This document shows positions 1-43,936 of a DNA stretch of 43,936 nt, in pieces. A program made the translations under genes and the position numbers. A model generated the notes under the pieces. It had not been told where the DNA came from and did no database searches. It was given only the letters and a program-made list of their open reading frames with translations. Within the stretch, counting starts at the first letter, position 1; the number at the start of each line of letters is the position of its first letter. This DNA is from a virus: IMG/VR virus record IMGVR_UViG_3300030118_003120, positions 1-43,936 of that record; one strand, 5' to 3'.

Positions 1-239
1 GCAGTATTGTACTTGAAACAGGTCACCATAGTGTAGGCGTTGGTCGTAGGCACCAAGCCGTACATTTGACCGCCACTGCCGCTAATTCTCCATGAGCCAT
101 CGGCAGTCTCAGTACCGTTAGCACCACTGCCCGTAAGTCTCGTAAATGAGTTGTTGTCCTGCCCAAAATCAGTAATGCTGGTAGGGTCGCCACCATTGAA
201 TCTGCTCGTCCAAAAATCTGTTGTGTTTGCTATCGCCAT
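1..239 (-). CDS. Partial virion protein of unknown role (5' part only)
   Basis: An open frame begins with ATG at 239-237 and runs off the left edge of the window, giving about 79 residues (MAIANTTDFWTSRFNG at the start). The start overlaps the stop of the upstream gene (TGATG), so the two are translationally coupled. The visible part is rich in Gly, Ser, Thr, Asn and aromatic residues, like beta-rich virion surface or tail proteins. Its place after connector-type genes suggests a tail or neck component. No family was recognised and the C-terminus is outside the window. Confidence 0.7.
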   Translation of the reverse strand, partial: MAIANTTDFWTSRFNGGDPTSITDFGQDNNSFTRLTGSGANGTETADGSWRISGSGGQMYGLVPTTNAYTMVTCFKYNT

Positions 240-799
240 CAGCCCCACTCCTTCTCCAATGCCTCAAGAATTGCCGCTTCAATATCGGGCAACGCACCTT
301 CCTGTGCGTGTTCCAGCCAACCGATGCGCTTAAAACCTCTGTGCGTCATGTTGTCGCCGGTTTTGGCGTTAATGAAACCTTCTCCGCCGCCCCAAAATCG
401 GGTGTTTTGAATTGTCTTAAAGGTGAATCCGTATGGGAACTGACCTACCCCATGTTGCAGATATAGGGCCAACTTACCACCACGAGAGCCGCTCACTCCG
501 CCGCCGTCCATAGGGTCGCTTCCGAAGCGAATTTCAACCTCACCCTGCTTAGATTTCAGAACTTCTATTGCCAGCGAGTCTGCTACTGCGGTTGCCATGT
601 CTTGTTGCGACGGAGGCAACTCTCCTTTGATGTAGCGTTGAGTGTTTCGTAGTTCTCTCTTGAGGATGTCAACGATAGCGTTTTCAAGTTGCTCGTTAGC
701 ATTCTTACCGAACTCACCTACCAGCCTGTCAATCGTCCTGCTGTCGTAGTGAAAAAAGGCATCAACAAAGCCCTTACCATGCGTGAGAGTAAATGACAT
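239..799 (-). CDS. Probable head-tail joining / tail completion protein (HK97 gp10-like)
   Basis: A 186-residue protein starting MSFTLTHGKGFVDAFF. Its N-terminal half is helical (LENAIVDILKRELRNTQRY) and its C-terminal half is glycine-rich and ends in a helix (IEAAILEALEKEWG). Size, composition and position directly after a gp6-like connector gene fit the neck proteins of HK97-type phages that join head and tail. The assignment rests mostly on context and no diagnostic motif was found. It is one base from the upstream gene and overlaps the next by one base. Confidence 0.75.
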   Translation of the reverse strand: MSFTLTHGKGFVDAFFHYDSRTIDRLVGEFGKNANEQLENAIVDILKRELRNTQRYIKGELPPSQQDMATAVADSLAIEVLKSKQGEVEIRFGSDPMDGGGVSGSRGGKLALYLQHGVGQFPYGFTFKTIQNTRFWGGGEGFINAKTGDNMTHRGFKRIGWLEHAQEGALPDIEAAILEALEKEWG

Positions 800-800
800 A

Positions 801-1136
801 TCAACTCACAGTCCCCAAATGTGCGAGCCTTGTTAGTTCGGCAACCGCTCTCATCCGTAGGACATTGGAGCGAACCGGGTCGCCTCCCGAAGTATGGAAC
901 ATAGCGTCATCCTCAAGGTAGAGCGAAGCCGCAAGGTCGGCACAAATTTCTTTGAGGACACCGAGCATAACGCCAGTTGCGCCAGTAGGGGCAGTGCGGC
1001 CGTAGTCTCTGAACTCTTGATTGATGCAGATTGCGGCACGACTAACGGCGCTTGTGATGCGAGAGTCAGCCCGTGTACGCTGAGCGGCATCAAGGCCAAG
1101 GCGAAGCGCAACATCAGCGTTGGTGCAGTAGGTCAT
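801..1136 (-). CDS. Probable head-tail connector (gp6-like)
   Basis: A 111-residue, almost wholly helical protein (MTYCTNADVALRLGLD at the start) with the layout of gp6/gp15-type connectors: short N-terminal helices (ADVALRLGLDAA), a central helix, and a helix with DLAASLYLEDDAM. Such proteins form a ring under the portal that admits DNA to the tail. I chose the ATG at 1136 over the GTG at 1139 because it overlaps the upstream stop (TGATG), the coupling used throughout this operon. The connector role is inferred from length, fold and position. Confidence 0.75.
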   Translation of the reverse strand: MTYCTNADVALRLGLDAAQRTRADSRITSAVSRAAICINQEFRDYGRTAPTGATGVMLGVLKEICADLAASLYLEDDAMFHTSGGDPVRSNVLRMRAVAELTRLAHLGTVS

Positions 1137-1285
1137 CACATAGCCCCCTGCACATCAACGCCAAGCGAAGCGAACAGGGCAACTGCGGCGTATTTGAGGT
1201 ACTTGGCCATAGTGGACAACTCAAAGACGGCCTGCTCAAGCAACCGTACTCTTTCGTCCAAAGAATCCAACCTCTCCTCGCTCAT
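1136..1285 (-). CDS. Small hydrophobic-tailed protein, 49 aa
   Basis: A short gene between two operon members, with its stop overlapping the ATG of the connector gene. It starts MSEERLDSLDERVRLLEQAV, an amphipathic segment with a heptad pattern, and ends with a moderately hydrophobic stretch (YLKYAAVALFASLG). This could be a coiled coil followed by a membrane-associated helix. A GAGG precedes the ATG. No family was recognised. The case for a real gene is coupled translation and the absence of any other coding use of the interval. Confidence 0.6.
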   Translation of the reverse strand: MSEERLDSLDERVRLLEQAVFELSTMAKYLKYAAVALFASLGVDVQGAM

Positions 1286-1334
1286 TCTTCCTCACTTCCG
1301 TTTTCACAACCGCAACCTATCAGCGTGCAAGTAT

Positions 1335-1541
1335 TCACTCTTCTTCGCCTTCCAACTTGTCAATTGTTTCTTTGACCATTTCAACGACTTCTTCTGCGGC
1401 GTCAAGGACTTCGTCAACGGTGATTTTGCCGTCGGCTTTCATTTCTTTCCACTTAGCAACCAGCCACTTGCCAGCGTAGGCAAGCACCAGTAGGTCAATC
1501 AAAATAGCAGTTCCAAGTATCAACATTCCTTCAATATCCAT
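1335..1541 (-). CDS. Small membrane protein, possibly holin-like
   Basis: A 68-residue protein with one N-terminal transmembrane helix (about residues 6-28, MLILGTAILIDLLVLAYAG) and a charged helical tail with DGKITVDEVLDAAEE. One membrane helix plus an acidic coiled tail occurs in small phage membrane proteins found near tail genes, some of which are holins. Whether it acts in lysis here is unknown. GAGGAATAAACATG upstream gives a good ribosome binding site and overlaps the end of the previous gene. Confidence 0.75.
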   Translation of the reverse strand: MDIEGMLILGTAILIDLLVLAYAGKWLVAKWKEMKADGKITVDEVLDAAEEVVEMVKETIDKLEGEEE

Positions 1542-1543
1542 GT

Positions 1544-1711
1544 TTATTCCTCTCTGTATTCTATTTGTTTTACGGCAGAGGTTGGAATCAGCGTGAACGG
1601 CCTATCGGCACCTTGCCTATATACTGCGTACCCATGGGGTGTCTCTTCAATGTTCACATTGGTATAGCACCGTTCGGGCGGTGTGTACACTATCTTTCCT
1701 TTTCTTTTCAT
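1544..1711 (-). CDS. Small hypothetical protein, 55 aa
   Basis: A 55-codon gene starting MKRKGKIVYTPPERCYTN and ending AVKQIEYREE, preceded by GAGGTGAAAAAATG, a clear ribosome binding site. It fills the space between the fibre-like gene and the small membrane protein, and its stop lies two bases before the next ATG. The composition is basic at the N-terminus and otherwise ordinary, with no transmembrane segment and no recognised motif. It is probably real because of its ribosome binding site and packing. Function unknown. Confidence 0.65.
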   Translation of the reverse strand: MKRKGKIVYTPPERCYTNVNIEETPHGYAVYRQGADRPFTLIPTSAVKQIEYREE

Positions 1712-1720
1712 TTTTTCACC

Positions 1721-3913
1721 TCATGTCAGTAATCCGAATGTTTGTAAAGCGCCAATCAAAGCGTTGATTGCATCAGCATTGGCTTCGGGGTCAGCAGGAA
1801 TACCCGTGGAAGCAATTGAATTAACAGTAGCAACTGTTTGTTGTGATGCGGCAGTTGCCCCCAAGAACCCAATCTGCCCTGCACCGCCTTCAACATTTCC
1901 TACACGCTTCAATTGGAGAAGTTGCTTGCTTCCGGGGACAAGTTGCGTGCTGATGTTCCCAAGGGCTATGTCCAATTGCCCACCGTCTCGTTGCCCAATC
2001 TGCCAAACAGGATTGTCAAGGGTTGAACCATCGGTAGGGGCTGAGTTGTCGTTGAAGATTTGAATGTGGCCGTATTTATTAAACAGCGTTTGACCTTCGC
2101 CATGCTCAAACTTGACGCTGTAATTTCCTGAACCATGAACATGCAGGTCATGGTCGGGGGATGCCTCGTTGATACCCACACGGTTGTTGCCTGTGTCAAG
2201 CGTTATTGGGGCTACTGACATGACTGCGCCGGCGGCGGCGACATTGGTTGCGTCCGTGACATCTGCGTTTGCCTCTATGCCATCTAACTTGGTTTTGTCA
2301 GCACTTGACATAGAGCCAGCGGCGCTTGTTGTAGCGGCACTGATACCGATTGTACCGGAACCCGTAATTGTGCCGCCTGTTATGGGCGCAGAAGTCGCTA
2401 CACTCGTGACTGTACCGCTACCGCCGCCACCGCCCGAACCAAGCGTAGTGTCCGTGCCTGCGTCATCAGTGAACACCAGCGTGTTAGGGGTACTATTTTT
2501 GACCCATAGCACGCCCGTACCTGCGGCTGGTGCGGTTGGGTGGTCAGCACCCTCCAAGAACTTCAAACCTTTGTCAACAGCGAGCGTATCGCTTGCGAAG
2601 GACAGGTTCTCATCATTTGTAAAAGAGCCTGCGCCGTTTGACAACTGAACAGTCGTTGAGGCACCTTGGGAAGGCGTCACAGCAAACGCCGTCTCCATAA
2701 GGGACACATAAACGCCATCGCTAAGTTGTGAGAAGTTCCAAGCACCAAGCACTTTAGGACGGCGAACTGACACAACCGTGCTGGTAGCCTCCCCTCTTGT
2801 CTTGTGCCCTTCAAACACGGCATTGACATCAACAGTGATGCTGTTCACGCTAAGAGTCCTGTTTGAAGCAAGCGTCGCTTTACGACCAGCAGTCTTGCTT
2901 GTGATTGTAATGTTGTACCAGTTGTAAGTCGTAGCGCCGTCAGTCACCGGAAATGCAAACGACGCACCGTCAAGTTGGAACTCCCATGAAGACTTGCCTA
3001 CATCAAAAGTAGTGCCTGCGACCGAAAAGGAAGAAGCCGTTTCAACTACGAACTGTCGGCTTTGATTGTCTCTTGGTGTAGCCGAGGCATCAAGAGGCGT
3101 AGTCACTGACGCACCTGTTGTGAATGAATTGAATGTAGCCTTTTCGTGAACAGTGCTTGTTGGCGTCTTGTGCCCAAACGAAATTGCAGTAGCCCCTGTG
3201 ATTGACACCGCAGGATAGTTGCCGTCATCAAAGTAGGTGGCTGTGCTACCGTTCGCTGACCCGTCTATGCTGTAAATCAAGTCTGCCGCTGTCGCTGTTT
3301 GATTTTCGCCGTTAAGAATGTACCTGTTGTCCCCACCGCCGGCATGTGTGCCCGAAAAAGTGATGGTGTTACTGCTACCGGATGTATTGCGAATGTTGCC
3401 ATCCAGCGTAAGCAAGTTGACCGTAAAGTTGGCCTGCACATCAAGGTATGCGTTGTAGGTCACCGTGACAGAAGCACTTGCCGCCTCAGTCACAACCGAT
3501 GTTTCGCTGACAACCAACAAGTTGTCAGTGATGCTGGCAACCGTCAGTGTGGTATTGTTGGCGGAAGTGCTGGCGCCTGTGACTACGATTTTCATGCCGA
3601 CACGAAAACCCAAGGACGACCAATCTACATCTTCATGCTTGAGGGTGGATGGTGCCGTAAATGAAATAGCAGTGGATGTTTCGGCTATGGAGTTGTAGCC
3701 ACTGGCAACTGTCATGGCTGTCAGCGTAGGGGTGATGTCCCATGTGCAAATTCCGTTGCCCTTGTTAGCGGCTAAGGTCGTAGCGTGGCCAATGAACACA
3801 TTGTCGTTCGTAGTAGGCACTCCTGCTGAACCGGAGCCGTCAGCCGCCGTGCTCCAATTGGATGCTGTGTTAGCGTTGCTGTTGGCGTTTGAAACCCAGT
3901 ACCTATCCGCCAT
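1721..3913 (-). CDS. Large fibre/spike-like virion protein
   Basis: A 730-residue protein rich in Thr, Ser, Gly, Asn and Ala with few charged residues, typical of beta-structured viral fibres. The N-terminus (MADRYWVSNANSNANTASNW) is followed by long beta-repeat-like sequence. Near residues 505-575 lie a glycine-rich linker and two motifs common in tail fibres, GTVTSVATSAPITGGTITG and SSADKTKLDGIE. A later RVGINEASPDHDLHV resembles the VGIGTxSPxxxLHV segment found upstream of fibre chaperone domains, but no intramolecular chaperone domain is visible and the C-terminus ends in LQTFGLLT. A receptor-binding or decoration role is inferred. Confidence 0.9.
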   Translation of the reverse strand: MADRYWVSNANSNANTASNWSTAADGSGSAGVPTTNDNVFIGHATTLAANKGNGICTWDITPTLTAMTVASGYNSIAETSTAISFTAPSTLKHEDVDWSSLGFRVGMKIVVTGASTSANNTTLTVASITDNLLVVSETSVVTEAASASVTVTYNAYLDVQANFTVNLLTLDGNIRNTSGSSNTITFSGTHAGGGDNRYILNGENQTATAADLIYSIDGSANGSTATYFDDGNYPAVSITGATAISFGHKTPTSTVHEKATFNSFTTGASVTTPLDASATPRDNQSRQFVVETASSFSVAGTTFDVGKSSWEFQLDGASFAFPVTDGATTYNWYNITITSKTAGRKATLASNRTLSVNSITVDVNAVFEGHKTRGEATSTVVSVRRPKVLGAWNFSQLSDGVYVSLMETAFAVTPSQGASTTVQLSNGAGSFTNDENLSFASDTLAVDKGLKFLEGADHPTAPAAGTGVLWVKNSTPNTLVFTDDAGTDTTLGSGGGGGSGTVTSVATSAPITGGTITGSGTIGISAATTSAAGSMSSADKTKLDGIEANADVTDATNVAAAGAVMSVAPITLDTGNNRVGINEASPDHDLHVHGSGNYSVKFEHGEGQTLFNKYGHIQIFNDNSAPTDGSTLDNPVWQIGQRDGGQLDIALGNISTQLVPGSKQLLQLKRVGNVEGGAGQIGFLGATAASQQTVATVNSIASTGIPADPEANADAINALIGALQTFGLLT

Positions 3914-3922
3914 CTACTCACC

Positions 3923-4312
3923 TCAGTCGCTTGGAAGGCGAGAGGTGGTTTTCTTGACGACGAAGGCCGAGCCTTCTGCTTCCCGAATCAGCATAACTGC
4001 TTCATCGGCTCTGCGCTGTAAGGCTTCAATCTGTTGTTGAAACCTGCGGTCGTACACACTTCTTTCACTCTCGCTATAATACGACGGTACAGTATCAATG
4101 AGGATGTTCAGGCAATCAAGAGCGGCAAGTAATTTTATCGCCCCTTCTTTCAAGTCGGCGGAGACTGCGCTATCGCCCACACTGTACAATGACCCACGAG
4201 CCATCTTGTTGACTTCGTTAGTTCGGATTGTGACAATTTCACTTACGGTTGCATCATTCAGGCCTCTCGGCCTGTTGAGCAAGTCCCGAATGTTGTCGGT
4301 AGTGACTGCCAT
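3923..4312 (-). CDS. Helical head-tail adaptor candidate
   Basis: A 129-residue helical protein. The ATG at 4312 (MAVTTDNIRDLLNRP) is preferred over an in-frame GTG at 4321 because AGGTG lies about 7 nt upstream of it. The sequence has an N-terminal short helix, a middle region (EGAIKLLAALDCLNILID) and a C-terminal charged coiled coil (FQQQIEALQRRADEAVMLI). It lies between the capsid genes and the fibre-like gene, where adaptor or head-completion proteins are expected. The role comes only from position and helical content. Confidence 0.75.
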   Translation of the reverse strand: MAVTTDNIRDLLNRPRGLNDATVSEIVTIRTNEVNKMARGSLYSVGDSAVSADLKEGAIKLLAALDCLNILIDTVPSYYSESERSVYDRRFQQQIEALQRRADEAVMLIREAEGSAFVVKKTTSRLPSD

Positions 4313-4337
4313 CAAGCCCACCTATTCTCGGTGCGAC

Positions 4338-4649
4338 TTAAAAATCAATCGGCACATCAAGGGTGATAACAGACTCGGGTGCTTCTGCTTCCATGCCTAC
4401 GATGTACACAACTCTTGTCTTGGCCAACTTCTCAGCGTAAAGGCTGTTAGGAACCCAATACAATTTGCCTTGCTCAAACACCGAAGCGATTGAATCCTTG
4501 GGGACTGGCAGGGCGAGGCGCATCAAGTAGCCTTTGCCACCCTTCCAGTGCTTCAATCGGTGCTTAAGGTCTGCGACCTTGGCATCCTTGGGCACGGGCA
4601 AGCCACGCTCTTTCAATTGCCGCACGAGTGCGGCCTTTGACTCACTCAT
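4338..4649 (-). CDS. Virion-module protein with SAP/HeH-like N-terminal motif
   Basis: A 103-residue protein whose first 35 residues (ALVRQLKERGLPVPKDAKV, then ADLKHRL) match the helix-extended-loop-helix pattern of SAP/HeH domains, which usually bind nucleic acid or act as small docking modules. The rest (about residues 40-103) is a mixed alpha/beta segment ending in ITLDVPIDF. It directly follows the major capsid gene. The motif call is by eye. Capsid-associated DNA contact or a structural role are both possible. Confidence 0.75.
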   Translation of the reverse strand: MSESKAALVRQLKERGLPVPKDAKVADLKHRLKHWKGGKGYLMRLALPVPKDSIASVFEQGKLYWVPNSLYAEKLAKTRVVYIVGMEAEAPESVITLDVPIDF

Positions 4650-4661
4650 GGGGAATCAACC

Positions 4662-5573
4662 TCACGAGACGACGCCAGTGATTTTACAAATCCGGTTGTT
4701 CTTACCGGCGGCGGCACCATCTTGGTGCTCGTGAATCACAGTTCCCATGTACGAGGTGAGGAGCCACGAGAAGCCGACACCCTCAATACGGGTGAGTTCA
4801 GTCTCTTGGAATCCGTCGCCGTTGTAGGTGAAGAACTCAGCGGTTTGTGCGCCCTTGATGAGCAAGAGTGCGTCAGAGCCGATAGCACCGGAGGCTCCGA
4901 AGTCTCGGGTGTAGTACACATCAAGCGTAATCATCGTGTTGAGTCGCTCTTGGAGGGACTGCAACAGGTTCGTGTAAAGGCGAGTGTTCATCATCTGCGA
5001 GCGGCAGGTGGCTGGCAGGATGAGAGCCAAAGGCTCGTTGCCGGAAACACGGGCGTTGTTGAAAATTTTGTCCATGGCGTCAAGGATGTCCTTCTCTTCG
5101 TCAGCACCGCCAGCACCCCAAACAGCCGTAGCGGCTTGGGTTTGTCCAGCGCCACCGTGCAACTTACCGAGAATGTGGTTGTCAATCAGGTCAGCACGGG
5201 CTTGGATGATAGCCAACTGTTGTCGGTTCATGTTCTCAAAGGACTCGCCACGAAGGAGCGTGGAGTCAAGGAACACACAGCGGCCCTGACCCTTCTCCAA
5301 GTGGACGGAGTAGTTGGCCGTTCCGATTTTGGTTGGGTCAACGACTGCGTTGTCGTCCAATGGGTAGGAAAAGGTTCCGCTTGCGCCAGTGTACCAAGTA
5401 AAGGTCAGCCAGCCGACAGTTCGGACACCGACAACTTGCGTACCAACTGCAATTGTGGTGGATTGGAGTTGGATGAAGTCTCGGAGGGTCTGCTCAAGAA
5501 CAGCGTCGCCCTTACCGAAGGGTCCGGTTGCGGCGCTGACATTCAAAATTTCTTCAAGGGATTGGTTGCTCAT
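4662..5573 (-). CDS. Major capsid protein, HK97 fold
   Basis: A 303-residue protein starting MSNQSLEEILNVSAATG. The C-terminal half carries the encapsulin/HK97-type features: a long helix region with RQQLAIIQARADLIDNHIL, an ALILPATCRSQMMN segment, then LLLIKGAQTAEFFTYNG and VGFSWLLTSYMGTVIHEH, which resemble the P-domain strands of phage capsid proteins. Decoration protein and protease genes lie just upstream, the canonical order. GGAG is 9 nt before the chosen ATG. Longer in-frame starts exist at 5588, 5597 and 5618, and the last overlaps the upstream gene. The family is confident from pattern and context. Confidence 0.92.
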   Translation of the reverse strand: MSNQSLEEILNVSAATGPFGKGDAVLEQTLRDFIQLQSTTIAVGTQVVGVRTVGWLTFTWYTGASGTFSYPLDDNAVVDPTKIGTANYSVHLEKGQGRCVFLDSTLLRGESFENMNRQQLAIIQARADLIDNHILGKLHGGAGQTQAATAVWGAGGADEEKDILDAMDKIFNNARVSGNEPLALILPATCRSQMMNTRLYTNLLQSLQERLNTMITLDVYYTRDFGASGAIGSDALLLIKGAQTAEFFTYNGDGFQETELTRIEGVGFSWLLTSYMGTVIHEHQDGAAAGKNNRICKITGVVS

Positions 5574-5602
5574 ATTTTTCATCTCCATTTTTTTCATTGA
5601 CC

Positions 5603-6013
5603 TCAAGCCGAACGGCAAAGGACTGGAATTAAGTCTCCCGAGGCTGGGGTGATACCATCCTCACCCATGTAATATCCGACAAACTTCGCACCGGAAGCAG
5701 TCGTGTGAACGAATCCATCGTTGCTGTCGTCAACATAGAGGGATTCGCCAGTCTTGAGAACGCCTCCACCCACGCACTTGATGTACTGGACACCGGAAAG
5801 GGGGATGATTGAAACAGTGCCGGTACCGGCGGCTTCCAGTTGGTTGTCAGCGCCACGGCTGGATTCATCAATGGTCACACCGATGGGCACATCGGCTTTC
5901 GCCGTGGTAATCATTATACCGCTGGCGTCGTACTTCACAAGCAGACCTGCGCTTGAGAAGGTGTTTTGAATGTCTTTACAGTTGACAGGGCTCAGTCCGG
6001 AATACATCGTCAT
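5603..6013 (-). CDS. Capsid decoration protein (DUF2190-like)
   Basis: A 136-residue beta-rich protein. The segments ITTAKADVPIGVTIDESS, GTVSIIPLSGVQYIKCVGGG, LKTGESLYVDDSNDGFV and FVGYYMGEDG resemble small head decoration proteins, which bind the outside of HK97-fold capsids at symmetry axes. Its place between the protease-scaffold gene and the major capsid gene is the usual one. The match to a DUF2190-type family is by pattern only. TTGGAGTGATAAAAG precedes the ATG and gives a ribosome binding site. Confidence 0.85.
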   Translation of the reverse strand: MTMYSGLSPVNCKDIQNTFSSAGLLVKYDASGIMITTAKADVPIGVTIDESSRGADNQLEAAGTGTVSIIPLSGVQYIKCVGGGVLKTGESLYVDDSNDGFVHTTASGAKFVGYYMGEDGITPASGDLIPVLCRSA

Positions 6014-6019
6014 CTTTTA

Positions 6020-8536
6020 TCACTCCAATTGTTCGTATAGTTTTGCTCTCGTTTCCCCGACCATAACTTGGTTGTAAGCCTTGGCCCATGCGTTGTATGC
6101 ACGAGCGTACAGGGTTTCGGGAGTCTTGACGAGTTCGCCGTTAAGGTAGTTGGCGACCACGGGTTCTGCGGCTTCTGAGGCGGCCACAGGTTCGGATGCT
6201 GGAACGGCTGGTGCCATTTCCACTTTTGGTTCTTCAACCACAGGGCGGGAGGCTTCCCACGATGCAATCATCGTGTTCAGCGTCTCGCTGGAAAAGTCTT
6301 CGTGTCCCTTGAGTCCAAGTTCGCTTGCCTTGTTAACAAGTGAAAGTCGGTCTTCTTCTGCTCGGGCTTCTTCTGCGGCCTCAAATTCAGCGATTCGTGC
6401 TTCTCGTAGAACGAGTTCTGCTTTGAGAGCCTCAAGTTCGGAGGCCATGTTGATTTCTTCGTCGGTCATTTTGCTCACCTTCGGTTGAATATCGCTACTA
6501 TCGGTTTGATACTTAAGCGTTGTTGATGCCTCAACTCTTTCAACTTTCTCAATGTTTGCCTCCCTATATGCGGGACGGTACACGATTGCGAGGTGGTCAA
6601 AGTCAAAATCGTCGGCAAACCACATGGTCGGCCGGCCACCTGCTTCCTCGGCCTCAATGACCTCCGAGGGAATGCCGGTTCCGCCGATAGAAACGCCGTA
6701 GTCTGAGCGCAGATAAAGACCTGACTCAAGTGCGGAGAACAACTCAGGGCGAACTACTTCGGCAACATAGCGGACAACATAGCCTCCTTTGCGGTCGTGG
6801 TAGGAGGCTTCGGTGACTTCTCCTACTACGGCTTCGTTGGTCCCGCCATCCATGTTGCGAGTGAACCGTCCCATTTCAGCCTTCGGGTGGTTGAGAGTGA
6901 CATCAGCGCCAACCATTTCTTTAGCAAGACGCTTTGCCAGCGCAGGACGAATGCCCCACTTGTTTTTGTTGACGCCGTTAGTGAATGCAACGCCGCTGAT
7001 TCGCATAATGGTCTTACCAGTGGAGGCTTCAATGCGGGTTTCAATTTCTTCAACCTCAACCTCACAAGTAACAGCGACACGAACACACTTGCCATCCTTC
7101 ATCTCCTTGCCGGGTGGGCAAGAATCCATGTGGTAAGATGCCTCCTTGTCCTTGTCCTTGTCGTAAGCGGCTTCCTTCTCAACCATTTTCATGTACTCTT
7201 CGTGAGATTCGCACGGCATGAAGTTGTCGCCATCACGGTGAATGCCCTTGCATCCCAACTCTTGAGCCCGTCCGCCTGCTTCACGAGGGTTGTCGTAGCG
7301 GTCCTTGCCAACTTCTTTTGCCTCAACAGGCTCGCCATCGCAACCGCAACCACAGCCTCCTTCTCCGGCCTCGGCGTGGTCTTTTTCGTCATGCGCTTCA
7401 TCTTGGTCTTTGAACTTGTGACCTTCGTGCGCCTTCATGCACTCATCTTTTGTGTAGCCCATGGCAGTGCATCTGTCCATGTACTCTTGATGTGTTTCAG
7501 TGCTTTTTGGTTTGGGCTCTGCGGCCTCAACCGACTCTTCATCTTCATAGAACTCTTCGTAAAATTCTTCGTAGTATTCCTCTTCCATGTTTTCACCGCT
7601 TGTGTATTGTGTGACTGATTTTCCACGCTCCCACATTTTGCATGACCAGTACCGGGCTTTGGTTTTAGGGCCGGGGTTGTCACAGTTATGTCGGGAACGG
7701 AAGTTGCGTCGTCGCTCAGGGTCGTCTCTTTTGATTTCCATGTTAGGGTCACCGAAGCGAACTATGACGACTTTGCCGCTTTCGTTTCTAACATATACGG
7801 CGAATTTTTTCGCCGCACCTCTTGTACGGAATGGTTTGTTGAGGGTGACCTTTCTGCCTTGGTACTCGGCGGCTTCCAACTCAACTACTGGTGCTTCAAT
7901 CCCCCAGTCTTCATACTCGGGGAAATCGTAGGTGAATGACTCTTCCTCAGCAGTCCCGGCCTTTTTACTACGAGGATGGGACTTGGGAAGAAGGTCATTG
8001 TCTTGCTTGTAGTTGGGGTTGGATGGACGGCCGTTGCGTAGTAGGTAAAGGAAGGCTTTGACTCTTGCGATACCCCATCCAGTTCTGCCCATGCCGGGTG
8101 CGTGGCTACGGCTGAAAGCACCAGCACCACGACGAAAGACAGACTTCAACGCCCCCATGCTGGCCTTTGACCCTTTGCCTTTTGCGGCCACCTTTTTGTT
8201 ATGCTCAGTCATCAACTTACGAATACGAGACTCCGTACCCTTGCTCATTTTTATGGACTTGTTGGGTTTCTTAGCGGAGCCCGGTTTGTTTTTCTTTGAC
8301 CCCTTGCGTCGCTCGCTTGGCTTGGCCGGCGTCTTTCGTGGGTCACGCTTTCCGGGTCGGCCGTACTGCAAAGCCTCTACCGTTTCAATAGTGGCGGTGT
8401 AGTCGCTGTCCTCAAAGGTGTTCATGCAAAAAGCGTACCTTTGGTCACGGTCGGGGAAATCCTTTGTTGATTTGCTGTCCGCCATGCAACGAGCGATGAA
8501 GTCTTTCTTCATTTCACCGTCACGAGGACTCGGCAT
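6020..8536 (-). CDS. Fused prohead protease and scaffold protein with accessory domains
   Basis: An 838-residue multidomain protein. In order: an N-terminal FIARCMADSK / FPDRDQRYAFC module, common in phage head proteins; a basic Lys/Arg linker; GWGIARVKAFLYLLRNGRP and NDLLPKSHP; a segment ending FRSRHNCDNPGPKTKARYWS; acidic and Cys-rich stretches (GGCGCGCDGE near residue 397); a protease-like domain at about 490-665 with candidate His in VTLNHPK (~548) and Ser in YGVSIGG (~615), as in S78-type prohead proteases; and from about 690 a charged coiled-coil scaffold with an Ala/Pro/Val-rich linker. It would cleave itself and remove scaffold during capsid maturation. Catalytic residues are assigned by eye. 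Confidence 0.9.
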   Translation of the reverse strand: MPSPRDGEMKKDFIARCMADSKSTKDFPDRDQRYAFCMNTFEDSDYTATIETVEALQYGRPGKRDPRKTPAKPSERRKGSKKNKPGSAKKPNKSIKMSKGTESRIRKLMTEHNKKVAAKGKGSKASMGALKSVFRRGAGAFSRSHAPGMGRTGWGIARVKAFLYLLRNGRPSNPNYKQDNDLLPKSHPRSKKAGTAEEESFTYDFPEYEDWGIEAPVVELEAAEYQGRKVTLNKPFRTRGAAKKFAVYVRNESGKVVIVRFGDPNMEIKRDDPERRRNFRSRHNCDNPGPKTKARYWSCKMWERGKSVTQYTSGENMEEEYYEEFYEEFYEDEESVEAAEPKPKSTETHQEYMDRCTAMGYTKDECMKAHEGHKFKDQDEAHDEKDHAEAGEGGCGCGCDGEPVEAKEVGKDRYDNPREAGGRAQELGCKGIHRDGDNFMPCESHEEYMKMVEKEAAYDKDKDKEASYHMDSCPPGKEMKDGKCVRVAVTCEVEVEEIETRIEASTGKTIMRISGVAFTNGVNKNKWGIRPALAKRLAKEMVGADVTLNHPKAEMGRFTRNMDGGTNEAVVGEVTEASYHDRKGGYVVRYVAEVVRPELFSALESGLYLRSDYGVSIGGTGIPSEVIEAEEAGGRPTMWFADDFDFDHLAIVYRPAYREANIEKVERVEASTTLKYQTDSSDIQPKVSKMTDEEINMASELEALKAELVLREARIAEFEAAEEARAEEDRLSLVNKASELGLKGHEDFSSETLNTMIASWEASRPVVEEPKVEMAPAVPASEPVAASEAAEPVVANYLNGELVKTPETLYARAYNAWAKAYNQVMVGETRAKLYEQLE

Positions 8537-8561
8537 GATATACCCACACTCCGGGTGACTT

Positions 8562-9017
8562 TTAATCCATTCGCCACAACTGTTGATTTTCGTTGCGGAT
8601 TTCGTAATACAACTTTTCTGACATCACATCCTGCACATCATCGTAGGACAAAACAGGTTTGTAGCCTAATTTTGTCACGACGCTTACAAGACTTGCCATG
8701 TGAGTTCCGTCAATTGGGTTTAGCACAGTTATTTTTGGTCGTAGGCCAAGGTTAGCGTTGCGAACTGACAGCAAGTAGGAGTGCCAGCCATTCTCCCTAT
8801 ACTCAGGCAAAATGTAGGTATTGCCAACAAAGTGAAAGTGCCCCATGTCAAGCGACCCCGTGTAGCCAATCGGAATGCCATCATACGACAGCACCCAGTG
8901 AGACATAAGGTCAAACACTTGCGGGTAGCCCTTTTCAGAAGGGGTTGGGTATTGATGAGGCCAGCCGTCGTGAAGAAACCTGTGCAACTTTACGCTCAGT
9001 CCTCTTTCTTCTTCCAT
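8562..9017 (-). CDS. GNAT-like acetyltransferase domain protein
   Basis: A 151-residue protein with the outline of a GNAT fold: SHWVLSYDGIPIGYTGSLDM (beta strands 2-3), then HFVGNTYILPEYRENGWHSY, in which ILPEYRENGWHSYLL stands for beta-4 and the acetyl-CoA loop plus helix, and ITVLNPIDGTHMASLVSV with LGYKPVL for the C-terminal strands. The canonical Q/RxxGxG/A loop is poorly kept (YRENGWHS), so activity is uncertain. It overlaps the upstream gene by 22 nt. It lies inside the head module, so a virion-protein target is possible but unproven. Confidence 0.8.
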   Translation of the reverse strand: MEEERGLSVKLHRFLHDGWPHQYPTPSEKGYPQVFDLMSHWVLSYDGIPIGYTGSLDMGHFHFVGNTYILPEYRENGWHSYLLSVRNANLGLRPKITVLNPIDGTHMASLVSVVTKLGYKPVLSYDDVQDVMSEKLYYEIRNENQQLWRMD

Positions 9018-9415
9018 ACGGCCTTACCCTCACGAACCAATTCAATTCTCGCTCGGCGTTCTTCCGCATCCATGGTATGCTTGTGTTCTTGGGCCTTGAG
9101 AGCCATCTGACGCTCAAGAGCGGCCCTTTCTTCCATAACACGGGTTTGGGACTCAATGACGGAAGGATGCAGTTCTGTTTCAGTCTGTTGTTCTTTTTTC
9201 CACAACTCAAGCATTGTTGCGAAGGCTGGCTGTGCAGTTCCGCCTATGATTGCGATAAGGGCGATGAAACCCTCAATGTTTTCAAGCACAACCTCCGGTC
9301 GGTGAATACCCATGGCCACTACTGCCCCGCTTGCGGCAAGCCAAAGGTACACGGCTGGTAGCGCCGTCCATTTAATCATCTTGTCATTTACACTGTCTTT
9401 GTGTTCTCTTGCCAT
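8996..9415 (-). CDS. Membrane protein with two TM helices and coiled coil
   Basis: A 139-residue protein: a polar N-terminus (MAREHKDSVNDK), two transmembrane helices at about residues 14-35 (IKWTALPAVYLWLAASGAVV) and 48-66 (FIALIAIIGGTAQPAFA), then a long charged coiled coil (EERAALERQMALKAQEHKH) to the C-terminus. This layout is seen in holins and in virion-associated membrane proteins. Its ATG overlaps the portal stop (TAATG). A lysis role is possible, but its place between portal and protease genes is unusual for a holin. Confidence 0.8.
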   Translation of the reverse strand: MAREHKDSVNDKMIKWTALPAVYLWLAASGAVVAMGIHRPEVVLENIEGFIALIAIIGGTAQPAFATMLELWKKEQQTETELHPSVIESQTRVMEERAALERQMALKAQEHKHTMDAEERRARIELVREGKAVWKKKED

Positions 9416-10806
9416 TATTCCGCCTCCTCGGGTGGTTTGTTCTCATTGTTGCGTGGTGATTCACCAGTTGAACTACGACTGTTTGGTTTGACATATCGTT
9501 GTTTTCCTTCGTTGCCCCTCATGCTTGCCAATCCAAGTTGCTCTCGTGCCTCGTTTAGCGTGCTGATACCGGCTTCAAAGGCCATGACTACTCGGCGTGT
9601 GGATTCAAACGGGGACTCTTCATCAATAGGTTCAAATTCAACCTTTGGCAAATCAGCCATCGTGTGATTGATACCAAGCAAAGTAAGGTGCTTTGAAAAC
9701 AACTCGTGCATAGATTGAGACAATACTTTTTGCAGACGACGGATAGCCTGTACGGACCACTGGTTGGCGTTGAAAGTAGCGGCAAAGGTTGAGCCACGCT
9801 CTTGACCCATAGAGACTCGGGGGACATGCAACACGGCTGAAATATCACCGTTGACTGCGTCAAGGAATGAAGAGTTGTCAGGTATTGTGTTCTTTAGGTC
9901 AACAAATTCCATGTTGACATAGTGCGGCAAAATTGGCACTTGGTCAGCACGAAGTCCGTCCAGTAGGTCGCTTACCTCATCCATGACAAAAGTTAGGCGG
10001 GCATTTGCTTCATCGGGGTCTGTAATCCCAGCAGTAGCCTCTGAGCCAATCGTAATGAACTGCTTGGTCAGACTGTCTTCCAAGGCTATGCGATTGTTCA
10101 TGCTGTTGTATTTAGCACGGATAGCCTGCTTGAGCGACGAGAAGCGGGATGCACCCCATACGCCGTATGTCCATCGGCCCAACCTGTCCCTGTACCAATA
10201 CGACCGATAGTCAATACGGATGTGCAAAATTTCACTTCGTGGGAACTCTTGCATGTCCCGGTCTTGTTCACGAAGCAAGTAGCGTTCGTTGGTAAGAATC
10301 GCATTTTCTTTGTCAGTAGTTGTGTTAGGAGGGCGATTATCAAGAATTGTGATTTGAGCGACTGGTAGTGATTGAACTTCGGTGATACCCTGCCTGCTGT
10401 TGCCCACATACTTGTTTATGTCGTTGCCGTACACCATGAGGTTTCTCATGGCGTTGATAAGCAAATCGTCAAATTCAAGGACTTCCTCAACGAGGTTTTT
10501 GATTGCACTACGAATCGCATTGTTTTTTCCGCCGCTGACACGGTATTTGTTGGCAGTAAGGCTGATTGTTCGGACTGCGCCGTTGAGTTCGGGGTCGTAG
10601 TTCAGCATGTTGTCGTAGAGGTCATAATCGTTTTGGTAATCGTACCTGTCTCGGAAATCATTTGTGTCTTTGACGATGTCATCAATTCCCGCCGCCATAA
10701 CAGTGAAGGGATTTTTGCCACCACGATGAGCAGTTCTGCGTAGTGGTATCGTGTCGTTTTGTCCTGCCGATACCGCTCGCCAAGTAAAAGGGTTCCACCA
10801 CGCCAT
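9415..10806 (-). CDS. Portal protein
   Basis: A 463-residue protein beginning MAWWNPFTWRAVSAGQ. It has the portal signature segment YDPELNGAVRTISLTANKYR near residue 70, then a wing/stem-like region (EILHIRIDYRSYWYRDRLGR, ASRFSSLKQAIRAKYNSMNN), a VPRVSMGQERGSTFAATFNA loop, and a C-terminal helical crown (FEAGISTLNEAREQLGLASM) with a polar tail. The portal is the dodecameric DNA channel at the capsid vertex. It follows TerL by 41 bp. The frame stays open far upstream through TerL, and I chose this ATG because it clears the TerL stop. A GTG at 10818 is an alternative. Confidence 0.92.
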   Translation of the reverse strand: MAWWNPFTWRAVSAGQNDTIPLRRTAHRGGKNPFTVMAAGIDDIVKDTNDFRDRYDYQNDYDLYDNMLNYDPELNGAVRTISLTANKYRVSGGKNNAIRSAIKNLVEEVLEFDDLLINAMRNLMVYGNDINKYVGNSRQGITEVQSLPVAQITILDNRPPNTTTDKENAILTNERYLLREQDRDMQEFPRSEILHIRIDYRSYWYRDRLGRWTYGVWGASRFSSLKQAIRAKYNSMNNRIALEDSLTKQFITIGSEATAGITDPDEANARLTFVMDEVSDLLDGLRADQVPILPHYVNMEFVDLKNTIPDNSSFLDAVNGDISAVLHVPRVSMGQERGSTFAATFNANQWSVQAIRRLQKVLSQSMHELFSKHLTLLGINHTMADLPKVEFEPIDEESPFESTRRVVMAFEAGISTLNEAREQLGLASMRGNEGKQRYVKPNSRSSTGESPRNNENKPPEEAE

Positions 10807-10846
10807 GTAGTGAACCACATAAGCGGTGCTATTTGAAGGTTCTTGA

Positions 10847-12370
10847 CTACGAACCAAATTTTGGATATTTTCTGTGTTGTTTCGGCCTTCTATTTGCCTT
10901 TTTGACAATTTTTTTTCTTTTGCCCCAGCCGCCCATGCTGGTGGTTTTACTTGCCATCGGAGCATACTCAGTGTTTTTTGGCTTGAACTGGTCAATAGCA
11001 TGGGCCAGCGCCATGACAGTGTCGTTGTGTTTGCCGACATCAACGATTTCCCCTTTCTTCCAAACATGAGACTCTAACTCGTCCAACACAATAGACACTT
11101 TTTTTCTGATGTTATCACTTCCGTAGGGGAACACAACCAACTCTCTCTCAAACCAAACACGAAGTCTGTTGAGTAGTCCTTGCTTCAAGCCTTTGTTTGA
11201 CGCTTTGGACGGCCGATATTCAAGGTGACCGCCCTTCTGCTCAATCACCGTTTCGTAAAGACGCTGAAAACCTACATCCTCCGCCGCCACAGGTGCTTTG
11301 AAGTGCTGAGCCCATTCAATGATAACATCAGCCTGCTTGTCAGGAGGAAAGTCATTTCGTCGCCACATATCAACAAAGTGAATGTAGCCCTGCTCATCTT
11401 GTCGCAAGCATATTAAGACGGAGTAGTCTTTTCCTATACCATGGGCGGGGTCAAAGCCGAGGATGAATTGGACGGTACTGTCGTTGAACTCACCGTTAAA
11501 ACCACCGACTGCATCTATGTTTATGTTTTTTCTGATGAGATTCCTGTTGAATACTTGGGCGTCATCGTCCACGACCTTGCACAAATACTCTTGAGCGAAG
11601 GCGAGGTCGTCGTCCATGGAGACTTTTTGTTCCAAGAGAAAATCAGTTGGCCTAAATTGGGGCCAAAGTGGTGTTAACTCTACATTGTCCGGGTCAGCCC
11701 TGTGCTCATCCCAGTTGGTAAAGGCAGACCATGTGCCTGACTTCCATACTTGCTTTGCTTTTTCTGACAGCATTTCAGTATGGTACAGGTCGGTGTGGGA
11801 CATCGGTGTGCCCACGACAAAGCAGGATGTGTTGGGGTCCAGCATCGGCGTCACCACTTTCTTAAACCAGTCACGCACAGCATCCATTGTCATGTCCCCT
11901 ATTTCTGCGAGAACATCATCAAGAGCAACAACGGCCGGGTGTTCCCCACGAATCGCCGAACCTACACCAGTAGCCTGAATCCATGCGCCGTTTGTGAACT
12001 GGATTTTTTGTTTATTGGACTTGCGTTCGTCAAGGTATTTACGCAGTTCAGGATGGCGGCGCATGTCTGTTTTGATTTCTTCAAGACGGTTTGAGGCTTG
12101 TCGTATGCTTGCCGAGAACAGCCACACCTCCATAGGCTTATCGTTGCGCTTTTCAAACAAGCACATGTGTAGCAACTTGACTCGCAGTGTGGCAGACTTG
12201 CTGTGGGAGCGTGGGGCGATAATACAAACACGGTGGACAGAAGCGCCTTGGCGGTCGGCATATAACTGCATCCATTCCCCTATGTGGTCAGCCCACTGAT
12301 ACTCAGGAGACAACCACTCGTAAAAGTGTTTGATGTCGTGCTCTGAGCGGCGAAAATTAAAATTAGGCAT
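10847..12370 (-). CDS. terL: Terminase large subunit
   Basis: A 507-residue packaging motor starting MPNFNFRRSEHDIKHF. ATPase domain: P-loop variant APRSHSKS at residues 52-59, Walker B VVALDD ending at D151-D152, and a coupling motif VVGTPMSHTD around 186. RNase H-like nuclease domain: metal-binding D307 in LGFDPAHG, E364/D365 in AAEDVG, and D450 in KHNDTVMALAHAI. It translocates DNA into the procapsid and cuts concatemers. The ATG lies inside the end of the upstream zinc-protein gene (AATGCCTAA). A basic C-terminal tail (KKIVKKANRRPKQHRK) may contact DNA or the portal. Confidence 0.95.
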   Translation of the reverse strand: MPNFNFRRSEHDIKHFYEWLSPEYQWADHIGEWMQLYADRQGASVHRVCIIAPRSHSKSATLRVKLLHMCLFEKRNDKPMEVWLFSASIRQASNRLEEIKTDMRRHPELRKYLDERKSNKQKIQFTNGAWIQATGVGSAIRGEHPAVVALDDVLAEIGDMTMDAVRDWFKKVVTPMLDPNTSCFVVGTPMSHTDLYHTEMLSEKAKQVWKSGTWSAFTNWDEHRADPDNVELTPLWPQFRPTDFLLEQKVSMDDDLAFAQEYLCKVVDDDAQVFNRNLIRKNINIDAVGGFNGEFNDSTVQFILGFDPAHGIGKDYSVLICLRQDEQGYIHFVDMWRRNDFPPDKQADVIIEWAQHFKAPVAAEDVGFQRLYETVIEQKGGHLEYRPSKASNKGLKQGLLNRLRVWFERELVVFPYGSDNIRKKVSIVLDELESHVWKKGEIVDVGKHNDTVMALAHAIDQFKPKNTEYAPMASKTTSMGGWGKRKKIVKKANRRPKQHRKYPKFGS

Positions 12371-12545
12371 TACCAACTTCTCTGTCCCCCATAACCCATG
12401 AGTTAGGCTTACCCTCTTTAACGACACGCATTGAGCCGCAGTGAACATTTCGCTTGGTCTTTTTGCACCAACGCTTGCAGTTCGTATTTGTTCTACGCAT
12501 GGCAATCCTGCCACAGTTGTTGCACTGTCTCAATTTCTGCGGCAT
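12363..12545 (-). CDS. Small zinc-binding protein, 60 aa
   Basis: A 60-residue basic protein starting MPQKLRQCNNCGRIAMRR, with CNNC, NCKRWC and HCGS giving up to five Cys and one His in a treble-clef-like arrangement. Its stop overlaps the TerL start by a few bases, and it sits between the HTH-phosphoesterase gene and TerL. A DNA-binding helper in packaging is a reasonable guess from the charge and position. The family is not recognised. Confidence 0.7.
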   Translation of the reverse strand: MPQKLRQCNNCGRIAMRRTNTNCKRWCKKTKRNVHCGSMRVVKEGKPNSWVMGDREVGNA

Positions 12546-12570
12546 GCAGTTCCTTGAGCGTACCACTCTA

Positions 12571-13929
12571 TCAATCCTCGTGAACAACAGGGGCAAACAA
12601 AGAGCCGATGTAGCCCTCGTCTTTGTCAATGAAATAGGCGGCAAGCCCAGCAGTAGAGGTTGTGTAGCCCGAGCGAGCGTGGTAGCGGTCATGCCCTGCA
12701 AGGGATGGCATTTGTACGATAAGGCATCCGTCTTTTTCTGTTAGGCGCTGGTGATGCAAATGACCGTGGAACCACACTTTGTGAGTAGTCACACCCCACT
12801 GCTGACGAGCCTCAACAGCCATAAGACCAGCAAGGTTGGTCTTGCGAGACAAACCGTCGCCATGTGTAAAGCCAAGTAGCGTGTCGCCGTAGGTGAGGTA
12901 CTGTCTGTTGTTGGAACTGATTGTGATTGTGACATCATCTGCGTCCTCGTAAGCGGCCGATAGGTACATCATCAGGGCAATTGACGAATGGCGGTCATGG
13001 TTGCCGGGCATCATCACAATTTCAACTGGTGCTATTTGTCGCAGGAGGTCAATGTGTTCTCGGGCAAGACGGCATCCAGTTATGAGTATCTGCGCTGGTG
13101 AGGCGCACATGTCTTGGGGAGTGCCTTTCGTGGTTGTTCCGTAATCGTTGTCAACATGGAACCAATCGGAACCAGCACCAATGTACAACTTTTCGGGGGC
13201 GACGGGGATGCGCTCAATGAGACTTTGGGTTTTTTCAAACAACCTTTTGCGTGCTTCTTCAAAATCATAGGTTTCGCCCACTTCATCTGACCAGCCATAC
13301 TTGCCCCAGTGAAAGTCAGTAGGGCAAACAACAAGGGCATAGGGCTTGCTTGTCTTCTTCAACTTAAGGCGGGGCACACTCTTGGGCGCTTTTTCCAGCG
13401 AACCTTTCAGATAGTCCACCTGACTGAGGAGCGAACGCCACTTTTCAGCATCGTCCTTCAACTCTTTCTGCTCTCGCTTGAGAACTTTGACCTCAGTGCT
13501 GTAAATTTTGCGACTAAGGATAGTGTCAACGAGTTCATCCTCATCATGGTCAAGCACCTCTTCCATAGTGACAGGCTGACTGTTGCGGTTGATTTTGAAG
13601 GTGCGGCGCCATCGGTGAACAAATGCAGGTGATAAACCAATCATGCCGGCCATGGTGTTGACAGCAACACCGCTTGTGTACTGTTGCAGTAGTAGCCGGT
13701 GGTCATCACCGGACAGTTGGTGGACATGTGCGCCCATATCCATGTAGTAGCAGTCCTCCTCCTCATCATAGGTGTAGGCGACAGCGGTGTAGGCGGCGTG
13801 CTTTTGCAGGTAGAGACGCCAAGCATTGAGAGATTTTTCGGGATGCCTCTCTGCGATGTGTCGTGCCAGCGCCGAACGAGTAGCGAAGTCCTCGGGATTG
13901 TACAATTCAATGATTTCTTGTGGCTCCAT
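12571..13929 (-). CDS. HTH domain fused to calcineurin-like metallophosphoesterase
   Basis: A 452-residue protein starting MEPQEIIELYNPEDF. Residues about 15-56 form a small domain also found alone in the gene at 20861. A helix-turn-helix follows at about 86-113 (NTMAGMIGLSPAFVHRWRRT), then a charged coiled linker, then a metallophosphoesterase from about 197 with the family motifs in order: D205-x-H207 (PTDFHWGK), D255 (GSDWFHVDND), N310-H311 (MPGNHDRH), H356 (FTHGDG) and GHLHH at 389-393. The enzyme half should be a metal-dependent phosphodiesterase or nuclease. Being first in the packaging operon with an HTH suggests terminase-small-like DNA recognition. The start was chosen because a TATA box lies 28 nt upstream. 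Confidence 0.9.
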   Translation of the reverse strand: MEPQEIIELYNPEDFATRSALARHIAERHPEKSLNAWRLYLQKHAAYTAVAYTYDEEEDCYYMDMGAHVHQLSGDDHRLLLQQYTSGVAVNTMAGMIGLSPAFVHRWRRTFKINRNSQPVTMEEVLDHDEDELVDTILSRKIYSTEVKVLKREQKELKDDAEKWRSLLSQVDYLKGSLEKAPKSVPRLKLKKTSKPYALVVCPTDFHWGKYGWSDEVGETYDFEEARKRLFEKTQSLIERIPVAPEKLYIGAGSDWFHVDNDYGTTTKGTPQDMCASPAQILITGCRLAREHIDLLRQIAPVEIVMMPGNHDRHSSIALMMYLSAAYEDADDVTITISSNNRQYLTYGDTLLGFTHGDGLSRKTNLAGLMAVEARQQWGVTTHKVWFHGHLHHQRLTEKDGCLIVQMPSLAGHDRYHARSGYTTSTAGLAAYFIDKDEGYIGSLFAPVVHED

Positions 13930-13946
13930 TGGTAAGGGACTGCTCA

Positions 13947-13958
13947 CGCCACTTTATG
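13947..13958 (-). promoter_or_regulatory. Leaderless promoter of the packaging/virion operon
   Basis: On the minus strand this reads CATAAAGTGGCG and its first base is 29 nt from the ATG at 13929, the spacing expected when transcription begins at the start codon in Archaea. The sequence matches TATAAAGTGGCG before the DNA polymerase gene, so structural and polymerase genes may share a control class. Confidence 0.65.
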
Positions 13959-14036
13959 AATGTTTGTGAAAAATTTACTCAGAAAAATGCGTGGGGGTTG
14001 GCTGTCCCCTATGTGTGCGCTGTCGTGATTTTTGGC

Positions 14037-14051
14037 GGCCTATATTAGGCC
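14037..14051. promoter_or_regulatory. Palindromic TATA-containing element GGCCTATATTAGGCC
   Basis: A near-perfect palindrome centred on TAT. On the minus strand it reads CCTAATATAGG, the same core as the elements upstream of the small genes at 14.7, 15.2, 15.7 and 16.4 kb. It is about 110 nt upstream of the packaging operon start, so it could be an upstream promoter or an operator. It also lies just behind the terminator of the gene at 14169. Confidence 0.45.
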
Positions 14052-14078
14052 GTGCCGCAAAAATCCGTTGGAAGGGTC

Positions 14079-14139
14079 AAAAAAGGGCTCTCCTCGGCCC
14101 CTTGGGGCCAAGGAGGGCGTTGTACTACTCAGAGAGCAG
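14079..14139 (-). terminator. Double-hairpin 3' element with T-run (copy 1, minus)
   Basis: Reading the minus strand after the stop at 14169: a 6-bp hairpin CTGCTC-TCT-GAGTAG (14139-14125), the linker TACAACG (14124-14118), a 12-bp hairpin CTCCTTGGCCCC-AA-GGGGCCGAGGAG (14115-14090), then a run of six T (14084-14079). G-T wobbles in both stems pair only on the minus strand. This is one of six related elements. Confidence 0.75.
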
Positions 14140-14168
14140 GAAGGAGTGGTTATTGCGTTGTGTGCTCC

Positions 14169-14564
14169 TTATTCCAAGTTGGCGACTTGGCCGAGGAGTT
14201 CAATGAGTTGAGTCATCTGCTCCTCAAGTCGGTGGACTCGCTTCTCCACTTTGGCCATGCGCTCGTCGTCGGGCTTGTGCATCTCAACAACTGCGCTGTG
14301 TAGGTCAGCACGGATGCTTTTCAAGGCCTTGTCGGTGTCAGCACGAATGCTTGTCAAGGCTTTGTCGGTCATCTGCATGAGGTTCTGCATGTTCCCCTCT
14401 GCGCTTCCCATGTCGTCCTCCAATTCACCGACTCGCTCGGTGAGTTTCACTTGGGTCGTGATGACCTCAGTGACCATTGGGTATGCAACCGCATGAGCGA
14501 TGTCATGCACTGCACCCGCAAGGGCTTTTGCGTTCTCCATTGTGTTCTTCATGTCGTGTTCCAT
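14169..14564 (-). CDS. Coiled-coil protein of unknown function
   Basis: About 131 residues starting MEHDMKNTMENAKALAG. Nearly the whole length is predicted helix with heptad spacing (TTQVKLTERVGELEDDM, TSIRADTDKALKSIRADL, KVEKRVHRLEEQMTQLIELL), including a short internal repeat of SIRAD. No enzyme motif and no clear transmembrane segment. GGAGG lies 10 nt before this ATG. An in-frame ATG at 14573 is too close to it. It is a single-gene unit with a TATA box at 14607-14617 and its own terminator. Oligomeric scaffold or regulator are both possible. Confidence 0.75.
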   Translation of the reverse strand: MEHDMKNTMENAKALAGAVHDIAHAVAYPMVTEVITTQVKLTERVGELEDDMGSAEGNMQNLMQMTDKALTSIRADTDKALKSIRADLHSAVVEMHKPDDERMAKVEKRVHRLEEQMTQLIELLGQVANLE

Positions 14565-14606
14565 GTTTTCCATGCCTCCTTCGGCAGTCCGCCGTGGGGC
14601 TCCCGA

Positions 14607-14617
14607 CATATATATTC
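14607..14617 (-). promoter_or_regulatory. TATA box of the coiled-coil gene
   Basis: On the minus strand GAATATATATG lies about 43 nt upstream of the first ATG (14573). That would place the 5' end near 14590, leaving a short leader carrying GGAGG. A second, more distant CTAATATATG element lies about 110 nt further upstream. Confidence 0.6.
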
Positions 14618-14703
14618 AACGGTGGGACATCCCCGTTTTTTGTCGTTTTTTTGAGCGCCGAGCACTCGCCGACGCACAGGCGGACAGGGGCGGACACATA
14701 CGC

Positions 14704-14767
14704 ACTACATAGTCCTGCATATATTAGGACGCCAACCCCTCGCTGAGAGAGAGAGGAGAGAGAGAGA
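14704..14767 (-). repeat. Intergenic repeat unit 1 (promoter-like element plus CT tract)
   Basis: First of three direct repeats. On the plus strand: ACTACATAGTC (14704-14714), TATATTAGGACGCC (14720-14733), then a 23-nt GA tract (14745-14767). On the minus strand, in transcription order, it is a CT tract following hairpin element 2 and then GGCGTCCTAATATATG followed by GACTATGTAGT. The CT tract probably belongs to the terminator of the gene at 14838, and the CTAATATA box to the promoter of the gene at 14169. Confidence 0.7.
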
Positions 14768-14776
14768 CGGTGGGAA

Positions 14777-14839
14777 GGGGGCGGCGGCGAAACCGGAAGT
14801 CCGCCACCCCCAACCGTTCAAGCGGCCCGTCTGCCGCTT
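14777..14839 (-). terminator. Double-hairpin 3' element (copy 2, minus, variant)
   Basis: Directly at the stop of the gene at 14838: stem AAGCGGC-AGACGG-GCCGCTT (14839-14820), then GAACGG in place of TACAACG, then an 11-bp stem between 14811-14801 and 14787-14777. The single C-A mismatch on the plus strand becomes a G-T wobble on the minus strand, supporting minus-strand transcription. The CT tract of repeat unit 1 follows. Confidence 0.65.
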
Positions 14840-15119
14840 ACTTGAAGGTGAAGTTGGTTATGGCCACATCCCAATGATGAGCATGGCGAACCCATGTTTC
14901 AATTGATGAGTCGCTGTAAATCACGGCTTCATCAATGTTGAATTGGTCAAGCGTCTTCCATGAGTCTTTGATTGAGCCGTTGAAGGGGCGTTGGTATATT
15001 TCCCAGCCTGCCATTTGAGCGAGGTCATGGGCGGCGAGGTACATCATGGCCCTATGTGGGAGAATGGCCTCGTGCATGCTGACAATGTGTATTTCGGGCT
15101 GGGGTGGTATGCTGTGCAT
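14838..15119 (-). CDS. Small hypothetical protein, 93 aa
   Basis: A 93-residue protein starting MHSIPPQPEIHIVSMHE and ending HWDVAITNFTFK. It is mixed alpha/beta and His-rich, with no Cys, no transmembrane helix and no recognised motif. It is a stand-alone unit with a TATA box 25 nt (centre) upstream of its ATG and a hairpin element touching its stop, so it is probably transcribed without a leader. Function unknown. Confidence 0.65.
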   Translation of the reverse strand: MHSIPPQPEIHIVSMHEAILPHRAMMYLAAHDLAQMAGWEIYQRPFNGSIKDSWKTLDQFNIDEAVIYSDSSIETWVRHAHHWDVAITNFTFK

Positions 15120-15137
15120 GTATCGGGGATGACCCCC

Positions 15138-15149
15138 GAGTATATCAAC
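15138..15149 (-). promoter_or_regulatory. Leaderless promoter with an inverted repeat downstream of the TATA box
   Basis: On the minus strand GTTGATATACTC is centred about 25 nt upstream of the ATG at 15119. Between the TATA box and the ATG lies an inverted repeat CGGGG-GTCAT-CCCCG (15138-15124). A repressor bound there would block the transcription start, so it is a candidate operator. Confidence 0.6.
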
Positions 15150-15181
15150 TCATCGGAGCGGCATTCTCCTTTGATTTATTC

Positions 15182-15249
15182 ACTACATAGTCTTCCATAT
15201 ATTAGGACGCCCTGCTCCCAAGGAGAGAGAGAGGAGAGAGAGAGAAAGG
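15182..15249 (-). repeat. Intergenic repeat unit 2 (promoter-like element plus CT tract)
   Basis: Second direct repeat, 478 nt from unit 1. ACTACATAGTC (15182-15192) and TATATTAGGACGCC (15198-15211) are identical to unit 1, and the GA tract (15221-15249) contains the same 23-nt core. On the minus strand it sits between the hairpin element of the gene at 15330 and the promoter of the gene at 14838. Confidence 0.7.
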
Positions 15250-15301
15250 CCACCCCCCAGCCCTTGGGCTGAGGGGCGGCGGTGTACACCTCAAGGAGGT
15301 G
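15250..15301 (-). terminator. Double-hairpin 3' element (copy 3, minus)
   Basis: Minus strand: CACCTC-CTT-GAGGTG (15301-15287), then TACACCG, then a 14-bp hairpin with an AA loop (15279-15250) containing two G-T wobbles that pair only on the minus strand. A CT tract follows. It lies 28 nt after the stop of the gene at 15330. Confidence 0.75.
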
Positions 15302-15329
15302 GAATGTGGATGTTCAGCGAGTCGCTACC

Positions 15330-15599
15330 TCACTTCCACATTTTGACGACTGGGACACGCCACTTAGCCGCCACTTTGTTGATGTGACGGGTGGTTGTCG
15401 TGCTGTGCCACTTGGGAACCCATAGGTGTCCTTCAATGTACACTGCCACTGGCGTGTTGTACGAATACACGATGTCGTTAGCAACGATGATGTTTTGTCC
15501 GCTTCCAAAGTATTCAACCTTAGTTGCGAACTTGATACAAGCGTTGATTTCTTTCGTGATTGCGTTTCGTCGTTCTTCGGTCAAGTTTTTCCATACCAT
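15330..15599 (-). CDS. Small phage-type protein with SYNTPVAVY motif (DUF8033-like)
   Basis: An 89-residue protein. It starts MVWKNLTEERRNAITKEIN, and the segment SYNTPVAVYIEGHLWVP followed by TTTTRHINKVAAKW resembles a small family common in phage and plasmid genomes, in which a SYxTPVA strand is followed by a region ending in a conserved H-x-N/K helix. The biochemical role of that family is not known to me. AGGAGG lies 8 nt upstream of the ATG, and a TTTATATGGGTC promoter lies about 59 nt upstream. Confidence 0.8.
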   Translation of the reverse strand: MVWKNLTEERRNAITKEINACIKFATKVEYFGSGQNIIVANDIVYSYNTPVAVYIEGHLWVPKWHSTTTTRHINKVAAKWRVPVVKMWK

Positions 15600-15646
15600 T
15601 CATTTTCCCTCCTGTTCTCCTGTCGGATGTCACCACCCAACACGCC

Positions 15647-15658
15647 GACCCATATAAA
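15647..15658 (-). promoter_or_regulatory. Class A promoter TTTATATGGGTC (minus)
   Basis: On the minus strand TTTATATGGGTC followed by GGCG. The same 12 bases start three plus-strand operons (22658, 23484, 26132). The leader to the ATG at 15599 holds a short inverted repeat (TGTTGG / CCGACA) and then AGGAGG. Confidence 0.7.
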
Positions 15659-15681
15659 CCCCACGATGCCCCAGTATCTAC

Positions 15682-15746
15682 ACTACATAGTCTTCTCTAT
15701 ATTAGGTCGGCCATCCCCTCCGAGAGAGAGAGGAGAGAGAGAGAGG
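15682..15746 (-). repeat. Intergenic repeat unit 3 (promoter-like element plus CT tract)
   Basis: Third direct repeat, 500 nt from unit 2: ACTACATAGTC (15682-15692), TATATTAGG (15698-15706, then TCGG in place of ACGC), and a GA tract (15722-15746). It lies between the terminator of the gene at 15818 and the class A promoter of the gene at 15330. Confidence 0.7.
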
Positions 15747-15798
15747 CCACCGCCGGGAGCGTACTCCCGACGGCGGCGTTGTACAAGTCTGAGACTTG
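15747..15798 (-). terminator. Double-hairpin 3' element (copy 4, minus)
   Basis: Minus strand: CAAGTC-TCA-GACTTG (15798-15784), the linker TACAACG (15783-15777), then a 13-bp hairpin with a TACG loop (15776-15747) with wobble pairs that form only on the minus strand, then a CT tract. It lies 20 nt after the stop of the gene at 15818. Confidence 0.75.
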
Positions 15799-15817
15799 GA
15801 TGATGCCGTCAGTGAAT

Positions 15818-16261
15818 CTAACGACCGAGCAATTCCTTGGCTGGGATGTCGTATCGCCATGGAACATGGCTCAACGAAGACACCGTTTTCAAGGTCTTGG
15901 TCAGTCGGAGGATTTCACGGTGCAGGGCTCGCAACTCGGAAGCCCTGCTCATTTCCTCATCACCGTTGCACTTCAAGCACATGTCCACATGACTGGTTTC
16001 GTCATCGTGGTCAATTCCGCACTCTTCAACTGCGTCCATGCACTTGGTTTCGTTGAACCACTTTTCAACGGCTCGCACTTCACGGTGCAGTCGGTCGCAA
16101 ATGATTGCTTCAAAGGTCTGAACCCAGCCCTTGACAGCAAATAGGTTCGTTTGGAACATCATTTGCACCTTCACATTGTTCATCATGGTTTCAAGCAACA
16201 TCAACAATGCCGCCATCGCTTTTTCTGTTCTGCGTATTTTTCTCCACATGGTGTTTCTCAC
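15818..16261 (-). CDS. Helical protein with Cys cluster, function unknown
   Basis: A 147-residue protein with GTG start at 16261. The GTG is chosen because a TATA box (16284-16293) lies about 27 nt upstream, the leaderless spacing. An ATG four codons in is the alternative. The N-terminal half is Met-rich and helical (KAMAALLMLLETMMNNVKV). The middle holds CMDAVEEC and MCLKCNGD, four Cys that could bind a metal. The C-terminus is a basic helix (LRALHREILRLTKTLKTV). It is a stand-alone unit ended by a double-hairpin element. No family recognised. Confidence 0.7.
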   Translation of the reverse strand: MRNTMWRKIRRTEKAMAALLMLLETMMNNVKVQMMFQTNLFAVKGWVQTFEAIICDRLHREVRAVEKWFNETKCMDAVEECGIDHDDETSHVDMCLKCNGDEEMSRASELRALHREILRLTKTLKTVSSLSHVPWRYDIPAKELLGR

Positions 16262-16283
16262 CAGTCAAGCGTAGCAGGTGGTT

Positions 16284-16293
16284 GTATATAATA
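16284..16293 (-). promoter_or_regulatory. TATA box of the Cys-cluster gene
   Basis: On the minus strand TATTATATAC is centred about 27 nt upstream of the GTG at 16261, suggesting a leaderless transcript. Confidence 0.6.
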
Positions 16294-16581
16294 CCAGCGA
16301 ATAGCAACGATGCTTGAATTTTAGTCGTCTCTTCCAAGGGGGGCAGGCGTGTGGCGGGCGGAGGAGAGAGAGAGAGAGAGTACCACCCACCTATATTAGG
16401 AACCGTCCTGCGATTTTCGGGCGTGGATGGAGAGAGTTCGGCCGGCCTTCGGAAAGTCCGAGTTCGGGCCTGTTCGGCGGCCGATTTTGGGCCGTGAACC
16501 CACCCCCCCCGACGGCCCGTTCATGATAGGGTTCGGCCCTTCGGCAGGCTCGCAGTACAGCGTTTTTTTCAATTCCACAGG
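16294..16581. other. Non-coding strand-switch region with GA tract and TTCGG-rich sequence
   Basis: No convincing gene in either direction. It holds a GA tract (16360-16380), a CTATATTAGG element (16391-16400, on the minus strand CCTAATATAG as in the small-gene repeats), a GC-rich stretch with repeated TTCGG and GGCC words (about 16438-16550), and a run of seven T (16563-16569). The direction of the gene arrays changes here. The T-run could end a short plus-strand RNA begun at the TATATTA box. Confidence 0.5.
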
Positions 16582-16589
16582 TTTAAATA
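16582..16589 (+). promoter_or_regulatory. Candidate TATA box TTTAAATA for the structured RNA
   Basis: GGTTTAAATACC matches an archaeal TATA box. The expected start point is about 16606-16612, at the beginning of the helix-rich region. No coding start lies at leaderless distance, so a non-coding transcript is the simplest reading. Confidence 0.5.
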
Positions 16590-16603
16590 CCCCCCTGCCG
16601 ACA

Positions 16604-17197
16604 GCGTATTGCTTCGGCGTCAAACCCGAAGCCGAGGAAAACATACGCCCCAATGGCGGCCCTCCGGGGTCAAGTTGGGGGATGCGGCCGGCCACGGTTG
16701 TCTGCATCCGAAGCCAGCACACGCAACCCAAAAACCAAAATCTACGGGTGGCGGCTGAAACCGAATTTCAGCCCCGATTTAGTTCAAGCCTTCCCGTAGA
16801 ATCCGAGGGACCACATTTTCGGTCAAGCACGCAATCTTGAGACACTTCAAGGCGAGCCCCTGCGAAACAGGGCGATGATGAGACGGCACAACGAAACACC
16901 ACACCAAACAAGCAAACAAACGCTCTTTCATCTGCGACACTCAGCGACTTGATTCCGTGGTGAAGGACTTCATGGGTTGTACAGTCGGCACGACCGACGG
17001 GCAGATGTGCGAAGCCTCCACGGCACCGATAGGATGTTCTATGGCCTGTATTGAAACTGATGCAGGACTTAATCGGCAGTGGAGGCAGTTGGATGACAGC
17101 CGATAAATGGAGCAAGCCAGCGCCGCCCTCAGTGCGGCCCGACGCTTGAATTGATGGTTGAAAGGCTGTTATCCCCTCCCCGTCTCGTATGACGGGG
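16604..17197 (+). ncRNA. Candidate large structured non-coding RNA (~600 nt)
   Basis: The stretch has no credible gene but many nested complementary segments. GCGTAT 16604-16609 pairs with 16643-16648, enclosing GCTTCGG 16611-16617 with 16626-16632. GGATGC 16680-16685 pairs with 16704-16709. TCTACGGG 16741-16748 pairs with 16793-16800, enclosing GGCTGAAA 16753-16760 with 16766-16773. CCCTG 16858-16862 pairs with 16868-16872. GTCGG 16984-16988 pairs with 16994-16998. GCCTCC 17014-17019 pairs with 17081-17086, enclosing CCGAT 17026-17030 with 17072-17076 and CCTGTA 17045-17050 with 17061-17066. A 10-bp helix joins 17092-17101 and 17164-17173. A final hairpin CCCCGTC/GACGGGG (17178-17197) could terminate it. 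G-U pairs in two helices form only on the plus strand. I could not match it to RNase P, GOLLD or ROOL. Confidence 0.6.
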
Positions 17198-17340
17198 GGG
17201 TCGTTCTTCACCTGTGATTCACTTTCTCTTTCACATTGGGCGAGCCGTTATGAGCGGCGATGACCCCAGCACACAGTGTCTCCCGTCCTCGCTGGTCGGA
17301 AACACCGACAACGACGGGACTACATCGGAGGATGAAACAA

Positions 17341-19785
17341 ATGCAGAATGAAATGATGCAGAACGCAGACATGGACGGTGTCGGCTTCCTGCTCGGGATG
17401 CTATGGGTCTTTGGATTCATGGCGCTCGTGCTGGCCGCCTACATTGGACGAAGAACGAACGAACGCAAAGAGCAAACCTACGGGTACGAGTTGGAGGTCA
17501 TCAAAACCCTCCACGGTAACTCATCGGATGCGAACCACAGCCTTGCGAACTTCCTAACAAAAGTTCGTGGCAAGGGTGGTTGGAAAGCCTACTTTGAAGG
17601 CTACCACCACAACACGAGAACATACACAAAACTGGTGACGGATTCATCGTTGTCAGAAGGCGGTGTGGAAATCGTGTCGCCCCCTCTCAAGGGGGTCCGT
17701 CAACGGCGAAACTGGTTGTCCAGAGTTGCTGGCATGCTTGGTGGCTTGGTCCGGGTCAACCGAAGTTGTGGGGTTCATCTCCACCTCGGTCTGAAAGGCC
17801 CGGATGATGATTGGGACGACGAAGGAGTCATGTCCTATCAGACCGCCTGCATCATCGCCACCAAAACAAGCGTGCTTTACACGGTGTTTCAATCCGTGTT
17901 CAACTCGCTCGTACCCTCAAGCCGACACCACAACGACTACTCGGCCCCCAACAGGTATGTACTGGCTGAAGCCATCAATCATGTCGTCCACAACGGACAA
18001 GACCAGACTGATGAGTTGTGGTCGGAAACACTGTACATGTGGGCAAGGGACCGACGCTACTTCCATGTCAACTGTCAATCGCTCAGCCGCTACGGTACAA
18101 TTGAGTTCAGGCAACACGCCGGCTCAATCAACCCCGTGAAGTTGGACGCTTGGGCACAACTCATGTCCGCTTTGGTTGCCCGTGCCACCACGATTACCCA
18201 CGGCGAGATGCACTCCGTCTTGACCTTGGCTTCTCGTGAGGAGCGCATACTGCAACTGAGCGACCTCGCACACTTTTTGGGACTGTCTGAGAAGACGAAC
18301 CTCATCAAGTACTTCTCCCGCCGAGTGGATGTCCTTCGGGGCATCCCTCTCAAGGACAAATGCACCGAGTGTGCTCGTGAGACATGCGCTGGATGTATCG
18401 TCGGACCTCAGACCGACTGGGACGAGATGGACTACATTCTCCATGAGGATGAGGACTTCGCCGCCGAATACTACAACATGTCCGCTACTGTCTTGAGTGT
18501 GCTTGGCGCTCTGTGGGCTTTCGGTCCACTGGTCGCCGGCATCATGTTGCTTGTTGGTTGCGGCATTGGAGCAATCCATGGCCGTGGCAAGCAGTACAGC
18601 CAAGGCAAAACAGCACCGGCATTGTGGAACGCTTTGCAGGCCCGTGGCACACACGCCGCTGGCACTGTATGGCTTGACGACAGTTGCCTCAAGGACGGCA
18701 AGGCCCGACAGTACCTCTACATCAAGGACTCAGTACCGGCGGTTCAACTCTCACCTTCCCTCAAGCGTGAGGTGAGCAAAACCACATGGTGGCAGGTCTT
18801 TCACACAAGGTTCAGCACCCACGGTGCCAACACAGCCGACAACGCCCACCCACACTTCTCATCATGCCGACAAGTCGTGATGGTTCACAACGGTGTGGTA
18901 GGCAACTACGACGAGGTATGGCGTGCCATCAAGCGCAAGCCCACCGGCCCAGTTGACAGCCAAGCAGTCTGCGAGGCTCTCGCAGTCGGTGGCATTGACG
19001 AGGTCATCAAGCACTGTGTCGGTCCAATGTCCCTGATATGGGCCGACATGCGTGACCCTGCGGGCACTCTGCACTTTTGGACAAACGGTGAAAACCCGCT
19101 CCACTTCGGGCGACTGGACAACCCCTCGGGGGACATCATGGTCGCATCAACCGAAGCACTGTGGCTTGAGGCCGCAGGCAAGCGGGCCATCACTGAGTCT
19201 CGCCGAGTGCAAAAGACTCGCAAGGTACAACGCCGCAACAACCTCGGAGGACACGCATTGACTCGCTCCTACACTGTGACCGAAAAGGTCTTTGACCGTA
19301 GGGGCAAGCCGGTGATGACCACCGAGCAAGTTCCCGTCAACCACTGGGCCGCCGTCGTTGGCAAGCACTACACGATTTCGCCGGAAGGCAAGATTGACGG
19401 TGTGATGACCGACAACTGGCAGGACACAACTCGTGGCACAATGCTTTCATGGCGCTCCTACGCCAGCCCGCCTCGCAAGGCGAAAGGCAACAAGGACACA
19501 TGCACCATGGACGACTGCGTGTTGGTCGCCACCAACGCCGACATGCAACGGACCTTTGACCTGTGCGACGCCGCCGGTGGATGGCCAGTGTTTCAAGGCG
19601 CCAACGGCGACGAACTCCATGGCTACGACGCTGTGCTCCATGAGGGCATCAACCCCGACGGCACACGCTACCGCCTGCCACAGTACTGTCAACCTTGGAT
19701 TGACGACATTGACAAGCGGGAACTCCTCGTGGGCGACTACGAGAAGCAAGGCAAGTCGTGGGTTCTGGACGAGCAGTGGCTCTGA
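17341..19785 (+). CDS. Membrane-anchored amidoligase-glutamine amidotransferase (GAT-II) fusion
   Basis: An 814-residue protein (MQNEMMQNADMDGVGF at the start). GGAGG is 9 nt before this ATG, and longer frames start at 17332 and 17260. Order: transmembrane helix (~14-35); a GS-like amidoligase domain (Amidoligase_2 type) at ~46-285 with E50/E52 in GYELEV, E110 in GGVEIVSPP, H146/H148 in GVHLHLGL and E255/R257 in TIEFRQHAG; a four-Cys knuckle C341/C344/C349/C352; a second hydrophobic segment (~381-406); then a GlmS-type Ntn glutaminase domain from C407 (CGIGAIHGRG) with HTRFSTHG 488-495, HNGVVGNY 516-523 and D539; and a ~200-residue C-terminal extension. Glutamine-derived ammonia would feed amide formation on a carboxylate substrate, which is unknown. 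The glutaminase needs its Cys at the N-terminus, so cleavage before C407 is expected. It is a single-gene unit with its own 3' element. Confidence 0.9.
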   Translation: MQNEMMQNADMDGVGFLLGMLWVFGFMALVLAAYIGRRTNERKEQTYGYELEVIKTLHGNSSDANHSLANFLTKVRGKGGWKAYFEGYHHNTRTYTKLVTDSSLSEGGVEIVSPPLKGVRQRRNWLSRVAGMLGGLVRVNRSCGVHLHLGLKGPDDDWDDEGVMSYQTACIIATKTSVLYTVFQSVFNSLVPSSRHHNDYSAPNRYVLAEAINHVVHNGQDQTDELWSETLYMWARDRRYFHVNCQSLSRYGTIEFRQHAGSINPVKLDAWAQLMSALVARATTITHGEMHSVLTLASREERILQLSDLAHFLGLSEKTNLIKYFSRRVDVLRGIPLKDKCTECARETCAGCIVGPQTDWDEMDYILHEDEDFAAEYYNMSATVLSVLGALWAFGPLVAGIMLLVGCGIGAIHGRGKQYSQGKTAPALWNALQARGTHAAGTVWLDDSCLKDGKARQYLYIKDSVPAVQLSPSLKREVSKTTWWQVFHTRFSTHGANTADNAHPHFSSCRQVVMVHNGVVGNYDEVWRAIKRKPTGPVDSQAVCEALAVGGIDEVIKHCVGPMSLIWADMRDPAGTLHFWTNGENPLHFGRLDNPSGDIMVASTEALWLEAAGKRAITESRRVQKTRKVQRRNNLGGHALTRSYTVTEKVFDRRGKPVMTTEQVPVNHWAAVVGKHYTISPEGKIDGVMTDNWQDTTRGTMLSWRSYASPPRKAKGNKDTCTMDDCVLVATNADMQRTFDLCDAAGGWPVFQGANGDELHGYDAVLHEGINPDGTRYRLPQYCQPWIDDIDKRELLVGDYEKQGKSWVLDEQWL

Positions 19786-19807
19786 GGCGTTCGTTTGAAC
19801 TGCGGAT

Positions 19808-19876
19808 GACGGCTCTCTGAGTCGTCCCACCTCTCTGAGGTGTACAACGGAGCCATGGGGGGTACGCCCCCCATGG
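19808..19876 (+). terminator. Triple-hairpin 3' element (copy 5, plus)
   Basis: Begins 23 nt after the amidoligase stop: GACGGCTC-TCT-GAGTCGTC (19808-19826, one G-U), CACCTC-TCT-GAGGTG (19828-19842), the linker TACAACG (19843-19849), then a perfect 10-bp hairpin CCATGGGGGG-TACG-CCCCCCATGG (19853-19876) followed by a pyrimidine-rich stretch. It has the same order of parts as the minus-strand elements. Confidence 0.75.
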
Positions 19877-19938
19877 TTCCCCCTTTCCCTATCACTTTCC
19901 TATGCCCTTCGGGGCCGACACAAACAGGAGGACGAAAC

Positions 19939-20163
19939 ATGAAGGAACCCCAACCACCAAAGTGGCAACTGAAAACGCTACATGGTCGTAGGGTGTGGAC
20001 TACTGAGTACCAGTGGGGCAACGCCAACTACGAACATGACTGCGCTGACTGCGGCCGTGAGGCAACCATGCTGTGCGTTGAAATCAACGAGCATTGGTCG
20101 GTACCCCAACCAGACCTACGCAAGTTCTGGTTTTGGTGCGGTGTCTGCCAAGTCGGCGGTTGA
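19939..20163 (+). CDS. Zinc-ribbon protein, 74 aa
   Basis: A 74-residue protein starting MKEPQPPKWQLKTLHG, with CADC near residues 35-38 and CGVC near 69-72, plus an additional Cys, forming a probable zinc ribbon. AACAGGAGGACGAAACATG supplies a strong ribosome binding site. The leader contains GCCC-TTCG-GGGC, a UUCG-type hairpin. It lies between two copies of the 3' hairpin element, so it is probably its own unit or is cotranscribed at low level with the amidoligase. Binding partner unknown. Confidence 0.75.
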   Translation: MKEPQPPKWQLKTLHGRRVWTTEYQWGNANYEHDCADCGREATMLCVEINEHWSVPQPDLRKFWFWCGVCQVGG

Positions 20164-20170
20164 CTGCTTA

Positions 20171-20260
20171 CATCACCCCCCAGTGATGCCACCTCCCCGA
20201 GGTGTACAACGGGCGGCCTCTCCCCAAGGGGAGGGGTCGCCCCCCCTTTTTTTTATTTTT
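20171..20260 (+). terminator. Triple-hairpin 3' element with T-run (copy 6, plus)
   Basis: CATCAC-CCCCCA-GTGATG (20171-20188), CACCTC-CCC-GAGGTG (20190-20204), TACAACG (20205-20211), a 15-bp hairpin between 20211-20225 and 20228-20242 with an AA loop, then T8-A-T5 (20247-20260). It is the clearest terminator in the window and shows what the related elements probably do. Confidence 0.85.
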
Positions 20261-20795
20261 AACGCCAGTATATTAAGGATAGGATAAGAAGTAATAAAGT
20301 GTTCCGTTACACGCCATTACGAAGAGAAATAGTCCAAGTCAAAGAGAGAGAGAAGAGAGAGAAAGAAGAGAGAAGAGAAAAGATATATATTAAGTCTTAA
20401 GACTTACACCCCAGCCGGGCCGAGAGAGTCCGAGAGAGCCAAAGAGAGTTGAAAACCGTTCAAGTTGGGCCGCAGTGCCACGATTTCGTATGCCCTAAAA
20501 AATGTAAGAAAGAGGCGTAAAACGGCAAAAAACGCCGAAAACCGGAAAAGATTGAGCAAATGCACAAAAAAAAGGCCGACGACTGTGCATGTGGGTAGGC
20601 TTTTCGGGGCGGTTTCGTGCTTGACCAGCACAGGTTTTGACCACCAACCTTGATACGACGCCCTCCCGACCTCACCGTCTCGCTGAACTTCGGGACGACT
20701 CGCCCACAACGCCGACCGATTCTCACCGACCCGCTGGTGCCCCTCACAGCCTCGCAGTCTTGTGTTCCTTTAAGTACCAACCACCGATGCGTGGG
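20261..20795. other. Gene-free region with polypurine tract and palindrome
   Basis: No credible gene on either strand. It contains an AT-rich start (AGTATATTAAGGATAGGATA), a purine tract of about 40 nt (20341-20382) rich in GAGAGA, ATATATAT (20383-20390), a 16-bp palindrome, GAGAGAG repeats at 20420-20450, A-rich sequence (20495-20570), then ordinary-composition sequence up to the next promoter. It could hold an origin, an operator or untranslated RNA. Confidence 0.5.
20391..20406. repeat. 16-bp perfect palindrome TAAGTCTTAAGACTTA
   Basis: A perfect two-fold symmetric sequence next to ATATATAT and behind the purine tract. A dimeric DNA-binding protein site or an origin element are the usual explanations for such symmetry. 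No copy was noticed elsewhere in the window. Confidence 0.6.
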
Positions 20796-20805
20796 TTTAT
20801 ATGGG
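20796..20805 (+). promoter_or_regulatory. Class A promoter TTTATATGGG
   Basis: GGGTTTATATGGGACCG lies 65 nt upstream of the ATG at 20861, and the leader ends in ACAGGAGGCGATAACATG. It shares TTTATATGGG with the promoters at 22658, 23484 and 26132. Confidence 0.7.
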
Positions 20806-20860
20806 ACCGACTCTTGGGATGAACTGAGCGGGACGAACCGCAACAACAGGAGGCGATAAC

Positions 20861-21085
20861 ATGCGAAACGAAGAACAACGAATATGGCACGACTACATGG
20901 CGATTTACACACCCACGGAGGAGCGACCGTGGAACTGGAACGGTGAATATTTCACCTCCATTCGGGCACTGATGAAGTACATCCGAGGACGGCACCCCGA
21001 CCGAGAGTGGAAGGCGGTCAAGTTCATGGCTTACACCCGCCCGAGCCATTCCATCAAGTACACCTACGACGAGGTGAGCGCATGA
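20861..21085 (+). CDS. Stand-alone copy of the N-terminal domain of the HTH-phosphoesterase
   Basis: A 74-residue protein. The segment RALMKYIRGRHPDREWKAV followed by SIKYTYDEV aligns with SALARHIAERHPEKSLNAW followed by AVAYTYDEE near the N-terminus of the protein at 12571-13929: same spacing, same RHP core and the same YTYDE ending. It is therefore a paralogue of that domain without HTH or enzyme parts. The upstream residues (WNWNGEYFTS) are aromatic. It is first in its operon. It could compete with or regulate the packaging protein. Function unknown. Confidence 0.8.
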   Translation: MRNEEQRIWHDYMAIYTPTEERPWNWNGEYFTSIRALMKYIRGRHPDREWKAVKFMAYTRPSHSIKYTYDEVSA

Positions 21086-21279
21086 GCGGCTTCAAGGCAA
21101 CCCGCAGGAGGGACGGTCTGTGCGAGCGTGTGGGCTGTGAGCATGTCGCCAAGGCAAGCCGCCCGTGGACTGTCAGCATTGACGGTGCCCGTGGGCGTAC
21201 CATCGCTCGGTTCTGCGCCGCCTGCCAAACCGAGTTGCGTACAGCCAAGGTTCTGCCCGTGTGGGAGGTGAGCCAGTGA
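21082..21279 (+). CDS. Zinc-ribbon protein, 65 aa
   Basis: A 65-residue basic protein starting MSGFKATRRRDGLCERVGC, with C14 and C19 and a later CAAC pair (about residues 45-48) that could bind one zinc. The ATG overlaps the upstream stop (ATGA) and its own stop overlaps the next ATG (TGATG), so it is the middle gene of a coupled trio. Base composition is GC-richer than the neighbours. Function unknown. Confidence 0.75.
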   Translation: MSGFKATRRRDGLCERVGCEHVAKASRPWTVSIDGARGRTIARFCAACQTELRTAKVLPVWEVSQ

Positions 21280-22652
21280 TGGAAACCATGCAAGTGCGAA
21301 TCGCCAGCGAGGCCCGGCCTGCCGTGGAGAAGACGGTCGCCCGGTTGGAGCGCATGCACCAGCGACGAGGACTGCTCTTTGCCGCCTCGTGGTCGGACGA
21401 GTACACCAAGACCCACCGCATCAAGCACAGCACCAAGCAGGTGCCCTTGGAGGGGACCATCCGGCAAATCACCCTGACCCGAGACTACCAGCCGCAAGGC
21501 GTCGCCCCACCTACGGAGCGACACGCCGACTTCCGGTATCACGACCTCACGCTGACCATGAGCCCGCTGTCGGACGACTGGGACTTGCTCTACACCGTCA
21601 GCCCTGCCGACCCCAACGAGCCGGACGGCTCCGAGGCCATCATCAAGCAGAACCCGCTCTCCGACGAGGAGCACGAGTACCCGACCCACTTCCACGACCA
21701 CTGCGACCACTGCACCAGCGGACGCCGTGGACGACACAAGACGATGACATTCCGCCACAAGGAGACGGGCGAGGTCGTCAGCGTCGGCTCTACCTGCGTG
21801 CTTGAGTACACCGGCATTGACCCCTCGCTCGTTGAGAGCATCCTTGAGTTCAAGGGCAAGGCCACGACACACGACTTTGACGCTGGGAAGCGTGGTGGAC
21901 AGCGCACGATGGGCACCTACGAGTTCGCCCTGCGTGCCTCCATGTGGCTTCACGCCAACGAGGGCTACACCCGAGGACTCGGGCACAACCTGTTCAACTA
22001 CGAACTCATCAAGCACCCGCAGACGGGGCAAATCGGCTTCGGCTACCGACAACTCGTGCCCAAGGCGTACATCATCGCCGCCCCTGCTGGCGGCATCACT
22101 GAGCCCGTGGACTTCCGCTGGCTTCGTGAGGACGAGCCCGTCGCACCCGAGGCCATCAGCCCGTCGGTGTTCACCGTTGCCGAGGCGTTCATGGACTACT
22201 GCCTCGGGCTCTCGGGGTCGTCGTCGTTTGAACACACCGTGCGGAACATCTTCAAGAGCGGCGTCGTGAGCGGCAAATCGTCAGCCATGGCTGGCGGTGC
22301 CCTCGCCGGCTACCTCAAGCACATTCAGCGAGAGGCTCGCAAGACCGCCGAGGTTGAGCGCAAGGCCGCCCGACCCGCAGGGAAGCACCTCGGGACCGTT
22401 GGTCAGCGTACCGACTTTGGCCCTGCCACCGTCGTCTTCGTGCGACGCATTGAGGGCTACTACGGCACGACCACGCTGACTAAGTTCCTCGCTGGGGACG
22501 ACACCCTCGTGTGGTTCCGCTCCGGCGACAAGAGCGACCTCAAGGTGGGCGACACCGTGAGCATCACGGGCACCGTGAAGAAGCACGACCAGTTCAAGGA
22601 CGAGAAGCAAACAGTCATCACCCGAGCCAAGTTCACACGAGGTGAGGAATGA
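21279..22652 (+). CDS. Phage-type protein with CDHC zinc motif and C-terminal OB-like domain
   Basis: A 457-residue protein starting METMQVRIASEARPAVEK. In the middle, HCDHCTSGRRGRHKTM, then a TGEVVSVGSTCVLEYTG segment, resembles a widely spread phage protein family with a CxxC finger followed by VGSTCL. The C-terminal ~85 residues (FGPATVVFVRRIEGYYGTTT, DLKVGDTVSITGTVKKH, KQTVITRAKF) look like an OB fold, suggesting single-stranded nucleic acid binding. Strong GC bias in third positions distinguishes it from most neighbours. The nucleic-acid role is inferred. Confidence 0.85.
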   Translation: METMQVRIASEARPAVEKTVARLERMHQRRGLLFAASWSDEYTKTHRIKHSTKQVPLEGTIRQITLTRDYQPQGVAPPTERHADFRYHDLTLTMSPLSDDWDLLYTVSPADPNEPDGSEAIIKQNPLSDEEHEYPTHFHDHCDHCTSGRRGRHKTMTFRHKETGEVVSVGSTCVLEYTGIDPSLVESILEFKGKATTHDFDAGKRGGQRTMGTYEFALRASMWLHANEGYTRGLGHNLFNYELIKHPQTGQIGFGYRQLVPKAYIIAAPAGGITEPVDFRWLREDEPVAPEAISPSVFTVAEAFMDYCLGLSGSSSFEHTVRNIFKSGVVSGKSSAMAGGALAGYLKHIQREARKTAEVERKAARPAGKHLGTVGQRTDFGPATVVFVRRIEGYYGTTTLTKFLAGDDTLVWFRSGDKSDLKVGDTVSITGTVKKHDQFKDEKQTVITRAKFTRGEE

Positions 22653-22657
22653 TAGGG

Positions 22658-22669
22658 TTTATATGGGTC
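22658..22669 (+). promoter_or_regulatory. Class A promoter TTTATATGGGTC
   Basis: TTTATATGGGTC lies 75 nt upstream of the ATG at 22733. GATAGG just upstream matches half of the palindrome before the promoter at 26132. The leader ends ACAGGAGGAATGTCTATG. Confidence 0.75.
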
Positions 22670-22732
22670 GGCCCCGTGGTTCAACATGAGCGGACACGAA
22701 ACGACTCAACACAACAAACAGGAGGAATGTCT

Positions 22733-22927
22733 ATGGCACAATTTGAAACAGAACAGGAAGCATACGAAGCATACGATGAATACCTTGACGAGCAACCCGA
22801 TGTGGTCATCGGGAGCCTGTCGTACCCACCCTCACGGGTGCTGAAATTGGTGGACCCAACCGCATACCGAGTCGGGTTCTCCGAGTTCTTGGAATGGAAC
22901 CAAATCGCAGAAGTGGAGGGGTACTGA
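22733..22927 (+). CDS. Small acidic hypothetical protein, 64 aa
   Basis: A 64-residue acidic protein starting MAQFETEQEAYEAYDEYLDE, with a later segment IGSLSYPPSRVLKLVDP. No Cys, no membrane helix and no recognised domain. The start is fixed by AGGAGG 7 nt upstream, in a leader design shared with the genes at 23560 and 26207. The next gene begins directly after its stop. Small acidic early proteins often bind and modify host enzymes, but nothing here proves that. Confidence 0.75.
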   Translation: MAQFETEQEAYEAYDEYLDEQPDVVIGSLSYPPSRVLKLVDPTAYRVGFSEFLEWNQIAEVEGY

Positions 22928-23371
22928 ATGACGGAATCATCACACAGTCAGTACCGAGGCACCATCGGCAGGAGCGAGAAGCCGGTCAAGACCTTCGTGG
23001 TGCAGGTCGCCGAGAAGGTCAGCCGAGACTACGAGGTCATCGGTGCGGCCAGCATGGCCGAGGCCATACGCCTTGTCAAGGAGAACGGGGGCCACTTCTA
23101 CCACGATGACGGCCAGCAGTCAAACGAAATCATTGACTCGTGGGAGTTCCACCACGACTTCGCACCGAAGGCCGTGCGGTCGCTCACATCGTCGCCGTGC
23201 GTGATGTATGGGAAGTGGTTTGAGAAGCGAATCAACCGCCACACCTCCACCTTCACCTCCGCCTACTTTTGCGACACCATCGTCAAGGGCGGCATGGGGC
23301 AACTGTGCCCCAAGTGTCAGGAGAAGTTGGCCAAAGGGTACACCATGCGCCAGCCCGAGGAGGACGAGTGA
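22928..23371 (+). CDS. Hypothetical protein with C-terminal CPKC motif, 147 aa
   Basis: A 147-residue protein. Residues ~20-75 (KTFVVQVAEKVSRDYEVIGA, then AEAIRLVKENGG) look like a small beta-alpha-beta domain of the type seen in DpnD/PcfM-like mobile element proteins, where a YEV-A-xxEA pattern recurs. The C-terminal part has C90, C113 and CPKC (127-130), possibly a zinc site. ATG immediately follows the previous stop. The domain comparison is tentative. Confidence 0.75.
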   Translation: MTESSHSQYRGTIGRSEKPVKTFVVQVAEKVSRDYEVIGAASMAEAIRLVKENGGHFYHDDGQQSNEIIDSWEFHHDFAPKAVRSLTSSPCVMYGKWFEKRINRHTSTFTSAYFCDTIVKGGMGQLCPKCQEKLAKGYTMRQPEEDE

Positions 23372-23563
23372 ATGTGCAAGACATGTGACCTCGCCGACCT
23401 CACGAGCGTTCGCCTCGTGGACATCGTGCTCTCGTGCGGAGCGTGCGAGCAACGAAGGATAAATCAACTCATCAACCCACGGGTTTATATGGGTCAGGCC
23501 CGTGGCAATAATGAGGCGGGGACACCCGCCGACCCAAACAACACAAAGGAGGAATGCCTATGA
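23372..23563 (+). CDS. Small CxxC protein reading into the next promoter, 63 aa
   Basis: The frame starts MCKTCDLADLTSVRLVDIV directly after the previous stop and has CKTC and CGAC, a plausible zinc ribbon, in its first 26 residues. The last ~28 codons run through the TTTATATGGGTC promoter, the leader hairpin and the AGGAGG site of the next gene, and the stop overlaps its ATG. The first half looks like a gene. The second half may simply be the reading frame crossing regulatory DNA. Confidence 0.5.
   Translation: MCKTCDLADLTSVRLVDIVLSCGACEQRRINQLINPRVYMGQARGNNEAGTPADPNNTKEECL
23484..23495 (+). promoter_or_regulatory. Class A promoter TTTATATGGGTC inside the end of a gene
   Basis: TTTATATGGGTC lies 76 nt upstream of the ATG at 23560. 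The leader contains a hairpin GGCGGG-GACA-CCCGCC (23513-23528) and ends AAAGGAGGAATGCCTATG. Confidence 0.75.
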
Positions 23564-23841
23564 AGAAGTACGCAGAAGTATTGGACAACCAGCGCACGCC
23601 ACTAACGGCGGAAGAATTGACGACCATGCACGCTCACTTGACGAGCGGACGAGGGGATGCAGACGCACCCTTGGATGGGGACATCGCCCTTGAACTGATG
23701 GCTGAGGTCAAGCACCTTCGCCGCATGATGGCGATTGCCTACCACTGGATTGGCCGCAAGGCACCCACCGGCACGACCATGAACCGAGACTACATGGCCG
23801 CCTTGAAAGAGGCCGCACGCATTCGCAAGGAGGACGCCTGA
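23560..23841 (+). CDS. Hypothetical protein, 93 aa
   Basis: A 93-residue, mostly helical protein starting MKKYAEVLDNQRTPLTAEE, with a central helix (IALELMAEVKHLRRMMAIAY) and a basic C-terminus (AALKEAARIRKEDA). No metal site and no transmembrane segment. The start is set by AGGAGG seven bases upstream. It is first in a run of five closely coupled genes up to 26109. Function unknown. Confidence 0.8.
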   Translation: MKKYAEVLDNQRTPLTAEELTTMHAHLTSGRGDADAPLDGDIALELMAEVKHLRRMMAIAYHWIGRKAPTGTTMNRDYMAALKEAARIRKEDA

Positions 23842-24870
23842 ATGGGTAAGGTTCTACGAGGACAGGGTACGACCCAAGAGTGGACTGTCGCCAGCGAACT
23901 CAGCAGGGCACGCTGGGACTCTTACTACACGGTCAAGCATGACAACCACAACATGATGACCAAGGAGCAACGGGAAGAAGCGAACAAGTTGCGAGCGGCA
24001 CTGCCGAAGGCCGTACTCATCAACGCCTTGACCCGCCGTGCAAGTCTGCGCCATGCTGGTACCGACCTCGCTGACCGTGTCGCATTTGTCAAGCACCGCT
24101 CATGGGGCATGGGCTTGCGTGTGGGCAAGGACAACAGCGCAGGGCATCGCTCAATCCACGGATTCATGCAGTCGCTTGAACGCTGGCTTCACAACTGGCC
24201 AACGCTGATTCACCTCGCCAAGACCAACCCCGACGGCGCACGGATTTTCACCCGTCGTCAAAGCCCCCACATGGACTCCCATGTGGGCGTCCATGTAGGC
24301 GGGGCTGGCGGTATGCCGAAGAATGCGTATTCCTCAATCACGATTCTGCCGCCCATGGCGGACGCTGACCTGTCATACTTCCGACAACTACACGCCAAGT
24401 TGAAGCCGCTCACCGACCTGCTCTCGCAGACTCAATGGGCGGGGCAACAGGCCGCTCAACACCAACGCAACATTGAGGACTTGAAGCGTTACGCTATCAG
24501 AGTCGCCCAGTTGGACGAAAAGCGTGATGAATGGCTTCGCCAAGACGGCGAGGTTGCCAAGTGGCTGGACAGTCGCCCCGACTGCATCAAGGACGGACAA
24601 CTCAACATCCGAATCAATAGCGCATCGCTTCGGGACAGCACTCTCTACCAGTTGCTCGGACGACGCCCATGGGATTCAGAGTACAAACACACCAAGCAAC
24701 TGCAAGACTCGGCGATGGCGAGGGTGGAGGCGTACAGCCCCAGCGTTTCGGCTGAGATGATTGACCGTGAGGCTGTCAAGAAGGCCATCACCGAAATCAT
24801 GGAAGAGGCGGTTCAGTGGGCTTGCACCTACGAGGCCGACTTCACCACCGACGGAGGTGAGGAGGAATGA
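23842..24870 (+). CDS. Hypothetical protein, 342 aa
   Basis: The largest unknown in this operon, 342 residues starting MGKVLRGQGTTQEWTVASE. The N-terminal third has basic helical segments (EEANKLRAALPKAVLINALT) and a glycine/His-rich stretch (HMDSHVGVHVGGAGGMP). The middle is helical (QQAAQHQRNIEDLKRYAI). The C-terminus is acidic (TTDGGEEE). No nucleotide-binding loop, no Cys cluster and no membrane helix were seen. ATG follows the previous stop without a gap. Function unknown. Confidence 0.8.
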   Translation: MGKVLRGQGTTQEWTVASELSRARWDSYYTVKHDNHNMMTKEQREEANKLRAALPKAVLINALTRRASLRHAGTDLADRVAFVKHRSWGMGLRVGKDNSAGHRSIHGFMQSLERWLHNWPTLIHLAKTNPDGARIFTRRQSPHMDSHVGVHVGGAGGMPKNAYSSITILPPMADADLSYFRQLHAKLKPLTDLLSQTQWAGQQAAQHQRNIEDLKRYAIRVAQLDEKRDEWLRQDGEVAKWLDSRPDCIKDGQLNIRINSASLRDSTLYQLLGRRPWDSEYKHTKQLQDSAMARVEAYSPSVSAEMIDREAVKKAITEIMEEAVQWACTYEADFTTDGGEEE

Positions 24871-25217
24871 GTGAGCCCGTGTTCACACACACCACCGAGG
24901 AGTCCATGGTTATGGAGAACTCCTTCGGCACGGTCCGTGGCCCCGAGAAGTTAGTCATGGTGACCCGCATTTGGATGTGGAACCGTGATGGTACCGACCG
25001 AGGCTCGTTCACATGGGGCGCCGCCGACGGCTTGGGCGCCGAGCACTGGTACGCCGAGGGTGGCCTGTGGTTTGACGACCAAGGCTACCTCACGGACTTT
25101 GACGGGGTCTATGACCTGCCACCTGCCGCCATCAAGTGGCTGTACGACGAGGGACGACTGACCCAGTGGTACATTGACATGTGGGTGCAGTCGGGACGAT
25201 TGGAGGTGAGCGAGTGA
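24867..25217 (+). CDS. Hypothetical aromatic-rich protein, 116 aa
   Basis: A 116-residue protein starting MSEPVFTHTTEESMVMENS. It is rich in Trp, Tyr and Gly in its second half (MVTRIWMWNRDGTDRGSFTW, EHWYAEGGLWFDDQGYLTDF), which suggests a compact beta domain, and it ends in a helix (AIKWLYDEGRLTQW). The ATG overlaps the preceding stop (ATGA) and the stop overlaps the next GTG (GTGA). No family recognised. Confidence 0.75.
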   Translation: MSEPVFTHTTEESMVMENSFGTVRGPEKLVMVTRIWMWNRDGTDRGSFTWGAADGLGAEHWYAEGGLWFDDQGYLTDFDGVYDLPPAAIKWLYDEGRLTQWYIDMWVQSGRLEVSE

Positions 25218-25771
25218 ACATTTTCGTTTTGGACGAGTCACCTTTGCATGCGGCAAGGATGGTCTGTGACTCTCACACGGTGAAAATGCCGGTGGAGGGG
25301 GTGCAGATGCTTGTTCAGGCGTTGCTGACCAACGGTGCCCCGCACAACAAGATGCCGCTCACCAAGAAGCACAACAAGCCGCACCGTGGCGGCTATCCAG
25401 CGCATCCGTGTACCCTGTGGGCCGGAGCGTCAGCCGGCAACTGGGTGTGGCTATACCTCCACACTCGTGAGTTGTGTAAGGAGTACACCAAGCGATACGG
25501 CAAGACTCACTTCGCCGAGGGCCAACTTGCCCAGTTGAGGGACAACTTGGACTGGGGGCGCTACTTCAAAAAAACACAGAGGACGCCGTTCGTGAGAGCA
25601 ATCAACCAGTCGCAGAATCGCAACCTTGACCTCCTCAGCGAGGACATCACAGCGGTTTCAGCCTACCGTAATTTCTATGTGCGGGAGAAGGCACGCTTCG
25701 CCAAGTGGGAGAAGGGCACTGAGCCGCCGAAGTGGTGGCCCATCCCTGACTGCAAGGAGGCGAGCAAGTGA
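25214..25771 (+). CDS. Conserved phage family protein (NIFVLDE...CDSHTVKM type)
   Basis: A 185-residue protein with a GTG start overlapping the previous stop. The start NIFVLDESPLHAARMVCDSH followed by TVKMPVEGVQMLVQAL and HPCTLWAGASAGNWVWLYLH closely follows the pattern of a protein family common in marine and T4-like phages (MNIFVL..P..AA...CD.H..KM..E..QML), sometimes annotated as pyrimidine-dimer-glycosylase-like. The later AYRNFYVREKARFAKWEKG and PKWWP also fit. The activity of this family is not established to my knowledge, so I leave the function open. Confidence 0.85.
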   Translation: MNIFVLDESPLHAARMVCDSHTVKMPVEGVQMLVQALLTNGAPHNKMPLTKKHNKPHRGGYPAHPCTLWAGASAGNWVWLYLHTRELCKEYTKRYGKTHFAEGQLAQLRDNLDWGRYFKKTQRTPFVRAINQSQNRNLDLLSEDITAVSAYRNFYVREKARFAKWEKGTEPPKWWPIPDCKEASK

Positions 25772-26109
25772 TTGACGACCTCATGGACATGACACAGAAA
25801 ATCCTTGTCAAAATCACGACAGGGGGGGTTCTGACCGTACACACCATACCGATGGACTGGCCCGAGCACATGGTTGACAGCATGGCCGACGAACTACTGG
25901 ACACCGAGGGTGCGGAGAAGCACGACCTCGGGGAGGATTCAACAGGGGTCATGCGAACGGTCATCTACTGTTACAATCAGTCCTACGAGCACCTGCTCCA
26001 ACACAACAAGGCATTGACAGATGGGGTGATGCAATCGCTGAACACCCTCGTTATGCTCAAGGGCGACGCCGTAATCGCCCTCTCACCATCGTTCTTGGAG
26101 GTGAACTGA
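25768..26109 (+). CDS. Hypothetical protein, 113 aa
   Basis: A 113-residue protein with a GTG start (25768) overlapping the upstream stop. It starts IDDLMDMTQKILVKITTGG, with a strand pair (ILVKITTGGVLTVHTIPMDW) and an acidic helix (VDSMADELLDTEGAEKHDL). The C-terminal half is helical with a hydrophobic end (TLVMLKGDAVIALSPSFLEV). No Cys pair and no known motif. It is the last gene of the coupled run starting at 23560. Function unknown. Confidence 0.75.
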   Translation: MIDDLMDMTQKILVKITTGGVLTVHTIPMDWPEHMVDSMADELLDTEGAEKHDLGEDSTGVMRTVIYCYNQSYEHLLQHNKALTDGVMQSLNTLVMLKGDAVIALSPSFLEVN

Positions 26110-26110
26110 C

Positions 26111-26124
26111 CCTATCATGATAGG
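26111..26124. promoter_or_regulatory. Palindrome CCTATCATGATAGG, candidate operator
   Basis: A 14-bp perfect palindrome lying 7 nt upstream of the class A promoter at 26132, just after the previous stop codon. The half site GATAGG recurs just before the promoter at 22658, and CATGATAGGG occurs at about 16523. Confidence 0.5.
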
Positions 26125-26131
26125 CCGCAGG

Positions 26132-26143
26132 TTTATATGGGTC
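26132..26143 (+). promoter_or_regulatory. Class A promoter TTTATATGGGTC
   Basis: TTTATATGGGTC lies 75 nt upstream of the ATG at 26207. The leader has a hairpin GTCGGGG/CCCCGAC (about 26160-26181) and ends AAAGGAGGAATGCGTATG, as in the operons at 22733 and 23560. Confidence 0.75.
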
Positions 26144-26206
26144 AGCAGATACGGTATAATGTCGGGGCGACAACCCCCGACGCAAACAAACAAAGGAGGA
26201 ATGCGT

Positions 26207-26515
26207 ATGAAAAAAATAGCAGAAGCAACACGAACAGGCAAGTTCGGCACCTACGATGCAAGTAAGGGGCTGAACTCAAACATGAAGACACGGTGTACCG
26301 ACAACTGCAAGCAGTTCGGTAAGACGGCCAACCCGTTTTCCGACAGCATCAAGTGGAAGGACATCAAACAGCGTGGTGGGTGGTGGTACAACATCCGAGA
26401 CACACCGGGCAAGCGTGCCCGTCGGGTATGCCCCAACTGCGCCAGCAATTACAGCGTGAAGGGTAAGAGCGGAAGCCTACCCCAGCCGCTCTGGGCAGAG
26501 GTGTTCCGAGTATGA
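26207..26515 (+). CDS. Zinc-ribbon protein, 102 aa
   Basis: A 102-residue basic protein starting MKKIAEATRTGKFGTYDAS, with CTDNC (about residues 29-33) and CPNC (about 76-79), a likely zinc ribbon around a Trp-rich core (KQRGGWWYNIRDTPGKRARR). The basic surface suggests nucleic acid or ribosome contact. Start fixed by AGGAGG. The stop overlaps the next ATG. Function unknown. Confidence 0.8.
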   Translation: MKKIAEATRTGKFGTYDASKGLNSNMKTRCTDNCKQFGKTANPFSDSIKWKDIKQRGGWWYNIRDTPGKRARRVCPNCASNYSVKGKSGSLPQPLWAEVFRV

Positions 26516-26706
26516 CTGAGGTGTACGATTGGAAAGTCCATGGGGACGGCACCTTCTCGTTGTATGTGGACTTGAACGGTGACACCAACTGGAAGGACTA
26601 CGGCTCTTGCTTCCGCATCCAGTATCAATTTGACCTTGGCCTTCTCACTTGGATGGGCTCGGGAGCCCAACCTGACTGGCTTTCACTTGCGGGGTTGGAC
26701 GCATGA
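26512..26706 (+). CDS. Small aromatic hypothetical protein, 64 aa
   Basis: A 64-residue protein starting MTEVYDWKVHGDGTFSLYV, with DLNGDTNWKDYGSCF and several Trp, Tyr and Phe, suggesting a small beta domain. It is coupled to both neighbours by ATGA overlaps. No motif recognised. Confidence 0.7.
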   Translation: MTEVYDWKVHGDGTFSLYVDLNGDTNWKDYGSCFRIQYQFDLGLLTWMGSGAQPDWLSLAGLDA

Positions 26707-26912
26707 AGACGACACGACTTGAGGACGAATTGCTTCTCATCGCCAAGGTAGAACTTGAACTTGACAAGGTGCCGAATAGGCGTCCAAGCGGAATCGCCCA
26801 CGACCTACGGCTCATGCTCGCCGATGCTTACTACCGTGAGCGCCGGTGGACGGTGCTGTTCTTCGCCAGCGTGCTTGCCAATGTGGTGCTGTTTGCAGAG
26901 GTGTTGCTTTGA
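26703..26912 (+). CDS. Small protein with C-terminal membrane anchor, 69 aa
   Basis: A 69-residue protein starting MKTTRLEDELLLIAKVELEL, with a charged helical N-terminal part and a C-terminal transmembrane helix (about residues 50-69, VLFFASVLANVVLFAEVLL) ending at the C-terminus, as in tail-anchored proteins. It overlaps both neighbours by four bases. Role unknown. Confidence 0.7.
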   Translation: MKTTRLEDELLLIAKVELELDKVPNRRPSGIAHDLRLMLADAYYRERRWTVLFFASVLANVVLFAEVLL

Positions 26913-27133
26913 ACACTGACTTGCTACTTGCCGCCAAGAAAGTGGTGCGCCGATTTGAACAGGAGTGGCTCGGGGTCGGGGGCGGTACAATGCTGGCCGA
27001 AGAGGTCATGCTTTTGAAGCAACTTGTCCTTCTTGCGGAGGACGAGTTAGACCAAGAGGCCGTGTATTACAACCGCAAACGAGCGTCTGCCAACCGTGAG
27101 TACAACGAGATGATGCTACGAGGTGGTGAGTGA
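26909..27133 (+). CDS. Small helical protein, 74 aa (TTG start)
   Basis: The frame most likely starts at TTG 26909, overlapping the previous stop (TTGA). The next in-frame ATG would remove about 27 residues. The protein is helical and charged (LLAAKKVVRRFEQEWLG, LLKQLVLLAEDELDQEA, ANREYNEMMLRGGE). No metal site. Its stop overlaps the ATG at 27133. Function unknown. Confidence 0.6.
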   Translation: MNTDLLLAAKKVVRRFEQEWLGVGGGTMLAEEVMLLKQLVLLAEDELDQEAVYYNRKRASANREYNEMMLRGGE

Positions 27134-27279
27134 TGGGACAGATGTTTTGGAAAGTGACGGAAAAGCGAACAGGAGGCTTAGCATATTTCAAATCAGCCGA
27201 AGATGCCAACACCTTCTTGTCAAAATTGTACAACATCGCACCTATGGTTGCAGTGAATTGTGTTGTATCGGAGGAATGA
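27133..27279 (+). CDS. Small hypothetical protein, 48 aa
   Basis: A 48-codon gene starting MGQMFWKVTEKRTGGLAYFK, coupled to the previous gene by TGATG. Its last codons (GAG GAA TGA) carry the GGAGGAATGAACATG ribosome binding site of the next gene. The pattern WKVTEK...AYFKSAEDANTFLSKL looks like a small beta-alpha domain. Short, but packed and in phase with its neighbours. Confidence 0.6.
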   Translation: MGQMFWKVTEKRTGGLAYFKSAEDANTFLSKLYNIAPMVAVNCVVSEE

Positions 27280-27281
27280 AC

Positions 27282-27428
27282 ATGGGACAAATGAATGATG
27301 GAAGCGAATGCCTCCTGTGCGAGCAGTGGCAAGACCTTGACGGTCCCGATGAACTTCACCTGTGCTGTCAGGAGTGCCAAGACGAAATCGCTTGGGCGTT
27401 CGCACGACGAAGGGCAGGTGATGAGTGA
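27282..27428 (+). CDS. Zinc-ribbon miniprotein, 48 aa
   Basis: A 48-residue protein starting MGQMNDGSECLLCEQWQDLD, with CLLC near residues 10-13 and CCQEC near 31-35, spaced as in a one-zinc ribbon. GGAGGAATGAACATG gives the start. The stop overlaps the next ATG. Probable nucleic-acid or protein-binding finger of unknown target. Confidence 0.7.
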   Translation: MGQMNDGSECLLCEQWQDLDGPDELHLCCQECQDEIAWAFARRRAGDE

Positions 27429-27727
27429 TGATGACCACGAAGTACACACAGACGAGCATGGCCGATGGTCGGCGAAAATACATGACCGGCACAATGGCAG
27501 TCTGCGTAGTGTGTAAGCGTGCCTCATTTTTGCATGGTTCGCAGAAAGAACTTACCGAACAGCAGTGGAAGAACAAGCGTGCTACATTCGTGAACCTTGA
27601 GCCTGATACCCTACCGAAGGGTGTTTTCAAGAGCGGCGAAATGATGTGCGGACCGTGCCTTGACGCCATCCATAGGCCCGAAGCCAAGAAAGCGGAGGTT
27701 TCAAATAGGGGGCACTCTTCCGACTGA
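27428..27727 (+). CDS. Zinc-ribbon protein, 99 aa
   Basis: A 99-residue basic protein starting MMTTKYTQTSMADGRRKYM, with CVVC near residues 26-29 and CGPC near 74-77 (a long-loop zinc ribbon), and a polar C-terminus (RPEAKKAEVSNRGHSSD). The ATG overlaps the previous stop. It ends the operon begun at 26207; 96 non-coding bases follow, including CTCGGG-CACA-CTCGGG and a T6 run that may end the transcript. Confidence 0.7.
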   Translation: MMTTKYTQTSMADGRRKYMTGTMAVCVVCKRASFLHGSQKELTEQQWKNKRATFVNLEPDTLPKGVFKSGEMMCGPCLDAIHRPEAKKAEVSNRGHSSD

Positions 27728-27823
27728 ATACTCACGGGGTTGTCTCGGGCACACTCGGGTTTTTTGCGTTTCCCCGAGCCTCCATCTCACGGCCCGAGGC
27801 GGCCCCACCAAGGATTTGATACA

Positions 27824-28102
27824 ATGACAAACAGATTTATTTTCGCAGACCGTGTGCATGACTTACTCATGCAACACCCCGAAGGGCTTTCGTCGTACGA
27901 AATTTTCAACCGACTGGCCGACAGCAACAAGAGCACACGCTGGTTACCGTCAAGGAACAGCATCGGCTCACGCCTCGCCGCCATCGGCGGCTTCGTGAAG
28001 CAGGGCAAGGCCACAGGCTACTCTGCCATGACTTCACGGCGAGTAGTCGTGTGGACGCTTGATGTGGACAAGTGGCGTGCATGGAGGGGGATTGATGACT
28101 GA
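27824..28102 (+). CDS. Winged-helix DNA-binding protein, 92 aa
   Basis: A 92-residue protein starting MTNRFIFADRVHDLLMQHPE. The order helix (VHDLLMQHPEGLSSYEIFNR), recognition-type helix (SRNSIGSRLAAIGG) and a beta wing (FVKQGKATGYSAMTSRRVVV) is a winged helix. It probably acts as a transcription regulator. The preceding 96 nt show no strong TATA box. The next gene starts inside its end, so the two are coupled. Confidence 0.8.
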   Translation: MTNRFIFADRVHDLLMQHPEGLSSYEIFNRLADSNKSTRWLPSRNSIGSRLAAIGGFVKQGKATGYSAMTSRRVVVWTLDVDKWRAWRGIDD

Positions 28103-28850
28103 CATGAACATTGTCAGCGTCGGGGCCATAAAGTTCAACAGCACCATGCCTCTGACGAGGAACAAAAAGGGGTGGCTGATTCAGCGACCCTACTTCTCCA
28201 TCAGCGATGACAACGCTGAGTACCACTTCAACGGGAAGGATGTGATGTGGTCGTTCTTAGACGCTCTGTTCCCCAACGACCCATTACCGAGAGCCCCAAT
28301 ACATGACGACCTGTGGGCACCTACGATGGAAACGCCCTCAATGTACCAACTGTTCACCGACTTGGCTTACGAGGCGTTCACAGAGGGTAACGACTACCTC
28401 GTGCTGTACCACACCAACGGTGTGGTCAGCATGGTACAGTCTCTTAACGCTGTGAGCCTCTCCAACGACATAGAGCGTGCTGGGACGCCGCTGGCGTCAA
28501 TGCTGGGCGAAGAGGCGTGCTACTCAGTCGTCAAGTACCGAGACAAACACGGCTCACACCTGCGACGCATGGTGTCCGTGTATCACGAAGGCTTGGCCTA
28601 CGAAGTCATTGACTTGGGGACTCGGTGGTACTTGCGAGTCATCGGTGAGCCGTCGGTGTGCATCATGCCGCCTCGCACAATACCCAAGACCAAAGAGTAT
28701 GAGTTGAAGTCGGCGTTCCTCAAGGCACGAGCAACAGCGATGAACTTCACACCGCCTACTGGTTGGCTCAAACCACTGCCGACGCTGTCGTCTGTCTTAA
28801 CTCGTGAGTACGACATGCTCCGATGGGAACGATACGGAGGGTCTGCTTAA
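28095..28850 (+). CDS. Hypothetical protein, 251 aa
   Basis: A 251-residue protein starting MTDMNIVSVGAIKFNSTMP (an ATG at 28104 is an alternative start). It is a mixed alpha/beta protein: MTPLTRNKKG-like basic start, a central region (YLVLYHTNGVVSMVQSLNAV) and a basic C-terminus (ELKSAFLKARATAMNF). No catalytic motif recognised. It is the last gene before the AT-rich island, and T-rich sequence follows its stop. Confidence 0.75.
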   Translation: MTDMNIVSVGAIKFNSTMPLTRNKKGWLIQRPYFSISDDNAEYHFNGKDVMWSFLDALFPNDPLPRAPIHDDLWAPTMETPSMYQLFTDLAYEAFTEGNDYLVLYHTNGVVSMVQSLNAVSLSNDIERAGTPLASMLGEEACYSVVKYRDKHGSHLRRMVSVYHEGLAYEVIDLGTRWYLRVIGEPSVCIMPPRTIPKTKEYELKSAFLKARATAMNFTPPTGWLKPLPTLSSVLTREYDMLRWERYGGSA

Positions 28851-29131
28851 GAGTGTTTCGGAATTATTTTTCTTTTTTCTGCGACGACTGAAAGAAAAAA
28901 ACCGTGGGACTGCTTGCCATTTCCCGCAATTCTTTTTTTTCGTCATAGGGATTGAAAACAATTGCACCACCTAATACTGTAACATAGTTACTGTTTTATT
29001 CAAACACCTATTGGGAATAAAATTATTTCAACAAAATGCCACTCAGTACAGCGATAAAATAATTTTGTTAGAACTGAAAAAAGAAAAATAATTCAACACA
29101 TTCATATACTGACGAGGAGGACTGATTAAAC
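28851..29131. other. AT-rich intergenic island with inverted repeats
   Basis: About 280 nt without a gene and much AT-richer than the surroundings. It begins with T-rich stretches (28863-28879 and 28931-28940) that may terminate the upstream operon. It then has a palindrome GTAAC-ATA-GTTAC (28979-28991) flanked by ACTGT repeats, an inverted repeat AAAATTATTT / AAATAATTTT (29019-29028 and 29057-29066), A-rich sequence, and finally the promoter of the gene at 29132. A regulatory hub or an origin beside the replication genes is plausible. Confidence 0.6.
29103..29117 (+). promoter_or_regulatory. Class B promoter CATATACTGACGAGG
   Basis: CATATACTGACGAGG begins 29 nt before the ATG at 29132, the leaderless spacing. 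It matches TATATACTGGCGAGG before several replication genes. Confidence 0.7.
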
Positions 29132-29977
29132 ATGCTAACAAGACACCATGACATTGACATCTACCACACGACAACCAAGCAACCACCTGTGATGGTTGAT
29201 GGGGTCATCGTTGTGAATGAGAATGAACACGGCCACGCTGGGTACCTTGCCGCCAAAGGCTTGACACTGAGCAAGGACGCTGACTTCCGAATCACATCCA
29301 AGTTGATGGGCAACATCACCTTCAACCAAACCGTGTCCTTCGGGCAGGTTGGCTGGGATGGTTGGTACATCAGGAATAGGGACGGGGAGTGCTGGGTCGT
29401 CGTCAACATCAACGAGTGGCCGACAACCGCCCTGTTCCCGATTGAGGACAGCAAGAACACTTGGATTTACGCATACCCCGTAGTGCGGGATGTGCTGGAC
29501 TACTTCAAGACTCGTCATGCGAAGCAGTGCATTGTACTGAGCAACAGCGCCGTTCACGAAGCCCTTGACCCTGACGAGTTCCGACAGATGAAAGAAAACG
29601 AGTTCGTGTCGTACTACTGGCGCAGTCCAAACACACCCGAGGTGGACATGATATGGGCAAGCAAGGAGGGCGAGGCGTTCTTCACCCCACCGTCATGGTT
29701 GTTCCCCTACTTCGCTAAGTGCATTGGCTACACACACGCTCACACCTTCATGGTTGGCTACAACGATGAAAAGGAAATCAACGATGTGGCGGGTCATGAA
29801 CTGCTGAAAGAGGTCGGCGAACACATCAAGATGGCTCTCACGAAGAATCACGACAACTCCCTACTCACAGCGGTTGAGGAGATGGCTGAACTCAACGAGA
29901 AGGCAGACGAGATTCGCCAACAGATTGAAGAACTGGCGAAGGGCAAACCGCCAACCAACAACACTATGTGGGGTTAA
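29132..29977 (+). CDS. Hypothetical protein, possibly PAC2-like, 281 aa
   Basis: A 281-residue protein starting MLTRHHDIDIYHTTTKQPP. A Gly-containing strand-turn near the N-terminus (ENEHGHAGYLAAKGLTL), a YPVVRDVLDYFKTRHAKQC segment and AHTFMVGYNDEKEIND loosely resemble PAC2/proteasome-assembly-chaperone-type folds, but no diagnostic residue was confirmed. The C-terminal 45 residues are a coiled coil (VEEMAELNEKADEIRQQIEE). It is first in the replication module and upstream of the AAA+ ATPase gene. Confidence 0.8.
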   Translation: MLTRHHDIDIYHTTTKQPPVMVDGVIVVNENEHGHAGYLAAKGLTLSKDADFRITSKLMGNITFNQTVSFGQVGWDGWYIRNRDGECWVVVNINEWPTTALFPIEDSKNTWIYAYPVVRDVLDYFKTRHAKQCIVLSNSAVHEALDPDEFRQMKENEFVSYYWRSPNTPEVDMIWASKEGEAFFTPPSWLFPYFAKCIGYTHAHTFMVGYNDEKEINDVAGHELLKEVGEHIKMALTKNHDNSLLTAVEEMAELNEKADEIRQQIEELAKGKPPTNNTMWG

Positions 29978-29981
29978 GGAC

Positions 29982-31298
29982 ATGGATATTTTCAAGACGA
30001 TGGATGAGTATGTGCGTCGCAACCACTATGTGGATGTGGAGGACAAAGTACCTGTGTTCCTATGTTCAATCGGCACACACATTTTCAACGGCTTGAATAA
30101 GTGCGGCGTCTGCCCCTTCATCCCCACTGGTGACGATAATCAGTTCGCCATTGATGCGTGCATCCTGCGCCACGACAACCGACCCATCTACACACCCATG
30201 TCGCATGTTGCCGACACTCGCTTGCACATCGTCATGCGTGGAATCAAGGGGTCGGGCAAATCCATTCTCATCAACCTGTTCCTCGCACCTCGTACGGGGC
30301 TGTTGTCCAACAAAGCCAACGCCGAAATCGGTCTTGGTTTCCGCACTGACATTGGTGCTGGCAGTATTACAGAAGCCGGTATGTTCGGCTCAGTTGACGA
30401 GGACGGCAACATCATGGGCCGTCCGCTCGCCCGTGAAATGTGCGGTGGGTTCCTCGGCTTTGAGGAGTTCTCCTCGCTGGTTGACGCCGCCAAGAAAGAC
30501 CACAGCACCGACATGACCAACCAACTGCTCACATCCACTGACGACGGCAGAGTCAAGAAGGTGATGAAGGCTGGCTGGGTTGAATACACCACACGCTACA
30601 CTATGTGGGCAGGAACACAGCCTGCCCGCTTTGAAATGGAGTCAGGTATGGACAGGCGGTTTTTCGTCATTGACATCAACATGAGTCCCGAGAAGGAACT
30701 TCAATACAAGATGGCCCAAGCAAAGCAGGCCAGCATGCCTCCTCATGTGAGGGCTGAACTCGTCTCCATGGCCGAGTCTATGCGAGACTTCTTTACCGAG
30801 CGTGCCATGGATGTCATACTCAACCCGCCCAAGGGCTTGTACTTTGACGACGAGTTCAACGAGTGGCTGTTCAGACCGGAGGTCAGGAGCCACGAGGCTG
30901 ACCTGTTCCGCAGGCTCGCTCTCGGCTACGCTATCATGTCCCCTACATACAAGGGTGGCGACATCCTGCATATTCGCATGACCGACCAGTTGAGGGGCAT
31001 CCTTGACCGATGCTTGCAGATGCGTAGGAATGTCATGGATGCCGATATGCTCCTCATCAAGAACACCTTTTGGAACACACAGATGTCCCGGTCTGCTCTT
31101 GTCAAAGAGGTGGCTCGCATGATTACTGGTGGCGACTACCAAGCGGCCAAGCGTTGGATTATGGACACGCTGGTTCATCAACCGTGGTTTTCGGAGCAGA
31201 CACCCGAGACTACCGGGCGTGGTCGTCGTGGAGTACAAGTGTTCATAGGTAACCGACCCGTCAGAGTCAATGCTACGACAAAGAAGGTGATACAATGA
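29982..31298 (+). CDS. AAA+ ATPase, candidate MCM-like replicative helicase
   Basis: A 438-residue protein starting MDIFKTMDEYVRRNHYVD. AAA+ core: Walker A GIKGSGKS at 87-94, Walker B-like GFEEF at 159-163, a sensor-1-type WAGTQP at 209-214 and an arginine finger candidate MDRRFF (R225/R226). An N-terminal CGVC at 41-44 may bind zinc. The C-terminal ~80 residues (MSRSALVKEVARMITGG) look like a winged helix, as in MCM proteins. It should couple ATP hydrolysis to DNA unwinding. MCM identity is inferred, and a different AAA+ motor is possible. The stop overlaps the next gene (ATGA). Confidence 0.85.
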   Translation: MDIFKTMDEYVRRNHYVDVEDKVPVFLCSIGTHIFNGLNKCGVCPFIPTGDDNQFAIDACILRHDNRPIYTPMSHVADTRLHIVMRGIKGSGKSILINLFLAPRTGLLSNKANAEIGLGFRTDIGAGSITEAGMFGSVDEDGNIMGRPLAREMCGGFLGFEEFSSLVDAAKKDHSTDMTNQLLTSTDDGRVKKVMKAGWVEYTTRYTMWAGTQPARFEMESGMDRRFFVIDINMSPEKELQYKMAQAKQASMPPHVRAELVSMAESMRDFFTERAMDVILNPPKGLYFDDEFNEWLFRPEVRSHEADLFRRLALGYAIMSPTYKGGDILHIRMTDQLRGILDRCLQMRRNVMDADMLLIKNTFWNTQMSRSALVKEVARMITGGDYQAAKRWIMDTLVHQPWFSEQTPETTGRGRRGVQVFIGNRPVRVNATTKKVIQ

Positions 31299-31564
31299 AG
31301 AAGAAGAAGAAGCAGGATTTTTGTGACCGTGCATGCGAACTACTTGAAGAAGTCGGAGAGGCGACTGTACACGAACTCATTTCAATGATGCGTATTCGTC
31401 CCAGTACCGGCAGAGTCAATGCTGACTTGCCCCCTACCAATTCGGCGGTGCAGTACCTACGCATGGACAAGCGGATAAGTGGCAACTACCGCAAGGTCAG
31501 GCGAACCATCAACAACCAAACATACAACCTCATGCTCTACTCACTGGTAGGTGATGACGAATGA
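31295..31564 (+). CDS. Small winged-helix-like protein, 89 aa
   Basis: An 89-residue basic protein with a Lys-rich start (MKKKKKQDFCDRACELLEEV), a helix-turn region (ATVHELISMMRIRPSTGRV) and a wing-like C-terminal strand pair (YRKVRRTINNQTYNLMLYSL). The second helix probably contacts DNA. Overlaps both neighbours by four bases. It pairs with the next, similarly built gene. Confidence 0.75.
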   Translation: MKKKKKQDFCDRACELLEEVGEATVHELISMMRIRPSTGRVNADLPPTNSAVQYLRMDKRISGNYRKVRRTINNQTYNLMLYSLVGDDE

Positions 31565-31803
31565 AGATGAGGCACAAGCATTGGAGAAATCGTGCGTACA
31601 ACTACCTGCGTGAGCAGGGTAGAGGTATGACCGCAAACGAAATCCTGTCCAACACCAAGAGCAGGTACGGCCCCAACAATCCGTGCCATGCCGCACAGTT
31701 GTTACGGGTTGACAAACGCTTCTTCTCCTACCCAGCACCCGCCAGCGTACAACGAGCGGGCGAGGGGCAAGTGTTGATGTACGAGGTGTACCCCGATGAA
31801 TGA
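31561..31803 (+). CDS. Small winged-helix-like protein, 80 aa
   Basis: An 80-residue basic protein starting MKMRHKHWRNRAYNYLREQG. The order helix, MTANEILSNTKSRYG, NPCHAAQLLRVDKRFF and a final strand (GQVLMYEVYPDE) parallels the preceding gene, including an [A/S]xxLR[VM]DKR core, so the two may be tandem duplicates. Probably DNA-binding. Overlap with both neighbours indicates cotranslation. Confidence 0.75.
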   Translation: MKMRHKHWRNRAYNYLREQGRGMTANEILSNTKSRYGPNNPCHAAQLLRVDKRFFSYPAPASVQRAGEGQVLMYEVYPDE

Positions 31804-32341
31804 TTGCCCTCTCTGCAACTTACCCAACCGTAGAGAGGTTGAAATCAAATTGCATCGTGGTGAAATCACAGGTGCTTTCTTGGAGAACAAGCACTCGTGG
31901 AACATCGGCACTGTCGGTAAGCACATGGACGAGCACCTTTCGTTTGACCCCATGGAGGCTAACCGGATTGAGGCGTTGCGTGATGAGTCCATCAGCACGC
32001 TCAATGTGGCCGAGAACCTTGTCCAAAGACTTGTCGGTTGGATGGATGAGTTGGAGGACCGGAAGGACGAGGAGGGCTTGACCTCTGAACTGATTGGCGA
32101 CGCCACCAAGTTGTTCTCGCAGGCGCAGGGCTTCTTGAAATTGATTGGTCAATTGAAAAAAGAAATCGGAGTTGATTCTCAGTTGCTACTCGCTGACCGT
32201 AAGGTGGACACCATGATGGGGATTTTGGTTGATGTTCTCAAGCATGAGCCCATCTACCTTGACAAAATACAACTCAGGCTTGCCGCCCTGCAAGCACCGA
32301 AGGTGTCCTACGACGACGCAGACTTTGAGGTGATTGAATGA
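31796..32341 (+). CDS. Zinc-HTH protein with helical C-terminus (small-terminase-like fold)
   Basis: A 181-residue protein. The N-terminal ~45 residues (CPLCNLPNRREVEIKLHRGE, then GKHMDEHL) follow a family pattern in which a CxxC pair plus a His pair bind zinc around a helix-turn-helix. This module is common in phage regulators and small terminase-like proteins. The rest is long helices (ENLVQRLVGWMDELEDRKD, KLFSQAQGFLKLIGQLKKE). It could be the missing terminase small subunit or a regulator. It lies in the replication block, far from TerL. Confidence 0.8.
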   Translation: MNDCPLCNLPNRREVEIKLHRGEITGAFLENKHSWNIGTVGKHMDEHLSFDPMEANRIEALRDESISTLNVAENLVQRLVGWMDELEDRKDEEGLTSELIGDATKLFSQAQGFLKLIGQLKKEIGVDSQLLLADRKVDTMMGILVDVLKHEPIYLDKIQLRLAALQAPKVSYDDADFEVIE

Positions 32342-32613
32342 AGCGCCAAAGTGATTCGTACCGTAGAAAGCGCATACTTTGGCGAGCCCCGATTAAGACG
32401 GTGTACTTCCCCAACTTGGCTTATGACATGGCCTTAGACGGCCTAACCTTTGTCCTTGACCGTTCTAAACCAAAGGGTTATAGGTGGCTTGTTGGTAATT
32501 ATGAAATCCCGACGAAAAGCGTGCGTGAAGCGTGGGACATGTCTGCCCACCAAATGCGCCGTTTCATCGCTTGGTTACTTGAAAACAAATCGGAGTTGAC
32601 AGAATGGGAGTGA
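32338..32613 (+). CDS. Basic hypothetical protein, 91 aa
   Basis: A 91-residue protein starting MKRQSDSYRRKRILWRAPI, very basic in its first 20 residues, with a central MALDGLTFVLDRSKPKGYRW and a helical end (AHQMRRFIAWLLENKSELT). It resembles nothing I recognise. It overlaps the previous gene by four bases and the next by ten. Confidence 0.7.
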   Translation: MKRQSDSYRRKRILWRAPIKTVYFPNLAYDMALDGLTFVLDRSKPKGYRWLVGNYEIPTKSVREAWDMSAHQMRRFIAWLLENKSELTEWE

Positions 32614-33266
32614 TTATTTTTGCAGAGGACGACGCCAAGTACCGCACCGGCGACCACATCGTGATGTACGGAGACATGACTGTTTCACCAACGGTGGAGG
32701 GCACGACATTCATTTACCATACTGACAAGTTCACCGAAAAGGACGCTATCATGTGGGCTCCCATCATCCCTCACCGCATGGTCATCGTGGGCAAGTTGCC
32801 CAAGTTGACGAAGGCCAGCGAGCACTGCGTCATCGTTGACCAGCAGGTCAAGATGAAGCAAGACTACTCCCGCTCTATCCGTGCCGCCCTGTGCTGGGCT
32901 GACAGGGACCGGGCTCATCGTGCGCTGTCGGCTGTCCCTGTCCCACTCGCTAACGCCTTCGTGCGTGTCAATGTGCAGGACATTAAGTTGGGCCGTCTCT
33001 TGGCCCAGTGCAAGTTCACTGTACACGATGATTACATCAAGGCGGCAATCGCCTACGGTGTGTCCCCGGTCCGCAATTTCAAGTGGCCTCCTAAGTCCAA
33101 CCGAGCCCTTGATATACTGCCGATGGGTATGAGACAAACAGACAAGCACTTGGACATCATCGTCAACAATGACTTGGTGGTATCAAATGAAGTTCGCACT
33201 CATCAAGCGGACGCTTTGCCCAAGGGCTTGCCGAAAAAACAACAAGAGGTGATTACATGGCTATGA
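32604..33266 (+). CDS. Hypothetical protein, 220 aa
   Basis: A 220-residue protein starting MGVIIFAEDDAKYRTGDHI. The N-terminal half is beta-rich (MYGDMTVSPTVEGTTFIYHT, MVIVGKLPKLTKASEHCVIV). The middle has a helix (SRSIRAALCWADRDRAHRAL) and a DIKLGRLLAQCKFTVHDDYI segment that could be a small helical domain. It could be a partner of the clamp loader or polymerase given its place, but no motif supports that. Its end overlaps the cyclotransferase-like gene. Confidence 0.75.
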   Translation: MGVIIFAEDDAKYRTGDHIVMYGDMTVSPTVEGTTFIYHTDKFTEKDAIMWAPIIPHRMVIVGKLPKLTKASEHCVIVDQQVKMKQDYSRSIRAALCWADRDRAHRALSAVPVPLANAFVRVNVQDIKLGRLLAQCKFTVHDDYIKAAIAYGVSPVRNFKWPPKSNRALDILPMGMRQTDKHLDIIVNNDLVVSNEVRTHQADALPKGLPKKQQEVITWL

Positions 33267-33625
33267 CAAAATTATTTGTGTACGGAACATTGAAGCGAGG
33301 GCACGGCAACCACCGTGCCTACTTGAAGAATGCACGCTTCCTCGGCGAAGCGAAGACCCATCGTAAAATGTGGGGACTGGTGGACTTGGGTGCTTTCCCA
33401 GCCATGACCTACGACGAGTTGCAGGTAGAGGGCGAGGTGTACGAAGTCACAGAATCAGAACTGGCGAGTATTGATTCGTTGGAGGGACTGGACAGCGGAC
33501 TATACTCACGGCATACCATTGAAGTTGACATTGACGGCGAGACGCATGACTGCGACACCTACTTGATGTTTTCAGTTCAGATGCTCGCCAGTCTTCAAGA
33601 CCAAGAGCGCAAGGCGGTGTGGTAA
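33257..33625 (+). CDS. Gamma-glutamylcyclotransferase-like (AIG2/GGCT) protein
   Basis: A 122-residue protein with the GGCT-fold signature: FVYGTLKRGHGNH (nucleotide-independent substrate loop with YGTL), ARFLGEAKT, LVDLGAFPAM, VEGEVYEV with the catalytic Glu in EGEVYEV-type position, and SIDSLEGLDSGLYSR. The length is normal for the family. Such enzymes split gamma-glutamyl amines or peptides to 5-oxoproline, and others have regulatory roles. GAGGTG lies just upstream of the ATG. It may be linked to the amidoligase fusion of this virus, which would make amide bonds. That link is inference. Confidence 0.88.
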   Translation: MAMTKLFVYGTLKRGHGNHRAYLKNARFLGEAKTHRKMWGLVDLGAFPAMTYDELQVEGEVYEVTESELASIDSLEGLDSGLYSRHTIEVDIDGETHDCDTYLMFSVQMLASLQDQERKAVW

Positions 33626-33808
33626 ATGGACTACGGCTCAGGCTACCTCATCGGACTTGTCCTATGGTTTGTGGGCGCCTTGATTCATTCTTATCTGACT
33701 GAGAAGGACGAGTGGGAGGCGCACCCAGTCACAAGTCCGCAGGTCACTTCTCGCCATGGTGATGACGACTCGTTCTATTGGGCTCTTATGCTCAACCAAA
33801 GGGAGTGA
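33626..33808 (+). CDS. Small membrane protein, 60 aa
   Basis: A 60-residue protein with one N-terminal transmembrane helix (about residues 6-23, GYLIGLVLWFVGALIHSYL) and a polar tail (TSRHGDDDSFYWALMLNQRE). ATG directly follows the previous stop. Function unknown. Confidence 0.65.
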   Translation: MDYGSGYLIGLVLWFVGALIHSYLTEKDEWEAHPVTSPQVTSRHGDDDSFYWALMLNQRE

Positions 33809-33812
33809 AACA

Positions 33813-33820
33813 TTTAAACC
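33813..33820 (+). promoter_or_regulatory. TATA box TTTAAACC
   Basis: CATTTAAACCATG lies just after the previous stop. The distance from TTTAAA to the GTG at 33841 is 28 nt, which points to a leaderless transcript starting with GTG. Confidence 0.5.
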
Positions 33821-33840
33821 ATGCCGTCCCTGACTTAACT

Positions 33841-34245
33841 GTGTCGGCCAACAATAACAACAAGCGAGTGCGTAGAGCAATCGTTGAACTGTTGTACAAG
33901 CATGGCGCATGCACTCGTGAGCAGGTGGCGGAGCATTTGCAGAACTACAAGGGTGTGAAGAATGTTCCTTCTCCTAACAGCATTTCTGCTCTCATGTCAA
34001 AGAACCCTCAAGTCGTTATTGTCGGTCGTGAGAAGGTTGAAATGACCAACGGTATTAACACCTACCATTTCCAATTTGACATTGACCGTAAGGTGATACA
34101 AAGCGAAGAGGACTTGATACTGACTCGTCCCCTGTCAGTTATGACGCCGAGCGAGAGGCGACAGGCAATACAATGTGAATGCTGTGGTCGCACAAGAGTT
34201 CTTCCTGATGGCCAGCAACCGTGCCTGTCGTGTCGTCGCCAATGA
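33841..34245 (+). CDS. Winged-helix plus zinc-ribbon regulator, 134 aa
   Basis: Start taken at GTG 33841 (SANNNNKRVRRAIVELLYK), placed at leaderless distance from a TATA box. An upstream in-frame ATG at 33778 lies inside the preceding gene. N-terminal winged helix: VRRAIVELLYKHGACTREQV, AEHLQNYKGVKNVPSPN, SISALMSKNPQVVIVG, then a wing with strands EKVEMTNGINTYHFQF. The C-terminus has CECCGR and CLSC (a zinc ribbon). The combination fits an archaeal transcription regulator. Confidence 0.75.
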   Translation: MSANNNNKRVRRAIVELLYKHGACTREQVAEHLQNYKGVKNVPSPNSISALMSKNPQVVIVGREKVEMTNGINTYHFQFDIDRKVIQSEEDLILTRPLSVMTPSERRQAIQCECCGRTRVLPDGQQPCLSCRRQ

Positions 34246-34247
34246 CA

Positions 34248-34263
34248 TTATATACTGGCGGGG
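34248..34263 (+). promoter_or_regulatory. Class B promoter TTATATACTGGCGGGG
   Basis: TTATATACTGGCGGGG begins 29 nt before the ATG of the clamp-loader gene at 34277, giving a leaderless transcript. Confidence 0.75.
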
Positions 34264-34276
34264 ATAACTTCAATCC

Positions 34277-35179
34277 ATGCAACAAGTGTGGGCGACCAAA
34301 CACCGACCAACTGACCTCTCTGAGTTCAAGGGTCAAGGCCACCTCATTGATGAGATGAAGGCCATCTGCGAAGGCGAAGCGCCGATGCAACACTACATTT
34401 TCTACTCCCCCGAGGCAGGAACCGGCAAGACCAGCCTCGCACACATCATGGCTAATTCCCTCGGCTACACCATCCACAAGTACAACGCATCATCCAAGCG
34501 CCAGCGTGGGATTGAGTTCGTAGAGGATGAACTGGCACCCATGTCCCGCCTCGGTCAATTTGAAACGATTTTCTTCCTTGACGAGGCAGACCAACTGACC
34601 CCTGCCGCCCAGTCAGCCCTCAAGGGTGTGATTGAGGACGCACAGGGTTTCTTCATCCTCACCTGCAACGACCTGTCAAAAGTCAGCCCGTGGCTACAAT
34701 CCCGATGTCAAGTCCGCACCTTTGAGCCGTTGGATGACTACACCATAGCCGCTCGTGTCGTAGAGGTTTGCGTCTTGGAAGGCGTGAGTCCACCTGTGAA
34801 TGATGTGGTGGAGATTGCCAAAGCCAACCGAGGCGACCTGCGAAACGCCATCAACACCGCTCAAGCGTACCATTCCCTGCCCGTGGATAAGCGGAAGTCC
34901 TTCCTACTCTCTCTCGTTGAGCCACCCTTTGATGCCCAGCGAGTACTGACTCTTTGTTTCAAAGAGGGACGAGCCGAAGAAGCCGTAAAGGTTCTCGGTG
35001 ATGTCTCCAACCTACGCCGTAGCATTGACCGTGTGTTCCGCTATGGCATTGATTCTCCCGCCAAACCTGCCAACAAATTGAAGTTGGTTGATGCCGCTAC
35101 GCAAGCCCAAAGAGACTTGCTGAGCGGCGTTGAAGCCCACTATGTAGTGTGGGATTTCTGCCGACGATTGAGCAAATGA
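34277..35179 (+). CDS. Clamp loader, RFC small-subunit family
   Basis: A 300-residue AAA+ protein starting MQQVWATKHRPTDLSEFKG, which contains the RFC box around KHRPTDLSEFKGQ. Walker A SPEAGTGKTS (44-53), Walker B FFLDEADQLT (99-108), sensor 1 LTCND (128-132), the SRC arginine-finger motif at 142-144, and a C-terminal helical collar with GDLRNAINTAQAY. It opens and loads the sliding clamp at primer ends. Only this RFC-type gene is seen, so it may form a homomeric loader or pair with host RFC-L. Transcribed from a class B promoter. Confidence 0.95.
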   Translation: MQQVWATKHRPTDLSEFKGQGHLIDEMKAICEGEAPMQHYIFYSPEAGTGKTSLAHIMANSLGYTIHKYNASSKRQRGIEFVEDELAPMSRLGQFETIFFLDEADQLTPAAQSALKGVIEDAQGFFILTCNDLSKVSPWLQSRCQVRTFEPLDDYTIAARVVEVCVLEGVSPPVNDVVEIAKANRGDLRNAINTAQAYHSLPVDKRKSFLLSLVEPPFDAQRVLTLCFKEGRAEEAVKVLGDVSNLRRSIDRVFRYGIDSPAKPANKLKLVDAATQAQRDLLSGVEAHYVVWDFCRRLSK

Positions 35180-35185
35180 GAAGGG

Positions 35186-35201
35186 TTATATACTGGCGAG
35201 G
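35186..35201 (+). promoter_or_regulatory. Class B promoter TTATATACTGGCGAGG
   Basis: TTATATACTGGCGAGG is 42 nt upstream of the ATG at 35228. This copy leaves a short leader carrying AATAGGAGTGAGCAAT, so the transcript is not leaderless. Confidence 0.7.
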
Positions 35202-35227
35202 AGTAAGGAAAAATAGGAGTGAGCAAT

Positions 35228-36439
35228 ATGAACATTGAGCAGATGATTGAGCGAATTGGAAAAAACATCGGAGCAACAGAGGACGCACTGCGTTCTCGCA
35301 TGGATGTGGTTCTGTCTGAGAACCGCACCGCTTGGATGGATGCAGGGAAGACTGAGGACGACTGTGCTATCAACGCACTTCGTATCGCAGGCCGGCAGTT
35401 GAAGAGTGAGTCCGAGCGACTCAAGCGCAGTGGCGCTACTCTCTACGAAGGCATGTTTGTCAGCGTCCCTCGCTACAAAGACTGGGCTGAACTGGCCTAC
35501 AAAAAAGCCGCAAGCACCATCGCTATCGGCGACTCTTCCATCATTGAGCAAATGGTTGACGAAGGCCATTGGATGATTTACGAGGACAACAACGACGGTA
35601 CCTTCACCAAGAAGTACAATCCAAGCCTTGCTCGTGGCGAAGCCTTTGAGTCCGGCACTGCTACAAGTGAACTCATGGCTTTGCCGAAAGGCACCTACGA
35701 TGCCGGCAGTGGCATACACTTCCACATCGTGTGGGACAAGAACAGCCCCACCTTCCCATCGGGCGACAAGAACTTCAAGTACGGCAAGCCTCGCCCTCAG
35801 TCGGAGAAGGACAGGCAGTGCATGTTCTTGGGCCGTGCCGCCGGTTCCGACGACATCCGCCTGTACAACTTCCGTTTCAACGGCGCTCTCGCTGAGGCAG
35901 AGCCAGCAACCTTTGTTGCTGGGCGCATCGCCATGCGACCTGCTCGCAACGGCGATACTGCATACGGCAAGGCCGGGGTGTCCGTGTTCTCGCAGGACGA
36001 CTCACTTCAAGAAATTTTCAGCGCCGCACCCGACACCCTCGTCGGTGAGTTGGCCGCCGTTCATGTCCTTGAAGAAGGTCTGCAACAGATTCGCTCCTAT
36101 GTGGAGTCCTTGAGCGACAAGGAACGCTGGGACGCACTCTGCACCGTGATGACCGAGGTTGTTCACATTGACCCACGGGACAACGGCGGCTTCATCATCA
36201 CAGTCGGCGACCTTGACATCATGTCCACCGCCGGTACAACCGACATCTATGTCTCTCCTGCCCATGAGTCCCTCGTGGACTTCTCCGTGGGTAGCACGGT
36301 CATGTTGGTCGGTCAGCCGTACATCAGCCGAGACGATGAGCCACGCCTTGTCACAACCGGCTGGTGGTGTGCTGAGTCGCTTGGCGGCGCAGTCTTGGAG
36401 AACACCGAAGGCTTGACGAACTCTGAGGGGTGGGACTGA
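35228..36439 (+). CDS. Candidate single-stranded DNA-binding protein (OB-fold, RPA-like)
   Basis: A 403-residue protein starting MNIEQMIERIGKNIGATED, with ATG chosen because GGAG is 8 nt upstream. The N-terminal 70 residues are helical. Several later beta-rich segments have OB-like patterns, notably DFSVGSTVMLVGQPYISRD followed by PRLVTTGWW near the C-terminus, and ADIR-LYNFRFNG-type strands in the middle. It is directly followed by the Sak4-like recombinase and then the clamp, so an RPA-type role is likely. No Cys zinc site. The assignment is by fold impression and context. Confidence 0.85.
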   Translation: MNIEQMIERIGKNIGATEDALRSRMDVVLSENRTAWMDAGKTEDDCAINALRIAGRQLKSESERLKRSGATLYEGMFVSVPRYKDWAELAYKKAASTIAIGDSSIIEQMVDEGHWMIYEDNNDGTFTKKYNPSLARGEAFESGTATSELMALPKGTYDAGSGIHFHIVWDKNSPTFPSGDKNFKYGKPRPQSEKDRQCMFLGRAAGSDDIRLYNFRFNGALAEAEPATFVAGRIAMRPARNGDTAYGKAGVSVFSQDDSLQEIFSAAPDTLVGELAAVHVLEEGLQQIRSYVESLSDKERWDALCTVMTEVVHIDPRDNGGFIITVGDLDIMSTAGTTDIYVSPAHESLVDFSVGSTVMLVGQPYISRDDEPRLVTTGWWCAESLGGAVLENTEGLTNSEGWD

Positions 36440-37371
36440 TGGCTTGGGCTCAACCGAAGCAGACCAGCACGCAAGCGGCTACAACCACCGTCAAGTACGG
36501 TGCGGAGTACTACCGTGAGTTGTTCAACAAGAAGCGTGAGTCCTTCGCACCTATCCGCATGGCCTTGGTGGGCAAGGAAAACACCGCCAAGACTGGTACG
36601 GCTTGCGACCTCGCTCTCAAGCACACCGACAAGCGAATTATCGTCCTTGACTGCGACAACTCGGCGCAGAACACCGTGGACTACTTGGTGTCGTCCGGCG
36701 TGAAGAACGCCGAGAACATCCAAGTCATCCCGTTGATTGACGAGATGGACGAGGCTATGTGGAACGACGACAACACCACGAATTGGGTTGCTGTCGTTGA
36801 GAAGTTGGAGTGGTTCACTGCACAGATTGGTGAGGACGCTGAGGACATCGGCGCTGTCATCATGGACGGCGGTTCAACCTTCCTCAAGTGGTGCGAGTTC
36901 GTTATGACCGAGAGGCTCATCAACCGTGGTGTCATCAAGGAAGAAGGCGACAACTTCAACCAAAAGGAATGGCGTGAGCGCAACCGTGTGTTCAAGGGCG
37001 TTCTCAACCGCCTGACTGCGCTCCCTGTCCCCTACATTTTCTTCACCTTCCACCTCAAGGACAAGAAGCAATTCATGGACATCGGCAACGGAACCAAGGC
37101 CATGATGAAGGTTGGCGAAATTGTGGACTGGGTGGACGGTACACAGCGTTTCGTGAGCCAGCAGATTTTCCTTACCCGCTACACCAAGAAGGGCGACAAA
37201 GCCGCTGGTGTTGAGGCCGACAAATCGTTGGGTGAGAATGACTTCGTGATTCGTGCCGTCATCAACGAAATGAAGGGGCGCAACATGGAACACCTCGGCA
37301 AGACCTACGACCTGCTATCTGTCAAGAGCGGAGATGTTGCTTGGAACGGACTACCGTTGAGGTGGGACTGA
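36439..37371 (+). CDS. RecA-like ATPase, Sak4 type recombinase
   Basis: A 310-residue protein starting MAWAQPKQTSTQAATTTV. Walker A GKENTAKT (45-52), a strand RIIVLDCDNSAQ typical of the Sak4 second motif, Walker B AVIMDGGSTF with D143, and a QKEW/RVFKGVLNRL region leading to a hydrophobic strand (VPYIFFTFHLKDKK). Sak4 proteins are single-domain RecA-like annealing/recombination ATPases of viruses and work with an SSB, which fits the neighbour upstream. The ATG overlaps the previous stop. Confidence 0.88.
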   Translation: MAWAQPKQTSTQAATTTVKYGAEYYRELFNKKRESFAPIRMALVGKENTAKTGTACDLALKHTDKRIIVLDCDNSAQNTVDYLVSSGVKNAENIQVIPLIDEMDEAMWNDDNTTNWVAVVEKLEWFTAQIGEDAEDIGAVIMDGGSTFLKWCEFVMTERLINRGVIKEEGDNFNQKEWRERNRVFKGVLNRLTALPVPYIFFTFHLKDKKQFMDIGNGTKAMMKVGEIVDWVDGTQRFVSQQIFLTRYTKKGDKAAGVEADKSLGENDFVIRAVINEMKGRNMEHLGKTYDLLSVKSGDVAWNGLPLRWD

Positions 37372-37461
37372 TTGAGTAGGGGTTCTGCACTGGGCCGTGC
37401 TCTATGGGCACGACTTGGGTTCAAGCGGGAAGCCGACTACGAAAGGAGTGAAGAGGAATGA
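37372..37461 (+). CDS. Very short coupled ORF, 29 aa (tentative)
   Basis: After the Sak4 stop a frame opens at TTG 37372 (SRGSALGRALWARLGFKREA) and its TGA overlaps the next ATG (GGAATGA). No motif. The fit between stop and start, as elsewhere in the operon, is the only support, and the interval may also be an untranslated spacer. Confidence 0.3.
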   Translation: MSRGSALGRALWARLGFKREADYERSEEE

Positions 37462-37634
37462 CAGACGAAACACAGGACGAAATCAAAAAATTGCGTCAAA
37501 GAATTGCTGACCTTGAGACTGTTATTGACGACATCCCACCCTTCGTCAAGGTGTGGGCCGCCGTTAGAGAACTACAAGAGTTGCACGAGGCACCTGCCGC
37601 AAACCTTGTCCACTATTTGGGGGGTTTCAGGTGA
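37458..37634 (+). CDS. Small coiled-coil protein, 58 aa
   Basis: A 58-residue acidic protein: MTDETQDEIKKLRQRIADLE at the start, with regular heptads, and a VWAAVRELQELHEAP helix near the end. AAAGGAGTGAAGAGG precedes the ATG. The stop overlaps the GTG of the clamp gene. It could be a clamp or recombinase partner, but no motif supports that. Confidence 0.65.
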   Translation: MTDETQDEIKKLRQRIADLETVIDDIPPFVKVWAAVRELQELHEAPAANLVHYLGGFR

Positions 37635-38443
37635 GGGTCAAAAGAAAATCGTTGGAAGCCTTGCTCAATGTCACTCGGCGTGAGCAGACCATCAACGGTA
37701 AATCACAGCCGCAAGTTGCATCTACCGTGCTACACTACGACAATGATTTGGTGTTCACTGCCAACATTGTTAAGGATGGCAAGACCAGCCTGTCACGCTT
37801 TTCCTTCAATCAGGAGAAGGGGGCAGACGAGGCTACTATCATCCCAGTCCCCGACATTGAGCGTATGCTCGGCGTCTTGAAGTATCACGGCGACATGGTG
37901 TCGCTGGTACATGAGGATGGCAAAGTCCGCATCAAGTCCAAGAGCAAACAGACGACGCTGACCGGCGGCTTTGAGGCCAAGTCCTACGCCAACAGCGGGC
38001 ACAACCTCAAAGAAGCCAACAACCGAGCGTTTGAGCGGGTAAAGCAAATCAAAGACAATGTTTATCACCTGCAAGACGGGGGCACCGTGTCGCCGTTTGC
38101 AGTGTTTTCGTTGCCTTGCTCCGACATCTACGACGCTCTCCGCTGTGATGCCATCAACGGTCAGAAGTTGAATCGGTACAAATTCACCAGCGAGGGTGGA
38201 AGCCTAACCGTCTCTGTCGGGGATGTATTCAAGGGCATGACTACCACTACCTTGGTTAACGACTATGTGGGTGAGGACTTTGAAGTGGTGTTTGAGGGTG
38301 GTTTAGAGAATATATTCAAGCACTACACCGGCGAAGCCAAGTTGTCATTCTTGGACTTCACCGAGTTCAATCAGGGCATACGCCTCATCATCACCTTCGG
38401 CAACGGCGACTTTGTGTTTCAGGCAGGTGTTCTGAGTGTTTAA
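37631..38443 (+). CDS. PCNA-like sliding clamp
   Basis: A 270-residue protein with a GTG start overlapping the previous stop. Two-domain beta-rich layout of clamps: an N-terminal lobe (LHYDNDLVFTANIVKDGKTS, IPVPDIERMLGVLKYHGDMV, EDGKVRIKSKSKQTTLTG), a linker, and a C-terminal lobe (SDIYDALRCDAINGQKLNRY, GGSLTVSVGDVFKGMTTTTL, EVVFEGGLENIFKHYTGEAK, IRLIITFGNGDFVFQAGV). Length matches PCNA (about 250). It should tether the polymerase at 39106. Sequence identity is weak, so this is a fold-level call backed by the clamp loader nearby. Confidence 0.85.
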   Translation: MRVKRKSLEALLNVTRREQTINGKSQPQVASTVLHYDNDLVFTANIVKDGKTSLSRFSFNQEKGADEATIIPVPDIERMLGVLKYHGDMVSLVHEDGKVRIKSKSKQTTLTGGFEAKSYANSGHNLKEANNRAFERVKQIKDNVYHLQDGGTVSPFAVFSLPCSDIYDALRCDAINGQKLNRYKFTSEGGSLTVSVGDVFKGMTTTTLVNDYVGEDFEVVFEGGLENIFKHYTGEAKLSFLDFTEFNQGIRLIITFGNGDFVFQAGVLSV

Positions 38444-38771
38444 ATTCACAATCCCTAACTGGGGCAAAAAAGAGTCCTACGAGGCCGTTCAGCACTACGA
38501 CCGTGTAGATTGGGTGCAGAAGGGCAAGCGAGGTATGAAGAGGATTCGTGCCATGACCCTGTGTTGCATCTTCTACGAAATGGAAGTAGGTGTGGACTAC
38601 CCTACCCAAACAATATGCGAAATGCTGATTGACAAGGACGCTAAAAGTGGGCACAACTCCATGAACCTTAGTAGGCAGAGGTTGGGCTACTTCATGTCCC
38701 TGTACTCAAGGTGGGGCATACTTGAGAAAAATATCATAGGTGGCTACGCACATTACAGGAGGTTGTACTGA
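38436..38771 (+). CDS. Winged-helix protein, 111 aa
   Basis: A 111-residue protein with a GTG start overlapping the clamp stop. Its first part is FKFTIPNWGKKESYEAVQHY, then an IRAMTLCCIFYEMEVGVDYP helix, QTICEMLIDKDAKSGHNSMN with a recognition-like helix LSRQRLGYFMSLYSRWG, and a wing (EKNIIGGYAHYRRLY). Probably a DNA-binding regulator or replication accessory. Confidence 0.75.
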   Translation: MFKFTIPNWGKKESYEAVQHYDRVDWVQKGKRGMKRIRAMTLCCIFYEMEVGVDYPTQTICEMLIDKDAKSGHNSMNLSRQRLGYFMSLYSRWGILEKNIIGGYAHYRRLY

Positions 38772-39082
38772 TGCTGTACAAATGTCAATACTGCGAACAA
38801 ATGAGCAACTTCACGCTCCCGAACATCACGAGGGTGATTGATACCTTGACTACCGTTGTTGAATGCGAACACTGCGGAAAAGGCACCGTACTTGCCTTAG
38901 CGATACAAAAACCGCCGAATCAAGACTACCGGGACCATGACTGGTTAGACATTCAGTACACGCATCACCTCAGAACCATGTCCGAAATAGGCGAAATGTG
39001 CGGTGTCACGCCCATGACAATCTACCACTGGCTGAAAAAGCACGGCATTGAGACTCGCAAGCGAGGACAGAAACGCCTATAA
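38771..39082 (+). CDS. Zinc-ribbon plus helix-turn-helix protein, 103 aa
   Basis: A 103-residue protein starting MLYKCQYCEQMSNFTLPN: CQYC (5-8) and CEHC (32-35) form a zinc ribbon, and the C-terminal region (TMSEIGEMCGVTPMTIYHWL, KKHGIETRKRGQK) is a HTH with the GVTPMTIYHWLKKHGI pattern seen in site-specific DNA-binding domains attached to endonucleases. No nuclease motif is visible. It may regulate the polymerase gene, whose TATA box overlaps its last codons. Confidence 0.8.
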   Translation: MLYKCQYCEQMSNFTLPNITRVIDTLTTVVECEHCGKGTVLALAIQKPPNQDYRDHDWLDIQYTHHLRTMSEIGEMCGVTPMTIYHWLKKHGIETRKRGQKRL

Positions 39083-39089
39083 AGTGGCG
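39078..39089 (+). promoter_or_regulatory. Leaderless promoter TATAAAGTGGCG of the polymerase gene
   Basis: TATAAAGTGGCG overlaps the previous stop codon and begins 28 nt before the ATG at 39106. It matches the element before the packaging operon at 13947 (CATAAAGTGGCG on the minus strand). Confidence 0.7.
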
Positions 39090-39105
39090 TTGACAACATA
39101 CCTTT

Positions 39106-41358
39106 ATGATAGTGGCGCAGACCGGCGGTAGAAAAATCACAATTCGTAGGCGTGACCCTGAGACGCTTGAGAGGATTCAAGAAGTCATTGAGCAGTACCC
39201 TTACTGCTTCGTGGCCAGTGTATCTGACTTATACGGCTTGGCGGGTGTTGAAGACGGCTACGAAGGTGCGTACGGTACACCGCTACACAAGGTGTCGTTT
39301 CGCACCCAGTATGACCGCTCTGTTTGGGTCAAGAATTACAACACTTGGGAGGGGGCAATCCCGTTCACCAATCAGGTGTTGAATGACAGGCTCAAGAATG
39401 GTGCAGAACCATATCCCAACTACCAGCACCGAGTGTGGTATTTGGATGGGGAATGGAAGACTGAGAGCGGCGAAATAACGATGCTGACCGTACAGGACTC
39501 CTACACAGGCAGAATGTACACTTGGCTGTGCCATCCCGAGGTTGAGCCGGGATTGGTCAGGGAACTGCCCTGTAAGAAGCACCCCGAGGGCAAAAAGTCT
39601 GTCATTTTTGACACACCTGCAAAAGCGTTCGCCAACGAGCGGCAACTGCTGGCTGACTTTGCCGCACACATGAGGAAGCAAGACCCCGACATGATAGCCG
39701 GTTGGTATGTGGTGGATGCCGACATCTACCAAATCTGCACACGCATGAGAGCCTGTGGGCTTGACCCCAAATCTCTGTCCCCTTTCAAGCGGCACGAGTT
39801 CAAGTACAACTGGACTGAAAAACGGTGGGCACAGCCCATCACTGGGCGGCTATGCTTTGACCTTATGGTTGCCTTCAAGAAGTTGTGGACTATCAAGAAT
39901 GGTCAGTTGGCCGGGCAGAAGTTGGACGAAATAGCCGAGTTCGTCCTCGGCGAGCGTAAGGTTGAGTTGGAAGACGGGCACGACACCTACTACTCTGACA
40001 TCGGCACCTATGTGGACTACAACCGGCAGGATGTCCGGCTCTTACCACGGCTTGATGAAGCGGTTAACGCAAGTGGTTATTTCACCTCAATGCAACACCT
40101 CGTGCAGTGCGATTTGGCTACTACACCGATGGTCACTGCCATGGCATCAAGTCTCTTCATCCAAGACGAAGAGTTCGTAGGTCGCATCCCTGACTCGCCG
40201 CAGTTCGCTAAGGTTGATTACGAGGGTGCTGATGTACAAGACCCAACACCGGGCGTGTACAAGAACATGGCCATCATGGACATCAAGCAGATGTACCACT
40301 CCAATGTCAAGTTGCATAACATTTCATGGGACACGCTGTCAGACAGCGGGGTTGATTGTGGTAACGGCGTCAAGTTCTCCAAAGACAAAGAGGGCTTGCT
40401 CGGACGCATCATGGACAAATTGTCAGTCAAGCGTGTGGAGTACAAGGCGCTGATGAAGCAGGCTCTCGCCGACGGGGACGAAGTGGCCTACAAAAAATGG
40501 GACGGAAGCCAGTTCGCTACAAAGTCCATGGTCGCATCACTCTACGGCATATCGGGTGATTCAAAGTACGGTATGTACCACCCCGACATCGCCGCCGCTA
40601 TCACCTACACCAGCCGACAAACCTTGTTCCGTCTGCGGGACGAGTGCAACGAAAGAGGCTACCCTGTCCGATACGGACATACTGATTCTATTTTCTGCGA
40701 GGTACCTACGCCCGAAGAAGGCGTGGAACTGATGCACAGAATCAACGAGGCCATGGCCCCGATTGAAACAGAATTTGAGAAGTGGTGCGAGTCCATGATT
40801 CTCAAGGCTAAGAACCGCTACGCCGGCAAGGTCACATGGACTGAGGGCAAGTATCACGAGCCCGAGTACTACTACAAGGGCTTGGAGTTGAAGCAGGCGA
40901 GGATGCCGAAGGCGATGAAGTCCACCATGGACGCCATTCTGCGTGGGATTCTTGACGGTGATGAGCAAGAGAAGGTGGACGAGGTGCTACGCTCTCTCAT
41001 CACCAAGGCTCGTGCTGGTGAGATGGGGGAGGACTTGCTGGAAAAGGGCAAGTTGAAGCGTCCTCTGTCCCAGTACAAAGTGTTGAGCGGTGCCTCGGCT
41101 GGCGCAGACTGGGCTCGCCGGGTCATGGGTGTCAACTATGCCGTTGACGAATCCTTCTTGACTGCTGTGAACACCAAGGGTCAGTTCATGGCCTTTGATA
41201 ATTTGAGTTCTTTAAATGGTGTTGCCGAAGTGGATTGGGACGCACTGTCTGAGAAGTACATCGTGAAGAAGGCTTGCGACATCTACGATTTGGTAGATTG
41301 GGACACCCAGCCGCTATGGAACGCTCAGAGAGGGTTGGGTACAGTCCAATGGCTTTAA
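39106..41358 (+). CDS. polB: Family B DNA polymerase
   Basis: A 750-residue polymerase starting MIVAQTGGRKITIRRRDP. The 3'-5' exonuclease motifs are present: Exo I D114-G-E116 (WYLDGEW), Exo II around D204/D206 (VVDADI), Exo III Y305-N-R-Q-D309. Polymerase motif A D392 (MDIKQMYHS), motif B K473 to Y480-G481 (KSMVASLYGISG, the usual Asn replaced by Ala), motif C H525-T-D527-S (GHTDSIF). The thumb region (~560-640) includes EYYYKGLELKQARMPKAMK, the binding loop often written KxY. It copies DNA with the clamp at 37631. The sequence is divergent from cellular PolB, as usual for viral versions. Confidence 0.97.
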   Translation: MIVAQTGGRKITIRRRDPETLERIQEVIEQYPYCFVASVSDLYGLAGVEDGYEGAYGTPLHKVSFRTQYDRSVWVKNYNTWEGAIPFTNQVLNDRLKNGAEPYPNYQHRVWYLDGEWKTESGEITMLTVQDSYTGRMYTWLCHPEVEPGLVRELPCKKHPEGKKSVIFDTPAKAFANERQLLADFAAHMRKQDPDMIAGWYVVDADIYQICTRMRACGLDPKSLSPFKRHEFKYNWTEKRWAQPITGRLCFDLMVAFKKLWTIKNGQLAGQKLDEIAEFVLGERKVELEDGHDTYYSDIGTYVDYNRQDVRLLPRLDEAVNASGYFTSMQHLVQCDLATTPMVTAMASSLFIQDEEFVGRIPDSPQFAKVDYEGADVQDPTPGVYKNMAIMDIKQMYHSNVKLHNISWDTLSDSGVDCGNGVKFSKDKEGLLGRIMDKLSVKRVEYKALMKQALADGDEVAYKKWDGSQFATKSMVASLYGISGDSKYGMYHPDIAAAITYTSRQTLFRLRDECNERGYPVRYGHTDSIFCEVPTPEEGVELMHRINEAMAPIETEFEKWCESMILKAKNRYAGKVTWTEGKYHEPEYYYKGLELKQARMPKAMKSTMDAILRGILDGDEQEKVDEVLRSLITKARAGEMGEDLLEKGKLKRPLSQYKVLSGASAGADWARRVMGVNYAVDESFLTAVNTKGQFMAFDNLSSLNGVAEVDWDALSEKYIVKKACDIYDLVDWDTQPLWNAQRGLGTVQWL

Positions 41359-41370
41359 ATACTGGCGAGG
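41354..41370 (+). promoter_or_regulatory. Class B promoter TTTAAATACTGGCGAGG
   Basis: Begins inside the polymerase stop codon region and 30 nt before the ATG at 41384, giving a leaderless transcript. Shares ACTGGCGAGG with the clamp-loader and SSB promoters. Confidence 0.75.
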
Positions 41371-41383
41371 GGTATGTGTTAGC

Positions 41384-41671
41384 ATGGTGAAGAAGCCAAG
41401 AAAAATGACTGGTCAAGAACTGACAGATACAGTGGTAGGGCTGGGCTCTGCACTAAACAACCTCGCAAGCGCCATGTCATCCGATATGGGGCAAATCATG
41501 GGTGTGCTATCAGGGCTTCTTAAGCACATGGACTTGATAGAGCCGTTCCGTTGCGGCTCTTGCGGTTCTGACCTTAGTTATCCAAAGTTGGAGGGCATTG
41601 ACCCGCCGACACATTGTCCTCACTGCAAATCTGACATAGCAGAGGATTTGCCCGAATTTGAAGAGGAATGA
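41384..41671 (+). CDS. Helical protein with C-terminal zinc ribbon, 95 aa
   Basis: A 95-residue protein: a basic start (MVKKPRKMTGQELTDTVVGL), a Ser/Ala-rich helix (GSALNNLASAMSSDMGQIM), then CGSC (58-61) and CPHC (79-82) forming a zinc ribbon, and an acidic tail. Leaderless start. It could be a replication-linked adaptor. No family recognised. Confidence 0.75.
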   Translation: MVKKPRKMTGQELTDTVVGLGSALNNLASAMSSDMGQIMGVLSGLLKHMDLIEPFRCGSCGSDLSYPKLEGIDPPTHCPHCKSDIAEDLPEFEEE

Positions 41672-41700
41672 TTTTAAGACAAACGGGGAGTGGATATAAT

Positions 41701-41985
41701 ATGGTTCGTGTACTTTTGTTGAACAGCGACGAAAAATTGGTCGCAGAAGCACTTGCTGAGTACGGCTCACGAAATGTGTATGTTGCAGAAAACGGTAGCA
41801 GGCAGGATGTGAAGCGGCTCGGTCTTGACCGATACGCCTTCGTCGGCGCTGACGCTGACCGAGAACTGTACGAAATCGTGTTGCCGACCAACCCATCCCC
41901 CACCAAGAAGCGTAAGGGTAAGAAAGCCCTTGACAAGGAAGTGGAGGCTGTGGCTGATGAGTCAACCGACGAAGTACTCTCGTGA
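41701..41985 (+). CDS. Hypothetical protein, 94 aa
   Basis: Start at ATG 41701 (MVRVLLLNSDEKLVAEALAE); GGAG is 10 nt upstream, and an in-frame ATG at 41668 overlapping the previous stop would add 11 residues. A beta-alpha layout with SRNVYVAENGSRQDVKR and a basic, then acidic C-terminal tail (TKKRKGKKALDKEVEAV). No known motif. The next gene starts within its last 30 bases. Confidence 0.65.
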   Translation: MVRVLLLNSDEKLVAEALAEYGSRNVYVAENGSRQDVKRLGLDRYAFVGADADRELYEIVLPTNPSPTKKRKGKKALDKEVEAVADESTDEVLS

Positions 41986-42916
41986 ATGGTTTGAAATACA
42001 CGGCCCACAACACGGGCATTCAAACCCAATCAAGGCTCGGAACAACAACTGGCCAGTCCGTCTGTCTAAATCCCAGTTCATGTCTTACAATTCCTGCCCT
42101 CGCAGGTATTGGTGGTCAAATGTGGCCCAAATCCGCACGCCGCAGAATCACTTTATGCGCCATGGTCTTGGAGTCCACCGAGCCCTTGAGAACCTCTACG
42201 GTCTTTGGCCGCAATACGGGAAGAATTTCTCAGATTTGATGCAGAAGGACTGGGAGGACGGGACTGACCATCAACCTCACACTGAATGGAATCACGAGCA
42301 ACAGGCAATCTACACCGGGTCTGTTGAGGCACTGTGTGAGTTGGAACAAGAACGCCTACGACGCTGGGGGCCGGAGCACTTTGAGCCCGTAGAATTTGAA
42401 ATCAAGCACGCTGTCAAACACCCCGACCGCAACTTCATTCTCGTCGGCAAAATTGACGGTGTCCACCGCCACCCCGACGGCGGCCTCGTCATCACCGAGT
42501 TGAAAACAGGTAAGGCCACCAAGGGCAAGTTGTCCAAGACTCGCAAAGAACTGTGCTACTACCGCTACATGCTGTCCCTGCTCGGTATGGACGAAGCCGT
42601 GTATTTCTACTATCTGTTTCCCGAGGGAAGCAACCTTGACCTGTATTATGAGTTGGATGCCAAAAAAGACACGGAAGTGTGGCTTGGAACAACGCAAGGC
42701 ATGGCCGTCCTTGAAAAAGTCAGCAAGCGGTCTGTCAATGCCATGCACAAATCCTTAAACAAGACTTGTGACGGTATCATGGACGACTTGTGGGACATGA
42801 AGTGGAACGACTACTTCTGTTCAGAATGGTGCGACTTCAACTTGTCTTGCGAATCCCAACTGCTTGGAATTGATGGCGACCCTACACAGTTATATACTGC
42901 CGAGGAGAAGTGGTGA
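41957..42916 (+). CDS. Cas4/RecB-like PD-(D/E)XK exonuclease with Fe-S-type cysteines
   Basis: A 319-residue protein starting MSQPTKYSREWFEIHGPQ. An N-terminal single Cys in SYNSCPRRYWW and a C-terminal cluster FCSEWCDFNLSC match the four-Cys pattern of Cas4/AddB-type iron-sulfur nucleases. The nuclease core has GKIDGVHRHPDGG (D) and ITELKTGK (E-x-K), followed by ELCYYRYML in place of QxxxY. It probably resects DNA ends for recombination with the Sak4 and SSB proteins. Some magrovirus-like genomes are expected to carry a nuclease of this kind, but I did not compare them. Confidence 0.9.
   Translation: MSQPTKYSREWFEIHGPQHGHSNPIKARNNNWPVRLSKSQFMSYNSCPRRYWWSNVAQIRTPQNHFMRHGLGVHRALENLYGLWPQYGKNFSDLMQKDWEDGTDHQPHTEWNHEQQAIYTGSVEALCELEQERLRRWGPEHFEPVEFEIKHAVKHPDRNFILVGKIDGVHRHPDGGLVITELKTGKATKGKLSKTRKELCYYRYMLSLLGMDEAVYFYYLFPEGSNLDLYYELDAKKDTEVWLGTTQGMAVLEKVSKRSVNAMHKSLNKTCDGIMDDLWDMKWNDYFCSEWCDFNLSCESQLLGIDGDPTQLYTAEEKW
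42890..42905 (+). promoter_or_regulatory. Class B promoter TTATATACTGCCGAGG
   Basis: TTATATACTGCCGAGG begins 29 nt before the ATG at 42919 and lies inside the end of the nuclease gene. Confidence 0.75.
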
Positions 42917-42918
42917 AT

Positions 42919-43065
42919 ATGAAAATCGTATGCCCCGTGTGTGGAAGCGACAAATTTGACACCGACGCCATGATGCTTGTTATGGGTCAGGAAGGCGCTG
43001 ATGAAAAAATGCTTGTTGTCCACACTTGTCACGCATGTGACGAGAAGTGGAGGGGCAAGGCGTGA
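42919..43065 (+). CDS. Zinc-ribbon miniprotein, 48 aa
   Basis: A 48-residue protein starting MKIVCPVCGSDKFDTDAMM, with CPVC (5-8) and CHAC (37-40) in a TFIIS-like or small archaeal zinc-ribbon arrangement and a basic end (EKWRGKA). A leaderless promoter lies 29 nt upstream, and its stop overlaps the GTG of the primase gene, so it leads that unit. It could act with the primase or with the host RNA polymerase. Confidence 0.75.
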   Translation: MKIVCPVCGSDKFDTDAMMLVMGQEGADEKMLVVHTCHACDEKWRGKA

Positions 43066-43936
43066 GCCTTCTCACCTTTCCAAGGGAAATCGGGCTCAAA
43101 AGAGCGTTGGTCAAAAGCCGACACGCCTATGACAACTATGAAAAGAGGCTCGGGACTCTGTCATCATGCTACACCAGCCTGTATTCATTCACCCGCATGA
43201 ATGAAGAAGGGCGGCCGGACTACCGATATGCAACGATTGACAGAGCGTGGTGGGACTTTGACGCAGGAGAACGAGGAGGCATTGAACAGGTCAAGCGGGA
43301 TGTTGCCGACCTCATCACTCGTTTGGATGGTGATGTCCGCCTTGTTGCTACGGGGCGTGGGTTCCATATCCACCAACTTTTTGATAGACCAGTTGTTGGA
43401 GGAGAGTACCGACTACCCTTGGAGCATTATCAGCGACGCATGGCTAAGGGACTTGTGACGCTGGACGGCGTGGGGTTTCCTGAAAAAATGACTCGCATAC
43501 CGTGTACTTACAACCCTAAGCGTGGCCGCTGGGCTGTTGTGATTGACGCAAGAGAGTTCGCCAAAGACCCATGCAACTACACAATCCCCAAATCACCAGT
43601 GCGTAAGTTCGCACACCTTGACCCGTTTCGTGGTAAGCCTGTTGATAGTGGGTTCAAGTTCACGGATTGGGTGCAAAATTATGCACCGACGCCTGATGAT
43701 TACGAAGCCGTAGAACGCATCTCCTTGGACGAGGAAATGCTCACTGCTGGGGATGTACCACTGATGCCGTGTTTGGCCCATGGGGTGCGTCAGGACAAGC
43801 CAAATCACCATGTTCGTGTTGCACTTGTCCAGCACATGGCCGACACCCTCAGAGACTTTGCTGACCCGGACGCAATCAGTAAGGAACAGAGAGTGCAAAT
43901 TGAAGACGAAATTTTCAAGTTCATTAAAGGGCTGGG
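43062..43936 (+). CDS. Archaeo-eukaryotic primase (AEP), 3' end outside the window
   Basis: A GTG-started frame (SLLTFPREIGLKRALVKSRH) that runs off the right edge; 291 residues are visible. AEP motifs: WWDFDAG (hhDxD catalytic pair, about residues 64-70), TGRGFHIHQLFDRP (sxH motif with His about 101-103) and FPEKMTRIPCTYNPKRGR toward the C-terminal catalytic Asp region. From about residue 235 the sequence (PLMPCLAHGVRQDKPNHHVR, VALVQHMADTLRDFADP) resembles the C-terminal domain of PriL-type primases, so small and large subunit functions may be fused. It would make primers for the polymerase. Confidence 0.9.
   Translation, partial: MSLLTFPREIGLKRALVKSRHAYDNYEKRLGTLSSCYTSLYSFTRMNEEGRPDYRYATIDRAWWDFDAGERGGIEQVKRDVADLITRLDGDVRLVATGRGFHIHQLFDRPVVGGEYRLPLEHYQRRMAKGLVTLDGVGFPEKMTRIPCTYNPKRGRWAVVIDAREFAKDPCNYTIPKSPVRKFAHLDPFRGKPVDSGFKFTDWVQNYAPTPDDYEAVERISLDEEMLTAGDVPLMPCLAHGVRQDKPNHHVRVALVQHMADTLRDFADPDAISKEQRVQIEDEIFKFIKGL

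Follow-up and report, generated by a model that had tools for sequence, protein, structure and literature searches.

A single-chain amidoligase and class II glutamine amidotransferase, probably membrane-associated, conserved in a clade of marine tailed viruses with a likely archaeal host

A stretch of viral DNA of 43,936 nucleotides (IMG/VR record IMGVR_UViG_3300030118_003120; "the window") carries a gene in which an amidoligase with a glutamine synthetase (GS) fold and a class II glutamine amidotransferase (GAT-II) are joined in a single chain, and this fusion is a real, conserved core gene of a clade of marine tailed viruses. The module of amidoligase and GAT-II, with or without a gamma-glutamyl cyclotransferase, is already known in the form of separate bacteriophage genes; the novel features are the joining of both domains in one chain, a hydrophobic stretch conserved near the N-terminus and another one that ends exactly at the catalytic Cys. 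The reading we favor, with a probability of slightly less than 0.6, is that of a membrane-tethered, glutamine-dependent amidoligase that would be processed at Cys434 and be assisted by a cyclotransferase partner. In such an enzyme, the GAT-II domain would hydrolyse glutamine at Cys434 with release of ammonia; the GS-fold domain would activate a carboxylate, probably a gamma-glutamyl one, with ATP; and the ammonia (or another amine) would be joined to that carboxylate, giving an amide on a substrate that is either bound to the envelope or a protein. The segment ending at Cys434 would act as membrane anchor and propeptide, cut by autoprocessing or by a host protease to leave a free N-terminal Cys, and the viral cyclotransferase would probably remove or recycle gamma-glutamyl amides of the same pathway. 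Within this scheme, it is the ammonia channelling, the membrane location, the cleavage, the substrate and the biological purpose that we infer.

The fused gene is a single unbroken open reading frame on the + strand (17260..19785; 841 amino acids), delimited by the ORF, its Pfam and PHROGs matches and 21 fused homologues. A preliminary description of this DNA had placed a set of amidoligase and glutaminase motifs in one protein of 814 residues starting at 17341. Every motif quoted there is indeed present in the one chain, but the proposed start is 27 codons too late, because the N-terminus of the longer reading frame is conserved in the relative L002 from residue 9. Translation appears to start at about the ATG at 17260, or slightly downstream. 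The protein matched Pfam Amidoligase_2 (PF12224) at 3.3e-12 (47.3 bits against a curated cut-off of 22) and GATase_6 at 1.8e-12 (47.8 bits against a cut-off of 27); in PHROGs, it matched an amidoligase (7.6e-20) and a GFAT-like GAT-II (1.5e-22). Its C-terminal extension (19231..19782, + strand) contains an HGYD motif and is conserved in part among the fused homologues. Upstream of the gene, there is a hairpin (17175..17200, + strand) that is a consensus match only, near the expectation from shuffled sequence; downstream, a 14-pair hairpin followed by a T-run (20211..20253, + strand) resembles a terminator. A full-length model, with 19 fused homologues as input, was of moderate confidence only (mean pLDDT 72, pTM 0.44); as pLDDT fell below 50 over residues 380-432, we claim no arrangement of the domains.

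The amidoligase domain (residues 73-359; 17476..18336, + strand) was defined by the Amidoligase_2 match, its invariant residues and a structural model searched with Foldseek. Glu77, Glu79, Lys124, Asp128, Glu137, His173, His175, Arg222, Arg266, Glu282, Arg284 and His286 are invariant in the 19 aligned fused proteins, in which Ser140 and Asn271 each show a single exception, and the GS-like Glu/His/Arg catalytic set is invariant or nearly so in alignments of 9, 19 and 49 members. A model of this domain built from 49 sequences reached a pLDDT of 91. In the PDB, it most resembled YbdK, glutamine synthetases and GmaS, though modestly so (E 3e-4 to 3e-3; query TM, about 0.4; Foldseek probability near 1); a profile of the domain gave no match at E 10 against the sequences of solved structures. 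Judged by the predicted structure, the N-terminal catalytic domain has the GS fold and is a probable carboxylate-amine ligase, as the preliminary description had proposed. The two outcomes named there as arguments against this assignment were looked for: the predicted fold was that of an amidoligase, and the Glu/His/Arg set was retained across homologues. GS and GmaS take free ammonia or an amine. YbdK/GCS2, glutamine synthetase and GmaS have the fold in common with the viral domain but are only about 10-16% identical to it and lack a fused glutaminase. Following the domain is the Cys4 knuckle noticed earlier, a zinc-knuckle-like motif recognized in the sequence (CTECARETCAGC; 18361..18396, + strand); its first three Cys are kept in 18 of 19 fused proteins, and the fourth is displaced by indels.

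The GAT-II (Ntn glutaminase) domain (18559..19230, + strand) was assigned from the GATase_6 match, its invariant residues and Foldseek. Cys434, Arg517, Thr520, His521, Asn544, Gly545 and Asp566, the catalytic set, are invariant in the 19 fused proteins, and the corresponding part of the full-length model matched GFAT and the glutaminase domain of GlmS (1xff, target TM 0.69), in agreement with the GAT-II fold expected from the motifs. The GlmS/GFAT glutaminase domain thus shares fold and catalytic residues with the viral domain. GlmS, however, has an N-terminal Cys and an SIS isomerase partner, whereas the viral protein has an amidoligase as partner and its Cys comes after a hydrophobic segment.

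For catalysis, Ntn glutaminases rely on an N-terminal Cys whose amino group is free. Cys434 is internal as translated, in the context [LIVT]V[GN]-CGIG, with the preceding residue being Gly or Asn and never Met in the fused proteins. The unfused viral GAT-IIs that we checked start with Met-Cys-Gly (L021, described below, excepted), so that removal of Met exposes the nucleophile. Since Cys434 is not N-terminal, proteolytic release is presumably needed; a cleavage immediately before it would give a free N-terminal Cys. An internal translation start was rejected: a Met five residues upstream of the Cys occurs in the window and L015 and is not conserved. With the nucleophile N-terminal in 0 of 21 fused proteins and Gly or Asn in the place of Met, the Cys might instead stay uncleaved; GAT-II would then have a structural or regulatory role, or would be an amide-removing amidase, and the amidoligase would use another amine. 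We consider this unlikely, as invariance of the catalytic residues checked is unexpected for a dead domain, and the propeptide-bearing GAT-IIs of B. subtilis PurF and glutamate synthase are known to cleave themselves.

Employing hydropathy as the only criterion for membrane segments, we located the two hydrophobic segments that had been noticed before. Segment 1 (predicted TM1; 17380..17445, + strand) has a hydropathy of 2.38 over 19 residues, and segment 2 (predicted TM2/propeptide; 18481..18558, + strand), which ends at the catalytic Cys, one of 2.2 over 19 residues. Segment 1 is found near the N-terminus of all fused homologues and is followed by positive residues on its C-terminal side; segment 2 lies directly before the Cys in 21 of 21 fused proteins and contains a conserved Pro423 (18 of 19). 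In one contig (L021, 7686-10066), the amidoligase and GAT-II are encoded by separate, overlapping genes. The separate amidoligase retains a hydrophobic segment of its own, and at the start of the GAT-II there is still a hydrophobic leader, MLLSLLLPLAILVN-CGIG, ending at the Cys, which indicates that this segment belongs to GAT-II and is more than a linker. The fused enzyme is probably membrane-associated.

The charges also bear on topology. The positive residues after TM1 would put the amidoligase on the cytosolic side, where ATP is available. If TM2 crossed the membrane once, the charge bias would set GAT-II outside and the amidoligase inside, and ammonia channelling would be prevented; to be compatible with channelling, TM2 must be re-entrant, buried or cleaved. 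A re-entrant or kinked course of the segment would be in keeping with the conserved Pro. The same bias, which would set the C-terminal part outside, agrees with a lipoprotein-like export, in which [LIV]VGC would serve as lipobox and cleavage site and GAT-II would either carry a lipid or be set free outside the cell. A loose lipobox does fit most members. But in the alignment this Cys is the catalytic nucleophile, Asn precedes it in L069 and L021, and a fused protein would carry the signal in the interior of its chain, so that export of this kind is very improbable. Returning to the membrane-tethered amidoligase, we propose, tentatively and with clearly more doubt than for the enzyme as such, that proteolysis at the end of the membrane segment creates the Ntn Cys, that the ammonia-producing half would therefore be active only after membrane insertion, and that infection would routinely involve glutamine-dependent amidation coupled to the membrane of a host that is probably archaeal.

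Homologues were collected by scans of viral contigs and by profile searches; the first scans, with one and two fused sequences, reached only L002. In all, 21 distinct fused proteins were found on separate contigs (two of them L221 and L224), of which 19 were aligned; a chimera, a frameshift or an assembly artefact is thereby ruled out. None of 50,697 records of named phages covers 80% of the query, the fusion is absent from the 50 viral structures listed, and it was not seen in 30 loci from cellular genomes, all titled bacterial, a search whose coverage was limited by pattern seeding. A terminase-based scan, independent of the enzyme, returned 43 loci. Close relatives, with terminases identical to 69% or more, numbered 19 when only those with upstream sequence of at least about 8 kb were counted, and all 19 had the fusion at the same position, on the strand opposite to the packaging genes. 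Its presence at one place in all 19 clade contigs establishes it as a core gene. The more distant L241 and L243 (terminase 54% and 49% identical) lack the fusion within the available sequence. Where viruses have both an amidoligase and a GAT-II, the two are usually adjacent, and they are fused in one clade. The distance matrices of the two domains are correlated (r 0.83, 0 of 2000 Mantel permutations), with shared descent contributing to this value.

Several other genes were noted during these comparisons. A calcineurin-like phosphoesterase (window 12571-13947, - strand) adjoins the terminase and occurs in 18 of 19 clade loci compared; a pyrimidine dimer DNA glycosylase (PF03013, 8.7e-06; 25181-25771, + strand) is conserved in the clade; an 838-amino-acid protein with a DUF3721 domain (1.3e-11; 6020-8536, - strand) lies near the portal gene; and a PHROG 2319 protein (21261-22652, + strand) has a Tunturi_5 homologue annotated as a RecT-like annealing protein. 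Another record (L204, 1235-2779) encodes a terminase 100% identical to that of the window, on a contig too short to show the fused gene. In L179 (6025-7433), a short contig binned as Pseudomonadota and probably from a phage, amidoligase and GAT-II are adjacent.

Core status also bears on a metabolic role. For the combination of amidoligase, glutamine amidotransferase and gamma-glutamylcyclotransferase, the authors who described Phage-ZRK32 proposed a function in nitrogen metabolism (PMC10945688); applied here, the fusion would be an auxiliary gene whose product, soluble or peripheral, transfers nitrogen from glutamine to the amino-acid pools of host or virus. This seems quite unlikely: the gene is core to the clade and not sporadic, its membrane segments are conserved, and across the clade the fused protein is about 35% identical whereas the terminase beside it is about 83% identical, a divergence unusual for central metabolism.

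An archaeal host is likely, as the preliminary description had assumed, on indirect evidence from the replication and repair genes. The clamp loader of the window virus has its closest relatives among phage records in haloarchaeal viruses, and among solved structures its RfcS is most similar to archaeal RfcS (96 bits, against 45 for T4 gp44). For PolB, the nearest solved structure is a euryarchaeal PolB, although its best matches among phage records are cyanophages. An ERCC4 nuclease is present in eight relatives and, among the controls, in archaea only. Magroviruses (Magrovirales) are recognized by an archaeal-like primase and a genome of 90-110 kb (PMC12999244). In 14 records, possibly incomplete, we found no archaeal primase (PF01896), PCNA, MCM or thermosome (Cpn60), and the longest relatives are about 60 kb; membership of the magroviruses was rejected, and the virus is not a typical one.

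The enzyme may serve a more specific purpose by the same chemistry, namely modification of the host envelope or of a host protein that excludes other viruses. Modification of the cell wall with superinfection exclusion was proposed for phiEco32 (Iyer et al. 2009, as cited in PMC10580990), and the membrane anchor, the core status and the fast divergence of the fused protein fit such a role. Peptidoglycan, the target proposed in bacteria, is not expected in a probable archaeal host, and we regard exclusion as possible but rather doubtful.

Outside the fused gene, the favored reading of a membrane-tethered amidoligase draws on a second gene. A protein of 122 amino acids similar to gamma-glutamylamine cyclotransferase (GGACT/YtfP; 33257..33625, + strand; PF06094, 3.2e-24; YtfP/AIG2 relatives in the PDB) is encoded 13 kb from the fused gene, and such a gene occurs in 8 of 20 clade records, the window included. 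The window therefore encodes amidoligase, GAT-II and a GGCT-like protein, as in the phage module, and its cyclotransferase is a probable functional partner of the fused enzyme. No ATP-grasp match was found among the scanned proteins of the window (which is incomplete) and its relatives.

The phage amidoligase/GAT-II/GGCT module was reportedly described in 2009. In phiEco32, a YtfP/GGCT-like protein, an ATP-grasp enzyme, a GAT-II and an amidoligase-like gene lie near one another, and the LUZ24-like phage UFV-P2 has amidoligase, GAT-II, ATP-grasp and GGCT (PMC3890496). These phages have the amidoligase, GAT-II and GGCT-like kinds in common with the window virus but differ in their separate genes, the added ATP-grasp enzyme and bacterial hosts; in their Cronobacter and PJNS034 relatives, GAT-II starts with Met-Cys. 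The pair is also carried by OM43 phages (PMC10580990) and, together with GGCT, by Phage-ZRK32 (PMC10945688), and our literature search found no demonstrated substrate of the module and no activity measurement for the family. The fused form offers one polypeptide on which the module can be tested, and the conserved segment ahead of the nucleophile leads to a specific prediction of how the protein matures.

Among archaeal viruses, the haloviruses phiCh1 and ChaoS9 have a GAT-II without amidoligase (PMC8651126), and 'GlmS' has been reported in magroviruses (PMC10160649). Like the window virus, if its host is archaeal as is likely, phiCh1/ChaoS9 provide a GAT-II in an archaeal tailed virus, but theirs is small, separate and starts with MCW; no amidoligase was detected in the searched 50 kb of phiCh1. 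The best phage matches over both domains, at 28-31% identity, come from the Arthrobacter phages Salgado/Laroye and Ottawa, in which the two genes are adjacent and in the same order. In contrast to the fusion, they encode two proteins without hydrophobic segments, with the Cys right after Met. Bacteriophages usually encode amidoligase and GAT-II as two separate soluble proteins; that the pair has become a single core protein, apparently membrane-tethered, in probably archaeal viruses argues for a membrane-proximal substrate that is not specific to peptidoglycan.
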